DNA of 64,000 nt from Actinopolymorpha singaporensis (GTDB lineage: Bacteria; Actinomycetota; Actinomycetes; Propionibacteriales; Actinopolymorphaceae), in NCBI RefSeq assembly GCF_900104745.1, contig NZ_LT629732.1:3645981-3709980 (forward strand), written 5' to 3'. The notes below the pieces were generated by a model. It made no database searches and was not told the origin of the DNA. It saw only the letters and a program-made list of their open reading frames with translations. The position numbers and the translations under genes are program-made. This document shows positions 1 through 64,000 of this stretch, one piece after another (the stretch's first letter is position 1; each line of letters starts with the position of its first letter).

Positions 1-1122
1 GTGCCACCCGCCGCGGCAGCCACCACATCCAACGACGCGGTGAAGCCCGACAGCGTGACCTCATGTGCCGGCCCTACCGGCCAGCGCAGTGGGACGCCCG
101 TCGCGAACGAAGACGAGCAACTGACGCAGGCGTTCCGCGCGTTCGGCAACTCGGGTGGAGGGTGGTCCAACGGACGCGGATGGGCAGCTTCCGATGGCGT
201 CTACTCCACTGAGCTGCCCGGCCATCGGATCGTGTGGTTGATGAACGACACCTTCCTTGGTCCGGTCAACGCCGACGAGAGCATGACCGATCCCGGCTTC
301 ATCCATGGTTCGATCCTGACCGCCGACGACGACGGGAAGCCGACCAACACGATCACCGCAGGCACCCACGACGCGCCCGAATCGATCGCCTCGCCACCCG
401 GCGCGGTCAACGGCGACCCGTGGTACTGGAACACCGACGGCATCGTCGATGGCGGCCTGTTGCGCGTCTTCCAAGCCAGAACCGGCCAGACCGACGATCC
501 GCCGCCGTTCAACTTCGGCTGGCTCGGCACCGACATCGTCACGTACTCCGCCGACTTCAAGGTCGAGAAGGTCACTCACACCTACGGCAAGCCCGGGGGA
601 GTGAACTGGGGCAACGAGCTCACCAGATGCGGCGGATACATCTACATCTACGGCGTCAAGGACAGTGCCATGCACGTCGCCCGGGCCAGAGTCGGCCACC
701 TGATCGACAACGACTGGCAGTTCTGGACCGGCAGCGCCTGGTCCACCGATCCGGAATCCTCGACCGCTGTCACCGGTGACGTCGGCGCCTCCTACAGCGT
801 CACTCCGATGAACGGTGAGTTCGTACTCACCACGACGTCGGCCAACATCTTCCTCGACCATCAGATCTACGTTGCCACTGCACCAACCCCGGTTGGGCCG
901 TTCACCCACCGCACCGCGGTCTATACGGCACCCGAGGCACAAGTCGCCAACATCCTTGCGCCGTACAACGTCGCCGCCCACCCAGACATCAGCAAGCCAG
1001 GCGAGTTGATCATCTCCTACAACGTGAACAGCCTGGTCGGCGCCGACCTGCTGGCCAACGCCAACAACAACCGACCCCGCTTCGTCTCGATCAGATTTGA
1101 GCCAGACCGGTCAAACGGCTGA
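1..1122 (+). CDS. Secreted DUF5005/DUF4185-type beta-propeller protein, 5' partial
   Basis: The frame is open at the first base of the window, so the true start and most of the signal peptide probably lie upstream; the alanine/threonine-rich first residues look like the end of an exported leader. About 373 residues are visible. Repeated WxxxDG, Asn-Asp-Thr-Phe-Leu-Gly and FWTGSAWSTDP-like segments match the secreted propeller proteins of Streptomyces and relatives annotated DUF5005/DUF4185, which often accompany polysaccharide-degrading enzymes. No catalytic function can be assigned. The nearby GH42 enzyme and binding protein make a carbohydrate-related extracellular role plausible, but this is inference. 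The gene ends at a TGA with no clear terminator, and the 130 bases to the next gene, which is convergent, hold nothing recognisable. Confidence 0.7.
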   Translation: MPPAAAATTSNDAVKPDSVTSCAGPTGQRSGTPVANEDEQLTQAFRAFGNSGGGWSNGRGWAASDGVYSTELPGHRIVWLMNDTFLGPVNADESMTDPGFIHGSILTADDDGKPTNTITAGTHDAPESIASPPGAVNGDPWYWNTDGIVDGGLLRVFQARTGQTDDPPPFNFGWLGTDIVTYSADFKVEKVTHTYGKPGGVNWGNELTRCGGYIYIYGVKDSAMHVARARVGHLIDNDWQFWTGSAWSTDPESSTAVTGDVGASYSVTPMNGEFVLTTTSANIFLDHQIYVATAPTPVGPFTHRTAVYTAPEAQVANILAPYNVAAHPDISKPGELIISYNVNSLVGADLLANANNNRPRFVSIRFEPDRSNG

Positions 1123-1253
1123 TAGGAGCAGGTCGAGCAGCCGCTGCAGCCCTGCGACGATTTGTCGAGCAGCCTGGCCGCTCGACCCACACTGCCGCAT
1201 GAACACCTCATCTCAGTATGCGAAAGAGTGACAGGCTGTCCCCGCCAGTTCAC

Positions 1254-2177
1254 TCAGCCGGCCTGCTCCGGCTCCACGAGGTTGGCTGTGATCGGCGCAT
1301 CGCCGTACGGGGAGTACTGCGTCACGGACCTGCCGGGGTGCAGCCGCTTGTCACCGCGATACCGCTCCCGCAGGAGGACGTCGGGCGAGTTCGAGTCGGC
1401 GGGTGGGCCAGTGGACCCCACCGAGATCAACTGGTCGGCGAGGTCGTCGAGGAGTTCCAGTGTGGCGTCGTCGGGACCGCCGGGCAAGCTCATGGCACCC
1501 CACCAGTCCCACAGCAGCAACTCGTCGCCGTAGCGGTGCGCGAGTTGCAGCAGCACGTAGTTGTGGATGAACCACATTCCGCCGAGCTCCGACCCTGGGC
1601 CGGTCCCGAACTGGTTCGGGTTCAAGGATCCGGTACGACATCCCTTCCAAACTTCGGCCGCGGTGCGGAACGGAGCATCGGCGCCAGCCGGGACGTCGTG
1701 TGGTGTCGGCAGGCCGTCCATCGGCTCGGGGATCTCCGGGTCGAACCGCACCCATCGCTCCAAGCGGGCGTCGTACGCCTCCACGATCACATGGTCGTTG
1801 CTGTAGCCCTGCCCGGAGTAGTCGGAGAACCCGACCAGCGAGCGCGCCGGAATGCCGTGCTGACGCAGGACGCCGACGCAGAAGAGGGTGTGGTCGCGGC
1901 AGCAACCCTGAACCCGCTCGGTGGGCTCGCGAAACTCCGTGAGCGGCTTCCCGTGACGCTTCTGGTCTGTCTCCAGCATCGCCGCGAGCCAGCGACTGTT
2001 GACGTCCTTCCGGGTGGCTGCGGGGAGTTCGTGTCCCGACGCTCGATAGTGCACGATCACGTTCCGTGCCACCGCCGACAAGCCCGGTATGTCGGTGGGC
2101 ACGGCGTCCAGCAGCGACGCGAACCTACCTGGGTCGGAGTACCGCGAATGCCTGCTCCAGTCGCCCGTCTCGGCCAT
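1254..2177 (-). CDS. Transglutaminase-like superfamily protein
   Basis: A 307-residue protein counted from the ATG at 2177 (MAETGDWSRHS); the frame stays open upstream but that part is arginine/proline-rich and not convincing. It has a transglutaminase-core triad: Cys93 in GCCRDHTLFC (the family GxCxD pattern), His129 in SNDHVIVEAY and Asp146 in RWVRFDPE. Bacterial members act as peptidases, amidases or cross-linking enzymes, so the triad fixes the fold rather than the reaction. There is no signal peptide or membrane segment, which suggests a cytoplasmic enzyme. It lies on the same strand as the solute-binding protein gene, nearly 500 bases away, so co-transcription is uncertain. Confidence 0.8.
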   Translation of the reverse strand: MAETGDWSRHSRYSDPGRFASLLDAVPTDIPGLSAVARNVIVHYRASGHELPAATRKDVNSRWLAAMLETDQKRHGKPLTEFREPTERVQGCCRDHTLFCVGVLRQHGIPARSLVGFSDYSGQGYSNDHVIVEAYDARLERWVRFDPEIPEPMDGLPTPHDVPAGADAPFRTAAEVWKGCRTGSLNPNQFGTGPGSELGGMWFIHNYVLLQLAHRYGDELLLWDWWGAMSLPGGPDDATLELLDDLADQLISVGSTGPPADSNSPDVLLRERYRGDKRLHPGRSVTQYSPYGDAPITANLVEPEQAG

Positions 2178-2664
2178 GCTGCCGAACCTAGAGCCTGCGA
2201 CCGGATCAGCGCCAGGTCGCGCGGCCTCGACGTGCGGAGCGGTTCGCTCCAGCGCCGCAGGTGGATCGGCCGGGGCATCGCGAGTACGCGGGTGCTGATG
2301 ATCCCTTGTGATCGTCACTCCCGTCCACCACTTCGCCCTTGACTGCTGGTGGCCTCACTCGTCGGCGCATCGGATTCCGTGGCTTCTGACGAAGGTGCGC
2401 ACCTGGGCGGATTGGAGCTTGAGGTGCGTCACGCTCTGGCCGAGGACGTCCGCCCGCGAGGTCCCGCCGTTCCTGTGTGGTTCGGGGTTTGCGCGGCGCG
2501 GACCGCTGGGTCATCGAAGGGCCGCCCGCCGCACCGGCACCGCTTCGTCTCGCGTCTCGCGGGCGAGGAGGTGGTCGACGCCGATGCGGGCGGCGTAGCT
2601 TCGGTTGTGTTCGGGGTGCAGCGCGAGGCAGGCCACCGCCCCCGTCGTGGCCGGTCTCCGCCGG
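2178..2664. other. Intergenic stretch without a supported gene
   Basis: About 490 bases between two minus-strand genes. Several frames are open on both strands but they are arginine/proline-rich, lack ribosome binding sites and resemble nothing I know. One minus-strand frame has mildly protein-like composition around 2400-2640 and could be a decayed gene end. No hairpin stands out. Confidence 0.4.
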
Positions 2665-4713
2665 TCAGCGTGACCTGGTTGTGTAGAACTGCTCGGGATT
2701 GGACGGCGCGGGGTTGGGATAGATGTAGGAGTTCGGCATCGACTCCGGGACGTTGTGGAAGTCGTTTCGGACGATGCCGTAGCCGTCGACGGGTACGCTC
2801 ACGCCCAGGACGTAGAACTCGTCCGCGGCGATCTGCAGGATCTCCTCCATGAGGCTCTTGCGGCGATCGGGTGCGACCGTGAGCGTCAACTCGTCGTACA
2901 GCTTCATCTGCCGCCTCGCCGGCTCCGGCGGTGTCTCCAGCGGTCCGCTCGGTTCGACTCCGGGTAGCCGGCGGTACCACGCCTGCCAGGCCGAGGCGTA
3001 CACGGAGTTTCCGTCGAACGGAAAGTAGTAGCGCGGATCGAGCACCACGGCCTCGCTGACACCCCCGCCGAACCGGTGGATAGTGGCGTCGAAGTCAGCG
3101 TTCGTCCGTACGCGCTCCTCCCACAGGGACCGGTCCATGGCGGTGACGTGCACGTCGACACCGACCGCCTTCCAGTGCGCCTGTAGAAGCTGGGCCATGT
3201 CGACGAAGATCGGGCGCCCGTTGTCCAGGTCGATCCCGATGGTGACACGCTTGCCGTCGGGGCCCAGGCGGAAGCCGCTTCCGTCGCGTTCGGTCAGGCC
3301 AGCACGGTCGAGGTGATGGTTGGCCTTTCCGAGGTCGTGCTCGAGGTACTGCGTCGCCAGTTGTTCGTTGTAGTACTCCGAACCGGGAAGCGGGGCGACC
3401 TGAAACGGCTTTCCCTGCCGGAGCAGCACGATGTTGATGATCTCCTGGCGGTTCAGGGCGTGCGACAGCCCGATGCGGAAGTCCTTGTTGCCGAAGACCT
3501 TCCGCTTCGCCGGGTCCTTGTGGGTGAGGTTGAGTTGAATCGTGGCGACGTTCGGCTCGACGGGGGTCGTCTTGTAGAAGTCGTAGCCGCCCTTCTCCCG
3601 TCCTCTGGCAAGCACCGGCTTGTTCTCCGGGACTGCGAAGAACTGGTCCTCCATGTCGATCTCGCCATTGACCGCAATCAGGGTCAAGGTGTCGGTGCTG
3701 TCTCCCTCGAGGAAGCGGTACTCCAGGCGGTCGAGGTAGGGGAGTTGTCGGCCCTCGGGGTCGACCTTCCAGTAGTACGGGTTGCGTTCGGCGACTGCCC
3801 GGCCCGACGCGCCACCGGGCACCTGGGTGAAGGTCCACGGGTGCAGCAACGGCTGGTCGGCAACGGCGTAGCGAACGCTGTCGTCGTCGATCCCGCCCAT
3901 GCTCTGGAAGAGGTGGACCCAGTCGGGGGCGCCGTGCTTCTTGGCGAGGTCGTCGACGTTGTCGTTGTACTTCTTGTGGAACCTGCTCAGGTAGTGCTTG
4001 GCGTACCTCACTGGGGCATCGGCACCTGGCTGGGCGAGCTTCTGCAGGAAGAGCCCATGTGGCCGGGGGAACTGGAAGATCACCGTGTGCTCGTCGAGCT
4101 TCACCACCTTGCCGACCTGGTTCTCGACCAGCATCCACGACGGCGGAACAGGCGTCAGCTCCTTGTCTAGGACCACGTCCTCGTACCAGAACATCACGTC
4201 GTCGGTGGTGAACGGTCTCCCATCCGACCAGCGCATACCGGCGCGGAGCTTGAAGGTGTACGACCGGCCACCGTCACCGATCTCGAACGACTCGGCCACA
4301 TTGGGGATCGGTGTGGCCTTCCAGTCGGGGGTCCAGCGAACCAGGCCTTCGTAGCCCTGGAACCGGTTCAGTTGTGAGAAGGAGCCGGACCCGCCCGTCA
4401 CCCCCATTCGCCAGGACCCGCCGTAGGTGCCAACCCTGTCGGCCGGTCGCACCACCATCGGCGTGGCTGGAAGGCGTTTGGCGACAGGTGGCAGGTCGCC
4501 GCTCTTCACTCGGCCGGCGAGCATGGGTGCTTCCTTGTCCCCGCGCGCGGCCGGGCCGCCTCCCCGGTCCTTCTGGTTCGGCTTGGTGGAAAGGGCTTCG
4601 CAGCCGGTGAGGGAGGCCCACGCGAACAACCCCAGTGCGCCCGCGCCTGCACTCACGAAGCGGCGGCGGCTGATGGGAAAGAGGGATCTACCACTGCTCG
4701 GTTCTTCGCTCAC
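2665..4713 (-). CDS. Family-5 (oligopeptide-type) ABC transporter solute-binding lipoprotein
   Basis: A 682-residue extracellular solute-binding protein of the peptide/nickel family, which delivers ligand to an inner-membrane ABC permease. The GTG at 4713 is preferred because AGGAG lies about seven bases upstream; the frame runs further but has no comparable site. The N-terminus shows a twin-arginine-like RRRFVSAGAGALG segment, a hydrophobic stretch and a lipobox ending LTGC, so a Tat-exported lipoprotein is likely. YGGSWRMGVTGGSGSFSQLN and the YTFKLRAGMRWSDG block are typical of the family. It is longer than the usual 520-600 residues, like the large sugar-associated members found beside glycosidases. 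No permease or ATPase gene adjoins it. It diverges from the GntR gene, its probable regulator. Confidence 0.88.
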   Translation of the reverse strand: MSEEPSSGRSLFPISRRRFVSAGAGALGLFAWASLTGCEALSTKPNQKDRGGGPAARGDKEAPMLAGRVKSGDLPPVAKRLPATPMVVRPADRVGTYGGSWRMGVTGGSGSFSQLNRFQGYEGLVRWTPDWKATPIPNVAESFEIGDGGRSYTFKLRAGMRWSDGRPFTTDDVMFWYEDVVLDKELTPVPPSWMLVENQVGKVVKLDEHTVIFQFPRPHGLFLQKLAQPGADAPVRYAKHYLSRFHKKYNDNVDDLAKKHGAPDWVHLFQSMGGIDDDSVRYAVADQPLLHPWTFTQVPGGASGRAVAERNPYYWKVDPEGRQLPYLDRLEYRFLEGDSTDTLTLIAVNGEIDMEDQFFAVPENKPVLARGREKGGYDFYKTTPVEPNVATIQLNLTHKDPAKRKVFGNKDFRIGLSHALNRQEIINIVLLRQGKPFQVAPLPGSEYYNEQLATQYLEHDLGKANHHLDRAGLTERDGSGFRLGPDGKRVTIGIDLDNGRPIFVDMAQLLQAHWKAVGVDVHVTAMDRSLWEERVRTNADFDATIHRFGGGVSEAVVLDPRYYFPFDGNSVYASAWQAWYRRLPGVEPSGPLETPPEPARRQMKLYDELTLTVAPDRRKSLMEEILQIAADEFYVLGVSVPVDGYGIVRNDFHNVPESMPNSYIYPNPAPSNPEQFYTTRSR

Positions 4714-4780
4714 GTCGTGGCTCCTGACTTTCCGAGCGCGCGAAAACCCAAGATCGCTTCGGAACGTACTGTGCGTATGT

Positions 4781-4808
4781 TTGTCAGTCAATTTGTCATG
4801 TCTGGCAA
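4781..4808. promoter_or_regulatory. Candidate GntR/FCD operator in the divergent promoter
   Basis: Between the divergent binding-protein and GntR genes TTGTCA occurs at 4781-4786 and 4793-4798. The second copy forms an imperfect inverted repeat, TTGTCA-TGTC-TGGCAA (4793-4808). FadR-type GntR regulators bind short TTGTC/GACAA palindromes of this form. Binding by the neighbouring regulator is inferred from position and symmetry only. Confidence 0.4.
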
Positions 4809-4883
4809 GTTGCGGACATGGTCAGGCCGTCGCAGTGAGTGCTCTGCGACCATGGACCGGCGCGCACATGGCAGGAGGAACGC

Positions 4884-5549
4884 ATGCGAGAGACGCTCCG
4901 TACCGTGTCTATGATCGACGCCGTGTGCGACGCGATACGCGAACGCATCCTCGGCGGACAGCTCGATCCGGAGGAAGTGCTCTACGAACAAGCGACCGCG
5001 GACCTTTACGGCGTCTCCCGGCCGACCGCCAAGGCAGCCATCGACAGGTTGGTGAGCAGCGGTCTTCTTCGGCGTTCGGCCAACAAGTCGGCTCGGGTGC
5101 CTCGTCTCACCGAGGAGGACGTTCACGACCTGTACGTCAGCCGCCTGATGTTGGAGAGCCAGGCGGTCGCACACCTCGCGGAGCAACGCCTGGATCCGGT
5201 CGCGGCGAAGAAGGCGCTGGCCGAGTTCGACCAGGCGGTGAAAGAGGGATCCGTTCAGGGGATCGTGCGTTCGGACATCGCGTTCCACTACGCGTTCGTG
5301 GAGCGACTCGGCAGCCCGCGAGTGCTCAGGATGTACGACTCGATCATCGGTGAGGCACACCTGTGCATGGTGGTGAAACAGACCCACCATCTGCTCGGCC
5401 CCAGGGTCATCGCAAGGGAACACCGAGAGATCTACGGCGCGGTGGTCGCTGGCGACGCGGCGACGGCGCAGGCGAAGCTGGCGAAGCACCTGAACCGTTC
5501 GGAGAACGTGATCCGCTCCCACTTCCGGGAGACCGACACATCGAGGTGA
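4884..5549 (+). CDS. GntR family transcriptional regulator with FCD ligand-binding domain
   Basis: A 221-residue regulator. The ATG at 4884 follows AGGAGG at 4873-4878. Residues about 1-70 form the winged helix-turn-helix (DAVCDAIRERILGGQLDPEE, then YGVSRPTAKAAIDRLVSSGLL); the rest is the all-helical FCD effector domain, with the acidic/histidine metal-site pattern (DIAFHYAFVERLG and REHREIYGAV) typical of regulators that sense organic acids or sugar acids. It is divergent from the solute-binding protein and lies 64 bases before the GH42 gene in the same direction, so it probably regulates both and itself. The effector is unknown. Confidence 0.88.
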   Translation: MRETLRTVSMIDAVCDAIRERILGGQLDPEEVLYEQATADLYGVSRPTAKAAIDRLVSSGLLRRSANKSARVPRLTEEDVHDLYVSRLMLESQAVAHLAEQRLDPVAAKKALAEFDQAVKEGSVQGIVRSDIAFHYAFVERLGSPRVLRMYDSIIGEAHLCMVVKQTHHLLGPRVIAREHREIYGAVVAGDAATAQAKLAKHLNRSENVIRSHFRETDTSR

Positions 5550-5613
5550 CCAAGCGAGGCCGTGGACTCCTGGGGCGCCGCGGTGGCCCCGGAACTCCGC
5601 GGTCCGGAGAGAG

Positions 5614-7755
5614 GTGAGCGTGTTGTCATCTGCTGCTCTTCCGGCATTTCCCTATGGTGCTGTCTACTTTCGGAAGACCAACCCGCCCTGCGCCGACTGG
5701 GACCGCGACTACCAGACCGCGGCCGACGACGGACACAACGCGTTCCGGCACTGGTTCCTGTGGTCGGCTGTCGAGGTGACGCCGGGGGAGTTCGACTGGT
5801 CCGACTACGATCGGCAGCTCGATCTCGCGGCCGAGAACGGCATCCGGACGATCGTCGCCGAGATGATGACCTCGGCGCCGGAGTGGGCCTTCCGGTCGCT
5901 CGCGCACGCTCGGTACGTACGCCGCGACGGCACCCCCGTTCGTTCCGGGATGAGTCCGAGCTGCGCGGTCGGCGGGTTTCCGGGACTGTGTCTCGACAAC
6001 GCCGACGCACGCGAACGCGCCGGTGCGTTCCTCACGGCCCTGGTGACGCGCTACCGCAACCATCCCGGCCTCGGTGGCTACGACATCTGGAACGAGTGCG
6101 GATACGCCGAGGACGTCTGCTACTGCCCGGCGACGGCGGCGGCGTTCCGTTCCTGGCTACGGGAACGATACGGTGACCTGCGGACGCTCGGCCAGGCGTG
6201 GGGGCGCTACAGCTACGCCGAGTGGGACGACATCGAGCCACCGCGGACGGTCGAGCCGTACGCCGACGTCCTGGACTGGCTCGAGTTCCGTCAGGACAAC
6301 GCCTACCGCCTCATGCGGTGGCGCGCCGATCTGATCCGCGCGCTCGATCCCGACCATCCCGTCACCGCGCACGGTGTGGCCGGGAGTCTCACCCATGCCG
6401 CCCCGCGGGGGACCGACGACTGGCGGGCCGCCGCAGAGGTGGAGTCGTACGGACTGACGTGGGGGTCGAGCCGGCACGGCGACGAACCGTGGAAGCAGAT
6501 GCACGCCATGGATCTCGTGCGCTCGGCGAGCCGCGGAAAACCGTTCTGGCATGCGGAGGCCTACGCCGGGCCGCTGTGGATGCAGCCGCAGGTGGTGGGA
6601 AAGCCGCGCGACGAGGGCCGGATCGCGTCGGTTGAGGACGTCCGCTACTGGAACCTCGCCAGCTTCGCCTGCGGCGCCTCCGGGCTCTTCTACCTGCGCT
6701 GGCGGCCGCTGCTCGACGGCCCGTTGTTCGGTGCGTTCGGGGCGTACGGCATGGACGGCTCGCGCACGCCGCGCTCGGACATGGTGTCCCGACTGGCTCG
6801 TTGGGCCACTGCGCCCGAGCAGGAAGGGCTGTGGCGATCCCGGCCGGTGCCCGCCGAGGTCGGCATCGTCTACTGTCCGGAGACGCAGATCTTCACCTAC
6901 GCCCAGCAGCGCAGCACCGACTTCTATGCTCGTGCCGTTCAAGGCGCGTACCAGGGCTTCCTCGCCAACAACATTCAGGCGTCCTTCGTCCACGTCGACG
7001 ATGTCGTTTCTGCTGCGGCTGACGCCGAGGGCGGTGAGACGCGAATCCCGAGCGTGCTCTACCTGCCGTACCCGGTCATGCTCAACCGCGCGACGACCGA
7101 ATGCCTCGCAGCCTGGGTGGAGGCAGGTGGCACTCTCGTGACCGAAGGTTGCCCGGGCTATTTCGCGGACCTCGGACGGGTCGGGACTTCGCAGCCGGGC
7201 AATGGGCTGGACAAGCTGTTCGGCGCTCGGGAGACCTACGTCGAGTTCACCCCGGACCTGCTCGACGATCTGACTTTCTCGATCGACGGTTCGACGGCGC
7301 ACGGCGGAATCTTCCTGCAGGCGTACGAACCCACCACTGGCACGCCCGTCGGATGGTACGCCGACGGTCGCGTCGCTGCCGTGGACCACCAGATCGGCGC
7401 CGGGCGTACGCGCCTGGTCGGCACGTTCCCCGGTGCGGGTTTCGGACGCCATCACGACCAGGGAACGCGGAGCTACTTCGCCCGCCTGCTGGAATGGGCC
7501 GGCGTTCGCCAGCTCGTGCGCGTCAGCGAGTCGCGGGTGATCGCGCGGGTGCACGACGGCGAAGGTGGCCGGTACCTCTGGTTGCTCAATCCCGGCCACG
7601 AACCGGTCCGGGTGACCGCTACCCTCGCAGCGCACGTACCCGGGTCAAGCGGGCTCAGCGTGCGGTGGGGCGACCCTGCCCGGGTTGGTCTCGTGGACGG
7701 GCGATCGGTCGATGCCACGATCGGGGCCCGCGACGCCGTACTCTGCGAGGTGTGA
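5614..7755 (+). CDS. Glycoside hydrolase family 42 beta-galactosidase
   Basis: A 713-residue GH42 enzyme: A-domain TIM barrel (about 1-380), trimerisation B-domain (about 390-610) and small C-domain. Glu161 in YDIWNECGY is the expected acid/base and Glu315 in FWHAEAYAGP the expected nucleophile of this retaining family, which removes terminal beta-galactose or related sugars (some members are arabinosidases) from oligosaccharides. No signal peptide, so it should act inside the cell on imported material. GTG codons at 5614 and 5620 are both possible starts; GGAGAGAGG at 5605-5614 fits the second better. It follows the GntR gene and probably shares a locus with the orphan binding protein, which would supply its substrate. 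Confidence 0.92.
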   Translation: MSVLSSAALPAFPYGAVYFRKTNPPCADWDRDYQTAADDGHNAFRHWFLWSAVEVTPGEFDWSDYDRQLDLAAENGIRTIVAEMMTSAPEWAFRSLAHARYVRRDGTPVRSGMSPSCAVGGFPGLCLDNADARERAGAFLTALVTRYRNHPGLGGYDIWNECGYAEDVCYCPATAAAFRSWLRERYGDLRTLGQAWGRYSYAEWDDIEPPRTVEPYADVLDWLEFRQDNAYRLMRWRADLIRALDPDHPVTAHGVAGSLTHAAPRGTDDWRAAAEVESYGLTWGSSRHGDEPWKQMHAMDLVRSASRGKPFWHAEAYAGPLWMQPQVVGKPRDEGRIASVEDVRYWNLASFACGASGLFYLRWRPLLDGPLFGAFGAYGMDGSRTPRSDMVSRLARWATAPEQEGLWRSRPVPAEVGIVYCPETQIFTYAQQRSTDFYARAVQGAYQGFLANNIQASFVHVDDVVSAAADAEGGETRIPSVLYLPYPVMLNRATTECLAAWVEAGGTLVTEGCPGYFADLGRVGTSQPGNGLDKLFGARETYVEFTPDLLDDLTFSIDGSTAHGGIFLQAYEPTTGTPVGWYADGRVAAVDHQIGAGRTRLVGTFPGAGFGRHHDQGTRSYFARLLEWAGVRQLVRVSESRVIARVHDGEGGRYLWLLNPGHEPVRVTATLAAHVPGSSGLSVRWGDPARVGLVDGRSVDATIGARDAVLCEV

Positions 7756-7992
7756 GCCGGGGCGCGGCGACTGCGAGAACCACGGCAGGGCGCTCCTGTT
7801 CCATGAACGGTGTCGGGTGCTCTATCGTGGCCACGCGGCCGATCACGCTGGCCGGACTCCGAGCCGTACCCCACCCACGCTGGGTTGCGGTGACGAGGAC
7901 AAGGGTCACCGACTCGCGTGCTGCGCGCCGCATGGGATTGTCTCCGTCATCTGAGCCGGTGAGCGTGGGTCGTCGGCTGACAGGATGACGTC
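7756..7992. other. Intergenic stretch
   Basis: Ordinary GC-rich sequence with no supported coding frame, repeat or hairpin. It separates the GH42 gene from a decayed region. Confidence 0.4.
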
Positions 7993-8120
7993 ATGACAGC
8001 GGAAAGGCCCGCAAGAAGGCGATTCGCGCCCGCGTCGCCGCGACCGGTGACTCCTACACCCGGGCCCGCAGGAAGATTGCCGGTTCGCCCGGCAGGACTC
8101 GCCAACCACGTCGCGTCGCG
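7993..8120 (+). pseudogene. Frameshifted N-terminal fragment of an unknown gene, abutting the ugd remnant
   Basis: An ATG at 7993 begins MTAE; one base lost from the A-run near 8003-8006 would restore a frame reading ARKKAIRARVAATG followed by DSYTRARRKIAG. This resembles the common actinobacterial N-terminal pattern RARMAxTGExYTxARR, found at the start of several unrelated proteins. Beyond the frameshift this frame runs without a stop into the UDP-glucose dehydrogenase remnant. No normal ugd start site lies at the junction. I read it as two unrelated genes joined by deletion. Confidence 0.45.
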
Positions 8121-9091
8121 GTGTTCGGCGCCGGCTACATCGGTCTGGTCACCGGTGCCTGCCTCGCCGAGCTGGGTCACCAGGTCGTCCTGCGTGACAT
8201 CACGCCGGAGAAGATCCGGATGCTGCACGCCGGCGAAGTCCCCATCTTCGAGCCCGGCCTGGGCGACCTCCTGGCCGCCAACAAGGAGCGGCTGTCGTTC
8301 ACGATCGATGCGGCCGAAGCAGTACGAGACGCCGATGTCGTGTACGTGTGCGTCGACACGCCCCCGACGGCGTCCGGTGATGCGGACCTGTCCCGAGTCT
8401 GGGCGGTCGTCGACTCGCTCAAGGGGGTGAGTTCGGAACGGCTGGCGGTGCTCGTCATGAAGAGCACTGTGCCGGTCGGCACGGGGGACCGCGTTCGCGC
8501 CGCGATGGATGAGGCGGGGCTCGCCAACGTCGGTTATGCGGCTAACCCGGAGTTCACTGCTGAAGGCAAAGCCGTGCACACCTTCCTGCACCCGGACAGG
8601 GTGGTGATCGGTGCGGCGGAAGCGGAGGCGGCGCGACTCGTGACGGCTCTGCACGAGGGCGTGGACGGTCCTGTGGAAGTGATGGAGGTCGCGGACGCCG
8701 AGATGGTCAAGCTGGCCTCGAACGCGCTCCTGGCCACGAAGATCAGCTTCATCAACGAGATCGCGACGGTGTGTGAGGCGACCGGTGCCGATGTCGAGGC
8801 TGTCGCCAAGGCCGTCGGGATGGACCACCGCCTCGGCCCGCACTTCCTGAAGGCGGGTCTTGGGTACGGCGGGTCGTGTTTCCCGAAGGACTCCCGCGCG
8901 CTGCGGGTGATGGCCAGGCCGGAGCTGACGCGGCGATCGTGATCACCGAGTGGCCGCAGCTGAAGGAGGTCGGCTGGCCAGCGGTACGGAACGCGATGCG
9001 TAATCCACTGATCTTCGATGGCCGGAACCTCCTCGACCCGAAGACGATGCGCGGCCTCGGCTTCACTTACGTGAGCGTCGGTCGGCCGTAG
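8121..9091 (+). pseudogene. UDP-glucose 6-dehydrogenase, internal deletion plus frameshift
   Basis: The first part (8121-8942) encodes the NAD-binding Rossmann fold (VFGAGYIGLVTG), the STVPVGTG and NPEF signatures and the central dimerisation domain up to the catalytic cysteine in GYGGSCFPKDSRAL. The protein then runs out of frame. Only the very end of the UDP-binding domain survives, in another frame from about 8920: GADAAIVITEWPQ to DGRNLLDP and a TAG at 9089. Roughly 110-120 codons between these blocks are missing compared with the usual 430-450-residue enzyme. The intact enzyme oxidises UDP-glucose to UDP-glucuronate for envelope polysaccharide. This copy cannot make a normal UDP-binding domain and is almost certainly non-functional. 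Confidence 0.85.
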
Positions 9092-9280
9092 GGACTGGGC
9101 CGCGGAGTTCACCTGTTCGGCGCTGCACCACCGTGGCGCGCTCCGCTCGGAGTTCGCCAAGGTGGTGCTGCGTGCCGGCACGATCCCCTGGCCGAGTGGG
9201 GTGATGTCGCGTGGCAGGGACGGATCTACCACTGACCCGGCTCGCTTGTCGGCTGCCTGTCGAACGCGCTGGGTGGTTGG

Positions 9281-9748
9281 TCAGGTCGGTTCGTTGTCGA
9301 GGTCGACCCGGCGGTCGGTCGGGTGGGGAGGGTTGGCCCCGTTGGCCTGGGTTGGGATTCCGGTGAGCCGGCACAGGGCGGTGAAGCCGTCGTCGGTGCC
9401 GGGCCAGTGTCGGCGTACGGCGTCGATGCCGGCGCGACGGACGACCGAGCGGAGTACGGCGGCGACGATGATGGCGTCGTCTGCGTAGCCGAGGACGGGG
9501 ATGAAGTCGGGAATGAGGTCGATGGGCAGCGCCAGGTAAGCCATGAGCAGGGTGAGCCGGATCCGGACGCCGCCTGGGAGGTCGGCGTCGGTGGCCAGTC
9601 GACGCAGAAGGCGGAGCAGGTCGGGCAGGATGCGCAGCGCTTCGGTCAGCAGTGAGCCCTTCGGGCGCAGAACGGCGAGCGCGGCGATGAGGAGCAGCCA
9701 GGTGGCGAGTAGGGCGATGCCGATCCCGATGGCGATGTTGATCCACAC
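9281..9748 (-). CDS. DUF1232 (YkvA-like) small membrane protein
   Basis: A 155-residue protein starting at a GTG. Residues about 3-27 form a hydrophobic membrane helix (MWINIAIGIGIALLATWLL). The DUF1232 core follows: LMAYLALPIDLIPDFIPVLG then YADDAIIVAAVLRSVVRR. The family's function is unknown; members are small membrane-associated proteins. The C-terminal 30 residues are polar and probably disordered. It lies 18 bases behind the ChrB-like gene and is probably co-transcribed with it. Confidence 0.8.
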   Translation of the reverse strand: MWINIAIGIGIALLATWLLLIAALAVLRPKGSLLTEALRILPDLLRLLRRLATDADLPGGVRIRLTLLMAYLALPIDLIPDFIPVLGYADDAIIVAAVLRSVVRRAGIDAVRRHWPGTDDGFTALCRLTGIPTQANGANPPHPTDRRVDLDNEPT

Positions 9749-9766
9749 GTGAGGTTCCCGTCCTGG

Positions 9767-10393
9767 TCAGTCGTGGGTCGCGGCGGTCGGCTGCTGGTGT
9801 GAGGCCTCGGCCCGGTCGCGGCGTGCGGTTGGGGCGGTGTCGTCGGTGTCTTCGGTGTCGGCGTGGAGTGCGGCGGTTTCGAAGTCGGCGAGTGCTTGTC
9901 GGCACTGCTCGACTGCTGCGCGTGCCTTGGCGCCGGCCGGGGCGTCGAAGTAGTCGCGGGCCTGGATGGCGGCGAGCCAGCGTTCGAATCGTTCGAGGTC
10001 GGCCTCGGACTCCTCGACCTCGGTGTAGGTGGCTTTGCCTCGCGCGGTCTCGGTCTCGATCTCGGTGAGGAACTGGGGTACCCGTTGGAGAACTTCGGCG
10101 TACTCCTCGTCACGGCCGGCGCGTTGTTCTTCGACCAGGGCTGCGTGCTCGGTCGGGTCTGTCAGCTGCAGCCGGAGGACGCGGGAGTGTCCCCCCTGGG
10201 CGCGGACTCTGGCGTCGAGGCGGGCCACGGCGTTGGCGACGTGGGGGAGGTCGGGCAGTAGGCACACCGACTGTTGGAGGTAGACCGCGCCGAGCTTGCG
10301 GAGGTTTCGCCAGACGTGGACCCGTAGGCTCGCGATCTTGCCTGTGGACACGCTGACGAGGAGCCAGGTCTGCTCATCTGGGTCGGCCTGCAT
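9767..10393 (-). CDS. ChrB N-terminal domain-like protein
   Basis: A 208-residue protein from the ATG at 10393 (MQADPDEQTWLLVSVSTG). The frame extends upstream, but that part overlaps the palindromic promoter and is implausible. WLLVSVSTGKIASLRVHVWR followed by KLGAVYLQQSVCLLPD matches the ChrB N-terminal, PaaX-like fold seen in regulators of chromate resistance. The remaining two thirds is charged and helical (EEQRAGRDEEYAEVLQRVP) and ends in a disordered tail. The exported C-terminal ChrB domain is absent and no chrA transporter is nearby, so a chromate role is doubtful. It probably heads an operon with the DUF1232 gene. Confidence 0.75.
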   Translation of the reverse strand: MQADPDEQTWLLVSVSTGKIASLRVHVWRNLRKLGAVYLQQSVCLLPDLPHVANAVARLDARVRAQGGHSRVLRLQLTDPTEHAALVEEQRAGRDEEYAEVLQRVPQFLTEIETETARGKATYTEVEESEADLERFERWLAAIQARDYFDAPAGAKARAAVEQCRQALADFETAALHADTEDTDDTAPTARRDRAEASHQQPTAATHD

Positions 10394-10402
10394 GTAACGA
10401 AC

Positions 10403-10420
10403 GTAACAGTTGTCTGTTAC
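10403..10420. promoter_or_regulatory. Perfect inverted repeat between divergent genes
   Basis: GTAACAG-TTGT-CTGTTAC is a perfect 7-bp inverted repeat with a 4-base spacer, ten bases upstream of the ChrB-like start codon. A further GTTACGTTCGTTAC-type repetition lies between it and the ATG. A site this close to the start codon would block transcription or initiation if bound, so autoregulation by the ChrB-like protein is a reasonable guess. Confidence 0.55.
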
Positions 10421-10475
10421 GCTGGCCAGCGGCACTGGACTGACGGGGACTCCCAGTAGGGCAGGAGGCCTCACC

Positions 10476-10670
10476 GTGTCCGACCTGGACGTGTCACACG
10501 TGTTCGCGGCAGCGCCCGATCGGGTGGCGACCGATCGGGTGGCGGCCGATCGCCGGGAACCGGATCGGATGCTCGGCGGCGTCTGCAAGGCTTGCTCGGT
10601 GGCCCGACGTGTATCCGCCCGAATCTCGGTGTCGCACCCGCGCCGCCGAGGGCTGCAGAACGGTCACTGA
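10476..10670 (+). CDS. Small hypothetical protein
   Basis: A 64-residue frame starting at a GTG with a strong ribosome binding site (GCAGGAGG seven bases upstream). It is divergent from the ChrB-like gene across the palindrome. The sequence contains a short internal duplication (PDRVATDRVAADR) and then DRMLGGVC, faintly like the start of a PspC domain, but the rest does not follow that family. It may be a truncated gene. The ribosome binding site is the main support. Confidence 0.4.
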   Translation: MSDLDVSHVFAAAPDRVATDRVAADRREPDRMLGGVCKACSVARRVSARISVSHPRRRGLQNGH

Positions 10671-10671
10671 C

Positions 10672-10800
10672 ATGTGGAACGACTTCGACAACATCCTCGA
10701 GCTGGTCATCGGGTTCACCGTTGGCGTCGCAGCCTTGTTGATCCTGCTCGGCTGGATCGAGGACCGCCTCAAACGCGACCCGGACCAGTACCCGCGCTAG
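10672..10800 (+). CDS. Possible 42-residue single-pass membrane protein
   Basis: From the ATG at 10672 the frame reads MWNDFDNILELVIGF, a hydrophobic helix (about residues 9-28) and a charged tail DRLKRDPDQYPR before TAG. Third codon positions are mostly G or C, as in real genes here. There is no good ribosome binding site and no recognised homologue. It directly follows the preceding small frame and could be translationally coupled to it. Confidence 0.35.
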   Translation: MWNDFDNILELVIGFTVGVAALLILLGWIEDRLKRDPDQYPR

Positions 10801-10889
10801 CGTGTCGTGCCGACCATTCTCCTGGTGATCGTTGCGACGTTCTGTACGGCGCTGCTGTCGGCGGTAGCGGGGTTCGGCCTACTTGCCGA

Positions 10890-12446
10890 TCACCTGGATG
10901 GAGCCTTTGTCTGAAGGTGGGAGAGGCTGTCCCGGATATCGGCGAGAGCTGGTGTCCGTACGAGATACAGGACCCCGAGGTATGACGCCAGGCAGACCGA
11001 GCTCGTAGTCCCGAGGGCGAGGAGAGCATGTACGGCGTTGCTCACCGGTATCTCCCGTACGACTAGCCAGCAGGCGGCGGTTGAGACTGCGGAAGCGGCC
11101 AGGACATCGCGTGTCGTTCGTCCCAGTACACGCAGCCCGACCGCCCGGTGCCGCCGGGCGGTCAGCACGCTGAGTACGGTCGCGGCCAGGAGCATCGACG
11201 CCGAGGTCGCGAACGCCAGACCTGTGACGCCGAAGCGGAGGCCGAGTGCGAGGTCGCCCACCACGTTGACGGCCATCGCGCAGAAGCCCGTCCAGACGGG
11301 GGTGCGACCGTCGCCGATCGCGAGGCAGGTGCGGGCGACGACCTCGCGCACGGCCAGCGCCACGAGGGAGACCGAGTACGTCGCGACGGCGACGCTGGTG
11401 AGAGAGACCGCACGCGCGTCGAAGTTCCCTCGAGCGAAGAGCAGGACGACGACGGGCTTTGCCGCGACCGCGAGCAGGATCACGACCGGACTGACGAGGA
11501 CGATGACCACACCGAGGACACGGTCGGTTGCCCGGCCGAGTTGCTCCCTCCGCTCCGGCGTCCCGAGCGTGCTGAAAGCTGGGAACAACGTGGTCGTGAA
11601 CGCGGTGACGATCACCACCTGAACCAAGGTGACCACCCGCCACCCGTAGCTGAGCGCGGCGATGGTCCCGGCGCCCTGTGTCGATCCGACCGCGCGGTCC
11701 ACGATCGTGTTGAAGTTCAGGAGCGCGTTGCCCACCACCAGCGGAGGCATGAGCACCAACATCTCGCGGAACCCGGGGTCGCGGATGCGCAGCGAAGGCC
11801 GCAGGCTCAGCCCGATGCCACGTACGGCAGGCAGCTGGAAGGCCAGCCTGACCGCCGAGCCGGCCACGAACCCGACCGCGAGCGCGGCACCCCCGAACCT
11901 CGCACCGAAGAAGCCCGCAGCGGCGATCATGACGATGTTGAACGGAATACCCTGAAGGGCCGCCCAGAAGAACCGGCCGTGTGCCTGGGCGGCACCCGCC
12001 AACAGGTTCGTGGCGGCGATGAACAACGTCGCGAGCAGCACGATCCTGGTGAGCCGAACCGCTTCGTCCATGGCCGCCGGGTCGAATCCCGACGCGAGAA
12101 CAGTCAGTAGAGGTCTTGCCGCGAGGAACATGATCACAGACCCCGCGAGCAGCACCAGCGTGGTGACGGTCATGGCCACGCGAACTGTCCGTTGGGCCCC
12201 GCGAGAGTCGCTCGCGTCCGCGGCCCGGGACACGGTGGGAATGATGGCACGCGACATGGCGCCTGATATCAGCCCGAGGACAAGGTTCATGAGGCCCTGT
12301 GCCACCAGAAAGGCGTCGACCGACGATGACGTGCCGAACACCGCTGCCATCACAGCGTCGCGGGCGAAGCCGAGCACCTGACTGACGCTGGTCAGTACCG
12401 CGATGAGCACGGTAGCGCGGACCACGGCTCTGCGGGTTGTGGTCAT
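10890..12446 (-). CDS. MurJ/MviN-family lipid II flippase-like membrane protein
   Basis: A 518-residue polytopic membrane protein with about 13-14 predicted helices. MTTTRRAVVRATVLIAVLTS at the N-terminus, then GFARDAVMAAVFGTSSSVDAF, is the typical MurJ start, and the GARFGGAALAVGFVAGSAVR block also fits. The MOP-superfamily family flips lipid-linked peptidoglycan or polysaccharide precursors across the membrane. The short C-terminus, with no cytoplasmic kinase-like domain, and the absence of division genes nearby suggest an accessory polysaccharide flippase rather than the essential MurJ. The ATG at 12446 is preferred; the upstream extension is Gly/Arg-rich and shadow-like. The ribosome binding site is weak (GGGG). 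Confidence 0.85.
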   Translation of the reverse strand: MTTTRRAVVRATVLIAVLTSVSQVLGFARDAVMAAVFGTSSSVDAFLVAQGLMNLVLGLISGAMSRAIIPTVSRAADASDSRGAQRTVRVAMTVTTLVLLAGSVIMFLAARPLLTVLASGFDPAAMDEAVRLTRIVLLATLFIAATNLLAGAAQAHGRFFWAALQGIPFNIVMIAAAGFFGARFGGAALAVGFVAGSAVRLAFQLPAVRGIGLSLRPSLRIRDPGFREMLVLMPPLVVGNALLNFNTIVDRAVGSTQGAGTIAALSYGWRVVTLVQVVIVTAFTTTLFPAFSTLGTPERREQLGRATDRVLGVVIVLVSPVVILLAVAAKPVVVLLFARGNFDARAVSLTSVAVATYSVSLVALAVREVVARTCLAIGDGRTPVWTGFCAMAVNVVGDLALGLRFGVTGLAFATSASMLLAATVLSVLTARRHRAVGLRVLGRTTRDVLAASAVSTAACWLVVREIPVSNAVHALLALGTTSSVCLASYLGVLYLVRTPALADIRDSLSHLQTKAPSR

Positions 12447-12870
12447 TCTGACGTGCCCCGGACGGATGCCGGGCCCCGCCCGAACCCAGCCGCAGGCCCC
12501 GGTATGCCGACCGGGGACGCGGCTGCCATCGATGTCACCTCTATGCACTTTCCGATAGCGCCCGACTCAAAACAGCCACCATGCGAACCCGGTCTGGCGC
12601 TGTCGGTCGCCGTGGACGGACTTCATGCCGGCAAAACGTCGCGCCAATTCGCGCCCTTCAACTGTCGCGGAAGTAGGGGGAGGGGGACCGGCCAATAATG
12701 CCCTGCACAATAATGCCCTGCACAATAATTCCCTCTACATTTGTCGCCGCAGCCATGCGAAAAAGCCCGTGCAGATTACGAAATCGCCGATTAGTTGACT
12801 CTCAGGCCTCATCTAGCCAGCAGTACTTAGGCTGCCCCTGGAAACTGGTACTCCTTGTATGAGGTGACAA
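12447..12870. other. Intergenic region with a 15-bp tandem repeat
   Basis: Divergent promoter region between the flippase and CofE-like genes. It contains AATAATGCCCTGCAC at 12694-12708 and 12709-12723, and a decayed third copy at 12724-12738. It is distinctly more AT-rich than its surroundings, and the stretch from 12700 to 12830 probably carries promoters. No gene is supported. Confidence 0.5.
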
Positions 12871-13554
12871 ATGGCAGTCGGCCAAGAAGCAGATCAATCG
12901 AGCGTGATCATCGTGGATGATCGTAGCTACCTGCGAAAACTCGTTCGGACTCGCTGGCTCGACGAGCACGACGACCTGGTCGCTGTCCTCCTCGAGTACG
13001 GCTGCGACCGCCACCCCGAGGACACCATCGTGGTGAGCGAGACAGTTTCTCTTCTCCTCACCGGTCGGTCGCTACTGGTGGAGAGTTTCCAACCGCGGTG
13101 GGATGCCAGGCTGCTTGCCCGGTTCGTCCGACCCCACCACGACACGCTTGGGCTGTCCATCCCGAGCAAGATGCAGTGGGTGCTGCACACCGTGGGCAGA
13201 CCCCGGATCTACACCGCGGCAGTCGCAGCGGCTGTGACTAGGCTGTTCGGAGTCCAGGGCACCTTCTACCGGATCGCTGGTGACCCGGCACGACAGATCG
13301 ACGGTGGATGCCCGCCGTATCAGGACCGACTGCTGCCGCCATTCCACCCGGCCGAAGCGGTCGAACTGTGCAACGAACTCCAGACAAAGCTCGGCAACCC
13401 CGTCGCCATCGCCGACATCAACGACTTCGGCGGCTCGATCCGGGCCGTGTCCAGCAGGTCTTTGCCGGCAACGACGCTCAAGCGGGTACTCGCCGACAAT
13501 CCAATGGGCCAACTCCGACGCGGCACACCGTTCATCCTGGTCCGCGCCACCTGA
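12871..13554 (+). CDS. CofE-like (F420-0:gamma-glutamyl ligase family) protein
   Basis: A 227-residue protein; the ATG follows GAGGTGAC by a normal spacing. Matches to the CofE fold are DTIVVSETVSLLLTGRSL (family pattern DIVVISEKVVAIAQGR), LARFVRPHHDTLGLSIPSKMQWVL, the FYRIAGDPARQIDG segment, VAIADINDFGG and a C-terminal NPMGQLRRGTPFILVR. Authentic CofE adds glutamates to coenzyme F420-0; this shorter subgroup, also found in organisms without F420, has no proven reaction. The gene stands alone, so its partner is unknown. A Ddn-type F420-dependent protein is encoded at 59.4 kb, which suggests the host makes F420. Confidence 0.72.
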   Translation: MAVGQEADQSSVIIVDDRSYLRKLVRTRWLDEHDDLVAVLLEYGCDRHPEDTIVVSETVSLLLTGRSLLVESFQPRWDARLLARFVRPHHDTLGLSIPSKMQWVLHTVGRPRIYTAAVAAAVTRLFGVQGTFYRIAGDPARQIDGGCPPYQDRLLPPFHPAEAVELCNELQTKLGNPVAIADINDFGGSIRAVSSRSLPATTLKRVLADNPMGQLRRGTPFILVRAT

Positions 13555-13650
13555 CACTCGCTTTCGCCCAATGACGCACCTGACACAGGGCTGTGTGATC
13601 AATCCGATCACTGCGTACCGGCCTCGGTCACCCGATGAGTGGTGTGTCGG

Positions 13651-13974
13651 TTATTGTGAGCCCGGCGGCCGGTAGTTGGTCGAGCGCTTTGAAGCTTCGT
13701 CGATCTGCTCCGGTGTCAGCAGCACGGTCGTTCTCACGGTGGCGCCGCCCGCTGCGTCCACGACCATCGCCACCGCTGCGGCCGCCTCGTCGTCGGGCAG
13801 GTCGAGGATGGCGAGTACGTCGTGCTTGCCGAAGCAGAAGTAGTAGGCCTCGAGCTTGCCGCCGAGGCTGCGAGCCAGGTCCGAGATGGCGTCTCGCCGG
13901 GCGATGCCTCCCTTGCTCCGGACTCCATCGGCGCCCTCACGGGTGTATGTCGACTGGGTGAGGTACTTCGGCAT
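13651..13974 (-). CDS. GYD domain protein
   Basis: A 107-residue ferredoxin-like-fold protein of the GYD family: MPKYLTQSTYTREGADG at the start and the signature YYFCFGKHDVLAILDLPDDE. These are small cytoplasmic proteins of unknown function, probably oligomeric through the dimeric alpha/beta barrel. Its stop codon at 13651 faces the CofE-like gene. It begins eight bases after the stop of the alpha/beta hydrolase gene and is probably the second gene of that operon. Confidence 0.85.
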   Translation of the reverse strand: MPKYLTQSTYTREGADGVRSKGGIARRDAISDLARSLGGKLEAYYFCFGKHDVLAILDLPDDEAAAAVAMVVDAAGGATVRTTVLLTPEQIDEASKRSTNYRPPGSQ

Positions 13975-13982
13975 GTCCCCCC

Positions 13983-15056
13983 TTACGTTGTTCGGGTGGT
14001 GATCATCGGCCCGCCTCGGCCGTCGTCCTGGGCACGCGGTCGCAGGTGCTGCGAGAACCAGTCGACGGCGGCGCGAGCGGCGCGGTCGAGCTGGTCTGTG
14101 TAGGCGGCGAAATGACCGCCGGGGAAGAGGTCGAGCCGCTTCGGTTCGCCGGCGCGGTTGTAGGCCCCCAGCGCCAGGTCCGTCGGGGTCACCGTGTCGC
14201 TGTCGCCGACGAGCATCAGCAGGGGCGTCGGCGCGACCCGCTCGATGAACGAGCCGGGCTCGTACTCGGAGAACAGTTCGAGTGATCGCAGAGTGATCTC
14301 GTTACGCCACCTGCGAAATCGCCACTGGTCCTCCGGAGGTGACATCCGCCCGGTGAAGAACTCCCACGCGTCGGGGCTCGCGTGGGAGGCAGCGCCACCT
14401 GCCGCCGGGTCCGCAACCATCGGCACCATCTTCGGCGGTCCACCGCGGTAGCGCTCGAGGCGGTCGGCGTCGAAGGCGCGGCGCTGGCCCGCCAACGCCT
14501 GTGGCGGGATCCTGCGCAACGTCGACTCCCATCCGCTGATCGTCGGCACCTGGGAAACGACGCAGCCGACCCGACGATCAATCGCGCCCACCACGATCAC
14601 GTGCCCGCCCGCGTAGCTCGATCCCCACACTCCGACACGGCCCGGATCGACGCCATCGAGGGTCTGGGCGAAGGTGATCGCATGACGGTAGTCCCGCACC
14701 TGTACCCACGGATCGAGCTCCTGGCGTGGCTCCCCGTCGCTGTCGCCGAAGTTGCGGTGGTCGTATGCGACCACGGCGTACCCGGCGCTCGCGACCGCAG
14801 CTGCGTACTTGTCGAGGTAGAACTCCTTGAGACAGTTGTAGCCGTGCGCCATGACCACCACCGGGGCCGTCGAGCCGCCTGGCTTGGGGCGATAGAGCCA
14901 GCCGCGCAGCGTGGCGCCCTCGGCGTCGAACTCGACGTCGCCTCTGTCGTAGGTGGCGCTCTCCTCGGTCACGGCAGAAATCCCGGCAGGCGAATAGTTT
15001 GCGCCCATCTGAACAGGGTGTGTCGGAAGCAACCATTCCGCATCCCCTGTCGGCAC
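13983..15056 (-). CDS. Alpha/beta hydrolase (dienelactone hydrolase/acetylxylan esterase-like)
   Basis: A serine hydrolase of up to 357 residues. Oxyanion-region MAHGYNCLKEF, nucleophile Ser147 in WGSSYAGG, acid Asp in LVGDSDTVTP and His in PGGHFAAY complete the triad. LRGWLYRPKPGGSTAPVVV is typical of the alpha/beta hydrolases related to X-Pro dipeptidyl peptidase and dienelactone hydrolase. The substrate is unknown and it is probably cytoplasmic. Starts at M17 (MGANYSPAG) or the GTG at residue 29 are also possible because no strong ribosome binding site decides. It precedes the GYD gene in an apparent two-gene operon. Confidence 0.85.
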   Translation of the reverse strand: MPTGDAEWLLPTHPVQMGANYSPAGISAVTEESATYDRGDVEFDAEGATLRGWLYRPKPGGSTAPVVVMAHGYNCLKEFYLDKYAAAVASAGYAVVAYDHRNFGDSDGEPRQELDPWVQVRDYRHAITFAQTLDGVDPGRVGVWGSSYAGGHVIVVGAIDRRVGCVVSQVPTISGWESTLRRIPPQALAGQRRAFDADRLERYRGGPPKMVPMVADPAAGGAASHASPDAWEFFTGRMSPPEDQWRFRRWRNEITLRSLELFSEYEPGSFIERVAPTPLLMLVGDSDTVTPTDLALGAYNRAGEPKRLDLFPGGHFAAYTDQLDRAARAAVDWFSQHLRPRAQDDGRGGPMITTRTT

Positions 15057-15126
15057 CCCGAATCCGGGACCGAAGCCCGTAAGGTCACGATGGAACGAAG
15101 TTCGCAGACGGTGAAACCTGCGCCAT

Positions 15127-15172
15127 CGTTGTGTTCCAGTGACAAGCTCACCTTGTCAAGGACGGGCCGGTC
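15127..15172. repeat. 46-bp fragment duplicated from the dppF-like ATPase gene
   Basis: These 46 bases match 49220-49265 with one mismatch (T for C). At the other site the sequence encodes [15 protein letters not shown] near the start of an ABC ATPase; here it lies outside any gene. It contains the inverted repeat TGACAAG-CTCAC-CTTGTCA. Similarity stops abruptly on both sides, so this is either a scar of a lost transporter copy or a small transposed segment. Confidence 0.8.
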
Positions 15173-15285
15173 AGCCGGTCGCCGGTTCGCCCATGCCGGC
15201 AGGGCGGGCTTGCGTCGTCAGCACCTCGATAGGACTAATCGCCGTCCGGTTTGAACGACACCCGCTCAGGATGAGGGGCCTCCTC

Positions 15286-16686
15286 CTATCGTGGACGCGC
15301 TGGACGCGCTGGACGCGCTGGACGCAATGGCCAGAGGCTTGCCGTGGCCGCTGTCATGTCCGCGTCATGACGCCGAGGGGGGCCGAGGTCGATGGTGATC
15401 TCGGCGCCGCCGGCGGGCGCTTCGCTGAGCCGGAGCGTGCCGCCGCTGGCGTTCGCGGCGCGCCGTACGATGTCGAGGCCGAGTCCGGTCGAGCCGGCAC
15501 CGCTGGCGCCGCGGGTGGTTGGATCGCCGCTGCTGGACGAGAGTCCGGGACCGGCGTCGCGTACGACCAGCCTGGCGCCGCCGGAAGGCCGAGCAGACAG
15601 CTGCACGGCGAACGGTGTTCCATCCGGGGTGTGCGCGAAGACGTTACCCAGTACGGCGTCCGCGACGGCTGCGAGATCGGCTGCCGGCAGCGCGACGCAT
15701 ATGGGACCGTCGTGAAGACCGGGTAGGTCGAGCTCGACTGTCCGGTCGGTGTCGTCTGCGAGGGCCGACCAGAATTCCACGCGGTCGCGGACGACTGCGG
15801 CGGCGTCGCACGTCCTGGGAGAGCTGCCAGGTGTATCGGCCGAGGCGGATTCGGACCGGCGGGCGTCACGGATCGCCTGGTCGACCGCGCGCTCGAGCGC
15901 GTCGAGGTCGCTCCCGATCCGCTCGGCCTCTTGCGGATCGCGAAGAGACTCGGCGTCCAGGCGCAGGGCGGTCAAGGGCGTTCGTAGCCGGTGCGACAGG
16001 TCAGCGGCCGTTTCGCGTTCGGCTCGGAGCAGCTCACGGATCCGCGAAGCCAGGTGGTTGAGGGCGGTCGCGACGTCGCGGATCTCCGGAGGACCGGCCG
16101 CCGCCCGGGCTCGGGCCTCCAGGTCGCCGCGGGCGAGGCGGTGCGAGACTCGAGCGGCCTCCGTGATCGGTCCGACCATGCTCACCGCCAACCGGTCGGC
16201 TACGACGACACCCACAGCGACCAGCATGATTCCCAGACCCAGCAGGATCAGCCAGATCGTGGTCACGCCGCGGCGTAGGTCGGACTTGGGCACGACCGTG
16301 GCGATCACGGCCGGCCCGGTCGGCGCGCCCTGCACCGACACCAGGATCTGCTGACCTGCGGGCACGTCGACCGAGAGGCTCCGACCGCGTGCGGCCAACT
16401 CGACTGCGGGGGTACGAGCCACGGGTGCGCCGAGGACGGTTCCGTCCCCGAGAAGCACGGTGACAGGGTGCTCCGCCGTTGCGTTCACCTGCTCGACGGT
16501 GAGCCTGAGCGCGTCCGTGCTGGTGGCCGTCGCGACAGCCGAGGTCAGGGACTGCAGCTGGGAGATCGCGGCATCCAGGGCGCGGTCGGCCGCCACTGTC
16601 CGGACCAGAAGCGCCAAAGGCACCAGGAAGGCCACGAGCACGAGCGAGGTGATGGCCGCGGCCAACAGCGCCAGTCGTCGTCTCAT
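15286..16686 (-). CDS. Two-component sensor histidine kinase (HAMP, HisKA, HATPase)
   Basis: A 466-residue membrane kinase. Transmembrane helix 1 (about 6-30), a short extracytoplasmic sensor region (about 35-140), helix 2 (about 143-166), HAMP domain (DRLAVSMVGPITEAARVSHR), HisKA with the phosphorylated His232 in AADLSHRLRTPLTALRLD, and a HATPase domain with N-box NVFAHTPDGTPF and G-boxes RDAGPGL and GAGSTGLGLDIVRRA. It pairs with the OmpR-type regulator upstream, 338 bases away. The C-terminus ends PARPARPAR, encoded by a 9-bp tandem repeat just before the stop, so the tail length may vary. The stimulus is unknown. Confidence 0.92.
   Translation of the reverse strand: MRRRLALLAAAITSLVLVAFLVPLALLVRTVAADRALDAAISQLQSLTSAVATATSTDALRLTVEQVNATAEHPVTVLLGDGTVLGAPVARTPAVELAARGRSLSVDVPAGQQILVSVQGAPTGPAVIATVVPKSDLRRGVTTIWLILLGLGIMLVAVGVVVADRLAVSMVGPITEAARVSHRLARGDLEARARAAAGPPEIRDVATALNHLASRIRELLRAERETAADLSHRLRTPLTALRLDAESLRDPQEAERIGSDLDALERAVDQAIRDARRSESASADTPGSSPRTCDAAAVVRDRVEFWSALADDTDRTVELDLPGLHDGPICVALPAADLAAVADAVLGNVFAHTPDGTPFAVQLSARPSGGARLVVRDAGPGLSSSSGDPTTRGASGAGSTGLGLDIVRRAANASGGTLRLSEAPAGGAEITIDLGPPRRHDADMTAATASLWPLRPARPARPARPR
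15292..15327. repeat. 9-bp tandem repeat at the 3' end of the kinase gene
   Basis: TGGACGCGC occurs three times in a row (15292-15318), followed by a fourth, imperfect unit to 15327. Read on the coding strand it gives the Ala-Arg-Pro repeats of the kinase C-terminus. The unit length is a multiple of three, so slippage would lengthen or shorten the tail without a frameshift. Confidence 0.85.
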
Positions 16687-17024
16687 GTCACCCCGCTCCG
16701 ATCGGCTGCTCCCGCCCGACGATCAGTGCGGGGGGTCGGGTGTTTCATAAGTGGCGCCGGTGGAGCGAGCGGTCCATCCGCGTGTGGCTGGCTGTCGGCA
16801 CCCATGTGAATCTCCCCAGACCTGCGCGCCGAAATCCCACCCGCGTGGCTCCCCGCATACTCCCCGCTCTCAGGTCCACCTGATCGCCGCCTGTTCGGCG
16901 AACACCATCAGGGCTGGTGAGGCGGAGGAAAGACAAGCCCATAGCGGCTTGTACGGCGCCGACGGCAACGCTGCCAGGCACGAAGCGGGGGACCGCGACT
17001 CAGGCGGTGGTTGTGAAACTGTCC
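16687..17024. other. Unusual 338-bp gap between response regulator and kinase
   Basis: Genes of this type normally overlap or abut. Here 338 bases separate the regulator stop from the kinase ATG. The open frames in the gap are short and not protein-like. A separate kinase promoter or a deleted gene are the obvious possibilities. GGAG upstream of the kinase ATG is a usable ribosome binding site. Confidence 0.45.
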
Positions 17025-17711
17025 CTAGTGCTCGGGAGCCACAAGCTTCACTCCGACGCCGCGCATCGTGTGCAGATATCGCGCCGAGGCCGCCGTCTCA
17101 CCGAGCCTCCGGCGCAGCCAGGCCACGTGGACATCGACGGTCTTGTCCGCCCCGCCGTACGGGATCTGCCAGACCTCCGCGAGCAGTTCGCGTTTGCTCA
17201 CCACCGTCCCGGCACGGGTGGCCAGGTAGAGGAGCAGATCGAATTCTCGTGGCCTCAACGTCAACGCTCGCCCGTCCAACGAGACCTCACGGGATCGCGG
17301 GTCGACCCGCAGGCCGCCGACCTCGACCGCCCGGTCCTCGGTGTCCGGCCCGGGCGCGCGTCGCAACACCGCTCGGATCCGAGCGTCAAGTTGTCCCGCG
17401 CTGAACGGTTTGACCAGGTAGTCGTCGGCGCCGCGGTCGAGCAGCCGTACGATCTCGCTCTCCGTGTCCCGGGCGGTCGCGACGATCACTGGGGTACTAC
17501 TGACCGCGCGCAGCATGCGGAGCATCTCCGCGCCGTCGACATCCGGGAGCCCGAGATCGAGAACCACGAGATCGAGGCGATCGTCCAGTGCAGCCCGCAA
17601 TCCGGACATCGCATCGGCCGCCGAGGCGACCGCGTGACCCCTCTCGGACAGCGCGCGACTGAGCGCGACCCGGATCGTCGCGTCGTCCTCGACCAGCAGC
17701 ACCTGTGCCAC
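17025..17711 (-). CDS. OmpR/PhoB-family response regulator
   Basis: A 228-residue regulator. Receiver domain: acidic pocket VEDD at 7-10, phospho-acceptor Asp52 in VVLDLGLPDVDG, Thr/Ala switch region IVATARD, Lys101 in YLVKPFS. A winged-helix DNA-binding domain follows (LTLRPREFDLLLYLATRAG, then VDVHVAWLRRRLGE and the terminal RGVGVKL). It should be phosphorylated by the kinase encoded downstream. It diverges from the secreted-protein gene, a likely target. Confidence 0.93.
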   Translation of the reverse strand: MAQVLLVEDDATIRVALSRALSERGHAVASAADAMSGLRAALDDRLDLVVLDLGLPDVDGAEMLRMLRAVSSTPVIVATARDTESEIVRLLDRGADDYLVKPFSAGQLDARIRAVLRRAPGPDTEDRAVEVGGLRVDPRSREVSLDGRALTLRPREFDLLLYLATRAGTVVSKRELLAEVWQIPYGGADKTVDVHVAWLRRRLGETAASARYLHTMRGVGVKLVAPEH

Positions 17712-17771
17712 GCCTGCACGCTAGCCGACAGGCCGGCCAAGCTCATTTGCCCACGCCTGTTCCTACCATTC

Positions 17772-17789
17772 GTTTAGCCAACCGTTAGC
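17772..17789. promoter_or_regulatory. Candidate OmpR-type direct repeat
   Basis: TTTAGC and GTTAGC occur 11 bp apart (17773 and 17784) in the short divergent promoter between the response regulator and the secreted-protein gene. OmpR/PhoB-type regulators bind tandem hexamers with 10-11-bp periodicity, so this may be the box through which the regulator controls itself and its neighbour. Confidence 0.4.
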
Positions 17790-17813
17790 GTCCCGGCTGT
17801 CACACTGACGAAC

Positions 17814-18275
17814 GTGAACGTACTGTCCCGTCGTGCGCGTTCTTTGCTCACCGTCGTCGGCTGGCTGGCCACCGCGGCCGGCGCCGCGACAGTGGGCACG
17901 TTCGTGGTTGGCGCGGCCAGTTCGAGCATTCTCGGCGGGACCACCGTGCCCCTCAGCCAAGATCAGGTCACCCGGGCCCTGGCGGCCGCTACCGCGAATC
18001 CGACCGTGCCCTCGGCCACCTCAGGTCCCGCCCAGGGCACTACGCGCGCGCTCGGGACGCCTGGCGGGAGCGTGATCGCACGCTGCTCGGACGACCAGGT
18101 GACGCTGGTCTCCTGGAGCCCCGCGCAGGGGTACGACACCGATGACGTCTGGCGCGGTCCCGCCACCACAGCCAGCCTGACGTTCGAAAACTACGAAGCC
18201 GAGCTCGACGTCCAGGTCACCTGCAGGGCAGGCGTGCCGGTCGCCCGCACCGACAATGACACCGACAGCAACTGA
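17814..18275 (+). CDS. Hypothetical secreted or membrane-anchored protein
   Basis: A 153-residue protein starting at a GTG. Residues 1-8 are basic, followed by a hydrophobic helix (SLLTVVGWLATAAGAA, onward to about residue 40) with small residues, a signal peptide or anchor. The mature part is about 110 residues with two cysteines (ARCSDDQ and VTCRAG) that could form an extracytoplasmic disulfide. No family is recognised. It is divergent from the two-component regulator across a 100-base promoter and is a candidate signal or target of that system. It converges with the amidohydrolase gene with only 11 bases between stops. Confidence 0.65.
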   Translation: MNVLSRRARSLLTVVGWLATAAGAATVGTFVVGAASSSILGGTTVPLSQDQVTRALAAATANPTVPSATSGPAQGTTRALGTPGGSVIARCSDDQVTLVSWSPAQGYDTDDVWRGPATTASLTFENYEAELDVQVTCRAGVPVARTDNDTDSN

Positions 18276-18286
18276 CCGTTACAGGG

Positions 18287-19129
18287 TCACTCCAGCCTGA
18301 GGAGCTTCAGAGCGGGCTGGTCGATGATCCGCTCAATCTTGTCCGGGTCGAGCGGGGGAAGGCCGGGAATGCCGGGGACCCTGGCAACCGCACGGAGACC
18401 GTCGATGGAGTCGTTCACGGTGGTGAAGGGGTAGTCGCTTCCGAAGAGAAGCTTGTGGGTGACTCCATAGTCCTGGGCGAGCCGGAGGCTGTGCCACAGC
18501 TGGAACGGCCTGTAGTGCAGGGCGGACACGTCGGCGTAGACGTTCTGGTGCTTGCGGATCACGGCGAGGCACTCACCCTCGTACGGGTGGCCCATATGCG
18601 CGAGCACCATGGGTAGCTCGGGGTGCCGGATCGCGACCTCGTCGAGGTGGACTGGCCGGGCCCAGTGAAGCACCGCGGTCGAGACGAAGGTTGTCCCCGT
18701 GTGGACGAGCAGGGGCAGGCCGTGTTCCTCGGCGTAGGCGAAGAGTGGATCGTACGCCGGGTCGGCAGGATCGAAGCCGGCATACATTGGCATCAGTTTG
18801 ATGCCTCGCAGGCCGAGCTCCTGGTGGCCGTAGCGCATCTCGTCCTGCCAGCCGGGCTGGGTCGGGTCGACCGAGAGGTAGCCGATGAGCCGGTCCGGTT
18901 CCCGGGCGACGAGATCGCGGATGGAGGTGTCGTCCACCCAGAGCCCACTGCGCCGTGCCTTGCCGCCGATGACGATCGTGCGGGTGTCGGCCGGGCTGGT
19001 GTTGCGGTAGTGCTCACGGTGTGTCGTAAGGTCCACTTCACCGCCGTGGGCGCGGGCAGACTCGGAGCGGAACGGCTCGCCGATGTGCTCGGCACACCCG
19101 AACGCGTGGCAGTGCACGTCGACGATCAT
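18287..19129 (-). CDS. Amidohydrolase family 2 (metal-dependent TIM-barrel hydrolase/decarboxylase)
   Basis: A 280-residue enzyme. The start is the ATG at 19129, overlapping the previous stop by four bases (ATGA). Metal-site motifs are DVHCHAFG at the N-terminus, the His of PLLVHTGT, the His of VLAHMGHPYEGE and Asp in LLFGSDYPFT, the pattern of the family containing ACMS decarboxylase and sugar-lactone hydrolases. It is the last gene of the four-gene operon. Following an acid-sugar dehydratase, a lactone hydrolysis or decarboxylation step is plausible, but the substrate is not shown by sequence. Confidence 0.87.
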   Translation of the reverse strand: MIVDVHCHAFGCAEHIGEPFRSESARAHGGEVDLTTHREHYRNTSPADTRTIVIGGKARRSGLWVDDTSIRDLVAREPDRLIGYLSVDPTQPGWQDEMRYGHQELGLRGIKLMPMYAGFDPADPAYDPLFAYAEEHGLPLLVHTGTTFVSTAVLHWARPVHLDEVAIRHPELPMVLAHMGHPYEGECLAVIRKHQNVYADVSALHYRPFQLWHSLRLAQDYGVTHKLLFGSDYPFTTVNDSIDGLRAVARVPGIPGLPPLDPDKIERIIDQPALKLLRLE

Positions 19130-20316
19130 GAGCGATCTCGCCTCTCCCAACCTGGGGCGAACATGTTCCAGAAGCCGGACCGTGGAGGGTGTTCTGCGAA
19201 GACGTCGTCGTCGAGCTCGATACCGATGCCAGGCTTGGCCGGCAGCTGGATGCGACCGCTGCTGATCGGCAGGGCGCCTCGCAGAGCGTGGGCGACGTAG
19301 TCCTCCAGCAGACTGTCGAACGTCTCCAGTACGAGAAGTTGTGGCATACCGAGGGCAGCATGGACGGTCGCCGTCGTACAGAACGGCGAGTTCGAGTTGT
19401 GCGGTGCGACCAACATGCCGTGCATCTCCGCAAGAGCTGCGATCTTGCGGATCTCCGTGTAGCCGCCTGCCATGCACAGGTCAGGCTGGATGATGTCGAC
19501 GGCGTCGCTTGCGAACAGGTGTCGGTACTCGTAGCGATTGTGGAAGTGTTCGCCGCCGGCGATCGGCATGGCTGCGCGCAGGCGGAGCTCTGCGTACCGT
19601 TCGATGTGCGTCCACGGCAGGGGTTCCTCGAACCACCCGATGTCGTACGGCTCGAGGTCGCGCACGAGGCGCGAGGCGGTGGGCATGGCAAACCGGGCAT
19701 GCCCTTCGACGAACAGGTCGACATCCGGGCCCACCGCTTCGCGAACCGCGGCCACGATGTCCAGGGAGAGGGTCCGCTCTTCGCGAGACAGCGCCTCAAG
19801 TCCGGTGCCGAAGGGATCGAACTTCAGTGCCGAGAAGCCCCGCCCGACGGTCTCCCGAGCGCGCTTGGCGAACGACTCGGGTGAGCGTTCACCGGTGTAC
19901 CAGCCGTTGGCATAGACCGGAACGCTGTCACGGCACGCTCCGCCGGTAAGGCGGTACACGGGAACCCCCAGAGCCTTCCCCATGATGTCGTGGACGGCCT
20001 GGTCGACTCCGCTGAGTACGATCCCGCCGATGTCACCGCCTCGCAGGAAGTCACCCTGATACATCCGCAGCCATATCTCCTCGACGTCGAAGGGATCGGC
20101 TCCGAGGAGGTGTCGTTCACCCATCGCAACAACCAGGTCGCACGCCTGCTTGCCGCGGTAAGGATGGGTGATCTCACCGACACCGGTGAGCCCCTCGTCG
20201 GTGTGCAGGCGTACGAAGGAGAAGTCCCGCCAGGCCGTGCCGAGCGTCAGGGTCTCGACCCGGCTGATTCGTCCCGCGTGAGTTGTCGGCCGGCTCCTGT
20301 CGACTGTCAGCATCAT
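19126..20316 (-). CDS. Enolase-superfamily acid-sugar dehydratase (mandelate racemase/galactonate dehydratase-like)
   Basis: A 396-residue protein with the capping domain and TIM barrel of the mandelate racemase subgroup. Expected Mg2+ ligands are Glu204 (LFVEGHARF), Glu230 (WFEEPL) and Glu256 (AGGEHFHN). His206 and His306 (PHNSNSP) match the acid/base residues of galactonate-type dehydratases, and Lys165 sits in LKFDPFG. The family abstracts the alpha proton of a carboxylate, usually dehydrating an aldonic acid to a 2-keto-3-deoxy acid. Start and stop overlap the neighbouring genes by ATGA, so translation is coupled. The specific sugar acid is not predictable. Confidence 0.9.
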   Translation of the reverse strand: MMLTVDRSRPTTHAGRISRVETLTLGTAWRDFSFVRLHTDEGLTGVGEITHPYRGKQACDLVVAMGERHLLGADPFDVEEIWLRMYQGDFLRGGDIGGIVLSGVDQAVHDIMGKALGVPVYRLTGGACRDSVPVYANGWYTGERSPESFAKRARETVGRGFSALKFDPFGTGLEALSREERTLSLDIVAAVREAVGPDVDLFVEGHARFAMPTASRLVRDLEPYDIGWFEEPLPWTHIERYAELRLRAAMPIAGGEHFHNRYEYRHLFASDAVDIIQPDLCMAGGYTEIRKIAALAEMHGMLVAPHNSNSPFCTTATVHAALGMPQLLVLETFDSLLEDYVAHALRGALPISSGRIQLPAKPGIGIELDDDVFAEHPPRSGFWNMFAPGWERRDRS

Positions 20317-21683
20317 CGGGTCACCCCACCCATGGTCCTCGCGACGCCGGCCTCCTCGACCCCGTCGAACTGCAGCGTCTCGAGCACAGCTTCGCGGGTT
20401 GCCTCGAGGAGCCGATCGACGTCGTCGTCGGTGTGGGCGTACGACACATGGCTGCGCTTGAGTTCGAGAGGGAGTTCGAAGACGCCACGCTTCACCAGTC
20501 GACGGCGGTACCCGACGAACAGATCCCCACGGTTTGCCAGTAGGTCTTCGTAGCTTCGCGGCACTCCGCCGGACATGAAGTACGTCACGAAGATGGAGCC
20601 GTACCCAGTGACAACGGCTGGTACTCCGATCTCGGCGTACAGGTCGCGCAGCGCAGTTCGGATGCGCCCGCCGAGTCCGAAGATGTGCTCGTGAACCGGC
20701 TCGTTGCGTAGCTTCGTCAGCGTGGCGACCGCCGCCGCAACCACGGCCGGCGCCCCGTTGTAGGTACCCGCGAAGAACGCCGGTCCGCCCGGGCGCGAGC
20801 TGAACATGTCCATGAGGTCCGCTCGCCCGCCGATGGCGCCGATCGGATAGCCGTTCGCGATCGCCTTGCCCAGGGTCGTCAGGTCGGGAGTGACCCCTGA
20901 AATCCGTTGCCAGCCTCCCAGGTCATGCCGGAACCCTGTGATCACTTCGTCGAAGACCAACACACTGCCGTGCTTCTGGGTTGCTTCGCGGAGGGTCTGC
21001 AGGAAGGAAGGCGTAGGCAGCAGACATCCCACGTTGTGCGGAACGGGCTCGACGATGACGGCCGCGATGTCTCTTCCGTGGGCCTCGAACGTCCTACGCA
21101 CCGCATCCTCGTCGTTGAAGGGCAGCACCAGTGTGGCTTCGAGCACCTCGGGGAGAATCCCGGCAGAGATCGGGTCGTGGCGCCCCACACGCCCGGGAGC
21201 GGAGATGACGTTGAGGCTTACCGAGTCGTGCCATCCGTGGTAGCAGCCTTGGAACTTCACCACCAGACGGCGCCCGGTCGCGGCTCGTGCCACCCGAAGG
21301 GCATGGAAAGTAGCCTCGCTTCCGGTACTCGTCAGGAGGGCCTTTTCGATGCTCGGCACCAGGTCGACGAGGACTTCTGCCAGTTGCACCTCTGCGTCGG
21401 TCACACCGACGCCGCACAGGTCGACAGTCCGGGCGGCGTGGGCGACCGCGGCCGCCACGTCAGGATCGTTGTGCCCGAGGATCGGAGGCCCGAACGCAGC
21501 GTGGAAGTCGATGTACTCCTTCCCGGTATCGTCCTGGAACCGGGAACCTCTGGCGCGGGTGATCACGAGGTCTTCGAGGCCCGGGATGGAACGCTGACCG
21601 CTGTTCACACCGCCCGGCATGACCGAACGCGCCCGTGCGGCGGTCGACTCGGACACCCCTCGACCCGAACAGGAGCTTGCCAT
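20313..21683 (-). CDS. Class III aminotransferase, glutamate-1-semialdehyde aminomutase-like
   Basis: A 456-residue PLP enzyme of fold type I. Signatures are PGGVNSGQRSIPG, STGSEATFHALRVARAATGR, VLVFDEVITGFR (Asp binding the pyridine nitrogen) and Lys273 in LTTLGKAIANGYPIGAIGG, which forms the Schiff base. Sequence resembles HemL, but HemL normally lies with haem genes; here it sits in a catabolic operon, so it more likely moves or removes an amino group on a pathway intermediate. GAAGGGATCCAGG precedes the ATG. It overlaps the dehydratase start by four bases and follows the Gfo/Idh gene by 48 bases. Confidence 0.9.
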   Translation of the reverse strand: MASSCSGRGVSESTAARARSVMPGGVNSGQRSIPGLEDLVITRARGSRFQDDTGKEYIDFHAAFGPPILGHNDPDVAAAVAHAARTVDLCGVGVTDAEVQLAEVLVDLVPSIEKALLTSTGSEATFHALRVARAATGRRLVVKFQGCYHGWHDSVSLNVISAPGRVGRHDPISAGILPEVLEATLVLPFNDEDAVRRTFEAHGRDIAAVIVEPVPHNVGCLLPTPSFLQTLREATQKHGSVLVFDEVITGFRHDLGGWQRISGVTPDLTTLGKAIANGYPIGAIGGRADLMDMFSSRPGGPAFFAGTYNGAPAVVAAAVATLTKLRNEPVHEHIFGLGGRIRTALRDLYAEIGVPAVVTGYGSIFVTYFMSGGVPRSYEDLLANRGDLFVGYRRRLVKRGVFELPLELKRSHVSYAHTDDDVDRLLEATREAVLETLQFDGVEEAGVARTMGGVTR

Positions 21684-21731
21684 CCTGGATCCCTTCTCTT
21701 CGTTGCCGCACCCAGTTCCATTCCCCGGGTC

Positions 21732-22886
21732 TCATGCCAGCGGACTTTCCGTGCCGGGTTCGGTGCCGATGCCGGCGGTGAATTTCGTCGGGTCGGGTAC
21801 GGCAGTCCAGGTGCCGCCCTGGTGGATGGAGGTCTCGGACACGATTCCGGGGAGGGTCATGTTCAGGGCGGCGTAGACGTCGACGGGTATCGAATCCTCT
21901 GGCGGCAGTCCCTCGCGTACGGTTTCGATGAAGTCGAGGATCGGCCAGGCGTCCGAACCCCAGTGCCCTGCGCTGGTTGGTGGTTGTGTGTAGCGGGCGG
22001 GTAGGAAGTCGGTGGCGTAGGTCTCCAGCGGTTCCCACGCGCCCTGGGCGCTGCGCCCCCGCACGTACACCCGCGGGGCCTGATCTGTCGCCCGTGCGGC
22101 CTCGTAGGCGCCGGTTGTTCCCTGGAGGGAGTAGTAGTCCATCAGGTGTGGCCGGTTGGAGAGCATGTCGAGCCGTGCGCGCAGTAGGGCGCCGCGGCGG
22201 GTGCGGGCGAGTAGGAGCACGGTGTCGTCGATCTCGTGCTCGGGTGCGGTGTGGTTTCCCGTGCCCACACAGCTGACGGAGACGATGCGGTCGTCGAACC
22301 ACTGCAACAGCGGGCCGAGGCTGTGGGTGGGGTAGGTGAATCCGTTGCGGCCTGCCTGCCAGTACGACCGCCAACTGCGTTGCCCGCTTGGCGTGCGCTG
22401 CAGGTCGCGGACGTCGTGGAGGTATTCGCCCTCGCCGTAGTAGAGGTCGCCGAAGACGCCGGCCCTGGCCATCGACCGGACGATGAGGTTGGCGCGGATG
22501 TAGCAGTAGTTCTCCGCCATGGCGTAGGTGGCGGTGCTCCCGCGGACGGCACCGACGAGCGCCTCACTCTGCGGCAGGCTCACGGCGGCGGGTACCTCCG
22601 ACAGCACGTGTACGCCGGCTTCGAGCGCGGCGATGGCCTGGGGCGCGTGGTGGTGTTGCGGTGAGGAGAGCACCACGGCGTCGACGCGTTCGAGCAGCTC
22701 CTCGAAACTCGTGCAGGCGGCCGGTACGTCGTGTTCTCGGGAGAAGCGTTCCACCGCGGAGGGATCCGGGTCGTAGACGGCTTCCAGCCGAGCCGTCCCG
22801 GTCGATTCCGCCGCCCGAACCCCGGCAACGAAACCGGCGCCTCGTGCGGCTCCGGCAATGCCAATCCGAAGTGAGTCTCCGCTCAT
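21732..22886 (-). CDS. Gfo/Idh/MocA-family NAD(P)-dependent oxidoreductase
   Basis: A 384-residue protein from the ATG at 22886, preceded by GAAGGA. The N-terminal Rossmann fold starts LRIGIAGAARGAGFVAG; VVLSSPQHHHAPQAIAALEA and HVLSEVPAA are the cofactor-domain motifs, with the usual EKP signature changed to EVP (Lys replaced by Val). The C-terminal domain carries YYGEGEYLHDVRDL and HSLGPLLQW. The family oxidises or reduces sugars, inositols or amino sugars. The missing lysine, catalytic in many members, suggests altered chemistry. It heads the four-gene operon and has a candidate IclR site 160 bases upstream. Confidence 0.88.
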   Translation of the reverse strand: MSGDSLRIGIAGAARGAGFVAGVRAAESTGTARLEAVYDPDPSAVERFSREHDVPAACTSFEELLERVDAVVLSSPQHHHAPQAIAALEAGVHVLSEVPAAVSLPQSEALVGAVRGSTATYAMAENYCYIRANLIVRSMARAGVFGDLYYGEGEYLHDVRDLQRTPSGQRSWRSYWQAGRNGFTYPTHSLGPLLQWFDDRIVSVSCVGTGNHTAPEHEIDDTVLLLARTRRGALLRARLDMLSNRPHLMDYYSLQGTTGAYEAARATDQAPRVYVRGRSAQGAWEPLETYATDFLPARYTQPPTSAGHWGSDAWPILDFIETVREGLPPEDSIPVDVYAALNMTLPGIVSETSIHQGGTWTAVPDPTKFTAGIGTEPGTESPLA

Positions 22887-23278
22887 CGTCCATTTCCTTC
22901 GCGGGCCGGGGTCCGAAGTAGGAGAACGTCTCAAGTGCCGTCTGCTGGGAGGACCCACAAGGTCTCCGGCTCAGCCATTGCGTCCCCGAGCAGCGACGGG
23001 AGGAGTCGATCCGTCGCCTACGAGGGCTATCCCCACGCCAGAGACCTTCGCTGAGTGGAGGGGATCTCCATTCATTGGGTGCGCCCATTCATGCATGATC
23101 GAGCAAGGGGGGTCAAGGAGATCGCGAGCCCGTTCCGGAGACGGTCAGTTGGAGCCTTCATCCATCCCCACCAATGTGACTCCCTCCTGGCCAAGAAGAC
23201 GTGAGGGTCGTCCGGGCCCGACTACTGGTGGCTGTCAGCCTGTGTTGATGCACCGTGGAACGTGAGGCGGCCGAGAGA
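22887..23278. other. Promoter region of the four-gene operon
   Basis: About 390 bases without a supported gene between the GNAT stop and the Gfo/Idh start. It contains the candidate IclR operator at 23048-23060 and AT-richer sequence around 23065-23105 suitable for a promoter. No terminator hairpin was obvious. Confidence 0.45.
23048..23060. promoter_or_regulatory. Candidate IclR operator upstream of the operon
   Basis: TTCGCTGAGTGGA fits the imperfect palindrome shared with sites before the IclR gene and the FAD oxidase (consensus TYCRCT-S-AGYGRA). It lies 160 bases upstream of the Gfo/Idh start. Confidence 0.5.
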
Positions 23279-23917
23279 TCAGTGGCCGACGCCTTGACAG
23301 CCGAGCCATTCCTTCGGTGTGAACGGGACCTTGAGTTGGGTGCAGATGGTTCGCCAACGCTCCAGCATGCCTTCGGCCCAAAGGTGCGGAACGAAGCCGA
23401 CCTCGAGATAGGACTTCAGTGCAGGGAGTCGGAAGTCATCGGTTTGGAGGTAGATGCACCTTGCGCCGGCCTCCAGGAGTCGGGCTGTCGCGACCGCGGT
23501 GATGATCCGGCCCAGACCATGCCCGGCGTGGTCTGGGCTCGCAGCGATCCAGCCCACTTCGTAGCCCTCTGGGTACAGGTCTTCGACCGGCCGATGATGC
23601 CCCATGCAAGTGGCCACGAGTTGGTCGCTTGCCTCGTGGACGACCACGGTCCATCCGCCTGGAACCACTGTCGTGGTCCAGTGCAGGACCTTCTCGTCGT
23701 CCCATGTACCCAGCCCGACCCGTGTCATCAGGCGCAGGAAAGCCTCGGCGTCGTCATCGCCGCCACCTCGCAGTTGGTACCCACGGGGCGCGTGCATCAG
23801 TGCGCCGGCTGGTCGGAGGCCGGCCGGCCAGAGCATACGCAACTGGCGGTACGGAGGTTCGTCTGCGGGCGCGACGGATCCGGGCTCAGGAGGAGCGTCG
23901 GACTCTTCAGATGTCAC
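23279..23917 (-). CDS. GNAT family N-acetyltransferase
   Basis: A 212-residue acetyltransferase. The acetyl-CoA-binding motif A is GWIAASPDHAGHGLGRIITA (pyrophosphate loop HAGHGLGR); the following RLLEAGARCIYLQTDDFR and ALKSYLEVGFVPHLW form motif B. The first 50 residues are proline/acidic-rich and may be disordered. It begins three bases after the IclR stop, so the two genes are co-transcribed. Acetylation of an amine arising in the neighbouring pathway is possible but not shown. Confidence 0.85.
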   Translation of the reverse strand: MTSEESDAPPEPGSVAPADEPPYRQLRMLWPAGLRPAGALMHAPRGYQLRGGGDDDAEAFLRLMTRVGLGTWDDEKVLHWTTTVVPGGWTVVVHEASDQLVATCMGHHRPVEDLYPEGYEVGWIAASPDHAGHGLGRIITAVATARLLEAGARCIYLQTDDFRLPALKSYLEVGFVPHLWAEGMLERWRTICTQLKVPFTPKEWLGCQGVGH

Positions 23918-23920
23918 GGC

Positions 23921-24718
23921 TCACCTCGTCTCGTGTCGTGCTGGCTGGTAGTCGAGAAGGGCTTCCAGGAGCTGAGCCTGAGCTTGGAGGGCCAGGCCGG
24001 TCTCATGAACCCGGTGGTGGGGGAGACGGTAGCTGGGTGCGCTGACACTGATCGCATAGCGCGCTGTTCCGCTCGCATCACGTATGGGTACGGCCACGCA
24101 ACGAAGTCCTTCGACCGATTCCTCGTCATCGACCGCATAGCCGCGTTCGCGGATTTTCGCGAGTTCGCGGTGGAGGTCGTCGAGCCCGATCAGGGTGCGG
24201 TGAGTGAGTTCTGCCAACTCGTGTTCGAGCAGGATCCTCTCGGCGTCGGCCGCCGCCAGGGTACTGAGAATGGCCTTGCCGAGTCCCGAAGCGTGCCAGT
24301 TGTCCGTGTCTCCGATACTGGCGCCCTTCCGGATCTGCTGTGAGCTCTCCAGAGCGTGGACGATGACCAGGTCGTCGCCGGCCTTCGCGCCGAGATTCAC
24401 CGTCTCGTCCAGTTCCTGGACCAGCCGGGCCATGACTGCTGTGGCGGCGCCCATGAAGTCGCGCGTCCCGATCGCGGCGCGCCCGAGCATGAACATCCGA
24501 AGCCCGATGCGGTACTGACGACTCACCGGGTCACGCTCGAGGAGCCCGTGAGAAACGAGGCTCCCGAGATAGCGGAACGTGGTCGCATCACTCAGACCCG
24601 CCTCCGACGCGACCCGGGACAGCGGCGCCGGCCCAGCAGCCAGGACCTCGATCAGTCGGACGACCCGGTCGACACCCTGAAGCCCGCGATCCTCGCGAGA
24701 GTCCGCAACTTTTGCCAC
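23921..24718 (-). CDS. IclR family transcriptional regulator
   Basis: A 265-residue regulator. The winged helix-turn-helix is at about 14-75 (VDRVVRLIEVLAAG, then LSRVASEAGLSDATTFRYLG); the IclR effector domain follows (VMARLVQELDETVNLGAKAG, HASGLGKAILSTL, and YAVDDEESVEGLRCVAVPI). Such proteins sense small aromatic or sugar-derived acids. A palindrome matching those before the catabolic operon and the FAD oxidase lies 17 bases upstream of its start, consistent with autoregulation and control of the whole locus. It is followed by the GNAT gene. Confidence 0.92.
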   Translation of the reverse strand: MAKVADSREDRGLQGVDRVVRLIEVLAAGPAPLSRVASEAGLSDATTFRYLGSLVSHGLLERDPVSRQYRIGLRMFMLGRAAIGTRDFMGAATAVMARLVQELDETVNLGAKAGDDLVIVHALESSQQIRKGASIGDTDNWHASGLGKAILSTLAAADAERILLEHELAELTHRTLIGLDDLHRELAKIRERGYAVDDEESVEGLRCVAVPIRDASGTARYAISVSAPSYRLPHHRVHETGLALQAQAQLLEALLDYQPARHETR

Positions 24719-24734
24719 TGATGCCTCCTCTGCT

Positions 24735-24747
24735 TCTACTCAGCGAA
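24735..24747. promoter_or_regulatory. Candidate IclR operator at its own promoter
   Basis: TCTACTCAGCGAA lies immediately upstream of the IclR start codon. It is an imperfect palindrome centred on C at 24741. Its reverse complement, TTCGCTGAGTAGA, differs at one position from the site before the Gfo/Idh operon. Confidence 0.5.
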
Positions 24748-24819
24748 AGGAATTTCGGGCCCAGGCTACGGATGAGCACGGAACACCAGCGGCGGTGGGT
24801 GCCTTCGGAGCTAGGTGGT

Positions 24820-25539
24820 CTACCGGTCGGTGACCTTCGCGTCACCCCGGACGTACGTGAGTGCGAGGCCTCGCCGACGATGCGGGGTGGTGTTGGGCGC
24901 GCTGCCGTGGACGGTGCAGCTGTGGTGGAAACTCACGCCTCCAGGGGGCAGGACCACTGGAACGGCAGAGGTGAGGTCGACGCCCAGTACGTGCAGCAGG
25001 TGGTCACCTCCAGGCTCGTGGGGTAGGACGCCACCCTTGTGGGACCCAGGCACCATCCGCACGCAGCCGTTGTCCTCTGTGACGTTGTCTATCGCCACCC
25101 AGCAGGTGACGATCGCGGGTGGGTCGATCCATGGTTCGACGTTGGTCCAGTAGCCGCTGTCCTGGTGCCACGAGACGTGCGACCCATGGAAGGCAGGCTT
25201 CATCAGCACCTGGTCCTGTAGGTAGTGAACGTCCTCGGTCTGCATCAGTTGCCGTGTCACGTCCAGGATCTGCGGGTGCTGCGCGATCGACGCGATAACG
25301 TCGTCGGCCTGCGCCGCCATCATCAACTGCCAGACCTTGTCGCGACGGGACACACCCTCCAGGGTCGCCGCCGCCGTTTCCATTCGGACGGAGACCTTGG
25401 CCGCATCGCCTTCGGCCGACGCCAGGGCGTCGATCCGATCGCCCACAGTCGTGACCTCCTCCGGGGAAAGAAGAGGCCCATAGACGAGGAAGCCATCCTC
25501 GCGGAATCGTTCGCACTGCTCTGGTGTCAGCGTTGGCAT
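24820..25539 (-). CDS. Phytanoyl-CoA dioxygenase (PhyH) family protein
   Basis: A 239-residue non-heme Fe(II)/2-oxoglutarate-type oxygenase. The ATG at 25539 follows GGAGGA. The facial triad is His125 and Asp127 in SWHQDSGYW and His211 in CTVHGSAPN; GCVRMVPGSHKGG is the usual substrate-lid motif. Bacterial members hydroxylate diverse small molecules, so phytanoyl-CoA is not implied. The start lies one base after the stop of the FAD oxidase gene; the two are translationally coupled and probably act in sequence on the same compound. Confidence 0.9.
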   Translation of the reverse strand: MPTLTPEQCERFREDGFLVYGPLLSPEEVTTVGDRIDALASAEGDAAKVSVRMETAAATLEGVSRRDKVWQLMMAAQADDVIASIAQHPQILDVTRQLMQTEDVHYLQDQVLMKPAFHGSHVSWHQDSGYWTNVEPWIDPPAIVTCWVAIDNVTEDNGCVRMVPGSHKGGVLPHEPGGDHLLHVLGVDLTSAVPVVLPPGGVSFHHSCTVHGSAPNTTPHRRRGLALTYVRGDAKVTDR

Positions 25540-25540
25540 C

Positions 25541-26815
25541 TCAGTCCTCCGGTGATGCTGCGGGAACTGCCCGTTCAAGGTCCGGGACTTCGGGTCTGTC
25601 GTGGAACGCGATGAGCTCTCCACGCTCGAACCTCCCGGCGTCGAGTGGAGTGATGTCGATTCGTTCGGGGCGTCCGAGTACGTCCGAGAGGTCGATGTCG
25701 CCTCGCCCCTCGACCATGAGTGCACGGATGGTGCGGGCCACACCCGCGTGGCAGGTGATGCCGTGGCCGTTCATGCCCACGGCGTGCCAAAGGTTCCGGA
25801 CCACTCCGTCGCGGGAGACGATGGGAAAGCCGTCCTCTGTGGTCCCGTACACACAACACCAGCCGTTCAGGAACTCGCTCTTCGGCAGATGCCAGTAGCG
25901 GCGGTAGACGTCGGCGACATCCGCGGGGTAATCGTCGTCGTTCACCCTGTTGGCGTTGTCAGGGTCGACGGTGAAGCCGGGCTTGGTCATGTGGTGGTGC
26001 TGGCCGAACAGGAACGTTCCACCCTCTTCTCCGCGGCACCACACTCCTTCACCTCTGACCTGCTCGGGTACTCCGGTCAGCGGTCCGCTCTCTATGCCGT
26101 CATCGAAGGCGGTTGCCACGCAGACCTGGATACGTTGGGGCGTCAACGCGAGCTTCCGCCCAGCCAGAGCCGCCACCTTCGCGCCCCAAGGCCCGCCGGC
26201 GTTGAGAACTTCTCCCACATTCCATGCACCGCGGCGGGTCACCACCGTAGCTATCCGATCTCCGTCCGTTCGCAACTGGAGTACCGGTGTGCCATGTAGG
26301 ACCTCGACCCGGCCCGTGTCGACAGCAAGTCGCTCGTAGAGATTGACGAGGCGGTAGGGATTGACAAAGCCGTGATTCGGATAGACGGCACCGCCGAGCA
26401 CCCGGTCCGGTTTGATCCAAGGGAAGCGGCGAAGCAACTCGTCCCGGTCGAGGACCTCGCGGTGGTACAGGCTGTCGGGCCTGTCTGGGCCGAACCTGGT
26501 CGCGAAGGGATCCTGCAGAGGAGGAAAAGTGTTGCCCTCGTAATAGACCGCCAAGGATCCCCAGGGATGGAAGCCGATGTCGTAGCGACGTCTGAGCTCC
26601 CGGACCCGCGCGTCGCCCAGGAGTGTGTAGGCCGCGTAGATGTCGTGGAAGTCGCACAGACACAGGACACCCGCAGACCCTCCCGTGGTGCCGGACGCGG
26701 GTACCGACTTGTCGAAGACGACGATCCGCGCCGAGGTCGCCTGGGCGAGCTCGTAGGCGGCCGACAGACCGATGACGCCGCCTCCGATGACCGCGATGTC
26801 GGCGTTGGCAGTCAT
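25541..26815 (-). CDS. FAD-dependent oxidoreductase of the D-amino-acid/sarcosine oxidase (DAO) family
   Basis: A 424-residue flavoprotein. The ATG at 26815 has AAGGAG upstream. The dinucleotide-binding motif is IAVIGGGVIGLSAAYELAQ, followed by an acidic residue at the second strand end (VVFDKS), and VLNAGGPWGAKVAALAGRKL and AVGMNGHGITCHAGVARTIR are the FAD-domain signatures of this family. It should oxidise a C-N bond of a secondary or primary amine, for example an N-methyl or N-carboxymethyl amino acid. It is the first gene of a pair with PhyH and diverges from the ABC importer. A tandem IclR-type site precedes it. Confidence 0.88.
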   Translation of the reverse strand: MTANADIAVIGGGVIGLSAAYELAQATSARIVVFDKSVPASGTTGGSAGVLCLCDFHDIYAAYTLLGDARVRELRRRYDIGFHPWGSLAVYYEGNTFPPLQDPFATRFGPDRPDSLYHREVLDRDELLRRFPWIKPDRVLGGAVYPNHGFVNPYRLVNLYERLAVDTGRVEVLHGTPVLQLRTDGDRIATVVTRRGAWNVGEVLNAGGPWGAKVAALAGRKLALTPQRIQVCVATAFDDGIESGPLTGVPEQVRGEGVWCRGEEGGTFLFGQHHHMTKPGFTVDPDNANRVNDDDYPADVADVYRRYWHLPKSEFLNGWCCVYGTTEDGFPIVSRDGVVRNLWHAVGMNGHGITCHAGVARTIRALMVEGRGDIDLSDVLGRPERIDITPLDAGRFERGELIAFHDRPEVPDLERAVPAASPED

Positions 26816-27173
26816 CGCCGTCTCCTTTCCACTCAGTGGAGAGCTGTCTTGCTGAGTGGTTGCATCAAACTCTCGCCTATGGGAGTCGTCAAGATCGGGG
26901 ACCCGTTTCGGCGACCCTGAATGGCGAGCCGGCGGCGATGTCGCCTCCGGCGGAACCCCTGCATCTTGCTGCGGCGGGCTCTTGCTGACCCCGGGACGTC
27001 GCTGTACGCAGTCGTCGCATGGAGCCTCGGCGCGGGGTGGCAGCAGCCCCTCGCAAGAGGCGTCGCCCTGGCTCTTGCCAGCGCTGCGTACCGGGACTAC
27101 CTTGAGGCCCACTTTCACCGGTTAAAAGTCATCTCCGGTAATCAGAGTTTGGGCGATGCGCCAAGGAGTGGCC
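26816..27173. other. Divergent promoter region, FAD oxidase/ABC importer
   Basis: About 360 bases. Two candidate IclR operators lie at the oxidase end (26828-26861). The rest is GC-rich with no supported gene. The importer promoter is probably within 27050-27160, where the sequence becomes richer in A/T (GGTTAAAAGTCATCTCCGGT). Confidence 0.45.
26828..26861. promoter_or_regulatory. Tandem IclR-type operators, 21 bp apart
   Basis: TCCACTCAGTGGA (26828-26840) is a perfect palindrome around its central C. A second, half-matching copy, TTGCTGAGTGGTT, follows at 26849-26861, centred 21 bases away, two helical turns. Together they create an 8-bp inverted repeat, CCACTCAG/CTGAGTGG. They lie 13 bases upstream of the FAD oxidase start, a repressing position, and could also control the divergent importer. 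Confidence 0.55.
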
Positions 27174-28166
27174 ATGGGTCCAAGGAGCGGCATGGGAACT
27201 GACAACCGGACCAGCCGTCGTCTCAGTCGGCGCCCACGACGCCATGCCACCGCCCGACGGAACCTGCGGAACGGGTTGCTCTTCATCTCTCCGTGGCTCG
27301 TCGGCCTGGTCGTGTTACAGGCATACCCCTTCTTCATGACGGCGTACTACGCCTTCACCGACTTCGACGGACTGAACTTTCCGCCACACTGGATTGGTAC
27401 ACAGAACTTCAGCACGCTCTTCAGAGCCGACCCACAGTTCTGGCCGTCGGTGACGAACACCCTGTGGTGGGTCCTCACCAGCGTGCCGACGTCAATCGTC
27501 GTGGGCGTGCTCCTGGCTCTGCTGCTCAACCGTCGAGTCCGAGGACTCGGAATCTTCCGGACCGTCTTCTACCTTCCGGCGATGGTTCCCTTCGTCGGAG
27601 GATCGGTTCTGTTTCTCTGGCTGTTCAACCCGGCCGGTGGCGCCGTCAACAGCATCTTGGGCGGGCTCGGCTTGGGGAGCCCGGGCTGGTTCTCGGATCC
27701 GGGCTGGGCCAAACCGACACTTCTCCTCCTGCAACTCTGGCAGGTGGGACCCTCGATGATCATCTTCCTGGCCGGCCTTCAGGACATTCCAGCCGAGCTT
27801 TACGAGGCTGCATCGATCGACGGCGCCAGCGCCTTCCGGAAGTTCTGCTACATCACTCTTCCCCTACTGACGCCCGCGATCTTCTTCAACCTCGTGCTCG
27901 GCACCATCTGGGCCTTCAGCTACTTCACCCAGGCCCTCGTAGTCTCGGCCGCGCCCTCCAGCCTCGGCGGCGCCCACGCCCCGGGTGGGCCGGCAGACTC
28001 CACCCTCTTCTACTCGCTGTACCTCTACACCCAGATCTTCCAGAATTTCCGCCTCGGCTACGGGGCGGCCATGAGCCTGCTTCTCACCCTGGTCGTGATC
28101 ATCCTCGCGGCGGTTCTGTTCCGAACCGGAAGGCGGTGGGTTTTCTACTATGATCACCAGGCCTGA
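27174..28166 (+). CDS. Carbohydrate ABC transporter permease 1 (MalF/UgpA-like)
   Basis: A 330-residue inner-membrane permease with six or so helices. The ATG at 27174 is chosen because AAGGAG lies five bases upstream; an in-frame GTG or ATG slightly earlier is less well placed. The EAA loop that contacts the ATPase is ELYEAASIDGASAFRKFCYI followed by TLPLLTP. It forms a heterodimer with the next gene's product and imports the ligand captured by the lipoprotein encoded third. No ATPase gene is present; a shared MsiK-type ATPase elsewhere is usual for actinobacterial sugar importers. Confidence 0.93.
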   Translation: MGPRSGMGTDNRTSRRLSRRPRRHATARRNLRNGLLFISPWLVGLVVLQAYPFFMTAYYAFTDFDGLNFPPHWIGTQNFSTLFRADPQFWPSVTNTLWWVLTSVPTSIVVGVLLALLLNRRVRGLGIFRTVFYLPAMVPFVGGSVLFLWLFNPAGGAVNSILGGLGLGSPGWFSDPGWAKPTLLLLQLWQVGPSMIIFLAGLQDIPAELYEAASIDGASAFRKFCYITLPLLTPAIFFNLVLGTIWAFSYFTQALVVSAAPSSLGGAHAPGGPADSTLFYSLYLYTQIFQNFRLGYGAAMSLLLTLVVIILAAVLFRTGRRWVFYYDHQA

Positions 28167-29064
28167 CGACGCGAGCACTCTGGCGACCGTTCCTCAGCAA
28201 CCACTCCCGCCGGCGCCGGCCCCGGGGAGGCGGCCCGGAGCGCTCATCCGGGCCGGAACGTACGCACTTCTGGTGGCCGCCGCCGTGCCGTTCCTGTTCC
28301 CTGTCTACTGGCTCGCCACCGGCATCTTCAAGCCAAGCAGCACGCTCCTGCAGACACCCCCCGTATGGTGGCCGCCCGCTTGGACCCTGGCCAACTTCCG
28401 ATCCCTCGCCGGCTACACCGATGTCAACCTGGGCGATTACACGCTCAACACCCTCTACATCAGTGGCTTCAGCGTCGTAGCCACCCTGGTCTCTTCGTCG
28501 CTGGTCGCGTACGGGTTCTCCCGCATCAGGTTCACCGGAAGGAATGTGCTCTTCGGCATACTCATCGCGACGATGATCCTCCCGACGTGGGCCACGCTCA
28601 TTCCGCAGTACGTCCTGTTCAAGTGGCTCGGATGGCTCGGAACCTTCAGGCCCCTGACCTGGCCCTACCTTTTCGGCGACCCGTTCACCATCTTCCTCCT
28701 CCGCCAGTTCATGCTGGGAATTCCGTCGGAGCTGACGGAGGCGGCAAAGATCGACGGCGCCAACGAGTTCACGATCTACCTGCGCATCATGCTGCCACTG
28801 CTGAAGCCGGCGCTCACCGTAGGTGCGATCTTCGTGTTCATCAACACGTACAACGACTTCTTCGGGCCGCTGATCTACCTGACCGACTCGGGAAGGTACA
28901 CGCTGTCGCTGGCGGTCTTTCAGTTCGTTCAACTTAGGGGAGCGCCGGACATCGGTGCGATTGTCGCCTTCACCGCTCTGGTGACGACTCCCTTGGTGGT
29001 CCTGTTCTTCTTTGCGCAGCGCATGCTCCTCGCCGGAATCAAGTTGTCCGGCCTCAGGGGCTGA
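28150..29064 (+). CDS. Carbohydrate ABC transporter permease 2 (MalG/UgpE-like)
   Basis: A 304-residue permease overlapping the first by 17 bases, so translation is coupled. After a proline-rich cytoplasmic leader (residues 1-28) come six membrane helices. The EAA motif is ELTEAAKIDGANEFTIYLRI followed by MLPLLKPAL. TYNDFFGPLIYLTDSGRYTL is the conserved periplasmic-side segment of MalG-type partners. It is part of the three-gene importer divergent from the FAD oxidase. Confidence 0.93.
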   Translation: MITRPDDASTLATVPQQPLPPAPAPGRRPGALIRAGTYALLVAAAVPFLFPVYWLATGIFKPSSTLLQTPPVWWPPAWTLANFRSLAGYTDVNLGDYTLNTLYISGFSVVATLVSSSLVAYGFSRIRFTGRNVLFGILIATMILPTWATLIPQYVLFKWLGWLGTFRPLTWPYLFGDPFTIFLLRQFMLGIPSELTEAAKIDGANEFTIYLRIMLPLLKPALTVGAIFVFINTYNDFFGPLIYLTDSGRYTLSLAVFQFVQLRGAPDIGAIVAFTALVTTPLVVLFFFAQRMLLAGIKLSGLRG

Positions 29065-29084
29065 GCAGAAAGAAGGTCCGTCCC

Positions 29085-30479
29085 ATGCGCCGGTTGCACA
29101 TCCTTCTCCTCGCCGGGCTTCTCGCACTCCTCTCCTTGCTTGCCAACTGTGCTCCGTCACAGCAGGCAAAGAGTGAGAGCAATGACCTGACAGCGATGAC
29201 CAACGCGAGTATCTTCGCCGGGCTGACACCGGCCTCCCTCAAGGAGAAAAGCACTATCTCCTCGTGGTATCGCATTTACCACCCTCTCTGGCAGAAGAAG
29301 TTCCCGAAGCTGAAGATAAAGGAGGTCAAGGTCGCCGACGACAATGCTGAGGTCACCAAGACTCTGCTCGCGGTCAACGCGGGCAACCCGCCCGACCTGA
29401 TCGGCGTCCACGGGCAACTTCCGCAACTCGTCAAGCGCGGTGCCGTCGAAAACCTCGACAAGTACTACGAAGCTGCAGGTATCAAGCCCGACTATTTCCT
29501 CAAGCCGCTCGCGGACTATGTGCGCTACGACGGCCATTGGTATGGTCTTCCGGGCGCGAGCAACCCAACCACCGGTACGATTCTTTACGTCCCGAAGGTC
29601 GTTCAGGCGGCTGGTGTGGACCCGAACCACATGCCCAGGACCTGGGACGAGCTGTGGACAGCGACGAAGAAGGTAACCAAGTTCGACGCGAAGGGGAACG
29701 TCCAACGCATCGGCCTTCCTGTGGACACGGGGCTGACCTGGGTCAATCTGTACTGCGGTCGGCAGGTTACCTACGACCAGGCGACAAACAAGTTTCACGC
29801 TGACGACCCGTGCGTGAAGGACTACTTCCGATTCAACAAGCGCCTGGTCGACTTCTACGGCGGAATCCAGAAGTACACGAAGTTCATCAGCGGCGATCAG
29901 ACGGTATGGAACTGCTCGCCGAAAGCCTACATTCCCACCGGGAAGGTTCTGTTCAGCCTCGACGCCTACTGGTCGGGTGCGCAGATGGATACCTGCTACG
30001 ACGTCGTGTGGAAGCTGGCGGCGCCACCGACTCCGCACGGAAAGGCCAGTGAGTGGGCGGCTCTGGCCCCGGTGGCATGGGTGCTTGCGATCCCCCGTGG
30101 AGCTGACAACCCGCAGCTTGCCTTCGACTTCGTGAAGTACACCGTGTGGGAGCACGGCGATCTGCTTGGTCCGACAACGAACGGCTACGTCCGGCCGGAG
30201 CAGGCACAAGCCTGGGGCGACAAGCTCATCGAGACACAGGCGCAGATCCGCAACAAGAACGGCTACGAGGGCAACCCGATGGCAGACGCGATGAAGCTCG
30301 TGACCAAGGGCGCCGAGCTCGGCCGTGCGATCTACCCCAAAGACGCAGCAGCACCCTACTTCTCGGAGCAGATGGCGCGAGCTTGGGAGCAGGTGGCATA
30401 CAACAGGTCTACTGTCGATGATGCTCTGGATCGGGCGCAGAAGCTGATCGAGGCCAACCAGAAGCAGAACGGGTCGTGA
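29085..30479 (+). CDS. Family-1 extracellular solute-binding lipoprotein
   Basis: A 464-residue lipoprotein. Signal peptide MRRLHILLLAGLLALLSLLA with lipobox LANC gives a lipidated Cys at about residue 22. The mature protein has the MalE-type pattern: NAGNPPDLIGVHGQLPQLVK, a WYGLPGASNPTTGTILYV segment and PRTWDELWTATKKVTK. AGAAAGAAGG lies just upstream of the ATG. It supplies the two upstream permeases. The locus enzymes suggest an acidic or amino-containing sugar or an opine-like compound, which is inference. Confidence 0.92.
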   Translation: MRRLHILLLAGLLALLSLLANCAPSQQAKSESNDLTAMTNASIFAGLTPASLKEKSTISSWYRIYHPLWQKKFPKLKIKEVKVADDNAEVTKTLLAVNAGNPPDLIGVHGQLPQLVKRGAVENLDKYYEAAGIKPDYFLKPLADYVRYDGHWYGLPGASNPTTGTILYVPKVVQAAGVDPNHMPRTWDELWTATKKVTKFDAKGNVQRIGLPVDTGLTWVNLYCGRQVTYDQATNKFHADDPCVKDYFRFNKRLVDFYGGIQKYTKFISGDQTVWNCSPKAYIPTGKVLFSLDAYWSGAQMDTCYDVVWKLAAPPTPHGKASEWAALAPVAWVLAIPRGADNPQLAFDFVKYTVWEHGDLLGPTTNGYVRPEQAQAWGDKLIETQAQIRNKNGYEGNPMADAMKLVTKGAELGRAIYPKDAAAPYFSEQMARAWEQVAYNRSTVDDALDRAQKLIEANQKQNGS

Positions 30480-30575
30480 CCCTCGTCCGGGATCGACGCC
30501 GGCTCGATGCTGGCGGCAGCGCGGCTGGACCATCCCGGCGCGCGATGCCGGCCGGGCGTCGGCGATGCTGTGGGC

Positions 30576-31415
30576 GTGGAGTACGTGTCCAGAGTGCCGC
30601 GACCGCCGCTGGACGGGCTGATCGACGACCTTTACTACCTGGAGGGTGCGTCGCCCTACGCCCGGCTGACGCTGCCGCCGATGCCGGCGGCGTTGCTCAT
30701 CGTCAACCTTGGGGCACCGTTTCTCATCCGCGCCGGCACCGACATCGAGACGGCCGAGTACGCCGACGGCTGCGTGGTCACCACGCCCACCCGCGCGTTG
30801 GAGTTCGGCTACCCACTCCGGACCCGGTCCGTCGGCGTGCACTTCAAGCCGTGGGGGCTGGCGCCGTTCCTGCCGATGCCCGCGGCCGAGCGGTGTGACC
30901 GGCCGGTGACGGTGGAGCAGGTTTGGGGCCGGCCCGCCATTGCTGAGCTGCGAGACCAGCTGGCCGCGGCGGACGGACCCCACGAGATGCTGACGCTGCT
31001 CGAGGAGGAGTTGATGCGGCGGCTGTGCCAGACCCCCGGCTTGGGGCTGGTCCGCCAAGCGAGCGGCGTCATCGCGGCGACCGGCGGGGCGGTGGCGATC
31101 GGCGACCTGGGTGTGGCAGCCGGCGTCAGCAGCACTCATCTGGCACAGCGGTTCAAGGAACTCATCGGCGTCACCCCGAAGCGGCTGGCCCGCACCCACC
31201 GGTTCGCCGCCACCGTGTTCGCGATCAACCCCGCCGGACCGATCGACTGGGGCGACCTCGCCGGCAGGGCGGGCTACTTCGACCAGGCTCATTTCGGCCA
31301 CGAGTTCCGGGCGTTCACCGGGCTCACGCCGACCCGGTACATCGAAATCCGGCGGCGGTTCCTGCGCGAACATCCCGGCCACGTAATGGACAGCTGGCCG
31401 CTGCCGGCCGATTGA
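30576..31415 (+). CDS. AraC family transcriptional regulator
   Basis: A 279-residue protein if the GTG at 30576 is the start (VEYVSRVPRPPLDGLID); the frame is open 23 codons further. The N-terminal domain resembles DUF6597/AraC-type sensor regions (IDDLYYLEGASPYARLTLPP, then RALEFGYPLRTRSVGVHFKP). The C-terminal double helix-turn-helix is at about 175-270: IGDLGVAAGVSSTHLAQRFKE and WGDLAGRAGYFDQAHFGHEFR with the closing GLTPTRYIE. It stands 67 bases before the DHFR-like gene, a likely target. Confidence 0.87.
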   Translation: MEYVSRVPRPPLDGLIDDLYYLEGASPYARLTLPPMPAALLIVNLGAPFLIRAGTDIETAEYADGCVVTTPTRALEFGYPLRTRSVGVHFKPWGLAPFLPMPAAERCDRPVTVEQVWGRPAIAELRDQLAAADGPHEMLTLLEEELMRRLCQTPGLGLVRQASGVIAATGGAVAIGDLGVAAGVSSTHLAQRFKELIGVTPKRLARTHRFAATVFAINPAGPIDWGDLAGRAGYFDQAHFGHEFRAFTGLTPTRYIEIRRRFLREHPGHVMDSWPLPAD

Positions 31416-31481
31416 TTTCCTACAAGAGCGACGGCTCAGGACACGCTAATTTGGGGCATCCCCCAAGCAGAGGAGCGCCCC

Positions 31482-32063
31482 GTGGGCCAGGTGGTCATGT
31501 ACAGCTCGGTGTCGGTCGACGGCTTCGTCGCGGACGAGAACGACCAGCCCGGACCGCTGTTCGACTGGTTGTCCAGCGGTGACGTGCCGTTGGACGAGAG
31601 CGGCGTGCTGAAGGTGTCGCAGACGTCCTACGACTACACCCGGCCGTACTGGGACCAGATCGGGGCGACAATCGTCGGCCGCCACGTCTTCGACATCACG
31701 GACGGCTGGGACGGGAAGCCTCCGGGCGGGATCGACCACGTGGTCGTCGTGACGCACCGGCCGGAACCCGAGGGCTGGGACCCCGAGGCGCCGTTTCACT
31801 TCGTCGACGGCGTCGAGGCAGCCGTGGCCAAGGCGCAGGAGCTTGCGGGTGACCGCATGGTCGAGGTCGCCGCTGGCGACGTCGGTGGCCAGGTGCTTGC
31901 CGCGGGCCTGGTCGACGAGGTGCGCATGGACGTCGTACCCGTCGTGTTCGGGTCCGGCAAGCGCTACTTCGGGTCGGTCGACGCGCAGCACCTCTTGGAG
32001 GATCCTGACGTGGTGATTCAGGGCAACCGGGTGCTTCACCTGCGCTTTCGGGTGCGCCGTTGA
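31482..32063 (+). CDS. Dihydrofolate reductase/RibD C-terminal-domain family protein
   Basis: A 193-residue protein from a GTG preceded by GAGGAG. VVMYSSVSVDGFVADEND is the family N-terminus; VVVVTHRPEPEGWDP, the MVEVAAGDVGGQVLAAGLVDEV segment and DVVPVVFGSGKRYF complete the NADPH-binding fold. These stand-alone proteins are reductases of unknown substrate, commonly next to AraC or stress regulators in actinobacteria. It is not an essential folate enzyme; the usual DHFR active-site sequence is absent. Confidence 0.87.
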   Translation: MGQVVMYSSVSVDGFVADENDQPGPLFDWLSSGDVPLDESGVLKVSQTSYDYTRPYWDQIGATIVGRHVFDITDGWDGKPPGGIDHVVVVTHRPEPEGWDPEAPFHFVDGVEAAVAKAQELAGDRMVEVAAGDVGGQVLAAGLVDEVRMDVVPVVFGSGKRYFGSVDAQHLLEDPDVVIQGNRVLHLRFRVRR

Positions 32064-32224
32064 CCGACTGAGCGGGTGCAGCCCGAACGTAGCGTTGGTT
32101 GGGCTATGGGGATAGAAGTCCAACCTCCCTCGAAACCCACCGCCGGGTTAGCGTCGGCGTCATGGGACAGGACACCGGCAGCCCAGCCGATCGCCATGCG
32201 GACATTCGGGACTTTCTCGCCGGT

Positions 32225-32706
32225 CGACCCGTTCACTCCACGGGTCGTGCAGCGACTCGGCGCCAAGACAGTGATCGTCGCGGGCCTTGTCTCCATGGCG
32301 CTGGGGCTCGCCGTGATCGCGTTGACGTCGACCACGACGCCCTTACCAGCCCTCGCGGCACTGATGGTCCTGGTCGGAGTGAGCGGCCCGCTGGTCATGC
32401 CCCCGGCCACGGCCATCCTGCTCGACAGCGTCCCGCCCCCCGGGGCGGTGTGGCGTCAGGGGTTTCAACACCAGCCGCCAGGTCGGCGGTGCCCTCGCGG
32501 TCGCCGTCTTCGGCGCACTCCTGGCTCAAGGAGCGTTCATGTCCGGGCTACGCGCCAGCCTCCTGACCGCCGCAGTTGTTGCGCTGCTCACCGCCGCTGC
32601 CGCGACCGTCCTGCGACCTGTCCGCCACCACACCGACAAAGACACCCCGCCGGCCGCACTGACCGCCGCACAGGCCGGCATGTCAAGGGAAGGAGCAGCC
32701 GCATGA
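32225..32706 (+). pseudogene. MFS drug-efflux transporter, 5' truncated with two frameshifts
   Basis: The last third of an EmrB/QacA-type transporter remains. TPRVVQRLGAKTVIVAGLVS and the helices after it are in one frame up to LLDSVPP; GGVASGV follows in a second frame and FNTSRQVGGALAVAVFGALL, with the final helix and tail (ending SREGAAA), in a third. The two shifts lie at the C/G run near 32438-32446 and at GGGGTTTC near 32460. The first eight or so helices are missing. The last codon overlaps the DUF2255 ATG (ATGA), showing the two were once an operon. Confidence 0.82.
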
Positions 32707-33080
32707 GCGACTGGCCCGACGAACAGCTCGACCACATCGGCGCATCCGACGAGCTCGATATCACCACCCGCCGCGGGGACGGCTCCCTCCGCCCCTGGGT
32801 GCCGATCTGGGTCGTCCGCGTCGGCGACGACCTCTACGTCCGCTCCTACGGCGGTATTGACGGCGCCTGGTTCCGGCACGCCACCGCCAGCGGCACGGCC
32901 CGCATCCGAGCTGGGGGCCTCGAACGCGACGTCATCCTCGCGGAGCCGGCTGAAGCATCGGTGCATGAACAGATCGATAGCGGCTACCAAGGTAAGTACG
33001 GCCGCTACGGCGGCAGCCCCGTCACCCAGATGACCAGCCTGGCCGCGACCGCCACCACCGTTCGGCTGAACCCGGCATGA
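32703..33080 (+). CDS. DUF2255 family protein
   Basis: A 125-residue protein with a good ribosome binding site (GGAAGGAG). MSDWPDEQLDHIGASDELDI, then RPWVPIWVVRVGDDLYVRSY and the WFRHATASGTARIRAGGLER block, are typical of DUF2255, a split-barrel family related to flavin- or F420-binding nitroreductase-like proteins. The function is unknown. It overlaps the dead MFS gene and precedes a cupin and an aldo-keto reductase in the same direction. Confidence 0.87.
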   Translation: MSDWPDEQLDHIGASDELDITTRRGDGSLRPWVPIWVVRVGDDLYVRSYGGIDGAWFRHATASGTARIRAGGLERDVILAEPAEASVHEQIDSGYQGKYGRYGGSPVTQMTSLAATATTVRLNPA

Positions 33081-33192
33081 CCACACCTGCGCGCACAGGG
33101 TCGCTTCCTGCCGGCTGCCCGGCAGAGGGGATGGCCTTCCACAACGGCCGCTTGCCGTCGCCGACCCATACCGACACGCAACAGGAGGCACC

Positions 33193-33600
33193 ATGAAGTT
33201 CACCCGGAGCGGCGGCCAAACCGCCACCGGCCCCGCCGACTGGTTCACCGGCACCGTCTACATCGACAGCATCCGCAGCCCCGACGACCAGTCGGCTGTC
33301 GGCTGCGCGCACGTCAGGTTCACGCCCGGTGCCCGCACCGCCTGGCACCACCACCCCAAGGGCCAGACGCTCTACGTCACCGACGGCATCGGCTACGTCG
33401 CCCGCCGCGGCGCCGACGGCGCCTCCGAGGTCGAGGAGATCCGTCCCGGCGATGTCGTCTACATCGAGCCGAGCGAGGAGCACTGGCACGGCGCCACCCC
33501 CGACCGGTTCATGGCCCACGTCGCCATCCAGGAAGCCGACGAGTCCGGCGAAGTCGTGACCTGGCTCGACCACGTAACCGACGCCGAGTACGGCGCCTGA
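33193..33600 (+). CDS. Cupin domain protein
   Basis: A 135-residue single-domain cupin; AGGAGG precedes the ATG. Cupin motif 1 is WHHHPKGQTLYVTDGIGYV, with metal-ligand histidines and Gln in place of the usual Glu; motif 2 contains PGDVVYIEPSEEHWHGA. It matches the small CD/TraQ-like cupins often encoded next to aldo-keto reductases and carboxymuconolactone decarboxylases. Cytoplasmic; likely metal-binding isomerase or stress protein, reaction unknown. Confidence 0.88.
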   Translation: MKFTRSGGQTATGPADWFTGTVYIDSIRSPDDQSAVGCAHVRFTPGARTAWHHHPKGQTLYVTDGIGYVARRGADGASEVEEIRPGDVVYIEPSEEHWHGATPDRFMAHVAIQEADESGEVVTWLDHVTDAEYGA

Positions 33601-33673
33601 ACAACGCCACCCAGGCGTGCTCGGTAGCGCTACGCAATCCCGCAGAGCTCATAACCGAAGGAAGAACAGATCC

Positions 33674-34528
33674 ATGATCTTGAGCGAGACGTACACGCTG
33701 TCCAACGCGGTGACCATCCCGAAGCTGGGGCTGGGGACGTGGTTCATCGACGACGACAAGGCAGCACAGGCTGTCAGAGAGGCCGTGGCGGCCGGGTACC
33801 GCAACATCGACACCGCCCAGGCCTACGGCAACGAGCGCGGGGTGGGGGAGGGCGTCCGTACCAGCGGTATCCCGCGCGGTGAGCTGTTCTTGTCTACGAA
33901 GCTGGCGGCCGAGGTCAAGAACTACGACGACGCCGCCGCCGCGATCGACGGGTCGCTCGCCACGCTCGGACTCGACTACATCGATCTGATGCTGATCCAC
34001 AGCCCGCAGCCCTGGGACGACTTCCGCGGTGGGGACTACGCCGAGGGCAACCGCGAGGCGTGGCGCGCGCTCGAGGACGCCTACAAGACAGGAAAGCTGC
34101 GATCCATCGGCGTCTCCAACTTCGAGCAGCGAGACCTGGAGAACATCCTCGGGACCTGCACGGTGGCGCCTCACGTGAACCAGCTGCTCGTGCACGTGGG
34201 GAACACCCCGGCCGAGCTCATCGCCTACTGCGAAAGCAAGAGCATCCTCGTCCAGGCCTACTCACCGATCGCCCATGGCGAGATCCTCAAGAACGCAGAG
34301 GTCGCCGCCATCGCGAAGCGCTACTCGGTGACCGTCCCACAGCTGTGCATCCGCTACACCATTCAACTCGGCACCGTGTCGCTGCCGAAGACGGCCAACC
34401 CTGACCACATGCGCGACAACGCCAAGGTCGACTTCGTCATCTCGGACGAGGACATGGACATCCTGCGCAGCCTGCGGTTCCAGGACTACGGCGACCACAG
34501 CGCATTCCCCGTCTTCAGCGGCAAATAG
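33674..34528 (+). CDS. Aldo/keto reductase
   Basis: A 284-residue NADPH-dependent reductase from the ATG at 33674, with GAAGGA upstream. The catalytic tetrad is Asp46, Tyr51, Lys76 and His109 (NIDTAQAYGNE, LSTKLAAE, LMLIHSPQPW). GKLRSIGVSNFEQRDLENIL and the SLPKTANPDHMRDNAKV cofactor loop complete the family. It resembles 2,5-diketo-gluconate-reductase-type AKRs of general carbonyl specificity. It closes the DUF2255-cupin-AKR group. Confidence 0.92.
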   Translation: MILSETYTLSNAVTIPKLGLGTWFIDDDKAAQAVREAVAAGYRNIDTAQAYGNERGVGEGVRTSGIPRGELFLSTKLAAEVKNYDDAAAAIDGSLATLGLDYIDLMLIHSPQPWDDFRGGDYAEGNREAWRALEDAYKTGKLRSIGVSNFEQRDLENILGTCTVAPHVNQLLVHVGNTPAELIAYCESKSILVQAYSPIAHGEILKNAEVAAIAKRYSVTVPQLCIRYTIQLGTVSLPKTANPDHMRDNAKVDFVISDEDMDILRSLRFQDYGDHSAFPVFSGK

Positions 34529-34639
34529 CGCAGGTCACTTTCCCACCACGGCCAGCCCGTAGTAGGAGTCCCTCCAAGGGATGACAGACTCCCTCTTCTC
34601 GGGGAGGCAAGCAGGCGCGGCACGCTGAAGAGTCGACGC

Positions 34640-35581
34640 ATGCACTCATCTCGTCAGGTCGTCCAGACCCTGCCACGACCCGCCGGTGAACTCATGGTCA
34701 CCGGCGCGCGGCCGGGCGGTTTTCGGACGCTGGTCGAGCTGACCCGTCCGTGGTTCTGGCCGGTGTCGATGGTGCCGGTGGTCATGGGCATGCTCTTCGC
34801 ATACAAGGCCCCGGGTGAACCCGCGGCCGACCTCCAGCCCGGGCGATATGTGGCGGCGCTGATCGCTGCTGGGCCGCTGCTGTGGTCCTCAGTTCTGGCT
34901 GTAAATGACGCCTTCGACTTCGAGACTGATCGCCTCAACGAACGGCGTCGGCACTCACCACATGTGCGGGGCCAGCTCCAGAGGCGACAACTCCTTGGGT
35001 TCGCGGCCTTGGCCGGAGGCGCAGCATGTCTCTTCGCGGCGTGGAGCGGTGGGTTGATCTTTACGGCGGGAATGGCCGGGGTTCTGGTCCTCGGCTGGAT
35101 CTACAGCGCACCGCCGGTTCGGCTGAAGGGCCGCCCGGTCTGGGACGTGGGATGCAATGCACTCGCGTTGGGCGTGCTCGGTCCGATGGGCGGATGGGCC
35201 CTGACGCGGTCGGTGGGGGAGTACCCGGTCTCGCTTGCGATCACAGGGCTTTTCGCCGGCGCTGCTCTGTATCTGCCGACCCTGGCCATCGATGTCGATG
35301 CCGACCGCGCAGCCGGTATTCGAACAACGGCAGTGAGATTCGGCCTGACCGTTGTGGGGGTTCTCGGGATCCTCAGCTGGACGGTGGCCGTGCTGCTCAC
35401 TGTGCATCTGACCACGCGCGGACAGGTACTGCCACGGCAGCTCCTCCCGACACAGCTCACCCTCTCCTCCCTGCTGTGGCTGGCGTACGTGTTCCTCAGC
35501 CGCAGACCAACGATCCGCCGACTGGCCATCCTCTCCGCCGCGCTGGGGGTCGCGTTCGTCTTCTTGTGGATCCCTGCGTAG
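34640..35581 (+). CDS. UbiA family prenyltransferase
   Basis: A 313-residue membrane protein with eight or nine helices. The first aspartate-rich motif is NDAFDFETDRLNE and the second is DVDADRAAGIRT; both bind Mg-diphosphate of the prenyl donor. The family attaches polyprenyl chains to aromatic or sugar acceptors in quinone, haem or decaprenyl-phosphoribose synthesis. No neighbouring quinone or menaquinone genes are present, so the acceptor is open. The first ATG is used, though a second in-frame ATG at 34694 is possible; neither has a strong ribosome binding site. Confidence 0.9.
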   Translation: MHSSRQVVQTLPRPAGELMVTGARPGGFRTLVELTRPWFWPVSMVPVVMGMLFAYKAPGEPAADLQPGRYVAALIAAGPLLWSSVLAVNDAFDFETDRLNERRRHSPHVRGQLQRRQLLGFAALAGGAACLFAAWSGGLIFTAGMAGVLVLGWIYSAPPVRLKGRPVWDVGCNALALGVLGPMGGWALTRSVGEYPVSLAITGLFAGAALYLPTLAIDVDADRAAGIRTTAVRFGLTVVGVLGILSWTVAVLLTVHLTTRGQVLPRQLLPTQLTLSSLLWLAYVFLSRRPTIRRLAILSAALGVAFVFLWIPA

Positions 35582-36240
35582 AACGCAGGTGCTTCTGGCA
35601 GGTCAGAGCGGGTACGCCCGGGGGCTTCGAAACTCCGCTTCGCGCGGCCGCCGCGTCGCGGGGGAGGGGCTACGTGGCGATGCTCGCTCTGGTCCGCAGG
35701 TAGATCGATCCCGAGGGACGCCGTGGCGGTCCAGGGAATCAGCGAGGCAAGGATCGACGTCTTGGCATCGCAGGACCAGAGGCCCACATTTAGGCCACCG
35801 GTCGTCAATTCGTAGCCCGGCGGCCGCAGCATCGGTTTTTCGGTGCATGACAGTGTGACTGCAACCAGGCGGCCTCATGTCCGTCTTCGACAGCCTCCGT
35901 ACTGCGGGAGAAAACAGGACGTCCGGGGAGATCGGGGCGAACACCAGCACCTGGGCGCGGATCCTCGGAGCGGTCGAGGTGGATCGTACATTCGGCCCTA
36001 CCGCCGACTGCCATGATCCCCTCCTGCCTTCGTGGCTGTAGGGCCACCGTGGTGGTTGTTGAGGTGTCTCGCCGTCGGGACTGCACCAGTCAGGTGCTCG
36101 GGAGACCATCGGTGGGGTTGGAGGGGCACCAACTCATCGGACGGCTGTACTGCGTTGTGGGTTCAGCCGATGACGAACCGCGATGAGTCGTGTGTAAGAA
36201 CGGATGCGTGCTCGGGCGTCCTTCTCCAGAAGGGACATTC
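35582..36240. other. 660-bp intergenic region
   Basis: No intact gene. On the minus strand it holds a gene-start-like element at 35994-36055 (listed separately) followed by about 350 bases of decayed sequence. The final 60 bases hold the promoter and ribosome binding site of the MDR oxidoreductase. Confidence 0.5.
35994..36055 (-). repeat. Dispersed gene-start repeat, copy 1
   Basis: About 53 of 62 bases match 45209-45270. On the minus strand both contain CCACGAAG, then CAGGAGGGGATCATGGCAG, that is a strong Shine-Dalgarno site and ATG (here at 36014). The encoded start is MAVGGRAE; no stable protein follows. It looks like the translation start of a gene family of which only beginnings remain. 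Confidence 0.6.
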
Positions 36241-37161
36241 ATGCGAGCCGTCATTGTCCGAGACCGCGAAGCCGGTCTCGCAGGGCTGTCGCTGACGGAC
36301 ATGCCTTACCCTCATGCGGCCGAGAATGACGTCATCGTGCGGGTGCACGCCGCGGGTTTCACCCGTGGAGAGCTGGACTGGCCGGCCACGTGGACCGATC
36401 GCGCGGGCCGGGATCGGACGCCGAGCGTGCCCGGGCACGAGTTGTCGGGTGTCGTCGAGGAACTGGGGTTCGGCACGACCGGTCTGAGTGTCGGCCAGCG
36501 GGTGTTCGGCTTGGCTGACTGGGCCCGCGACGGTTCGCTCGCCGAATATGTCGCGGTTGAGGCCCGCAATCTCGCGCCGCTGCCGGCGGACGTCGACCAT
36601 ACCCTGGCTGCCGCGTTGCCGATCTCGGGGCTTACCGCCTGGCAGGGCCTGTTCGACCACGGCCGCCTGGCGGCGGGTCAGACCGTGCTGATCAACGGCG
36701 CCGGGGGCGGGGTCGGTTCGATTGCGGTACAGCTTGCCCGCGAGGCGGGCGCCCGTGTTGTCGGAACTGGCCGGTCTGCCGACCGTGACCAGGTGCTTGC
36801 GTTGGGCGCCGACATGTTCCTGGACCTGCAGGCGGAGAAGCTGGAGGACGTCGGCGAGGTTGACGTTGTGTTCGATGTGATCGGCGGAGACATCCTCGAA
36901 CGATCCGCCACGGTGGTACGGGCCGGGGGAACGCTTGTGAGCATCACCTTGCCGCCGAAGGGCCGGCCCAAGGACGGGCGCGCGGTCTTCTTCGTCGTCG
37001 AGCCCGACCGCGTGCGGCTGTCCGAGCTCGTCACACGGGTGAGGGAGGGCAGGCTCGTACCCCTTGTTGGCGCGGTCCGGCCGCTCGCCGAAACGTCCGC
37101 CGCGTTGGCCCCTGCCACGCGTACGCCGGGCAAGACGATTATCCGCGTCGCGGAAGACTGA
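36241..37161 (+). CDS. Zinc-independent MDR (quinone oxidoreductase-like) NADP oxidoreductase
   Basis: A 306-residue protein from the ATG at 36241, preceded by AGAAGGGA. The GroES-like N-terminal domain carries VPGHELSGVVEELGFGTTGL; the Rossmann fold carries VLINGAGGGVGSIAVQLARE. The cysteine ligands of the structural zinc are absent, as in quinone oxidoreductases. It reduces quinones or enones with NADPH. A broken paralogue lies at 40958. Confidence 0.9.
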   Translation: MRAVIVRDREAGLAGLSLTDMPYPHAAENDVIVRVHAAGFTRGELDWPATWTDRAGRDRTPSVPGHELSGVVEELGFGTTGLSVGQRVFGLADWARDGSLAEYVAVEARNLAPLPADVDHTLAAALPISGLTAWQGLFDHGRLAAGQTVLINGAGGGVGSIAVQLAREAGARVVGTGRSADRDQVLALGADMFLDLQAEKLEDVGEVDVVFDVIGGDILERSATVVRAGGTLVSITLPPKGRPKDGRAVFFVVEPDRVRLSELVTRVREGRLVPLVGAVRPLAETSAALAPATRTPGKTIIRVAED

Positions 37162-37389
37162 ACAGGTTGAACGCCCGGAGATGGCCCTGAGCCACAAGCA
37201 GGTCAAGGCCATCCTTGCGAGCACTGGTATAGGCGCTGGATCCAAGACCATCCGCACCAATCTCGCGAAGCGCTGCCAGCGCGCAGGTTCGACGTAGGAC
37301 TGCCTCGCGGTGCCCCTCGCACCGAGACACCGTTTTCAGTGGTGAGCTCGGTGTCGCTGGCCGGTGACTTGCGTGCGAGTTCCGCGGGG

Positions 37390-38140
37390 TCAGATGATGC
37401 CGCCGTTGACGTATAACACCTGGCCGTTGACCCAGCGGCCCGGCCCGGCAAGGAACGCGACCGCCTCGGCGATGTCCTCCGGAGTACCCAGGCGTTCCAG
37501 CGGAGGCGCCTTGGCCAGGTTCTCGATGGTGGCCTGGTCCTTGCCCTTCAGGAAGAGACCGGTCGCGGTCGGCCCGGGCGCGACACACAGTGATGTCCCG
37601 GCCGCGCAACTCGCGGGCGAGGATCAGGGTGATCGCGTCCACCGCACCCTTGGAAGCCGCGTACGGCGCGTACCCAGGCATGGCGAGCTTCTTCACGCTG
37701 GTGGAGAAGTTGACGATCGCCCCGCCCGACCTGAGTCGGCGAGCGGCCTGCTGGTCGACCACGAACGTGCCGCGGATGTTCGTGCGGTGCATGCGGTCCA
37801 AGGCTGCCAGGTCGAATTCCGCGACCGGGCCGAGCAGCATGATCCCCGCGGTGTTGACGAGTACGTCGATGCCACCGAACGCCTCCTCCACCGCGTCGAA
37901 CGCCGTCGCCATCGCCTCCTCGTCGGCCACGTCGCCGGTGACGGCCATCGCCTGACCGCGTCCTCGGGTGATGGCGTCAACGACCTCCTCCGCACGGGCG
38001 CGGTTGCCGACGTAGTGCACCGCGACGGCCATGCCGTCGGCAGCCAGCCGCTTCGAGACCGCCTGACCGATGCCGCCGGAGCCGCCGGTCACGAGGGCGA
38101 CGCGAGTTGGCTGCTCCGGCGGTGTTCCCGGCTCGGTCAT
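37390..38140 (-). pseudogene. Short-chain dehydrogenase/reductase broken by a frameshift
   Basis: The first part reads as a normal SDR: ALVTGGSGGIGQAVSKRLAA, VNTAGIMLLGPV, catalytic Ser in VNFSTSVKK and YAPYAASKGAVDAITL. After GRDITV the frame changes: the expected NAVAPGPTATG is out of frame, with a net loss of five bases around 37583-37588 (ACTGTG-T-GTCGCGCCC). The true C-terminus, APGPTATGLFLKGKDQ to YVNGGII, continues in another frame to the stop at 37390. The other frame runs on to 37139 as nonsense. Sequencing error is possible but a five-base net change makes it less likely. Confidence 0.82.
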
Positions 38141-38551
38141 GGAGTTCCCGTTCCCCCGCCGGCCGCGTTCATGCCGGGGGAACGGAATCCCCGCGCGTCG
38201 GGCGGTCGTAAACCGAGCCGTCGGTGTGAGCGAGCCGCCGGCCGGAACCGTCCCCGGGCGGCGGGCGACGATCTCCCGCCGTCACCGAGATCATCGGGTG
38301 TGCGGGTGTGCGGCCCCCCGGTCGAACACGATCGGTGCGGGGTGACAACACGGATCACCGTCCACCACAGAAGGCGAACGCCTTCTGGAGCTGACATCGG
38401 CCGCAGACGTTCGCTATCTGTGTGACCATGCCGAGCGGCCAGGCGTCGGCAAGGAGTAGCGGGCCACCTGTGAAGTAGTGGCAACACGACCGGGCCAGAA
38501 CGGGACCCCTGGTCGAGGGCGTCGTGGATCGGTGCGGGTGACGCTTGACAG
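38141..38551. other. Intergenic region with a strong hairpin
   Basis: Divergent region between the broken SDR and the DUF5996 gene. It has a perfect 9-bp inverted repeat with a 2-base loop at 38368-38387 (CAGAAGGCG-AA-CGCCTTCTG). No gene is supported. Confidence 0.5.
38368..38387. repeat. Short perfect inverted repeat
   Basis: CAGAAGGCG-AA-CGCCTTCTG could fold as a tight hairpin or serve as a dimeric operator. It lacks a T-tract, and the flanking genes are divergent, so an operator is more likely than a terminator. Confidence 0.5.
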
Positions 38552-39505
38552 ATGACAACACACGGGATTCGACCTACGCAGGAGTGGCCGCGGCTGTTGC
38601 TGTCGGGCTGGACCGCCACCCGGGACACACTGCACATGTGGACACAAGTCGTCGGCAAGATCCGCCTGGCGCACGCGCCGCTGGTCAACCACTGGTGGCA
38701 GGTGCCGCTGTATGTCAGTCCACGAGGCCTGACCACCTCGGCGATCCCCTACCTTGATCGTTTGTTCGACATGGAGTTCGACTTCCTGGACCAGCGACTG
38801 CGCATACGGGACAGCGCCGGAGGGAGCCGCCAGGTCAGTCTGGAACCCAAGTCGGTAGCCGACTTCCACGCCCAGACCCTGAACGCCCTTGACGAACTGG
38901 GCATCCGCACCACGATTCAGCCGCACCCAAACGAGGTGGAACCCGCGATCCCATTCGCCCAGGACACCCGCCACGCCTCCTACGACGGAGAGGCGGCCCG
39001 GTTGTTCTGGCGCCAGTTACTCCAGGTCGACCGAGTGCTGCACGAGTTCCGGTCGTACTTCACGGGGAAGGTGAGTCCGGTGCACTTCTTCTGGGGAAGC
39101 TTCGACCTTGCCTGTACCCGCTTTTCAGGGCGTCCGGCGCCGACATACCACGGCAGCGCGCCGAACATCGGCGACTGGGTGATGGCCGAGGCCTACTCAC
39201 AGGAACTAAGCAGCTGTGGGTTCTGGCCCGGTGGAAGCGCCGAGGGCACCTTCTACTCATACGCCTATCCGGAGCCCGACGGCTTCACGCGGTCCCCGAT
39301 CTTGCCGTCCGAGGCCTTCTACGGCAAAGAACTCGGGGAGTTCCTCCTTCCGTACGAGGTCGTGCGCCTGGCCGACGATCCCGACGCCACGCTCATGGAC
39401 TTCCTGCAGACCACCTACGCAGCCGCCGCAGACCGCGGCAGCTGGAACCGAGCCGCGCTTGAGATCGATCCCTCGCGATGGGCCCGGTCGCGCGTCTCCT
39501 GGTAG
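38552..39505 (+). CDS. DUF5996 family protein
   Basis: A 317-residue protein matching the DUF5996 family: WTATRDTLHMWTQVVGKIRL, then HPNEVEPAIPFAQDTRHASY and VSPVHFFWGSFDLACTRFSG, with several invariant Trp and His residues. It is cytoplasmic, with no signal peptide, and the family's function is unknown. The histidines and acidic residues could bind a metal. Start ATG at 38552 has only a weak ribosome binding site; the family N-terminus nevertheless aligns at this position. Confidence 0.88.
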   Translation: MTTHGIRPTQEWPRLLLSGWTATRDTLHMWTQVVGKIRLAHAPLVNHWWQVPLYVSPRGLTTSAIPYLDRLFDMEFDFLDQRLRIRDSAGGSRQVSLEPKSVADFHAQTLNALDELGIRTTIQPHPNEVEPAIPFAQDTRHASYDGEAARLFWRQLLQVDRVLHEFRSYFTGKVSPVHFFWGSFDLACTRFSGRPAPTYHGSAPNIGDWVMAEAYSQELSSCGFWPGGSAEGTFYSYAYPEPDGFTRSPILPSEAFYGKELGEFLLPYEVVRLADDPDATLMDFLQTTYAAAADRGSWNRAALEIDPSRWARSRVSW

Positions 39506-39587
39506 AGCAGACACCTCGAGCACGAGGATGATCAGGCGCGGACGCCTCACGGCGTGCCAGGCACGACGGACAGGTCGCTCCAGGGGG

Positions 39588-39713
39588 GTAGCCGACCTGC
39601 GCCTCATCATCGACGGGCGCGACAGCGACGAGCTGGTGTTCGTCTCGCCGGAGGGCTCGCCGTTGCGGTGGCCAACTTTCATGCACCGGCCGGAGTCCTT
39701 GCGCGATCGGTGA
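39588..39713 (+). pseudogene. Fragment of a tyrosine-type site-specific integrase
   Basis: The frame reading DSDELVFVSPEGSPLRWPTFMHR before a TGA at 39711 matches the segment between the core-binding and catalytic domains of actinobacterial phage-type integrases (DLVFTSPEGGPLRRSNF). About 40 residues remain. The rest of the 39506-40012 interval shows nothing further that I can support. Confidence 0.5.
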
Positions 39714-40012
39714 AGGCCCATGACCCGAGACGGGTGCCCTGGCCGGAGCGGCGGTGGTCGTGTCCTGTGTCCGGTGTCGATCGCCATCCAAGGGCGTTGG
39801 TGGCCAGCACGCTTGGGGGATGCGTCGATTCAGAGTACGTAGGGTCGAGATCAGAGCGGAGGGAGGCCTGGACGATGGCAGGGAGCCGTGCTGATGGTTC
39901 AAAGCAGTCCTGGACCGGCGTGTTTGGCGTACCTACTGATCTCAGTCACGGCCGCGTTGTAGGGATCTCCGGTGGCTACGGCGCTGGGTGAACTCGACAC
40001 CACGCCTGGCCA

Positions 40013-40825
40013 ATGAGTTCCGCTGTTGATCAGATGCGGCCGGATCCCCCGCTCCCGGTAGTGAGTCATTTGTGGCGGCATAGCACGTACGAAGCGTTGC
40101 TGACCACGGCCTTGCTATTCGGCGTGGCGACCATTGTGCGATGGGTCATCGGTCCATCACCGGTCTCACGTGCGATCCCTGGTATTCACCTCGAGCTGCT
40201 GGTGGTCGGCTTCCTGGTGGGCCTCCTGATCTCCGGGCTGATCCTCAGCCCGCTGGGGAGGGCCTCCGGCGGACACATGAATCCTGCCATAACTCTGGCT
40301 ATGTGGCGTTTTGGTGTCTTCCCGGGACGTGGGGTTGTGCCTTACTGGGTCGCTCAGCTGGCGGGATCTCTCCTGGGCGTGCTGCTGGCGCGTGTGGTTT
40401 GGGGTCGCTCCCTCGCCAGGCGTCCGGTGGCCTACTCCGTCCTGAGTCCGGCGCCAGGGTGGTCCAGCGCCTCGGTCTTCGTGGTCGAGGCCGCCTGCAT
40501 GGCTGTGATCATCTTGCTGGTCGGGATCTTCCTGTCCGTACCTCGGCTGGCCCCGTGGGTGCCGTGGTTGGTCGGTGGGCTCATCGGCGCGGCCATCGTT
40601 GGTCTGGGCACTGTTACCGGCCCAGGCGTCAACCCCGCCCGTCAGTTCGGGCCGGCTGTCTTAGCAGGGCACTACGAATTCCTTGGTGCCTATTTGCTTG
40701 CGCCGTTGGTCGGTGCAGTCGTGGCCGCGTGGCTGTTCAATCACTTCCACCACCGCAAGGTGCCGACGCATCGGCTGTGCGGACCAGATCCGATCACCGA
40801 TGCCGCGCACTCCGGTCCGACTTGA
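40013..40825 (+). CDS. MIP family aquaporin/glycerol channel
   Basis: A 270-residue channel with six helices and two half-helices. The two NPA boxes are GGHMNPAITLAMW and TGPGVNPARQFGPAV. The family conducts water or small polyols; the residues around the second NPA (Arg after NPA, as usual) do not decide between them. There is a polar N-terminal extension of about 20 residues. No ribosome binding site is convincing, and the ATG at 40013 is the longest open choice. No glycerol catabolic genes are adjacent. Confidence 0.9.
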   Translation: MSSAVDQMRPDPPLPVVSHLWRHSTYEALLTTALLFGVATIVRWVIGPSPVSRAIPGIHLELLVVGFLVGLLISGLILSPLGRASGGHMNPAITLAMWRFGVFPGRGVVPYWVAQLAGSLLGVLLARVVWGRSLARRPVAYSVLSPAPGWSSASVFVVEAACMAVIILLVGIFLSVPRLAPWVPWLVGGLIGAAIVGLGTVTGPGVNPARQFGPAVLAGHYEFLGAYLLAPLVGAVVAAWLFNHFHHRKVPTHRLCGPDPITDAAHSGPT

Positions 40826-40957
40826 TCCGCCTGAATCATGGTGAAAAGTGCTGATCTCCGCGCTCCCTGTGTCGTTGCCGCCGACCGTCGTACGGTGAAT
40901 GGAGAGCCTGCAGACGGCGATCAATCGAGATGCAGGGTGGCTCATTCCACGGGCACG

Positions 40958-41200
40958 ATGACGGCGTTACGCGCGCACACCCGAGGTGGCTCCGAGGTTC
41001 TGGTTTACGAGTCCGCGCCAACGCCATGCGCCGGGGAACGGCAGGAGGCTGATCACGATCAGCGCGGCGGCGATCACGTTCTCGGGGTTGTGGTCGAGGG
41101 TGGTGAGGGCGTCACCGCACTGCCGGCCGGTGACGAGGCGTACGAACTTGCCCCTTTCGAAGGCAGCACTGCCCTAACACGCAGGGAAGACGATCGCCAG
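40958..41200 (+). pseudogene. Alcohol dehydrogenase/quinone oxidoreductase remnant
   Basis: MTALRAHTRGGSEVLVYESA is the N-terminus of an MDR-family oxidoreductase. The next expected block (LITISAAAITF) is in another frame, about 30 codons of the GroES-like domain are missing, and VVVEGGEGVTALPAGDE returns in the first frame. After PFEG the similarity ends. The gene therefore has two frameshifts, an internal deletion and no Rossmann domain. It is a paralogue of the intact gene at 36241. It fills the space directly before the HD-domain gene. Confidence 0.7.
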
Positions 41201-41223
41201 CGCGACACAGGGGGTAGACGACA

Positions 41224-41862
41224 ATGACAAGAATGACCCTCGACGATCTCATGGTGTCGTCGGAGACCGCGGTATCAGGCGCCGCATTGGAAATGGCAAC
41301 CGCCTACTTCTCTTCCGCTATGCTCAACCACTCCTTACGCGTCTACGTGTGGGCAGCGGCCCACGGCACGTCGCAGAACATTCACTTCGACCCGGAACTG
41401 CTGTTCGTGGCGTCGCTGTTCCACGACATTGGCCTGGTGCCCGAGTTCGACAGCCACGCCGTCTCCTTCGAGGAGGCCGGCGGTCAGGTGGCGCGGGTGT
41501 TCGCGGCAGGCGCCGGATGGCCTGCGGAGCGCCGCGAACGTCTGCCGGAACTGATCAGCCGGCACGTACTAGGAGACAGCGTGGACCTGTCCATGGATCC
41601 CGAGGGGCACCTCCTGGCGCGAGCGGCCGGCGTGGAAATCACCGGCAGACACGCGGACGACTTCTCACCCGGGTTCAGAGCCGAGGTGCTGCAACGGTAT
41701 CCCCGGCTCAGCTTCATCGAGGAGTTCCTGGCCCTCTCCCATGAGCAGGCACAGCGCAAACCGGACAGCCCGCCCGCAACCTGGATACGGACCAACCTCG
41801 ACGCGAGGATGGCGGACAACCCGCTGGACGACTCCTCACTCCGGCCGCCGGCCGGAGACTGA
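41224..41862 (+). CDS. HD-domain phosphohydrolase-like protein
   Basis: A 212-residue HD protein: His36 (LNHSLRVYVWA), His67-Asp68 (SLFHDIGLVPEFD) and further metal-site residues. ALEMATAYFSSAMLNHS resembles cyanamide hydratase-type HD proteins, which act as hydratases or hydrolases on small nitriles or as phosphohydrolases. The specific reaction is not predictable. Cytoplasmic. Start ATG follows GGGGTAGACGACA, a poor but usable site. Confidence 0.82.
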   Translation: MTRMTLDDLMVSSETAVSGAALEMATAYFSSAMLNHSLRVYVWAAAHGTSQNIHFDPELLFVASLFHDIGLVPEFDSHAVSFEEAGGQVARVFAAGAGWPAERRERLPELISRHVLGDSVDLSMDPEGHLLARAAGVEITGRHADDFSPGFRAEVLQRYPRLSFIEEFLALSHEQAQRKPDSPPATWIRTNLDARMADNPLDDSSLRPPAGD

Positions 41863-42059
41863 GCCGGACCGATCAGCAAATATCGAACGTCGTGGCGGCG
41901 TCTACGGAATGTCGATCACACAGGCTGGCCCCGCGCGCCGAGGGCGAAGGCGTGGCCTCACTGGGGTGGCATGCGAGAGGTATCATGCATCTTGCTCGAC
42001 CTCACAGATCGGATGGACACGCTGATGTTCAGCAGCTTCCCCGATCACCGGGGCTTTCG

Positions 42060-42788
42060 CTAGCTCGAGCTCGTGGCCTTCACAGCCTCGCGAACGAGAT
42101 CGGCCACGGCCTTCGGCTGCGACAGGGGGACAGCGTGCGAGGCATCCACCTCGACGGTGAATGCGCCCGCCCGCTCGTATGCGAAACGCTGAGCTTGAGG
42201 ATTGATCGAGTTGTCCCCTGTGGCCACGAGTGCCCAGGCCGGTTTCACCTTCCATGCGGCGGCCGATGCCGGCTCTGACCACGCGGACCGAACGAGTGGA
42301 CGCTGCGAGACCGCCAGAACGTTGGCGATCTCGGGCGGCAGGTCTGGGGCGAAGATCGACGGGAACGCATCGGGCGAGATGGAGTCCTCGACTCCAGGCT
42401 CACTCGGGCCGGCCAGAGGGAAACGCATCGTCCGCAGATGGCGTGTGACGGGCGCAGCAGGATAACGACCCTGCAGGTCGTCGAGGCTCTCGCCTACGTC
42501 CAGGCAATGGGCCGCCACGTAGACGAGGCCCACGACGTTCTCGGCCATACCGGCCACAGTGATCACCGCACCGCCGTAGGAGTGGCCGACCAGTACGACA
42601 GGGCCCCCAAGCTGTCTGACGAAGGAGGCGGTGTAGTCCGCGTCGTAGGCCAGACCGCGCAGCGGGTTCGCAGGGGCCAGCACGGGGATCGCGTTGTTCT
42701 GCAACTCGGTGACAACGCTGGACCACATCGAGGTGTCGGCGAACGCGGCATGGACGAGGACTACGGTGGAAATCGCCTCATTGGACAT
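42060..42788 (-). CDS. Alpha/beta hydrolase (salicylate esterase/EstC-like)
   Basis: A 242-residue hydrolase from the ATG at 42788, with AAGGAG upstream. The oxyanion strand VVLVHAAFADTSMW, nucleophile Ser70 in LVGHSYGGAVI, acid Asp near VATGDNSINP and His in DASHAVPLSQP define the fold and triad. It matches the common actinobacterial pyrethroid/salicylate-esterase-like group induced with aromatic or oxidant stress. A palindrome resembling a TetR site lies 200 bases upstream. Confidence 0.87.
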   Translation of the reverse strand: MSNEAISTVVLVHAAFADTSMWSSVVTELQNNAIPVLAPANPLRGLAYDADYTASFVRQLGGPVVLVGHSYGGAVITVAGMAENVVGLVYVAAHCLDVGESLDDLQGRYPAAPVTRHLRTMRFPLAGPSEPGVEDSISPDAFPSIFAPDLPPEIANVLAVSQRPLVRSAWSEPASAAAWKVKPAWALVATGDNSINPQAQRFAYERAGAFTVEVDASHAVPLSQPKAVADLVREAVKATSSS

Positions 42789-43325
42789 GACGGTGCTCCT
42801 TCCAGTGACTACTTCCCTGCCCACACGCTGGCGACACGGGCGTCAGCGAACCCGTGCGACCGGATCTGCCACGCGGGCTGCCGGTGGGGCGGTGGACGTA
42901 GAGCGCCATCATGGCCGCCAAGATCCCAGGTAAGGCATTTAGGCCGTTTCGACACGACCCGCAGACCGATTGCTTACTGGCTGGGTAGACAGATAGGTGT
43001 CTATCCTGACCATCCCGACGCAACCCAGCCCTTGCTGTGCCGCATGTAGTGGCGCACCCGAAGAGTTCCAAGAGCGGTTACCCGTTCTGCGACCTTCGCG
43101 TTCGACGAAGCGGTCCTACACCGCAAATGGGCGTCTAACAGCAGGCTGGACAGTGCCGGCTGGAGATCCTCTCACTGAGAGAACGTGTTCCGGCCGGGGA
43201 AGAAGTCGGTCGTGAGCCTGTGACGATCGCGACGTTGCCGGGGGTTGCCCAGTGCATCAGAGGTGAGCAATGCTGAATCGCCGCATAGTAGTGATCAGTG
43301 ACATTCGCTCGCGGAGGTTAACAGG
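42789..43325. other. Divergent intergenic region
   Basis: About 540 bases between the hydrolase and the histidine kinase. It contains the inverted repeat at 42986-43003. The frames present are short and not convincing; a TetR gene that might have matched the operator is not there. GGAGG at 43313-43317 is the ribosome binding site of the kinase. Confidence 0.45.
42986..43003. promoter_or_regulatory. TetR-like operator candidate
   Basis: TAGACA-GATAGG-TGTCTA is a perfect 6-bp inverted repeat within an AT-richer patch. Its shape is that of TetR-family operators overlapping a promoter. It could serve the hydrolase gene, but no regulator gene is adjacent. Confidence 0.4.
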
Positions 43326-44540
43326 TTGACCAGGTTGTTGCACAGTTCAGTAAAAATGCCAACATCTACATCTGGTGACGAAGCGCACCATCGCCGGGAG
43401 GCCTGGCTGCAGGCGACTGTGGAGATCACCTCGGCGATGCTGGCAGGCACCGGCACGGATGAGTTGTGGTCCCTCATCGCGAGCAGGGCTCGCGCGGCCT
43501 CAAACGCGGACGTGGCCCTCGTCATGTTGCCCACCGACGATCCGAACTGGCTGACAACCGTTGCCGCGGCCGGCGAGGGCGCCGACACGCTACTGGGCCA
43601 GCGGGTTCCTCTGAACGGTTCAATCACCGGACTGACCTTGACGGGCGAGCCACAGCTTTGGAAGGACTGGGCCGAACACACCGACCTCTATCCTCCGGCG
43701 CGCTCATGGGTGGCTCCCTTCGGTCCGGGCATGGGCGTGCCGATGGTGGACCCTGAGGGAGTCCGCCTGGGCGCGCTCGGTGTCGCCAAGCGACGGGGCC
43801 GGCCCAACTTCGACGACCTGGACGTGGCAATGCTCAGCTCGTTCGCCTCGCAGGCCGTCCTGGCAAAACAGCAGGAAGAACACCGTGCCCAGGCCGAAGG
43901 TTTGCGCCTGCTGGAAGAGCGCGACCGGATCGCCCGCGACATGCACGACCACGTCCTCCAGGAACTCTTCGCCGCCGGGATCAGGCTGCAAAGCATGGCC
44001 GCTGCTGCAGACGCCGAACCCCGTGCGCAGCTGCGGCAGCGACTGCTGGAGACGGTGGCCACGCTCGATGACGTCATCGGCCAGATCCGTATGACGATCT
44101 TCGGACTTCGACCCTCCCCGGTGCCGTACCAGCAGCCCGGTGATGGCGTGCGGCAACGAGTGCTGGACGTCGTTCGCGACGCCACCCCTTCACTGGGGTA
44201 CGCGCCGTCGATCCACTTCAACGGCCCGATCGAACTGGTCGACGACGCCATTACCGGCGATCTCCTCGCGGTCGTCCGCGAAGCACTGTCCAACACCGCT
44301 CGGCACGCCCATGCCACCCAGGCCAGCGTCGACATCACCGTCAACGGCAGCGGGCTGACCGTCCGTGTCTGCGACAACGGCCGCGGCATCGGCGACACGA
44401 CCCGACGCAGCGGCCTGCGCAACCTCCGTGTCCGCGCCGAACGCCACCACGGCACGTTCACCATCGACAGCCCCGGCGAGGGCGCCGACCTGACCTGGAA
44501 CGTTCCTCTTCCTCCCGAACGGGCTGGCGACCCGGTTTGA
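43326..44540 (+). CDS. GAF-domain sensor histidine kinase (NarL/DevS type), orphan
   Basis: A 404-residue cytoplasmic kinase. The TTG at 43326 is nine bases from GGAGG; an ATG at 43356 is an alternative. The GAF domain (about 45-195) precedes HisKA_3, whose phosphorylated His lies in RDMHDHVLQELFAAGIRLQ, and a HATPase domain with N-box VREALSNTARHAHA and G-box DNGRGIG plus SGLRNLRVRAERHHG. DevS-like kinases sense redox or gases through haem-GAF domains; I cannot see which ligand binds here. No response regulator adjoins it. Confidence 0.92.
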   Translation: MTRLLHSSVKMPTSTSGDEAHHRREAWLQATVEITSAMLAGTGTDELWSLIASRARAASNADVALVMLPTDDPNWLTTVAAAGEGADTLLGQRVPLNGSITGLTLTGEPQLWKDWAEHTDLYPPARSWVAPFGPGMGVPMVDPEGVRLGALGVAKRRGRPNFDDLDVAMLSSFASQAVLAKQQEEHRAQAEGLRLLEERDRIARDMHDHVLQELFAAGIRLQSMAAAADAEPRAQLRQRLLETVATLDDVIGQIRMTIFGLRPSPVPYQQPGDGVRQRVLDVVRDATPSLGYAPSIHFNGPIELVDDAITGDLLAVVREALSNTARHAHATQASVDITVNGSGLTVRVCDNGRGIGDTTRRSGLRNLRVRAERHHGTFTIDSPGEGADLTWNVPLPPERAGDPV

Positions 44541-44671
44541 CGCCCCAAGCGCCCGCCTTGGTTGGCCTTGGACGGGATGGTGGCCTGATCTGGCGGCGGC
44601 GTAGGTAGGCCAGGTGGCCGGGCCCTGGGCTGACAGAGGGCTGTCTGGGGCGTCCTGACTTCCGTCGTTAG

Positions 44672-44873
44672 GCCCGCTTGCGGCTCTGGGTGGAGAACGA
44701 CATGCTGATCTGCGAGATCCGCTGTGCGGGTCGACTTCTTGACCCGCTTGCCGGTCGCCGGTTGCCCCCACCCGGTCCCGCCCAGCGCCGTGGTCTCCTA
44801 CTGGCAGGCGACCTCTGCTCCCTGGCCCAGATCGACGCCCACCAGCCGCCTGCACATCGGCGCCGACACCTGA
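44672..44873 (+). pseudogene. C-terminal fragment of an RsbW/MEDS-type anti-sigma regulatory protein
   Basis: The frame reads RLRLWVENDMLICEIRCAGR, then LLDPLAGRRLPPPG and RGLLLAGDLCSLAQI. This matches the end of actinobacterial HATPase proteins fused to MEDS domains (LRVWRENDxLVCEVRDxGR, DPLAGRRRP, RGLWLANQLCDLVQIRS). After SLAQI the expected end, STPTSRLHIGADT, is in another frame. The upstream MEDS and ATPase parts are absent. Confidence 0.6.
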
Positions 44874-45056
44874 CCGACCGGCACATCGTGCGCACCGGCA
44901 TCGTATGGGTGTGATCCCCTGGCCTGGCTGATGCGGACACGGAGTCGGCCACCTGAACGGTCTGCCAGACCCGCCACGCTATCCCGGCCAGCCACGAATG
45001 CGGCGACCGTCGCGACACACCAGACGACAGGAGGGACGTAAACCGCTCCGCGCGTC

Positions 45057-45100
45057 CTGGGGATCGCAAACCAGAGGACTGGGGATCGCAAACCAGAGGA
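45057..45100. repeat. Perfect 22-bp tandem duplication
   Basis: The 22-base unit starting CTGGGGATCGCAAACC occurs twice with no interval. It lies in non-coding sequence and looks like a recent slippage or repair duplication. Confidence 0.85.
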
Positions 45101-45208
45101 CTGCTCTGAGGCGGGCCGGCCAGGGCACGTCGTGGGCGGCCGAGGCGGTGTCTTCGAAGGTCAGGTGGAGTGCCAGAGGTGTTGGACCCGGTCCATGGAT
45201 GGACGTTT

Positions 45209-45270
45209 GGCCCCACCACCGGCTGCCATGATCCCCTCCTGGCTTCGTGGCTCCGCGGCCAGCGTGGTGG
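45209..45270 (-). repeat. Dispersed gene-start repeat, copy 2
   Basis: Matches 35994-36055 at about 53 of 62 bases. On the minus strand the ATG is at 45229, preceded by AGGAGGGG. The encoded start is MAAGGGAK and soon meets a stop. It lies opposite the leader of the cupin lipoprotein gene. Confidence 0.6.
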
Positions 45271-45376
45271 GTAGTGCCATGTCGGTGTCGGGCGCCGAAC
45301 GTATGGCCGCGGGCATGGTCTGCGGGCAGGGGCAGGAGCGCGGGGAACAGGAGCGCGGGGAAACAGGAGACCAGCC

Positions 45377-45841
45377 ATGATCGGAATGAGGGTCGCCGCC
45401 GGCCTGCTGGCCGTCGTCACGATGACCGGAGTCGCGGCCTGCTCCACGTCGGACCAGCCCGCCAACGCGAAGATGTCGACTGCCGCCGTTGCATCCAAGC
45501 GGCCCACGGAAACCCTCAAGCCACTGCTCGAGCAGAACCTGCCGAATGTGAAGGGCAAGACATTCACCTCGGCGATCGTCGCCTTCCCGCCCAACGCACG
45601 TGCGAAGCCGCACCGGCATGGCGAGGCGTTCGTCTACGCCTACGTGCTCGAAGGCACCGTGCGCAGCGAACTCGCCGGCAAGCCCGTGAAGACCTACCGC
45701 GAAGGCGAGAACTGGGTAGAGCCGCCGGGCGCCCACCACGTCCTCACCGAGAACACCAGCCGGACCGAACCGGCCAAGCTCCTGGTCGTCTTCGTGTCCA
45801 ACACCGGAGACAAGCTCAAGGTCGACGACCCGGGCTCGTAA
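45377..45841 (+). CDS. Cupin-domain lipoprotein
   Basis: A 154-residue exported cupin. The signal peptide RVAAGLLAVVTMTGVAACST has a VAAC lipobox. Cupin motif 1 is KPHRHGEAFVYAYVLEGTV (two His and Glu as metal ligands); motif 2 is the GENWVEPPGAHHVL region. It probably binds a metal at the outer face of the membrane; the reaction is unknown. The gene precedes a FAD disulfide oxidoreductase by 113 bases in the same direction. Confidence 0.87.
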   Translation: MIGMRVAAGLLAVVTMTGVAACSTSDQPANAKMSTAAVASKRPTETLKPLLEQNLPNVKGKTFTSAIVAFPPNARAKPHRHGEAFVYAYVLEGTVRSELAGKPVKTYREGENWVEPPGAHHVLTENTSRTEPAKLLVVFVSNTGDKLKVDDPGS

Positions 45842-45954
45842 GTGCGCAACGGACGGCATGAAGTCCACACGAGACCCACTGACTGACTGGGAGTTGCCAA
45901 CGAGGGATGCGGCCCACGGACCCGGGGGAGGGAATCCAATGAGGGGAAGGCACG

Positions 45955-47295
45955 GTGAGTGAGCAGTTCGACGCGATCGTGGTCGGAATGGGGCCGGGCG
46001 GGGAGACCGTCGCGCAGACGTTGATGGACGCAGGCAGGCGTGTCGCGGTCGTGGAGAAGGAGCTCATCGGCGGCGAGTGTCCGTACTGGGCCTGCATGCC
46101 GTCCAAGACGCTGCTGCGGCCAGTGGAGGCCCGAGCGGAGACCTCCCGGGTGGCGGGCGTCTCCACACCTGCCCTCGACTGGACGATGATCCGGGACTAT
46201 CGAGACGTCATCGTCGGCCATCTCGACGACAGCTCTCGGGTCGCGGCCTACCGCAACGACGGCGCCACGGTCGTCAAGGGAGAGGGAAAGCTTGCCGGTC
46301 CGGGAGAGCTCAGCGTGAACGGCGACCGGCTGCAGGCGAGGGACATCATCCTCAGCACCGGGTCTCGGCAGGCCTGGCCACGGATTGACGGACTGGAAGA
46401 GGTCCCGGTCTGGACCAACCGGGAAGCCACGAACCTGACCGACATTCCCGCCCGGGTACTTCTCATCGGCGGTAGCGCGGTCGGGATCGAGCTCGCGACC
46501 TTCCTATCTCGGATGGGTAGCTCGGTCACCATGCTCGAGCGTGGACCACGGCTGCTCATGCGGGAGGTTCCCGAACTGGGCGAACGTGCACTGTCTGCGC
46601 TCGGTGGGGTGGATGTCCGCCTCGACTGCAGAGCCCAGGTGGTCCGCCGCGATGGGACAGACACGGTGGCCGAGCTCGACGACGGCACGAGCGTGCGCGT
46701 CGATGTGATCGTACTCGCCAGCGGACGAATCCCGAACTCCGATCTCGACCTGAAGACCGTGGACGTGAGCACCGGCCCGCACGGTGAGGTACCGACCGAC
46801 GACCACTGCCGGGTCACCGACGGACTATGGGCGGTCGGAGACCTGACCGGTGTCGCGATGTTCACCCACACCGCGATGTACCAGGGTCGTGTCGTCGCCG
46901 ACAACCTCCTTGGTAGACCGCATACAGCGAACTACCTCGGCATTCCCCGAGTCGTCTTCTCCGAACCCGAGATCGCTGCTGTCGGTCTCACCGCGGACGC
47001 CGCCCGCCGGCAGGGCTTCGACGTCGCGACCTCCCAGGTTGAACTGCCCGAGGTGATCCATCGACCCGAGACGTACGAGACGAAGCCACGTGGCACTCTC
47101 GGCCTCGTCGCCGACCGCCGGCGGAGGACTCTCGTCGGCGTGTGGGCGATCGCTCCACAGGTCGGGGAGTGGATCCACACTGGCGCTCTGGCGATTCGTG
47201 CGCAACTTCCTGTTGACATCCTCGTTGATGGCATAGCCCAGTTCCCGACCTTCAACGAGGCCTACTACGCAGCTGCGAGTGCCCTGCGCCTGTAA
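45955..47295 (+). CDS. Flavoprotein disulfide oxidoreductase (dihydrolipoamide dehydrogenase/mercuric reductase-like)
   Basis: A 446-residue FAD/NAD(P) protein from a GTG with GGGGAAGG upstream. FAD motif FDAIVVGMGPGGETVAQTL; redox-active disulfide Cys42-Cys47 in GGECPYWACMPSK; NAD(P) motif VLLIGGSAVGIELATFLSR; FAD-contact GLWAVGDLTGV. The C-terminal dimer domain ends QFPTFNEAYYAA, where canonical enzymes have HPTxxE, so the catalytic His is Phe. It may therefore be a quinone, disulfide or metal reductase of non-classical mechanism. Confidence 0.9.
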   Translation: MSEQFDAIVVGMGPGGETVAQTLMDAGRRVAVVEKELIGGECPYWACMPSKTLLRPVEARAETSRVAGVSTPALDWTMIRDYRDVIVGHLDDSSRVAAYRNDGATVVKGEGKLAGPGELSVNGDRLQARDIILSTGSRQAWPRIDGLEEVPVWTNREATNLTDIPARVLLIGGSAVGIELATFLSRMGSSVTMLERGPRLLMREVPELGERALSALGGVDVRLDCRAQVVRRDGTDTVAELDDGTSVRVDVIVLASGRIPNSDLDLKTVDVSTGPHGEVPTDDHCRVTDGLWAVGDLTGVAMFTHTAMYQGRVVADNLLGRPHTANYLGIPRVVFSEPEIAAVGLTADAARRQGFDVATSQVELPEVIHRPETYETKPRGTLGLVADRRRRTLVGVWAIAPQVGEWIHTGALAIRAQLPVDILVDGIAQFPTFNEAYYAAASALRL

Positions 47296-47558
47296 CGCCT
47301 GGAGCACGGGAAAGTACGTGCTGCCGGTGTCACCCGCTGCTCTCCGCACCGCGGGACGACCGGCCGACGCGCGAGGTGTTCGGCGAACGGGAGATCGGCA
47401 ACGGCTCCGGAAACTGACCATGACACGGATGGAGACTCCACCATTGGTGCCCGACACGACCGGTCCCATCGCCGTCTATGGTCATCTGGCGACTGCTCGG
47501 CGGGCCGGTAGGGTTGTGAAGTACAGCTGAACGAGGTCCCTCGCAGGGGAGGGTTGCG

Positions 47559-47945
47559 ATGTCCAGTTTGGAATCGAAGAGTTTCAGCACACCGGATGAG
47601 ACCCGGAGGTTCGCCGACAAAGGGGCCGCTGAGATGGTGGTGCTCGCCGGTGACACCGTCTTCAAGGACCGGTTCGAGCCGGGATGGCGTTGGTCTGAGC
47701 ACGTCCGTCCGCTCGCTGGAACCGATACCTGTCAGTCCCCGCACCTGTTGTATGTCGTTTCGGGGCGAATGCACTTCTTGATGGACGGTGGCACCGAAGG
47801 CGAAGTGGGCCCCAACGAGGTCGCACGGATCGAGCCAGGTCACGACGCCTGGGTGGTTGGGGATGACGCGTGCGTTCTCGTCGACTTCGGGGCCAGCGCT
47901 ACGTATGCGCTGCCGGCTCAGAGAACAGCAGGCGCTAAAGCATAG
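47559..47945 (+). CDS. Cupin domain protein
   Basis: A 128-residue cytoplasmic cupin, with AGGGGAGGG upstream of the ATG. FEPGWRWSEHVRPLAGTDTC is typical of the small actinobacterial cupins whose first motif has diverged (SPHLLYVVSGRMHFLMDGG). VARIEPGHDAWVVGDDACVL is the second motif. Few metal ligands are conserved, so it may bind ligand without metal. The 263 bases before it contain no supported gene. Confidence 0.82.
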   Translation: MSSLESKSFSTPDETRRFADKGAAEMVVLAGDTVFKDRFEPGWRWSEHVRPLAGTDTCQSPHLLYVVSGRMHFLMDGGTEGEVGPNEVARIEPGHDAWVVGDDACVLVDFGASATYALPAQRTAGAKA

Positions 47946-48097
47946 ACGCCCGTCTTACAGGGCCGTCCTTCCAGTCGGGCAAGGAGTTCCGTTCTTGCGC
48001 GCGTGTTGGTTGGAGGCGTCGTCGCCGATCGACCGTACGGTAGTCCTCCCATGCGAATGGGCGGCCCGGAAACCCATCAACACGCGTGGCTCGGCGG

Positions 48098-48325
48098 CTA
48101 GCGGCGTACGGGATCCTCTTCGGACGCCGACATGACATCACGTCGGCGGCTGCGTGCCCACCAAAGGTAACCGGCGCCGAGCGCGATGGTGCCCGCGCTG
48201 GTGAGGCAGGCCAGGTCGTCGACGACCTGGCCTGCCGGTGACAGGTCGCCCAGGCGGGCCACCAGGGCAAGCCCCAGCAGGATCACGCCGAGCCGGACGA
48301 GCAGGCGAGCTGCTTCCACTGCCAT
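48098..48325 (-). CDS. Small two-helix membrane protein at the end of the dpp operon
   Basis: A 75-residue frame whose ATG lies one base after the stop of the ATPase gene (TGACATG), so it is translationally coupled. It has two hydrophobic segments, LLVRLGVILLGLALVARLG and SAGTIALGAGYLWWA, and a basic/acidic tail. No family is recognised. The coding sequence spans a 32-bp perfect DNA palindrome (48205-48236), which is unusual and may restrict the protein sequence there (AGQVVDDLACL). Confidence 0.55.
   Translation of the reverse strand: MAVEAARLLVRLGVILLGLALVARLGDLSPAGQVVDDLACLTSAGTIALGAGYLWWARSRRRDVMSASEEDPVRR
48205..48236. repeat. 32-bp perfect palindrome with no spacer
   Basis: Each 16-base arm reads GGCAGGCCAGGTCGTC and its exact complement, centred on GTC|GAC between 48220 and 48221. 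It lies inside the small membrane-protein gene. Perfect symmetry of this length is unlikely by chance. As RNA it would form a very stable stem near the operon 3' end and might act as a processing or termination barrier; as DNA it could be a protein-binding or recombination site. Confidence 0.9.
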
Positions 48326-48326
48326 G

Positions 48327-49319
48327 TCAGTGCACCCCCAACAGGTGGTCGACGTCGGGGACCCGCTCGGGAAAGAAGCAGGCCGTTCGGTGCCCGTCGC
48401 TCACTTCGGTCAGAGGGGGCTGGCTGGCTCGGCAGCGAGCTTCGACGAAGGGGCAGCGATTCTGGAACACGCATCCGACCGGCGCGAGAGCGCTGTCGAC
48501 GGATCCTTCGGCCGGCTCGCGTTGCCTGCGCCGGGCGAGGGCGGGATCGGGTACGGGGATCGCCTGCAGCAGCCGGAACGTGTAGGGGTGCCGAGGGTTA
48601 TGGATGATCTGCTCGGCCGGACCCTCCTCGACCAGGACGCCGTAGAACATCACGACGATCCGGCCGGCCTGGGAGAAGTACCGCACCACGCCGAAGTCGT
48701 GGCTGATGAACAGGTAGGCGAGTTGGCGCTCCCGCTGGAACGACAGCAGAAGATCGAGGATCGCCAGCCGCATGGACACGTCGAGCATGCTGGTCGGCTC
48801 GTCGGCCACGACCAGCCGCGGACGCAGGCTCATCGCCCGGGCGATGGCAACACGCTGCCGCTGTCCGCCGGACAGTTGGTGCGGATAGCGGCAGAGGAAC
48901 GCCTCGGTGGCGTCCAGGCCGACTTCGCGCAAGATGCGGACCAGCTCTTCCCGTACGGTAGATCGCCGGGCGAGCCGGTGGTGAAGAAGGGCAGGCCCGA
49001 GGGCATTTTCGATGGTGAGACCCGGGTTCAACGACGCGTAGGGATCCTGGTGTACGACCTGGACGGCGCGCCGGTAGGCCCGGAAATCCTTGCCCTTGAA
49101 GGATTTGACGTCGCGGTCTTCGAAGCGGACCTGTCCGCGCGAGGGCGTCTCCTCACCAATCACCAGTCGCCCGAGGGTGGTTTTTCCACACCCCGACTCA
49201 CCGACCACCGCCAGCACGTCGTTGTGCTCCAGTGACAAGCTCACCTTGTCAAGGACGGGCCGGTCGCCGGCGGTGGTGGGGTACCAGTGGCTCACCGCAT
49301 CGACGTCGAGCAGGCTCAT
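48327..49319 (-). CDS. Oligopeptide-type ABC transporter ATP-binding protein 2 (DppF/OppF-like)
   Basis: A 330-residue ATPase from the ATG at 49319. Walker [17 protein letters not shown]-loop [16 protein letters not shown] signature [16 protein letters not shown], Walker [13 protein letters not shown] and the H-loop FISHDFGVV are all intact. The C-terminal oligopeptide/dipeptide extension has Cys residues ([14 protein letters not shown]) typical of the family. It overlaps the preceding ATPase gene by four bases. A 46-bp piece of its 5' part is copied at 15127. Confidence 0.93.
49220..49265. repeat. Source copy of the 46-bp repeat
   Basis: This is the coding version of the element found at 15127-15172, encoding [15 protein letters not shown] of the DppF-like ATPase. 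It includes TGACAAG-CTCAC-CTTGTCA. Confidence 0.8.
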
Positions 49320-50329
49320 CGGGTAGTCCCCTCGAGGAGGTTCTCGTTGACCACATGGCAGGCGACGGCGTGACCCGAGCGGTCCGCCACGAGTGGAGGC
49401 TCGGCCTCTCGGCAGATCGGCATCGCGAGGGGGCACCGCGGTGCGAACCTACATCCGCGGGGGAGTTCGGCGAGGTTGGGAACCTGCCCTGCGATCGGTC
49501 GTACGTCCAGGCCTCGCGCGAGCACGCTGGGAATCGCCGAGATCAGCGCACGGACGTAGGGGTGCCGGCGAGCGTCGGTGAAGATCTCGTCGACGGTCCC
49601 GGTCTCGACCAGCCGACCGGCGTACATCACCGCGACCCGGTCGGCGAGTTCGGCAACCACGGCCAGGTCGTGAGTGACGAACACGATGCTCAGGTCGAGC
49701 TCGGCGTGCAGGTTACGCAGTACGTCGAGGACCAGCCGCTGGTTGAGCACGTCGAGCGCCGTCGTCGGCTCGTCCAGGACCAGGAGGGAGGGATGCAGAA
49801 GCAGGGCGATCGCGATCGCCACCCGCTGTTTCATGCCGCCGGACAGTTGGTGCTCGTACGCCCGCCAGATCCGCTGGGTCGGCAGGCGCACCATGCCGAG
49901 AAGCTCCTCGAAGTGCGCGCGGCCGGCCGCCACCGACTCGAACACGCCTTCGTGTGCCTCGAGTAGATCCTCGACCTGGCGCCCGACGGTGGTGACCGGG
50001 TTGAACGAGTTCATCGCCGCCTGGAAGACGATGCTGACCTCGGCGGCTCTCAGGTGGTTCAACTGCGACCGGCTCATCGACGCGAGGTCGCGGCCGCGTA
50101 CATCTACCCGCCCCGCGGTTATGCGACCCGGCGGCGGGATGACGCCCAGCATGGAGTAGGCGAGCGTGGACTTGCCACAGCCGGACTCCCCGACGATCGC
50201 GTAGATGTCACCGGACCGCACCTGCAGGCTGACGTCCTCGACTGCCCTGATGGCACCTGGCCCACTCCCGAAGGAGACGGTGAGGTCATTCACCGAGAGG
50301 ACCGGCGTGTGCTGGTCTGAATCGTTCAT
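49316..50329 (-). CDS. Oligopeptide-type ABC transporter ATP-binding protein 1 (DppD/OppD-like)
   Basis: A 337-residue ATPase: Walker [18 protein letters not shown]-loop VFQAAMNSFNPV, signature HQLSGGMKQRVAIAIAL, Walker B LLVLDEPTTALD and H-loop VFVTHDLAVVAE. The C-terminal region contains the RGCRFAPRCPLAMPIC cysteine motif. It forms the ATPase heterodimer with the next gene product and energises the two permeases. The stop overlaps the next start (ATGA), and the gene starts 11 bases after the permease stop. Confidence 0.93.
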   Translation of the reverse strand: MNDSDQHTPVLSVNDLTVSFGSGPGAIRAVEDVSLQVRSGDIYAIVGESGCGKSTLAYSMLGVIPPPGRITAGRVDVRGRDLASMSRSQLNHLRAAEVSIVFQAAMNSFNPVTTVGRQVEDLLEAHEGVFESVAAGRAHFEELLGMVRLPTQRIWRAYEHQLSGGMKQRVAIAIALLLHPSLLVLDEPTTALDVLNQRLVLDVLRNLHAELDLSIVFVTHDLAVVAELADRVAVMYAGRLVETGTVDEIFTDARRHPYVRALISAIPSVLARGLDVRPIAGQVPNLAELPRGCRFAPRCPLAMPICREAEPPLVADRSGHAVACHVVNENLLEGTTR

Positions 50330-50340
50330 CGGACGCCTCC

Positions 50341-51195
50341 CTACTGGACCCGCAGCCGTGGATTGAACAGGCTGTCCAGCGCTCTGGAGAAGAAGACGAA
50401 GGCGACCTGCAGAACGACGATCGATGCCATCGGCGCCAGTAGGTAGAGAATGCTCTTGCTGGTGTAGAGGGCGCCCTGGCTCATGGCGAGGTTGATCATG
50501 ATGCCCCAGTTGGTCCCGCTCAGCGGCGCGACGCCTAGTAGGAAGAGCCCGACCTCGGCATAGATCGCGCCGGTGATGCCGAGCAGGAAGTGGATCGCGA
50601 CGTAGGGCCCGACGTTGGGGAGGAGTTGGCGCCCGACGATGTTGCGGAGTGGCAGACCCTGGATCCGCGCTGCCGCCATGAAATCCATGGTGCGCAGACT
50701 GATCGCCTGCGATCGTACTGCCCGGGCAAGGCCGGCCCAGCCAGTGACCGAAAGGATCGCCGCCAGGACGAACGGGTTGGACGAGTGGATGACCGCGGCT
50801 ATCACGATGATCAGCGGCAAACCGGGGATGGTGAGCGCGATATCGACGATCCGCATCACCACGACGTCGACCCAGCCGCCCAGGTAGCCGGTCACCAGAC
50901 CGATGACCACGCCGACGAAGGTGGTGATGGTGGCGGCGAGCAGGCCGACCACCATGATCGGCCGTGTGCCGACGATGATCTCGGCGAGGATGTCCTGGCC
51001 GAGTGTGTCGGTGCCAAGCAGGTGCTTCGGGGACGGCGGCAGGTAGCTACCGTCCTGGTGTCCGAAGGTGCTCAGGTGGACGAACATCGGGCCGAAGATG
51101 GCGACCAGGCCGTAGCAGAGGATCAGGATCGCGCCGAGGAGGGCGGACTTGTCGGCCCACAGGATTCGCCACAGGTCCCGGGAGAAGTCCTTCAT
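50341..51195 (-). CDS. Oligopeptide-type ABC transporter permease 2 (DppC-like)
   Basis: A 284-residue membrane permease. N-terminal helix ALLGAILILCYGLVAIFGPM, then HLLGTDTLGQDILAEIIVGT, a DppC hallmark, and the EAA-type loop ISLRTMDFMAAARIQGLPLR followed by NIVGRQLLPN. Its start overlaps the stop of the first permease gene by four bases. It forms the membrane channel together with the DppB-like partner. Confidence 0.92.
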   Translation of the reverse strand: MKDFSRDLWRILWADKSALLGAILILCYGLVAIFGPMFVHLSTFGHQDGSYLPPSPKHLLGTDTLGQDILAEIIVGTRPIMVVGLLAATITTFVGVVIGLVTGYLGGWVDVVVMRIVDIALTIPGLPLIIVIAAVIHSSNPFVLAAILSVTGWAGLARAVRSQAISLRTMDFMAAARIQGLPLRNIVGRQLLPNVGPYVAIHFLLGITGAIYAEVGLFLLGVAPLSGTNWGIMINLAMSQGALYTSKSILYLLAPMASIVVLQVAFVFFSRALDSLFNPRLRVQ

Positions 51196-52265
51196 GCCAT
51201 CGTCCCTCCGACCGGCACCGCACGCTCCTCCACGTCCCGCGGATCGTCCGCACCGGCCTTCCGCCCGGCCCCCGGTTTGGCGATACGCGGGTCGATGACG
51301 GGATACATCAGGTCGACGAGCAGGTTGGACAGCACCACAGACGTCGTGATCAACACGAAGCAGCCCATCATGAGGGAGTAGTCACGAGAGTTGACCGCCG
51401 TCACGAGGTAGTAGCCGACACCTGGATAGTTGAAGAACTGCTCGATGAAGACCGATCCCCCGAACATGAATCCCAGCGACAGGGCGAGCAGAGTGACCTG
51501 CGGCAAGAGTGAATTGCGGCCGACGTAGGACTGCATGATGCGGCGACGTCCCAGGCCGCGTGCCTCGGCGACCCGGACATACTCCGCACCCAGCGTCGAG
51601 ATGGCGCTTCCCTTCATCTGCAGTGCCCACCCCCCAAAGCCGATCAGTGCGTACGACGCGATTGGTAGCGCCGAGTGCCGCACCACGCTGGCGACGAACG
51701 GAAGGTTCCAGCCCACCGGAATCCCCGCTCCGTATGCCCCGCCCTGGGGGAACAGGTGGTGGATGTCGGTGAGGAAGTACAGCAGCAGGATTGCCACCAG
51801 GTAGTTGGGAACCGCGCTGAGGAACGACACCACCAGGGTGACCACCTTGGTGAACCGGCTCGCCTGGGCTGTGGCCATCACCGTGCCCACGGCTATTCCG
51901 ATCACGAAGCTCACGATCAAAGCCACCCCGACGGAGAAGACCGTCCACGGCAGTGCGCTTGCGATGATGTGCGACACCGACTCGCCGGGGTGACTGATCG
52001 ACGTACCGAAGTTGCCCTGGCAGGCGTTCCAGATGTACTGGAAGTACTGCTTCCACGCCGGCGAGGTCGGCATCACCCCGTAGATCGCGTTGACCTGCTG
52101 CTGGATCTCCTGCGTCGTGAGGTTGCCCTGCCGCGACAGTTGGTTGACGAGGTAGTCCATCACGTTGCCCGGCATGAGCCGGATCATGAAGAACGACAGC
52201 GAGATCACCACGAACACGGTGAGGAGAGCCGTCGCCACTCTCCTCGCGAGGTAGGAGATCACCAA
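51192..52265 (-). CDS. Oligopeptide-type ABC transporter permease 1 (DppB-like)
   Basis: A 357-residue permease. The typical N-terminus is MVISYLARRVATALLTVFVV followed by FFMIRLMPGN. Further matches are the EYVRVAEARGLGRRRIMQSY loop (EAA-like) and the final helices with VDLMYPVIDPRI. The large extracytoplasmic loop after helix 1 (about 35-105) is longer than usual. It is 27 bases downstream of the binding-protein gene, in the same operon. Confidence 0.92.
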   Translation of the reverse strand: MVISYLARRVATALLTVFVVISLSFFMIRLMPGNVMDYLVNQLSRQGNLTTQEIQQQVNAIYGVMPTSPAWKQYFQYIWNACQGNFGTSISHPGESVSHIIASALPWTVFSVGVALIVSFVIGIAVGTVMATAQASRFTKVVTLVVSFLSAVPNYLVAILLLYFLTDIHHLFPQGGAYGAGIPVGWNLPFVASVVRHSALPIASYALIGFGGWALQMKGSAISTLGAEYVRVAEARGLGRRRIMQSYVGRNSLLPQVTLLALSLGFMFGGSVFIEQFFNYPGVGYYLVTAVNSRDYSLMMGCFVLITTSVVLSNLLVDLMYPVIDPRIAKPGAGRKAGADDPRDVEERAVPVGGTMA

Positions 52266-52292
52266 GCCTCCCTGCGTTGCGCCGACCGGACC

Positions 52293-54224
52293 CTACTTGG
52301 GTGAGATCTCACCTTTCTCCTGACCGACGACGACCAGGTAGTTCCCGTTGGTCATCTGTCGCCACAGCGGACTCGACTCAGCGGGCCACTTGAACTTCTT
52401 CGTCGAGAACGCGATCTGGTTGGCGAAGTCGGCGTACTCCAGGTACGGCACCTGCTGGTTGACAAGCTGTGCCCAGCTCCAGGTCAGCTCCTTCATCCGG
52501 GGACCGGACGCCACCTGATGGACCTGCTTGTCGAGCTCCTGCGGCACGTTCACCACGCCGAGGCCGGGGACGTTCACCTTCGGTCCGAACCCGAGTCCAC
52601 GCCTGCCGGCACTGGACCCGGTGGCCGTGAAGTTGTTGGCGCTGCCCATCGGTGACTGCTGGAAGTCCAGCAGCGGGTTGGGACTTCCGCCCGTGCAGCA
52701 GAACGCGGCGACCTGGAAGTCGCCCGCGTGCAGGTCCTCGCTGTAGCTCACGCCCTCTACAGTGCTGAGCGTCGAGTCGATACCGAAGCTGTCGAGCGCG
52801 CTGTCGGCCACCTTGAATGCCGCGATCTGGTCGGTCCAGCCGCTGTTCATCTCCAGCGTCACCTTGAACGGCTTACCGTCCGGTGTGAACCACTTACCAC
52901 CGGTGCGGCGGAAGCCGGCCTCTTCCAGCAGGGCGGCTGCCTTCTTGGTGTCGTACGGGTAGGGGTTGAGCGAAGCCAGTTGATCCTTGGTGAGGAACTG
53001 CTGCGCCACCTGGTCGACCAGACCCTCGGGGATGCTCGGAGCGACCGCGTGTGGCTTGGTCTTGCCCCAGGCCAACTCGTCCATCTTCTGCCGGGGCAGG
53101 GCGTAGGCCATCGCCTGACGAACCTTCACCGAGTTGAACGGCGGCTTGGCGCCGTTGAAGACGATCTGGCCCTGAAAGGTTCCGGGCACGGAGAGCAGGT
53201 GAGCGTCAGGGTTCTGCAGCCATTGGCCGACGATCGCCGACGGCATGTAGAGCCAGCCGCTGGAGAAGTCGGCCGTGCCGCTCAACAGGTTGGAGTTGAC
53301 CTGCGGTTGCTGGTTACCGAGGTAGCGGATCTCCTTGATCGTGATCTTGTCGGCGGCGTAGAAGCCGTCCCACTTGGCGAGCTTCTGCTCCTGGGTGGTC
53401 ATCCCGACCAGCTTGTAGGGGCCGTCACCGACCAACGTCTTGGGGTGGACCTTCGCGAGGTTCTGCAGGGCGCTGGTCATCTTCTTGTACGCCGGGCTCT
53501 CAGCCGCTGCAGCCGGGTCGGTGCGGGCCTGGGTGAAGTAGCTGTCGACCGCCTGCTTCAGCTCGGGAGTGACGTACTTGCCCCAGACGCTGGACGGGTA
53601 GGGCATGACGCCGTTGAACAGGTCGTTCTTGACCAGGACCATTGGAATGCCGGGACGTGCGGTGAGCACGACCGACTTGGCTCCCTTGGCGGTGACTTCG
53701 GTGATGTCATTCCAGATGCCGGCCTGGGTGAGGGCGTCCAGGTAGAGGGTGTCGACGACATCCTTGCTGGTCACCGGCGTGCCATCCTGCCAGGTGGCTT
53801 TGGGCTGGAGGTTGATCTGCAGTTGGCGTCCGTCTACGGACCAGCTCTGCGCGAGTTGCGGGGTGAAGGAGTCCAGACTCGGCCAGTTCTGGATGGCCAG
53901 CGGGAGGAAGATGAAGCCGCCGGCGCTGGACGGGAAGTTGAGATTGGTCGACCAGGGGTTGTATCCCCACGCCGTCCACGGGCTGGCGCTGCCCATCACC
54001 AGCACGGTGTCGGGCGCCGTGGTGTTGCCCTTGGCGGCGTTCGAAGCGGTGGGGGAGTCGGTGCAGGCGGCCGCAGCTGCGGCGATGACGATGGCCGCGA
54101 GTACCGCTTGCAGCCCGCGGCTCAGTCGGCTCGTCTGCCGCTGACGACCGCGGGGCTGACGTGGCCGTAGCACGGTGTGTTCGAGCCAGGAGCCCGGTGA
54201 TCGCGGCGACCGTGTGATGCCCAT
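52293..54224 (-). CDS. Family-5 solute-binding lipoprotein of the Dpp-type importer
   Basis: A 643-residue exported binding protein. The ATG at 54224 follows AAGGAGGG. A long basic leader (residues 1-36) is followed by a hydrophobic stretch (LQAVLAAIVIAAAAAACTDS) with an AAAC lipobox. QLQINLQPKATWQDGTPVTS is the family's edge motif. It is at the head of the operon binding protein-permease-permease-ATPase-ATPase-small protein. The ligand is unknown; family-5 proteins bind peptides, opines, or oligosaccharides. A pair of AraC-type direct repeats lies 290 bases upstream. Confidence 0.92.
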   Translation of the reverse strand: MGITRSPRSPGSWLEHTVLRPRQPRGRQRQTSRLSRGLQAVLAAIVIAAAAAACTDSPTASNAAKGNTTAPDTVLVMGSASPWTAWGYNPWSTNLNFPSSAGGFIFLPLAIQNWPSLDSFTPQLAQSWSVDGRQLQINLQPKATWQDGTPVTSKDVVDTLYLDALTQAGIWNDITEVTAKGAKSVVLTARPGIPMVLVKNDLFNGVMPYPSSVWGKYVTPELKQAVDSYFTQARTDPAAAAESPAYKKMTSALQNLAKVHPKTLVGDGPYKLVGMTTQEQKLAKWDGFYAADKITIKEIRYLGNQQPQVNSNLLSGTADFSSGWLYMPSAIVGQWLQNPDAHLLSVPGTFQGQIVFNGAKPPFNSVKVRQAMAYALPRQKMDELAWGKTKPHAVAPSIPEGLVDQVAQQFLTKDQLASLNPYPYDTKKAAALLEEAGFRRTGGKWFTPDGKPFKVTLEMNSGWTDQIAAFKVADSALDSFGIDSTLSTVEGVSYSEDLHAGDFQVAAFCCTGGSPNPLLDFQQSPMGSANNFTATGSSAGRRGLGFGPKVNVPGLGVVNVPQELDKQVHQVASGPRMKELTWSWAQLVNQQVPYLEYADFANQIAFSTKKFKWPAESSPLWRQMTNGNYLVVVGQEKGEISPK

Positions 54225-54766
54225 GACGCCCTCCTTGCCGAAGCGTGGCGGACAGGTAACTAGCGGCTCGAACGCAGCCGACATCCGCTGGTCGGTTGCG
54301 CGCGGTGAGAGGGCAGACCCGTCCCGGGTCGGCGCCGTGGACCAGGTGTCGAGCTCTGGTTGCACCACTCTGCGAAAGCTTTGTTCGGACGTTCGGAGCC
54401 CACCGCCGGGCCGCCGCGCGAGCAGCAGGTCAGTGAAAGGGGGATCTGGTCCACGTTCTGCGAGCGCGACGCTAATGGGGGGTGTCAAACCTGTCAACGA
54501 AGCCTTGTCCGACGCTTTGTGCAAGCGGGATCGCGTTTTGTGCAAGCAGTCTGGTGGTTCACCTGACCGGTGAAGGAATGCACGGAGGGGTTCGTCAGCG
54601 GAGTTGGAGGCTGACCTGCGAGGTTGCCCAAGATGCCCAGCGGTGAGCCGGGAGAAGGATTCGTGCAACCGGCGCGAGTAGCTGGGGTCGGCCGATATCG
54701 GCGACGTCCAATAACGGCTGGTTCCGCGGATGCCGTGATGTCGGACTCGAGTGGCCTACGAATAGC
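54225..54766. other. Upstream regulatory region of the dpp-type operon
   Basis: 540 bases without a supported gene, between the AraC stop and the binding-protein start. It contains the tandem 21-bp-spaced motif TTTGTGCAAGC at 54516 and 54537, and a single related TTCGTGCAACC at 54660. The promoter must lie between those motifs and 54224. Confidence 0.55.
54516..54547. promoter_or_regulatory. Paired AraC-type sites before the dpp-type operon
   Basis: TTTGTGCAAGC occurs at 54516-54526 and 54537-54547, identical and exactly 21 bases apart, that is two helical turns, as AraC-family proteins require. The same motif with the same spacing lies before the PhyH gene. Confidence 0.6.
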
Positions 54767-55555
54767 TCAAGTGCGGGAAACAGGAGATGCCCGGAAGGAC
54801 CCCGGCGTGCGTCCGGTGAGCCGTCTGACGTGTCTGGTGAGATGGCTGGTGGAGTTGTAGCCGCACGACTCGGCCACGCTGGCCAGGGGCGCGTCTGAGT
54901 TGCGGATCGCAGCCAGCGCGCGCTGCATCCGAAGTTGCTGCAGGTGCTCCATCGGGCTCCTCCCGCGCAGCCGCGCGAACTGTTCGCGGAGAACAGCGGG
55001 GGACACGTGCAGCTCCTCGGCGATGTCCTTGATCATCACCCTCTGGCTGGAACGCTCTTCCAGCAGCGACTCAGCATCTCGCACCATGCGTTCGGCCGGG
55101 CTCAGCTGCTTCTCGTCGGTGCTTCGTTGGATGAGGACACGCACCACGCTCATCAGGGCGTCCGTGAGCTGGCCGGCCGAATCACCGCACTTCAGCCACT
55201 CTCTGGCGGCCAGGGCAAACAGATGCCGCAGGGTGCCGTGTTCGTCGTCGAAGATCACTCGCGAGCTGGGGCCGAGGTCGGGTGCGTCGACGCAGAGGAA
55301 GTAGTTGGCATAGGCCGTCACCGCCTTCTCCCAGTGCACTTCGCCGGGACGGGTGAGGACGATCATGCCCGGTTGAGTCCAGTAGGTTCGGCCATCGGCC
55401 GGGCACCGAACGCGTCCCTGTCGGTAGTACGTGAACTCCCACGACTGGTGCTGGTGGGCGGGGAAGTCGCGGCCCTTGGAGGCCTCGTGGTGGCCGGCGG
55501 CGATGAGCACCCACCCGGTCGTATCAGCGGTTGAGGGGCCAGACGTTCCGTGCAT
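54767..55555 (-). CDS. AraC family transcriptional regulator
   Basis: A 262-residue regulator from the ATG at 55555, which follows GGAGGAG. The N-terminal cupin-like sensing domain contains FPAHQHQSWEFTYYRQGRVR and MIVLTRPGEVHWEK. The C-terminal double helix-turn-helix has IKDIAEELHVSPAVLREQFA and LASVAESCGYNSTSHLTRHV, ending RRLTGRTPGSFR. It is divergent from the PhyH gene, with paired candidate sites between them. It likely activates both the dioxygenase gene and the importer operon when a ligand binds. Confidence 0.92.
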   Translation of the reverse strand: MHGTSGPSTADTTGWVLIAAGHHEASKGRDFPAHQHQSWEFTYYRQGRVRCPADGRTYWTQPGMIVLTRPGEVHWEKAVTAYANYFLCVDAPDLGPSSRVIFDDEHGTLRHLFALAAREWLKCGDSAGQLTDALMSVVRVLIQRSTDEKQLSPAERMVRDAESLLEERSSQRVMIKDIAEELHVSPAVLREQFARLRGRSPMEHLQQLRMQRALAAIRNSDAPLASVAESCGYNSTSHLTRHVRRLTGRTPGSFRASPVSRT

Positions 55556-55660
55556 CTTCTCCTCCCGGCGGCAAACGTAGTTATGCCGTCGGCCGCGAAC
55601 AACGGGACGGCCCTTCAGACGTCCGCAATCGGAAGTACTCGGTTCTGCGAAGGCACGCGA

Positions 55661-55692
55661 TTCGTGCAAGCGGCTCCGCGCTTTGTGTATGG
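55661..55692. promoter_or_regulatory. Paired AraC-type sites before the PhyH gene
   Basis: TTCGTGCAAGC at 55661-55671 and TTTGTGTATGG at 55682-55692 are 21 bases apart. They lie between the AraC start and the dioxygenase start. The first unit matches the motif before the dpp-type operon at ten of eleven bases. Confidence 0.55.
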
Positions 55693-55795
55693 CGTACCGG
55701 ATGTCGCTGCGGGAGTGTCATGGTGAGGGCCCGCGCCCAGATCCGCGCGAAGGTCGACCGAGTACGTGGGTGCCGAGAGCAAGGGATGGCAGGAC

Positions 55796-56557
55796 ATGGA
55801 GATGGAGACGGCGCTGAGCGAGCTCGGCGTGAACGACGATCTGCTCGACGCGAAGACGAAGGCGCAGCTCGACAACGACGGGTTCGCACCACTTCCCGGG
55901 ATCCTGTCGCCGGAGCAGGTGGCTGCGTTGAGGAAGCGGCTGGCCGAACTCTCCCGCATCGAGGGGAGCCGGGCGGGGGAGGAGGTGCACCAGGAGGCCG
56001 GTACCGAGCGACTGTCGGATCTGGTCAACAAGGACCCGATGTTCGAGGTGTGCTTCACCCATCCGGTGGTGCTTGCGGCCGTTCGCCATGTGCTGGGGGA
56101 GTTCCGGCTTTCCTCGCTCAACAGCAGGGCGGCGTTGCCGGGCCGGGGTCACCAGGGGCTGCACGCGGACTGGGGAGTTCTGCAGGAGGGGCAGGGCTAC
56201 CAGGTCTGCAACTCGATCTGGCTGCTTGACGACTTCACCGCCGAGAACGGCGCGACGCGGGTGGTGCCGGGCTCGCACCGCAAGCGTGGCATCGGGCCCG
56301 CCGACGAACTCGACGGCGACCCGCGAGCCACCCACCCGGACGAAATCCAGTTGATCGCGCCCGCCGGAACGGTGGTCGTGTTCAACAGCCATCTGTGGCA
56401 CGGCGGTACGCGCAACAACAGCGACCGGCCCCGCCGCGCGTTGCACTCCTACTTCACCAGGCGCGACCAGCCGCAGCAACTCGACCAGGCCGAATACCTA
56501 CGTGTACGCACCCGCGACCGGCTGAGCCCCGCGGCCCTGTACTTGCTCGGCGTGTAG
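55796..56557 (+). CDS. Phytanoyl-CoA dioxygenase (PhyH) family protein
   Basis: A 253-residue non-heme iron/2-oxoglutarate dioxygenase counted from the ATG at 55796 (MEMETALSELGV); an upstream in-frame GTG is possible. The facial triad is His123 and Asp125 in QGLHADWGVL and His202 in SHLWHGGTRNN. NGATRVVPGSHRKRG is the lid motif, and RPRRALHSYFTRRDQPQQ carries the Arg that usually binds 2-oxoglutarate. It is divergent from AraC and next to the importer locus, so it probably oxidises the imported compound. Confidence 0.9.
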   Translation: MEMETALSELGVNDDLLDAKTKAQLDNDGFAPLPGILSPEQVAALRKRLAELSRIEGSRAGEEVHQEAGTERLSDLVNKDPMFEVCFTHPVVLAAVRHVLGEFRLSSLNSRAALPGRGHQGLHADWGVLQEGQGYQVCNSIWLLDDFTAENGATRVVPGSHRKRGIGPADELDGDPRATHPDEIQLIAPAGTVVVFNSHLWHGGTRNNSDRPRRALHSYFTRRDQPQQLDQAEYLRVRTRDRLSPAALYLLGV

Positions 56558-56584
56558 GTCCACACGGTTTCGACCGGGATCGAT

Positions 56585-56880
56585 CAGGTGGAAGACGTCC
56601 CGGTAGCCGACCTCAATGGCTGGCAGGGGGCCTTGCGCGACAAGCTCTGGGACCTGCATTGAGGCCTGGCGTACAGGTCGATCTGCTTCCTCGGGTCGTC
56701 ATGGAGAGCCAGGAAGACGGTTACACCCGATCCTTGCTTCACTATGAGACAGAGCCGGGGGTTGTATCGAGCGCCTGGCTGCTGGTGCCCAAGAGCTCGG
56801 CGAACGGTCGTCTGCCCGGTTCCTGGCACTCCACGGTCACGGAAGGGGCAAGGACGACGTCTTGGACCTCGGTCAGTCGA
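56585..56880 (+). pseudogene. 5' remnant of an alpha/beta hydrolase (acetylxylan esterase-like)
   Basis: Three pieces in different frames: VADLNGWQGALRDKLWDL, then PGVQVDLLPRVVMESQEDGYTR with SLLHYETEPGVVSSAWLLVP, and finally FLALHGHGRGKDDVLDLG. In order these match the first 150 residues of the alpha/beta hydrolases with the pattern EEDGYTRxxxxYxxEPxxxxPAxLLVP and LALHGHGxGK. Two frameshifts and loss of the catalytic part make it dead. It ends where the DUF1330 gene (opposite strand) starts. Confidence 0.65.
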
Positions 56881-57166
56881 TGCCTTCGACGATGCGGAAG
56901 TCGCGCTCGACGCCGTCGGAGAGGGCGACCAGCGCCTCCTGGTAGGCCGCACTCTCGTGCGCCGCGACGGCCTGTTCGAAGCTGTCGAACTCGACCAGGA
57001 CGGTGCGCTCGGCGATTCCGGCGTCATGCGCCACGACCCGACCGCCACGGACGAAGGTCCGACCGCCCCCGGCCTTGACGGCCGGCCCGGCCAGCTTGTT
57101 GTAAGCAGCCAGCTTCTCAGGGTCTGAAATGGTGCGGTAGGAGCTGACCCAGTAGCCCTTGGGCAT
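56873..57166 (-). CDS. DUF1330 family protein
   Basis: A 97-residue dimeric alpha/beta-barrel protein: MPKGYWVSSYRTISDPEKLA, then GGRTFVRGGRVVAHDAGIAER and VLVEFDSFEQAVAAHESAAY. The family has no known activity; members are small cytoplasmic proteins common in proteobacteria and actinobacteria. It lies just downstream of the MFS gene in the same direction, 34 bases away, and may be the third gene of that operon. Confidence 0.87.
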   Translation of the reverse strand: MPKGYWVSSYRTISDPEKLAAYNKLAGPAVKAGGGRTFVRGGRVVAHDAGIAERTVLVEFDSFEQAVAAHESAAYQEALVALSDGVERDFRIVEGID

Positions 57167-57200
57167 GGAACCTCCAGTGGTGGGATGAGTGCATTCTGAC

Positions 57201-58604
57201 TTACGGGTTGGTCTCGGACGAGCGTCGGCGGGCGAGAGCGAGACTTGTCAGCGTCGTGATCGCCATGGCGCCGATGCCGACCAGCGCCGCGGTGGTGTAG
57301 GCGCTGTCGTCGGGGAGGAGGTGGCCGGGGTCGGTGCCCGCGGCGAGGATCAGGCCGCCGATGGCGCTGCCCAGGGAGTACCCGACGCTGCGGACGACGT
57401 AGTTGAAGCTCATGGCGCTCGACGTCTCGCTCTTGGGGGTGACGGCCAGGACGACGCCGGGCATCGCGGCCGAGAAGCCGCCGACGCCGAAGCCGAGCAC
57501 GCACATCGCCGCGAACAGCTCGGCCAGGTCCGACCGGGCCGCCGCGAACAGGGCGAACCCGCCGCCGACCACGACGGCGCTGCCGGCCAGGAGCAGGGGG
57601 TCGGCGATCCGCGTCCGGACCCGCGGCGTGAGCTTGCCGGCGACGAACCCCAGCACCGAGAACGGGATGAGGACCAGCCCGGCGACGAAGGTCGTCAGCC
57701 CGAAGCCGTAGCCGGCGCCGTGCGGCGTCTGCGCGTACCGGGTGATGAGCGTGAGCAGGAGGTACATGCCGATCCCGCCGACGAACATGGCGAGGTTCGC
57801 CCCGGCGACCGCCGGGTGCCGCATCGCCCGCACGTCGACCAGGGGCGTCGTGCTGCGCAGCTCGATGACGGCCCAGACGCAGAGCAGCACCACCGCGACG
57901 ACGGCGAGGCCCGCCGCCACGGCGAGGTGCCGGCTCCACAGATTCCGTTCGCCGGCGAGGAACAGCACCAGGAGCAGCGCAGCGGTCAGGACGACCGCGC
58001 CTGCCACGTCCACGTGGGCGGAGCGGCCTTCGGGGGCTTCGGGCATGGAGCGCCACGCGGTCAGGAGGGCGGCGGCGGTGACGACCAGGCCGAGGCCGTA
58101 GGCGGCCCGTACCCCGCCGAACTCGGCGAGTAGTGCGGCCAGCGGGTAGCCGACGCCGGCCCCGATGATCGAGACCACCGAGATCAGGGCGATCACGGCC
58201 GCGCTGCGCTCCTCGGGGAGGTGGTCCCGGGCCACGCCCATCATCAGGGCCGTCAGCCCGAGCCCGACGCCCTGGGCCGCCCTGCCGGCCAGCAGCCACG
58301 CGAACGGCAGCGGCAGCACGGTGAGCGCGCTGCCGGCGACGACGACCGCGAGCGTGGCCAGGATCGTGGCCCGCCGGTGCGGGCCGGCTCCGAGCCGGCC
58401 CAGGACCGGCGTGGCGACGGCGCCGCTGAGCAGCGCGACGGTCAGCGTCCACTGCGCGCTGCCGAGCGAGACGTGGAACGAGGTCGCCACGCTGGTGATG
58501 AGCGGCGTCCCGAGGCTGGCGACCGCCGCCACGACCAGAGCGATGAACATCAGGGCGGGGACCAGCAGCCGCGCCTCGGAACGCGCCACCGGGGACGCCT
58601 TCAC
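57201..58604 (-). CDS. MFS drug-efflux transporter
   Basis: A 467-residue transporter with 14 or so helices. The GTG at 58604 overlaps the MarR stop by four bases (GTGA). The first helix pair is followed by VATSFHVSLGSAQWTLTVAL and LGRLGAGPHRRATILATLAV, and by the motif C-like segment GAGVGYPLAALLAEFGGVR, characteristic of antiporters. It should pump out drugs or toxic metabolites. Coupling to a MarR gene suggests induction by the effluxed compound. Confidence 0.9.
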   Translation of the reverse strand: MKASPVARSEARLLVPALMFIALVVAAVASLGTPLITSVATSFHVSLGSAQWTLTVALLSGAVATPVLGRLGAGPHRRATILATLAVVVAGSALTVLPLPFAWLLAGRAAQGVGLGLTALMMGVARDHLPEERSAAVIALISVVSIIGAGVGYPLAALLAEFGGVRAAYGLGLVVTAAALLTAWRSMPEAPEGRSAHVDVAGAVVLTAALLLVLFLAGERNLWSRHLAVAAGLAVVAVVLLCVWAVIELRSTTPLVDVRAMRHPAVAGANLAMFVGGIGMYLLLTLITRYAQTPHGAGYGFGLTTFVAGLVLIPFSVLGFVAGKLTPRVRTRIADPLLLAGSAVVVGGGFALFAAARSDLAELFAAMCVLGFGVGGFSAAMPGVVLAVTPKSETSSAMSFNYVVRSVGYSLGSAIGGLILAAGTDPGHLLPDDSAYTTAALVGIGAMAITTLTSLALARRRSSETNP

Positions 58605-59089
58605 CGCGACCCCGCCGACCGGCTGCCCGGTCCCTGCTTCCGCCCTTCGCGGTCCTGGCTTTCGAGCTCTGCCAGATGTTTCAGCGCCGGGAGGGCCGCC
58701 ACCAGCGCCTCGACCTCGTCGGCGGTGAGCTGGCCGATCAACCGCTCGAACGCGTGGACGCCCGCCTGACGCCGCGTCCGGACATAGGAGGCGCCGGCCT
58801 CGGTCAGGCACACCAGCGTGACCCGCTTGTCGGACACGTCGCCCCGCCGCTCGACCAGGCCGGACTCCTCCATCACCCGGACCAGGGCGGTCATCGCGGG
58901 CTGGGTGACGCCCTCGACCGCGGCCAGATCGGTGATGCGCCGCGGACCGGCCCGGTCCAGGGTGGCCAGGGTGGCGGCGGACGTCAGGCTCATGTCCCGG
59001 GGCAGGCGTCTCGCGGCCCTGGTGGCCAGGCCGTAGAGGGCTGCCCCGATCGCGGCGGACGAGCCAGGAGGGGTGTCTTGACGACTCAC
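58601..59089 (-). CDS. MarR family transcriptional regulator
   Basis: A 162-residue winged-helix regulator from a GTG at 59089. SAATLATLDRAGPRRITDLA followed by VEGVTQPAMTALVRVMEESG is the recognition region; VERRGDVSDKRVTLVCLTEA is the wing with the conserved DxR. It probably represses the MFS gene with which it overlaps. An AT-rich tract lies just upstream, a TATGCT -10-like element ending six bases before the GTG, so the transcript may be leaderless. Confidence 0.9.
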   Translation of the reverse strand: MSRQDTPPGSSAAIGAALYGLATRAARRLPRDMSLTSAATLATLDRAGPRRITDLAAVEGVTQPAMTALVRVMEESGLVERRGDVSDKRVTLVCLTEAGASYVRTRRQAGVHAFERLIGQLTADEVEALVAALPALKHLAELESQDREGRKQGPGSRSAGSR

Positions 59090-59125
59090 GCTCGAAGCAT
59101 AGCATTTTTATATACATAGTTTATG
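59090..59125 (-). promoter_or_regulatory. Candidate leaderless promoter/operator of the MarR-MFS operon
   Basis: On the minus strand TATGCT (59101-59096) ends six bases before the GTG start, as expected for leaderless transcripts. Upstream is an AT-rich tract (CATAAACTATGTATATAA) with short inverted repeats that may be the MarR operator. Confidence 0.4.
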
Positions 59126-59359
59126 GAAATGGTCGACTGGCACGGCGGCCTCGATCCGCACCCGCGACGGCGGCCGGCCATCGCGCTCGGCTGATCCGCG
59201 AAACCGAGATCGCCCTCGACGTGGCCGCGGCCGATGCTTGGCTGCGGCGTTGACCGTCCACCGCGCCGATGGACTTGACCGGGTCGTAGACCTGGTCTAT
59301 CCAGGCCGACGAGGCAGCGTACGGGAAGATAAGCCTGACCCGGTTCTGTTGCAGTCGGT

Positions 59360-59800
59360 ATGGCGATGACAGGTGAAGTCGAGCTGAGCCCCACCGGATG
59401 GGTGCGAGAGCAAACCGAGAAGATCTTCGAGACGGGCACCACCGACAGCGTGGACATCAAGGGCCGGCCGGTCATCCTGCTGACCACGCGCGGCGCGAGG
59501 ACCGGGAAGCTCCGCAAGGTGCCGTTGATGCGAGTCGTGCACGAGGGTGTGTACGCGATCGTCGCCTCGCTCGGCGGCGCTCCTAAGCACCCGGTCTGGT
59601 ACTACAACGTGAAGGCCGACCCACACGTAGAACTGCAGGACGGCGCCATCTCCAAGGACTACGTGGCGCGCGAAGTCACCGGCGAGGAGAAGGCGATCTG
59701 GTGGGACCGCGCGGTCGCGGCGTACCCGGACTACGCGGACTACCAGAAGAAGACCGACCGTCAGATCCCGGTCTTCGTCCTCGAGCCGGCCACGGACTGA
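59360..59800 (+). CDS. Deazaflavin (F420)-dependent nitroreductase/quinone reductase family protein (Ddn-like)
   Basis: A 146-residue split-barrel protein. [20 protein letters not shown] followed by [19 protein letters not shown], then [19 protein letters not shown], is the Ddn (DUF385) pattern; the basic GARTGKLRK loop contacts the F420 phosphate. Members reduce quinones, nitroimidazoles or other compounds with reduced F420. It supports an F420-producing host. It is a single-gene unit. Starts at the ATG at 59360 or two codons later cannot be distinguished. Confidence 0.9.
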
Positions 59801-60008
59801 CCTCGATCTTTCGTGCGCCCAGCAGAGCTGGAGGCGACGTCGTGACGTAGCGGTTGTTCTTGTGGTTCGTATGCACGTCGTCTCTGACGGTGGGAGTCCC
59901 GGTCGGTCGCCGCAAACCTGACGCACCACTGCTGGCGCCGCTCGACCGTTGCGCTAGCAGGGCCGGCTACAGCACAAAACCGCAGGTCAAACCTCATATA
60001 GCAAAGTG

Positions 60009-60036
60009 AAGGCCCGGACCAGATGGTCCGGGCCTT
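60009..60036. terminator. Strong hairpin, probable terminator
   Basis: AAGGCCCGGACC-AGAT-GGTCCGGGCCTT is a perfect 12-bp stem with a 4-base loop. It lies 208 bases after the Ddn gene and just before the IS481-like end. GC-rich stems of this kind are the common form of factor-independent terminators in high-GC actinobacteria. Confidence 0.75.
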
Positions 60037-60058
60037 CTGTGGTAGCGGGGCAGTGTTG

Positions 60059-60155
60059 TGTTTCAGGACATCGGAAGGCGTGTCTCAGGACATGCGAATT
60101 GGCGGCCGTTGAGTGTCGGTCGATGTCGAAGACGCGTCCTGTGATCACCGCTGCG
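60059..60155 (+). mobile_element. Left-end remnant of an IS481-type element
   Basis: TGTTTCAGGACAT (60059-60071) and TGTCTCAGGACAT (60081-60093) repeat 22 bases apart, a layout typical of the terminal regions of IS481-like elements. The ATG at 60123 begins MSKTRPVITA, matching the usual transposase start MSKxRxVITA. Similarity ends after about 11 codons. A middle part of such a transposase occurs downstream, beyond the kinase-like gene. Confidence 0.6.
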
Positions 60156-60452
60156 TACACGCAAATTCCCGGATCGTCATGGCGCGTGGAGGCAACTCGG
60201 CGACTGGCGCTTCGCGACGATCGCCCGCCGACAGAGCCGCCGAGGACGTGCGGCTGTATCGGACGCTCTGCGACGGCGCGGCGCACGGCCGGGTCGCCCC
60301 GGGGTTCGTGTGGTGGCGGGTTGAGCGTCGGGCTCGTCGGCAGGCATGGAAGGGGAGTACTGAACTCGGCGGTCTACGATGGTTCATGAGCAGCACGGCG
60401 GCCCGGGCGGTGCCTGCCCCTTCCATCGCCGATTAGGAATCTGGTTGATCAC

Positions 60453-62162
60453 GTGGCGGATGTGGAGCTGGAGCTGAGGCGGGAACTGGAGGAGCTGCTC
60501 CGGTCCGCTTGCCGTATTGCCGGGGCCGGCCACGCCGCGCTGGCGCTGGCCGAATCGGACTGGAATGTCGCTGAATTCCTCACCTGTGACCATGACGTAC
60601 CATGTGGACCTGACGTCGCCTGGCCTTCGGTGAAGGAATGTCTTGACTTGACGCCGAAGTCGCAGCAAGTCGTGCGAATTCCTGCACGCGGAGACGCGCT
60701 TACGGAACGTCCACCGAATCCCCAGATCGCGAGCTTGCTGGCTGTGCCGGTCCGTCTGCTGGCTGAGTCATACGGGTGGCTGTGTCTGCTGAACAAGGCT
60801 GGTGACGCCGACTTTACCGACCAGGATGAGGAATTGGCCGCCGAGTTCGCTACCTCCGCGGCCAGGGCCGTCGAGATTTCTCGACTTCGCCGGCAACAGC
60901 GCCGACGAGAACGGTGGCTGAAAGGCGCGTCCGAGCTGACGACCATGCTGCTGGGTGAGGTCGACCTGTTCGAGGCGATGGGGCTGGTCACCCGGCGCGT
61001 ACGCGAAATCTCCGGTGCGGAGTTCAGTTCAGTCGTCCTGTGTACTCCGGAGGACTGTTCTGAGTTCGCCTACAACGCGGTTGACGGCCTCGGCCTGGAG
61101 GGCTCCGCGGTTCGAATTCACCGGCCGGGCATCGCGGCTTCGGTGATTGAATCCGGGCGTCCCGTCGTCACCAATGACGTCACGCAGGACAAACGCTACA
61201 ATCCGCCCGTGGAGTGGCAGGAACGCCTGGGCGTCCTCGGGCTTGCCATGTTCATGCCGCTGACCGCATCAGAACAGGTGCTGGGCACTCTCGTCGTCGG
61301 TTGGCGGAAGGGTTCGCCGGAGGAAAGCATGGCCGCCCGCGAAGCCCAGAATGTACAGATCTTCGCCGACCAGGCGGCACTTGCGCTGCAGCAGGTACGG
61401 GTGCAACATGAGCGGACACGTCACGAGTTGTGGGTCGAGGCCACCTCAAGACTTGCCAGTCTGCTGCTTCGCGAGGTCGACCGCGACGAGGCGATGCGCC
61501 TGGTGGTCAGTCAACTGCGCGGGATCTCCGGCGCCGACTTCGGTGGCATCCTCCTCGTCGATCCGTCTGACACCGACAGCGTCCATACCGTCGTGTTCGA
61601 GGGGGTGGGCATACCGGGTGTACCGTCCGACCTGAACATTCCGAGGCAAGGCCTCGTGGCCTCGGTCATCGAATCGGGCCGGCGCGTCGTCAGTGCCGAC
61701 TACGCCCGCCTGGAGGGTCACCTGCCCCCTTCCGAGTGGCAGGCCGCGCTGTCCGTGGTGGGGTTGGGCATGCTCATTCCGCTGATTGCCGACGGCCAGA
61801 TGCTGGGCGTTCTGTTCGCCGCTTGGCGGCGCGGGTCGCCCCACGAGAACATCGCAGCCGGCGAGGTGGAGCAGGTGCAGACCTTCGCCGACCTGGCCTC
61901 GCTGGCTCTGCAACGAGTCCGAACACAGAACGACCATGAGGAACTCCTCCTCCTACAAGACCGTCAGCGGATCAGCCGCGACCTCCACGACCACGTGCTC
62001 CAACACATGTTCGGTATCAGCCTCCGCCTCAAGAGCGCCCTCGATCTACAGGCCGATCTGGAGGCGCGGCAACGGGTGGGCGAAGCGATCGAGGATCTGG
62101 ACGAGACCAGCCGCCAGGTTCGTGCCGTGGTATTCGGACCTTCGCATGACGACGTCGGCTGA
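60453..62162 (+). CDS. Three-GAF kinase-like protein lacking the ATPase domain
   Basis: A 569-residue cytoplasmic protein. GAF1 (about 5-145) is divergent; GAF2 (about 160-310) and GAF3 (about 325-475) are clear duplicates, both containing ASVIESGR, VGLGM or LGLAM, and WR(K/R)GSP. The HisKA_3 dimerisation helix follows, with the expected phospho-His512 in SRDLHDHVLQHMFGISLRLK. The protein ends 57 residues later at RAVVFGPSHDDVG, with no HATPase domain in this or another frame. It could still be phosphorylated by a partner kinase, or be a truncated DevS-type gene. It lies between two IS481 fragments. Confidence 0.85.
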   Translation: MADVELELRRELEELLRSACRIAGAGHAALALAESDWNVAEFLTCDHDVPCGPDVAWPSVKECLDLTPKSQQVVRIPARGDALTERPPNPQIASLLAVPVRLLAESYGWLCLLNKAGDADFTDQDEELAAEFATSAARAVEISRLRRQQRRRERWLKGASELTTMLLGEVDLFEAMGLVTRRVREISGAEFSSVVLCTPEDCSEFAYNAVDGLGLEGSAVRIHRPGIAASVIESGRPVVTNDVTQDKRYNPPVEWQERLGVLGLAMFMPLTASEQVLGTLVVGWRKGSPEESMAAREAQNVQIFADQAALALQQVRVQHERTRHELWVEATSRLASLLLREVDRDEAMRLVVSQLRGISGADFGGILLVDPSDTDSVHTVVFEGVGIPGVPSDLNIPRQGLVASVIESGRRVVSADYARLEGHLPPSEWQAALSVVGLGMLIPLIADGQMLGVLFAAWRRGSPHENIAAGEVEQVQTFADLASLALQRVRTQNDHEELLLLQDRQRISRDLHDHVLQHMFGISLRLKSALDLQADLEARQRVGEAIEDLDETSRQVRAVVFGPSHDDVG

Positions 62163-62772
62163 GGGAGTTCGGGCCTCCGAAGCGCTATCGGTCAAGCTCG
62201 AGTACGCCACGTGTGCCTTTTCCGTTCTGTCGAGCTGGCCGAGCAGGGACCGGCGGCCGCTTTGCCCAGGCCGTGGAGCAGAGGCACAACGTCGTCACGT
62301 AACCGGTGGGCGTGTCGGCGTGCCTTGCAAGTTGGCTTCGACACCCGTGGCTTACACGGACACCGCGTGGGCGGACGTGCGGACGGCGCCGGCCACGATC
62401 TGCTGGCATCTGCGTCACCGCCACAGTGTGCAGGTACCGTCGGCCACGGTCAGCCGCTACCTGAGCAGGCGCGGGATGGTCGTGCCCGCCCGGACAAGCA
62501 GGCCCCGCTCCTCCTACATCCGGTTCGCTCGAGTTAGGTGAGCACAGGTGGACGCGCTTCGTACCCCGTCCCGAACCTTGGGGTACTGCGCCTGCTGAGG
62601 CTTCAGTGTCGGCTCGCCTGACACGCGACCGCTCACTGCGTGACCCAGCGTCGTGGCCAGACGGGAACCGGTGGTCGACCTTCGGGGCGACTCCCATGAC
62701 TCCAGGTGAGTCTCATAGGGTGGCCGGTCGGTTGCCGGTGCCTTCGCCTCGGGAGAGGCGTGACTGGAGTTC
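62163..62772. other. Decayed region after the kinase-like gene
   Basis: 610 bases. An internal part of an IS481 transposase lies at about 62373-62540. The rest has no frame I can support; the last 15 bases contain the probable ribosome binding site of the permease. Confidence 0.45.
62373..62540 (+). mobile_element. Internal fragment of an IS481-family transposase
   Basis: The frame reads APATICWHLRHRHSVQVPSA, then TVSRYLSRRGMVVPARTSRP and RSSYIRFAR, matching the region just before the catalytic domain of IS481 transposases (TIxWHLxxHHxxxVSxATVxRxLxRxGLVxPEPxKRPRSSYxRF). The start and the whole DDE domain are missing here. It is in the same orientation as the start fragment at 60123. Confidence 0.75.
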
Positions 62773-64000
62773 GTGGTGGGCAGTGCGAGCGAGTTGAGTG
62801 ACCGTCCGGCTTCGCAGCGTTTCCGCCGTTGGTTGTTGGAGGGTTTGCCGCACAAGAGCAGGCGGTTGGCTCCGCATCCGGAGCCGGCGGCCGCGCATTC
62901 CACGAACTCGTGGTGGCAGGTGATGTGCCTGACCGGGTTGGACTATTTCTCCACGCTCGGTTACCAGCCTGCCATTGCTGCTCTCGCCGCGGGACTGTTG
63001 TCCCCGTTGGCCACGCTGGTCCTGGTGCTTGTCACCCTCGCCGGTGCCCTGCCGGTGTATCGCAGGGTGGCCAGGGAGAGCCCACACGGCATGGGTTCGA
63101 TTGCGATGCTGGAACAGCTCCTGCCGTTTTGGCGGGGCAAGCTCTTCGTCCTGGTCCTGCTTGGATTCGCGGCCACGGACTTCGTGATCACGATGACGCT
63201 GTCCGCGGCGGACGCGACGGCGCACGTGGTGGAGAACCCGCACGTGCCACAGGCTCTGCACGGGCACGAGGTGGCCATTACCCTGGTTTTCCTGGTGATT
63301 CTGGGTGCTGTGTTCCTCAAAGGCTTTCGTGAGGCGATCGGGGTCGCGGTGGTGCTGGTGGCCACCTACTTGCTGCTGAACGTCGTTGTGGTGGTGGCCG
63401 GGCTGTGGGAGGTGGTCACCAGCCCGCACGTCGTGCTCGACTGGGGCCGGGCGCTCACCTCGCAGCACACCGATCCGCTGATGATGGTGGCCGTGGCGCT
63501 GGTGGTGTTCCCGAAGCTGGCGCTCGGGCTGTCCGGGTTCGAGACCGGAGTGGCGGTCATGCCGCACATCAAGGGTGATCGGGACGACACCGAGGAACAG
63601 CCCCACGGAAGGATCAGGGGAACGAAGAAGCTGCTGACCACTGCGGCGCTGATCATGAGCGCCTTCCTCGTAACCAGCAGTATCGTCACCACCCTGCTAA
63701 TTCCCGCCAAGGACTTTCAGCCCGGCCAGCCCGCCAACGGGAGGGCGCTTGCCTACCTCGCCCACGAACACCTCGGCAGCGTGTTCGGCTCGGTCTACGA
63801 CCTGTCGACGGTGGCCATCTTGTGGTTCGCGGGCGCGTCGGCGATGGCCGGCCTGCTGAACCTGCTACCGCGCTACTTACCGCGGTACGGCATGGCCCCG
63901 CACTGGGCGCGGGCCACGCGGCCTACGGTGCTCGTCCTCACTGGCGTGGCGTTTCTGATTACCTGGATCTTCGACGCGGACGTGACGGCCCAGGGCGGCG
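62773..64000 (+). CDS. APC-type amino-acid permease, 3' cut by the window
   Basis: At least 409 residues of a membrane transporter; the frame is open to the last base. The start is one of two adjacent GTG codons (62773 or 62776). A basic N-terminal tail (about 1-40) is followed by [20 protein letters not shown], a characteristic first-helix sequence (Tyr-Phe-Ser-Thr-Leu-Gly-Tyr), and nine or ten helices so far, including [20 protein letters not shown]. This group is annotated as APC amino-acid permeases in actinobacteria. The substrate is unknown. It follows the IS481 remnants and appears intact. Confidence 0.82.

Follow-up and report, generated by a model that had tools for sequence, protein, structure and literature searches.

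In this study, one regulon comprising a Gfo/Idh-headed operon, an IclR-family regulator gene and an FAD oxidase/dioxygenase pair was well supported by sequence comparison in a 64,000-nucleotide stretch of Actinopolymorpha singaporensis DNA (the window). The palindrome TYCRCTSAGYGRA occurred exactly at 23047–23059 and 26828–26840 and as a one-mismatch copy at 24735–24747. The predicted regulon is new and of a known kind. In the proposed model, an IclR dimer would bind the palindrome TYCRCT-S-AGYGRA, and the regulator would be a local repressor that also controls its own gene. Two of the promoters, those of Gfo/Idh and the oxidase, have a weaker box 20 bp upstream that would allow two dimers to bind cooperatively on one DNA face. 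Bound IclR would mask the transcription starts of the Gfo/Idh–aminotransferase–dehydratase–amidohydrolase operon and of the oxidase–dioxygenase unit, and would also sit on its own leader. The signal for its release would be a breakdown intermediate of the substrate compound, probably sugar-acid-like. We infer binding, cooperativity, repression and ligand from sequence, and the model as a whole, with its sites, cooperative tandem, repression and sugar-acid-like inducer, is considered highly probable.

The regulator gene (23921–24718, minus strand) encoded 265 amino acids from a GTG start. The protein belonged to the IclR family according to Pfam, with 46.6 bits for HTH_IclR (cut-off 22) and 146.9 bits for IclR_C (cut-off 24). 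Its closest named NCBIfam model was BhcR at 197.7 bits; the identity was rejected, since the equivalog cut-off of 350 is far higher, and the controlled genes of the window are presumably not those of the beta-hydroxyaspartate cycle. KdgR, AllR, IclR (glyoxylate bypass) and PcaR/PcaU/PobR were also rejected, with 123.7–130.8 bits against NCBIfam cut-offs of 275–406. A GNAT acetyltransferase gene (23279–23917, minus strand) lay three bases 3' of the regulator and probably shares its transcript. The catabolic operon, on the minus strand, began with a Gfo/Idh/MocA oxidoreductase identified by Pfam (21732–22886). The other members were a class III aminotransferase (20313–21683), akin to glutamate-1-semialdehyde aminomutase and below the cut-offs of those models; an enolase-superfamily sugar-acid dehydratase-like protein (19126–20316); and an amidohydrolase family 2 protein (18287–19129; Pfam, domain scan run on 18287–19216), which might be lactonase-like. 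The FAD-dependent oxidoreductase of the DAO family (25541–26815, minus strand; Pfam DAO, 188.5 bits) was followed one base 3' by a phytanoyl-CoA dioxygenase-like protein (24820–25539, minus strand; Pfam PhyH, 130.5 bits). A divergent ABC importer consisted of two permeases and a binding protein (27156–30479, plus strand). Solved structures gave family-level matches alone for the enzymes and the binding protein, with no substrate, and a search of the open-licence PMC literature brought up one paper, on a haloarchaeon. The AraC gene at 30507 had no match in L105, a locus reaching about 3 kb past the importer.

All four sequences named in the original prediction were present in the window. The consensus (13 bp, written from the window's own sites) was said to fit all of them; the match was perfect at 23047 and 26828 and included one mismatch at 24735 and three at 26848. 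The main box of the Gfo/Idh operon, TTCGCTGAGTGGA (23047–23059), started one base before the predicted 23048. Its centre was 167 bp 5' of the Gfo/Idh start codon, and it ranked 2 of 63988 positions with its own lineage left out of the matrix. It was kept in G002, and also in G003 at a different distance from the gene. The long distance between the Gfo/Idh operator and the start codon was counted against the model. The main box of the oxidase unit, TCCACTCAGTGGA (26828–26840), was centred 19 bp 5' of the oxidase start codon, was kept in G002 and ranked 1 of 63988 on the same basis. The box at the regulator's own promoter, TCTACTCAGCGAA (24735–24747), was centred 23 bp 5' of its start codon and had the same sequence in G002. 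It ranked 5 with a matrix from four relatives' sites and 4 of 63988 when its own lineage was left out.

Weak second boxes accompanied two of the main boxes. At the oxidase operator, CTTGCTGAGTGGT (26848–26860) retained an intact right half, AGTGG, and differed from G002 by one change; scored alone with the relatives' matrix, it came 122nd in the window. The predicted spacing of 21 bp was found to be 20 bp between centres (26834 and 26854). At the Gfo/Idh operator, TCCATTCATTGGG (23067–23079) had three mismatches and lay 20 bp upstream of the main box, measured between centres (23073 and 23053). This fifth box had been overlooked in the original prediction. The relatives' matrix placed it 7th in the window and the matrix from all sites 12th, and 4 of its 13 positions were changed in G002.

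A single loose match to the consensus was unspecific. Within the window, 24 matches with up to two mismatches were found against 17.7 expected, and 11 of 100 shuffles reached 24, so there was no enrichment; the only two exact matches and the only one-mismatch match were those at 23047, 26828 and 24735. The exact consensus occurred at 4 places in the whole genome (6.4 Mb), 2 of them in this window, whereas 80 places matched with up to one mismatch and the reversed pattern gave 31. These window and genome counts are partly circular because the pattern was built from these sites. By a crude codon score, 8 of 15 examined places lay in clearly coding DNA. The half pattern CTSARTGRA gave no discrimination (23 forward and 24 reverse matches, control 41 and 29). 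The other two exact palindromes were at 2052554, about 70 bases 5' of a helix-turn-helix gene, and at 3071612, overlapping the galactokinase stop just before an FGE-sulfatase-like gene. No connection of either to the gene set was found, and either may still be an operator. The loose counts suit a reading by chance, in which three near-palindromes were picked by eye from a GC-rich genome full of them. This reading is most improbable, since the corresponding promoters of relatives held top-ranked sites, the sites were absent where this regulator was absent, and the 20-bp spacing recurred. The above-chance status of the sites came from their position, their conservation in other genomes and the 20-bp tandem.

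Eight fetched loci encode this IclR or a relative that passed the search threshold, and the motif was present in 7 of them: this window, G002, G003, Microlunatus, two Sciscionella loci and G462. It was missing in 5 of 5 fetched clusters that paired the aminotransferase with another IclR or none. In scans leaving out one lineage at a time, 12 of 12 promoters from the seven loci ranked 1–4 among about 16,700–64,000 positions. Seven control promoters from five genomes, in which the aminotransferase was kept and this IclR was missing, ranked 10–100. The comparison of these ranks indicated that the motif follows the regulator and not the enzymes. The comparison of promoters in related genomes that had been suggested gave good support to a single IclR regulon for the Gfo/Idh operon, the regulator and the oxidase/dioxygenase pair. 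The relatives' sites were chosen with the window pattern, so the relatives-to-window and leave-one-lineage-out matrices are not fully independent. The cleaner test is the matrix of this genome's own three sites applied to relatives. With this matrix, the expected promoter site came first in G003, Microlunatus and the two Sciscionella loci, and the Gfo/Idh site of G003 came second. In G003, whose IclR was 70% identical, the Gfo/Idh site was 68 bp from the gene, compared with 167 bp here, which indicates conservation beyond alignment carry-over. In the region of G462 examined, 0.064 equally good matches were expected, which was no better than in the controls G409 (0.059) and G565 (0.084). Between this genome and G002, 5 of 65 box columns were changed, compared with 168 of 783 columns elsewhere (Fisher p 0.0036). 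The lower rate was mainly a feature of the oxidase region (1 of 26 in boxes, 104 of 324 outside), while the Gfo/Idh region changed equally in boxes (4 of 26) and in the rest (52 of 371).

The motif could also be real and read by another regulator, IclR-like or of another family, with the neighbouring IclR incidental. Six other places in the genome matched this IclR. The motif was also family-like: among 75 more distant IclR loci, 10 had their best match within the 230 bases surrounding the point where the IclR match begins, against 1.4 expected. In G309, the IclR was 43% identical and passed the profile search, yet no site was found before it, where the best rank was 214, or within the opening 300 bases of the contig piece (rank 94). 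Against this, the motif preceded this IclR in five loci (G002, G003, Microlunatus and the two Sciscionella loci), headed the IclR operon in G462, and was not found in G001, G565 and G621, where the enzymes adjoin other IclRs. The seven motif-bearing IclRs formed one clade (support 87/83). Control by another regulator is quite unlikely, and the neighbouring IclR remains the preferred reader of the sites.

The tandem was compared across eight sites. An offset of -20 gave the best mean score among all offsets, and none of 2000 shuffles of the flanking bases equalled it; the mean score was nonetheless below zero. The regulator's own promoter had no upstream box (score -20.0 at offset -20). The upstream box of Sciscionella was poor (-12.5), and the others outside the window were half-sites. 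A two-box pattern with up to three mismatches was found in four genomes at no more than about twice the control, with 52 + 49 matches in this genome against 30 + 33. This genome had one perfect match, partly by construction because the pattern was devised after seeing the sites; among 13 places, one was a tRNA-Val gene. Among the matches listed, the Gfo/Idh promoter was the sole perfect match in G002, with two one-mismatch places elsewhere, and the operon-head site of G462 was one of eleven with two mismatches.

As described by Suvorova and Gelfand (2021, PMC8222616), group 1 sites of the IclR family have inverted half-sites YCRY/RYGR with three bases between them, with a subgroup WTT-11-AAW. 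Tandem sites are 18–22 bp apart, and the commonest site position is -22. The half-sites were exact at 23047 and 26828 and had one mismatch at 24735; the centres 20 bp apart were inside the published range, and 2 of 3 main sites in the window, centred at -23 and -19, were near the commonest position. The middle base differed, being G or C (S) here and A or T (W) in the published sites, and the Gfo/Idh site, at 167 bp, was much farther upstream. The same work describes three-box operators for PcaU, PobR, HmgR and 32 orthologous groups, in which group 1 and group 2 pairs have a common middle box. By eye, a right-facing half-site (AGTGAA, AATGAA) lay at tandem distance before the palindrome at the G003 Gfo/Idh promoter, Microlunatus and G462, so the upstream pair there reads roughly TGAAA-N5-(inverted half), as group 2 does. 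The window showed two differences from this three-box form: its upstream boxes retain part of each half, and no upstream box is present at the regulator's promoter.

Promoter-like hexamers TTGACG (26887–26892) and TTTGAT (26864–26869), 17 bp apart on the minus strand, were found before the oxidase, with the same hexamers in G002. As good a pair arose in 4 of 300 shuffles here and in 6 of 300 in G002. The predicted oxidase transcription start, near 26857, lies inside the upstream box; for the Gfo/Idh operon the model places a start near 23080. A promoter consensus scan, in which the second hexamer must have A as its second base, gave no promoter. The best hexamer pair was TTGAC-type in 6 of 10 contexts, and its second hexamer ended 29–36 bp before the main site centre. 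These positions suggest that the operator covers the transcription start, as in repression. The hexamers barely beat shuffles at the Gfo/Idh promoter here (60 of 300).

Some IclR-family members are activators, or activate operons while repressing themselves. The regulator in this window could likewise act as an activator, wholly or at the operons alone. Consistent with this, hexamers were no better than shuffles for three promoters, those of the regulator (213 of 300), the G003 IclR (216) and Microlunatus (224), so these do not place the operator relative to the start. In contrast, the two oxidase promoters and those of G003 Gfo/Idh and G462, where 2–11 of 300 shuffles gave as good a pair, had the end of the predicted second hexamer 29–36 bp upstream of the centre of the main box. 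The boxes would then be at or after the start, a placement that suits repression. Activation is judged unlikely, and repression is the direction adopted in the model.

The importer had been placed in the regulon by position. The window gave no support for this. The importer's start codon lies some 300 bp beyond the last of the boxes, which overlie the oxidase promoter, and the highest-scoring site between 26862 and 27173 ranked 160 in the window. The palindrome CTTTCACCGGTTAAAAG (27112–27128), which G002 carries with a single change, had a different sequence (rank 213) and could be the site of a different regulator. On the other side, one intergenic region is common to both units, an importer in G462 (permeases 30–36% identical) heads the site-bearing operon, and in G001 one lies 3' of the oxidase in the same direction. 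Control of the importer from the same operator is possible and rather doubtful.

The aminotransferase–dehydratase–amidohydrolase set was also found beside other regulators. G001 had a 25%-identical IclR beside the enzymes, and a different element, with 17 of 19 bases common, lay in opposite orientations at the promoters of its Gfo/Idh-containing operon and its oxidase. G565 and G621 had a third IclR lineage beside palindromes of other sequence. It is somewhat favoured that at least three separate IclR lineages have come to stand with this set, the operators being swapped together with the regulator each time and partner operons staying co-controlled.

The sites, their spacing, their conservation and their co-occurrence with the regulator were observed directly. 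Because most relatives found with the same regulator keep the switch, the small control circuit over these apparently sugar-processing genes is probably real but ordinary. An uncharacterised catabolic gene set would become a defined regulon with exact predicted operators, and the inducer and substrate could be searched for with a reporter. The locus may also offer a small case in which a regulator and its operator were replaced as a pair by others of the same family while the enzyme set was conserved.

The regulator gene (23921..24718, minus strand) encodes a protein carrying both IclR domains, and a GNAT gene starts three bases past it. In the Gfo/Idh operon (18287..22886, minus strand), the next genes encode a class III aminotransferase, an enolase-superfamily sugar-acid dehydratase-like protein, and an amidohydrolase 2 protein. 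The oxidase (DAO; 25541..26815, minus strand) and dioxygenase (PhyH; 24820..25539, minus strand) genes are separated by one base, and the ABC importer (27156..30479, plus strand) is divergent. Judged from the enzyme families alone, a pathway is suggested in which a sugar-like compound would be oxidised to a lactone, followed by opening, dehydration, and one transamination. An AraC-family regulator gene (30507-31415) lies after the importer, with no match in the examined stretch of the near-identical cluster of G002, a close relative.

All four putative operators of the original prediction were present, with unequal fit to TYCRCTSAGYGRA. The main sites of the Gfo/Idh operon (TTCGCTGAGTGGA, 23047-23059) and the oxidase unit (TCCACTCAGTGGA, 26828-26840) had no mismatches, the site at the regulator promoter (TCTACTCAGCGAA, 24735-24747) had one, and the second box of the oxidase unit (CTTGCTGAGTGGT, 26848-26860) had three. 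The centres of the two oxidase boxes were 20 bp apart, not 21 bp as first given. The three main sites were the window's three best matches to the pattern. Up to two mismatches gave 24 window matches against 17.7 expected; therefore, loose pattern matches carry no meaning. In the genome (6.40 Mb, one contig), the exact pattern occurred at four places, two of them inside the window, and up to one mismatch gave 80 places versus 31 for the reversed pattern. A further exact palindrome (L002:1501-1513, genome position 3071612) overlaps a galactokinase stop directly before an FGE-sulfatase-like gene.

Relatives of the regulator were searched for in eight family genomes (E 1e-40) and 293 genomes of the order (1e-55), samples overlapping with those of the class (394 genomes) and phylum (396), where a profile search was used at 1e-65 and scoring was limited to a few top candidates per genome. 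An extra scan of genome contigs kept the best 80 of 566 relatives. Identity to the regulator was 94% in G002, 70% in G003, 53–55% in Microlunatus parietis, 45–46% in two Sciscionella species, 47% in G462, and 43% in G309. All three main sites were kept in G002. G003 had TCCACTGAGCGGA upstream of the regulator and CTCACTCAGTGAA upstream of Gfo/Idh; besides IclR, its fetched stretch held just dehydratase and Gfo/Idh homologues. In Microlunatus, GTCACTGAATGGA is flanked by IclR and a divergent enolase-superfamily gene; Sciscionella had TTCAGTCAATGAA upstream of IclR, and in G462 AACGCTCAGTGAA heads an importer-dehydrogenase-IclR-aminotransferase operon. In G309, no site was found upstream of IclR (best rank 214) or within the 300 bases that open the fetched piece (rank 94); this IclR gene is one of a series of frames on the same strand, and 345 N occur in the piece. 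An apparent Sciscionella operon (L024:8016-16257) comprises IclR, an MFS transporter, an epimerase-like dehydrogenase, an aminotransferase, a dehydratase, an amidohydrolase, an SDR, and an FAA hydrolase; it resembles a sugar pathway of the oxidative diketo-hydrolase type with an extra aminotransferase.

With a matrix of this genome's three sites, the expected site ranked first in G003, Microlunatus, and both Sciscionella loci, second at G003 Gfo/Idh, and third in G462. With a matrix of four relatives' sites, the main sites ranked 1, 2, and 5 in the window, an additional box at 23067-23079, absent from the original prediction, ranked 7, and that at 26848 ranked 122; the relatives' sites had initially been picked with the window-derived pattern. 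The proposed comparison of the same promoters in related genomes supported the prediction, G309 excepted: leaving one lineage out, 12 of 12 promoters across seven loci ranked 1–4, versus 10–100 for seven control promoters (two each from the congener G001 and G478, one each from G565, G621, and G409). Expected matches as good per region were 0.003–0.064 (largest in G462) and 0.059–2.0, respectively. The control clusters keep the aminotransferase (62–72%) and, in all but G409, close dehydratase and amidohydrolase homologues; one G478 control region precedes a gene without identification. The prediction that three transcription units form a local IclR regulon is very probably right in substance; confidence is tempered by the lack of a site in G309 and by the weaker control comparisons.

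The second boxes suggested a tandem arrangement. Over eight primary sites, offset -20 had the top mean score among all offsets, itself still negative, and 0 of 2000 flank shuffles reached it at any offset; the 20-bp spacing had been spotted by eye before its test. Scores at this offset were 8.4 and 9.0 at the Gfo/Idh and oxidase promoters, -20.0 at the regulator, 0.6 and 1.0 at the two G003 sites, -2.3 in Microlunatus, -2.5 in G462, and -12.5 in Sciscionella. A two-box pattern, composed once the sites had been seen, matched 13 genome places with up to two mismatches versus 5 for its control; only the Gfo/Idh promoter matched perfectly, while the other twelve, the oxidase promoter among them, had two mismatches. 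PMC8222616 gives GKTYCRYW3-4RYGRAMC as the consensus of IclR-family group 1 sites; there, 94 of 181 groups have tandem sites spaced by 18–22 bp, and 32 groups have three-box sites.

At the oxidase promoter, the best hexamer pair was TTGACG-17-TTTGAT, identical in G002 (4/300 shuffles as good here, 6/300 in G002). Similar pairs occurred at G003 Gfo/Idh (11/300) and in G462 (2/300); the Gfo/Idh pairs here and in G002 were weak (60/300 and 72/300). In these six contexts, the main box centre lay 29–36 bp downstream of the end of the second hexamer; the remaining four of ten contexts examined had no convincing pair. The predicted boxes would cover the transcription start, which suggests that the regulator acts by repression.

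The divergent importer had been included by position, and this part found no support in the window: the best importer-side site ranks 160th there. In G462 and G001, different importers are located under the controlled promoter or next to it, so co-regulation of this one is plausible. Upstream of the importer is a near-palindrome (CTTTCACCGGTTAAAAG, 27112-27128; with a single change in G002) that may serve a different regulator as operator.

The Gfo/Idh, aminotransferase, dehydratase, and amidohydrolase genes are conserved in G001 (61–72%), where they follow a GNAT gene, as is the oxidase gene (52%). Its catabolic genes are adjoined by a 25%-identical IclR (L156:8662-9534), and two promoters share ATTCyAAATACAGwAAATA in opposite orientation (17/19 bases; approximately L156:9613-9631 and L155:9240-9260), with an alignment score of 30 against a maximum of 28 among 1000 shuffles. 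G565 and G621 have a third IclR lineage (29–31% identical) near candidate palindromes of other sequence. A strong palindrome in G621, TGTTCTGCTCTACAGAACA (L164:8621-8640), adjoins IclR and has the published GTT-11-AAC look. A 29-protein tree placed the seven IclRs whose loci bear the motif in one cluster with support of 87/83, short of the tool's mark of 95/80; the G001, G565, and G621 IclRs fell in two other places, and deep branches were weak. On these few genomes, the balance tips slightly towards the same catabolic enzymes having been paired with other IclR lineages, regulator and operators being exchanged together. The predicted regulon is another instance of a well-described type.
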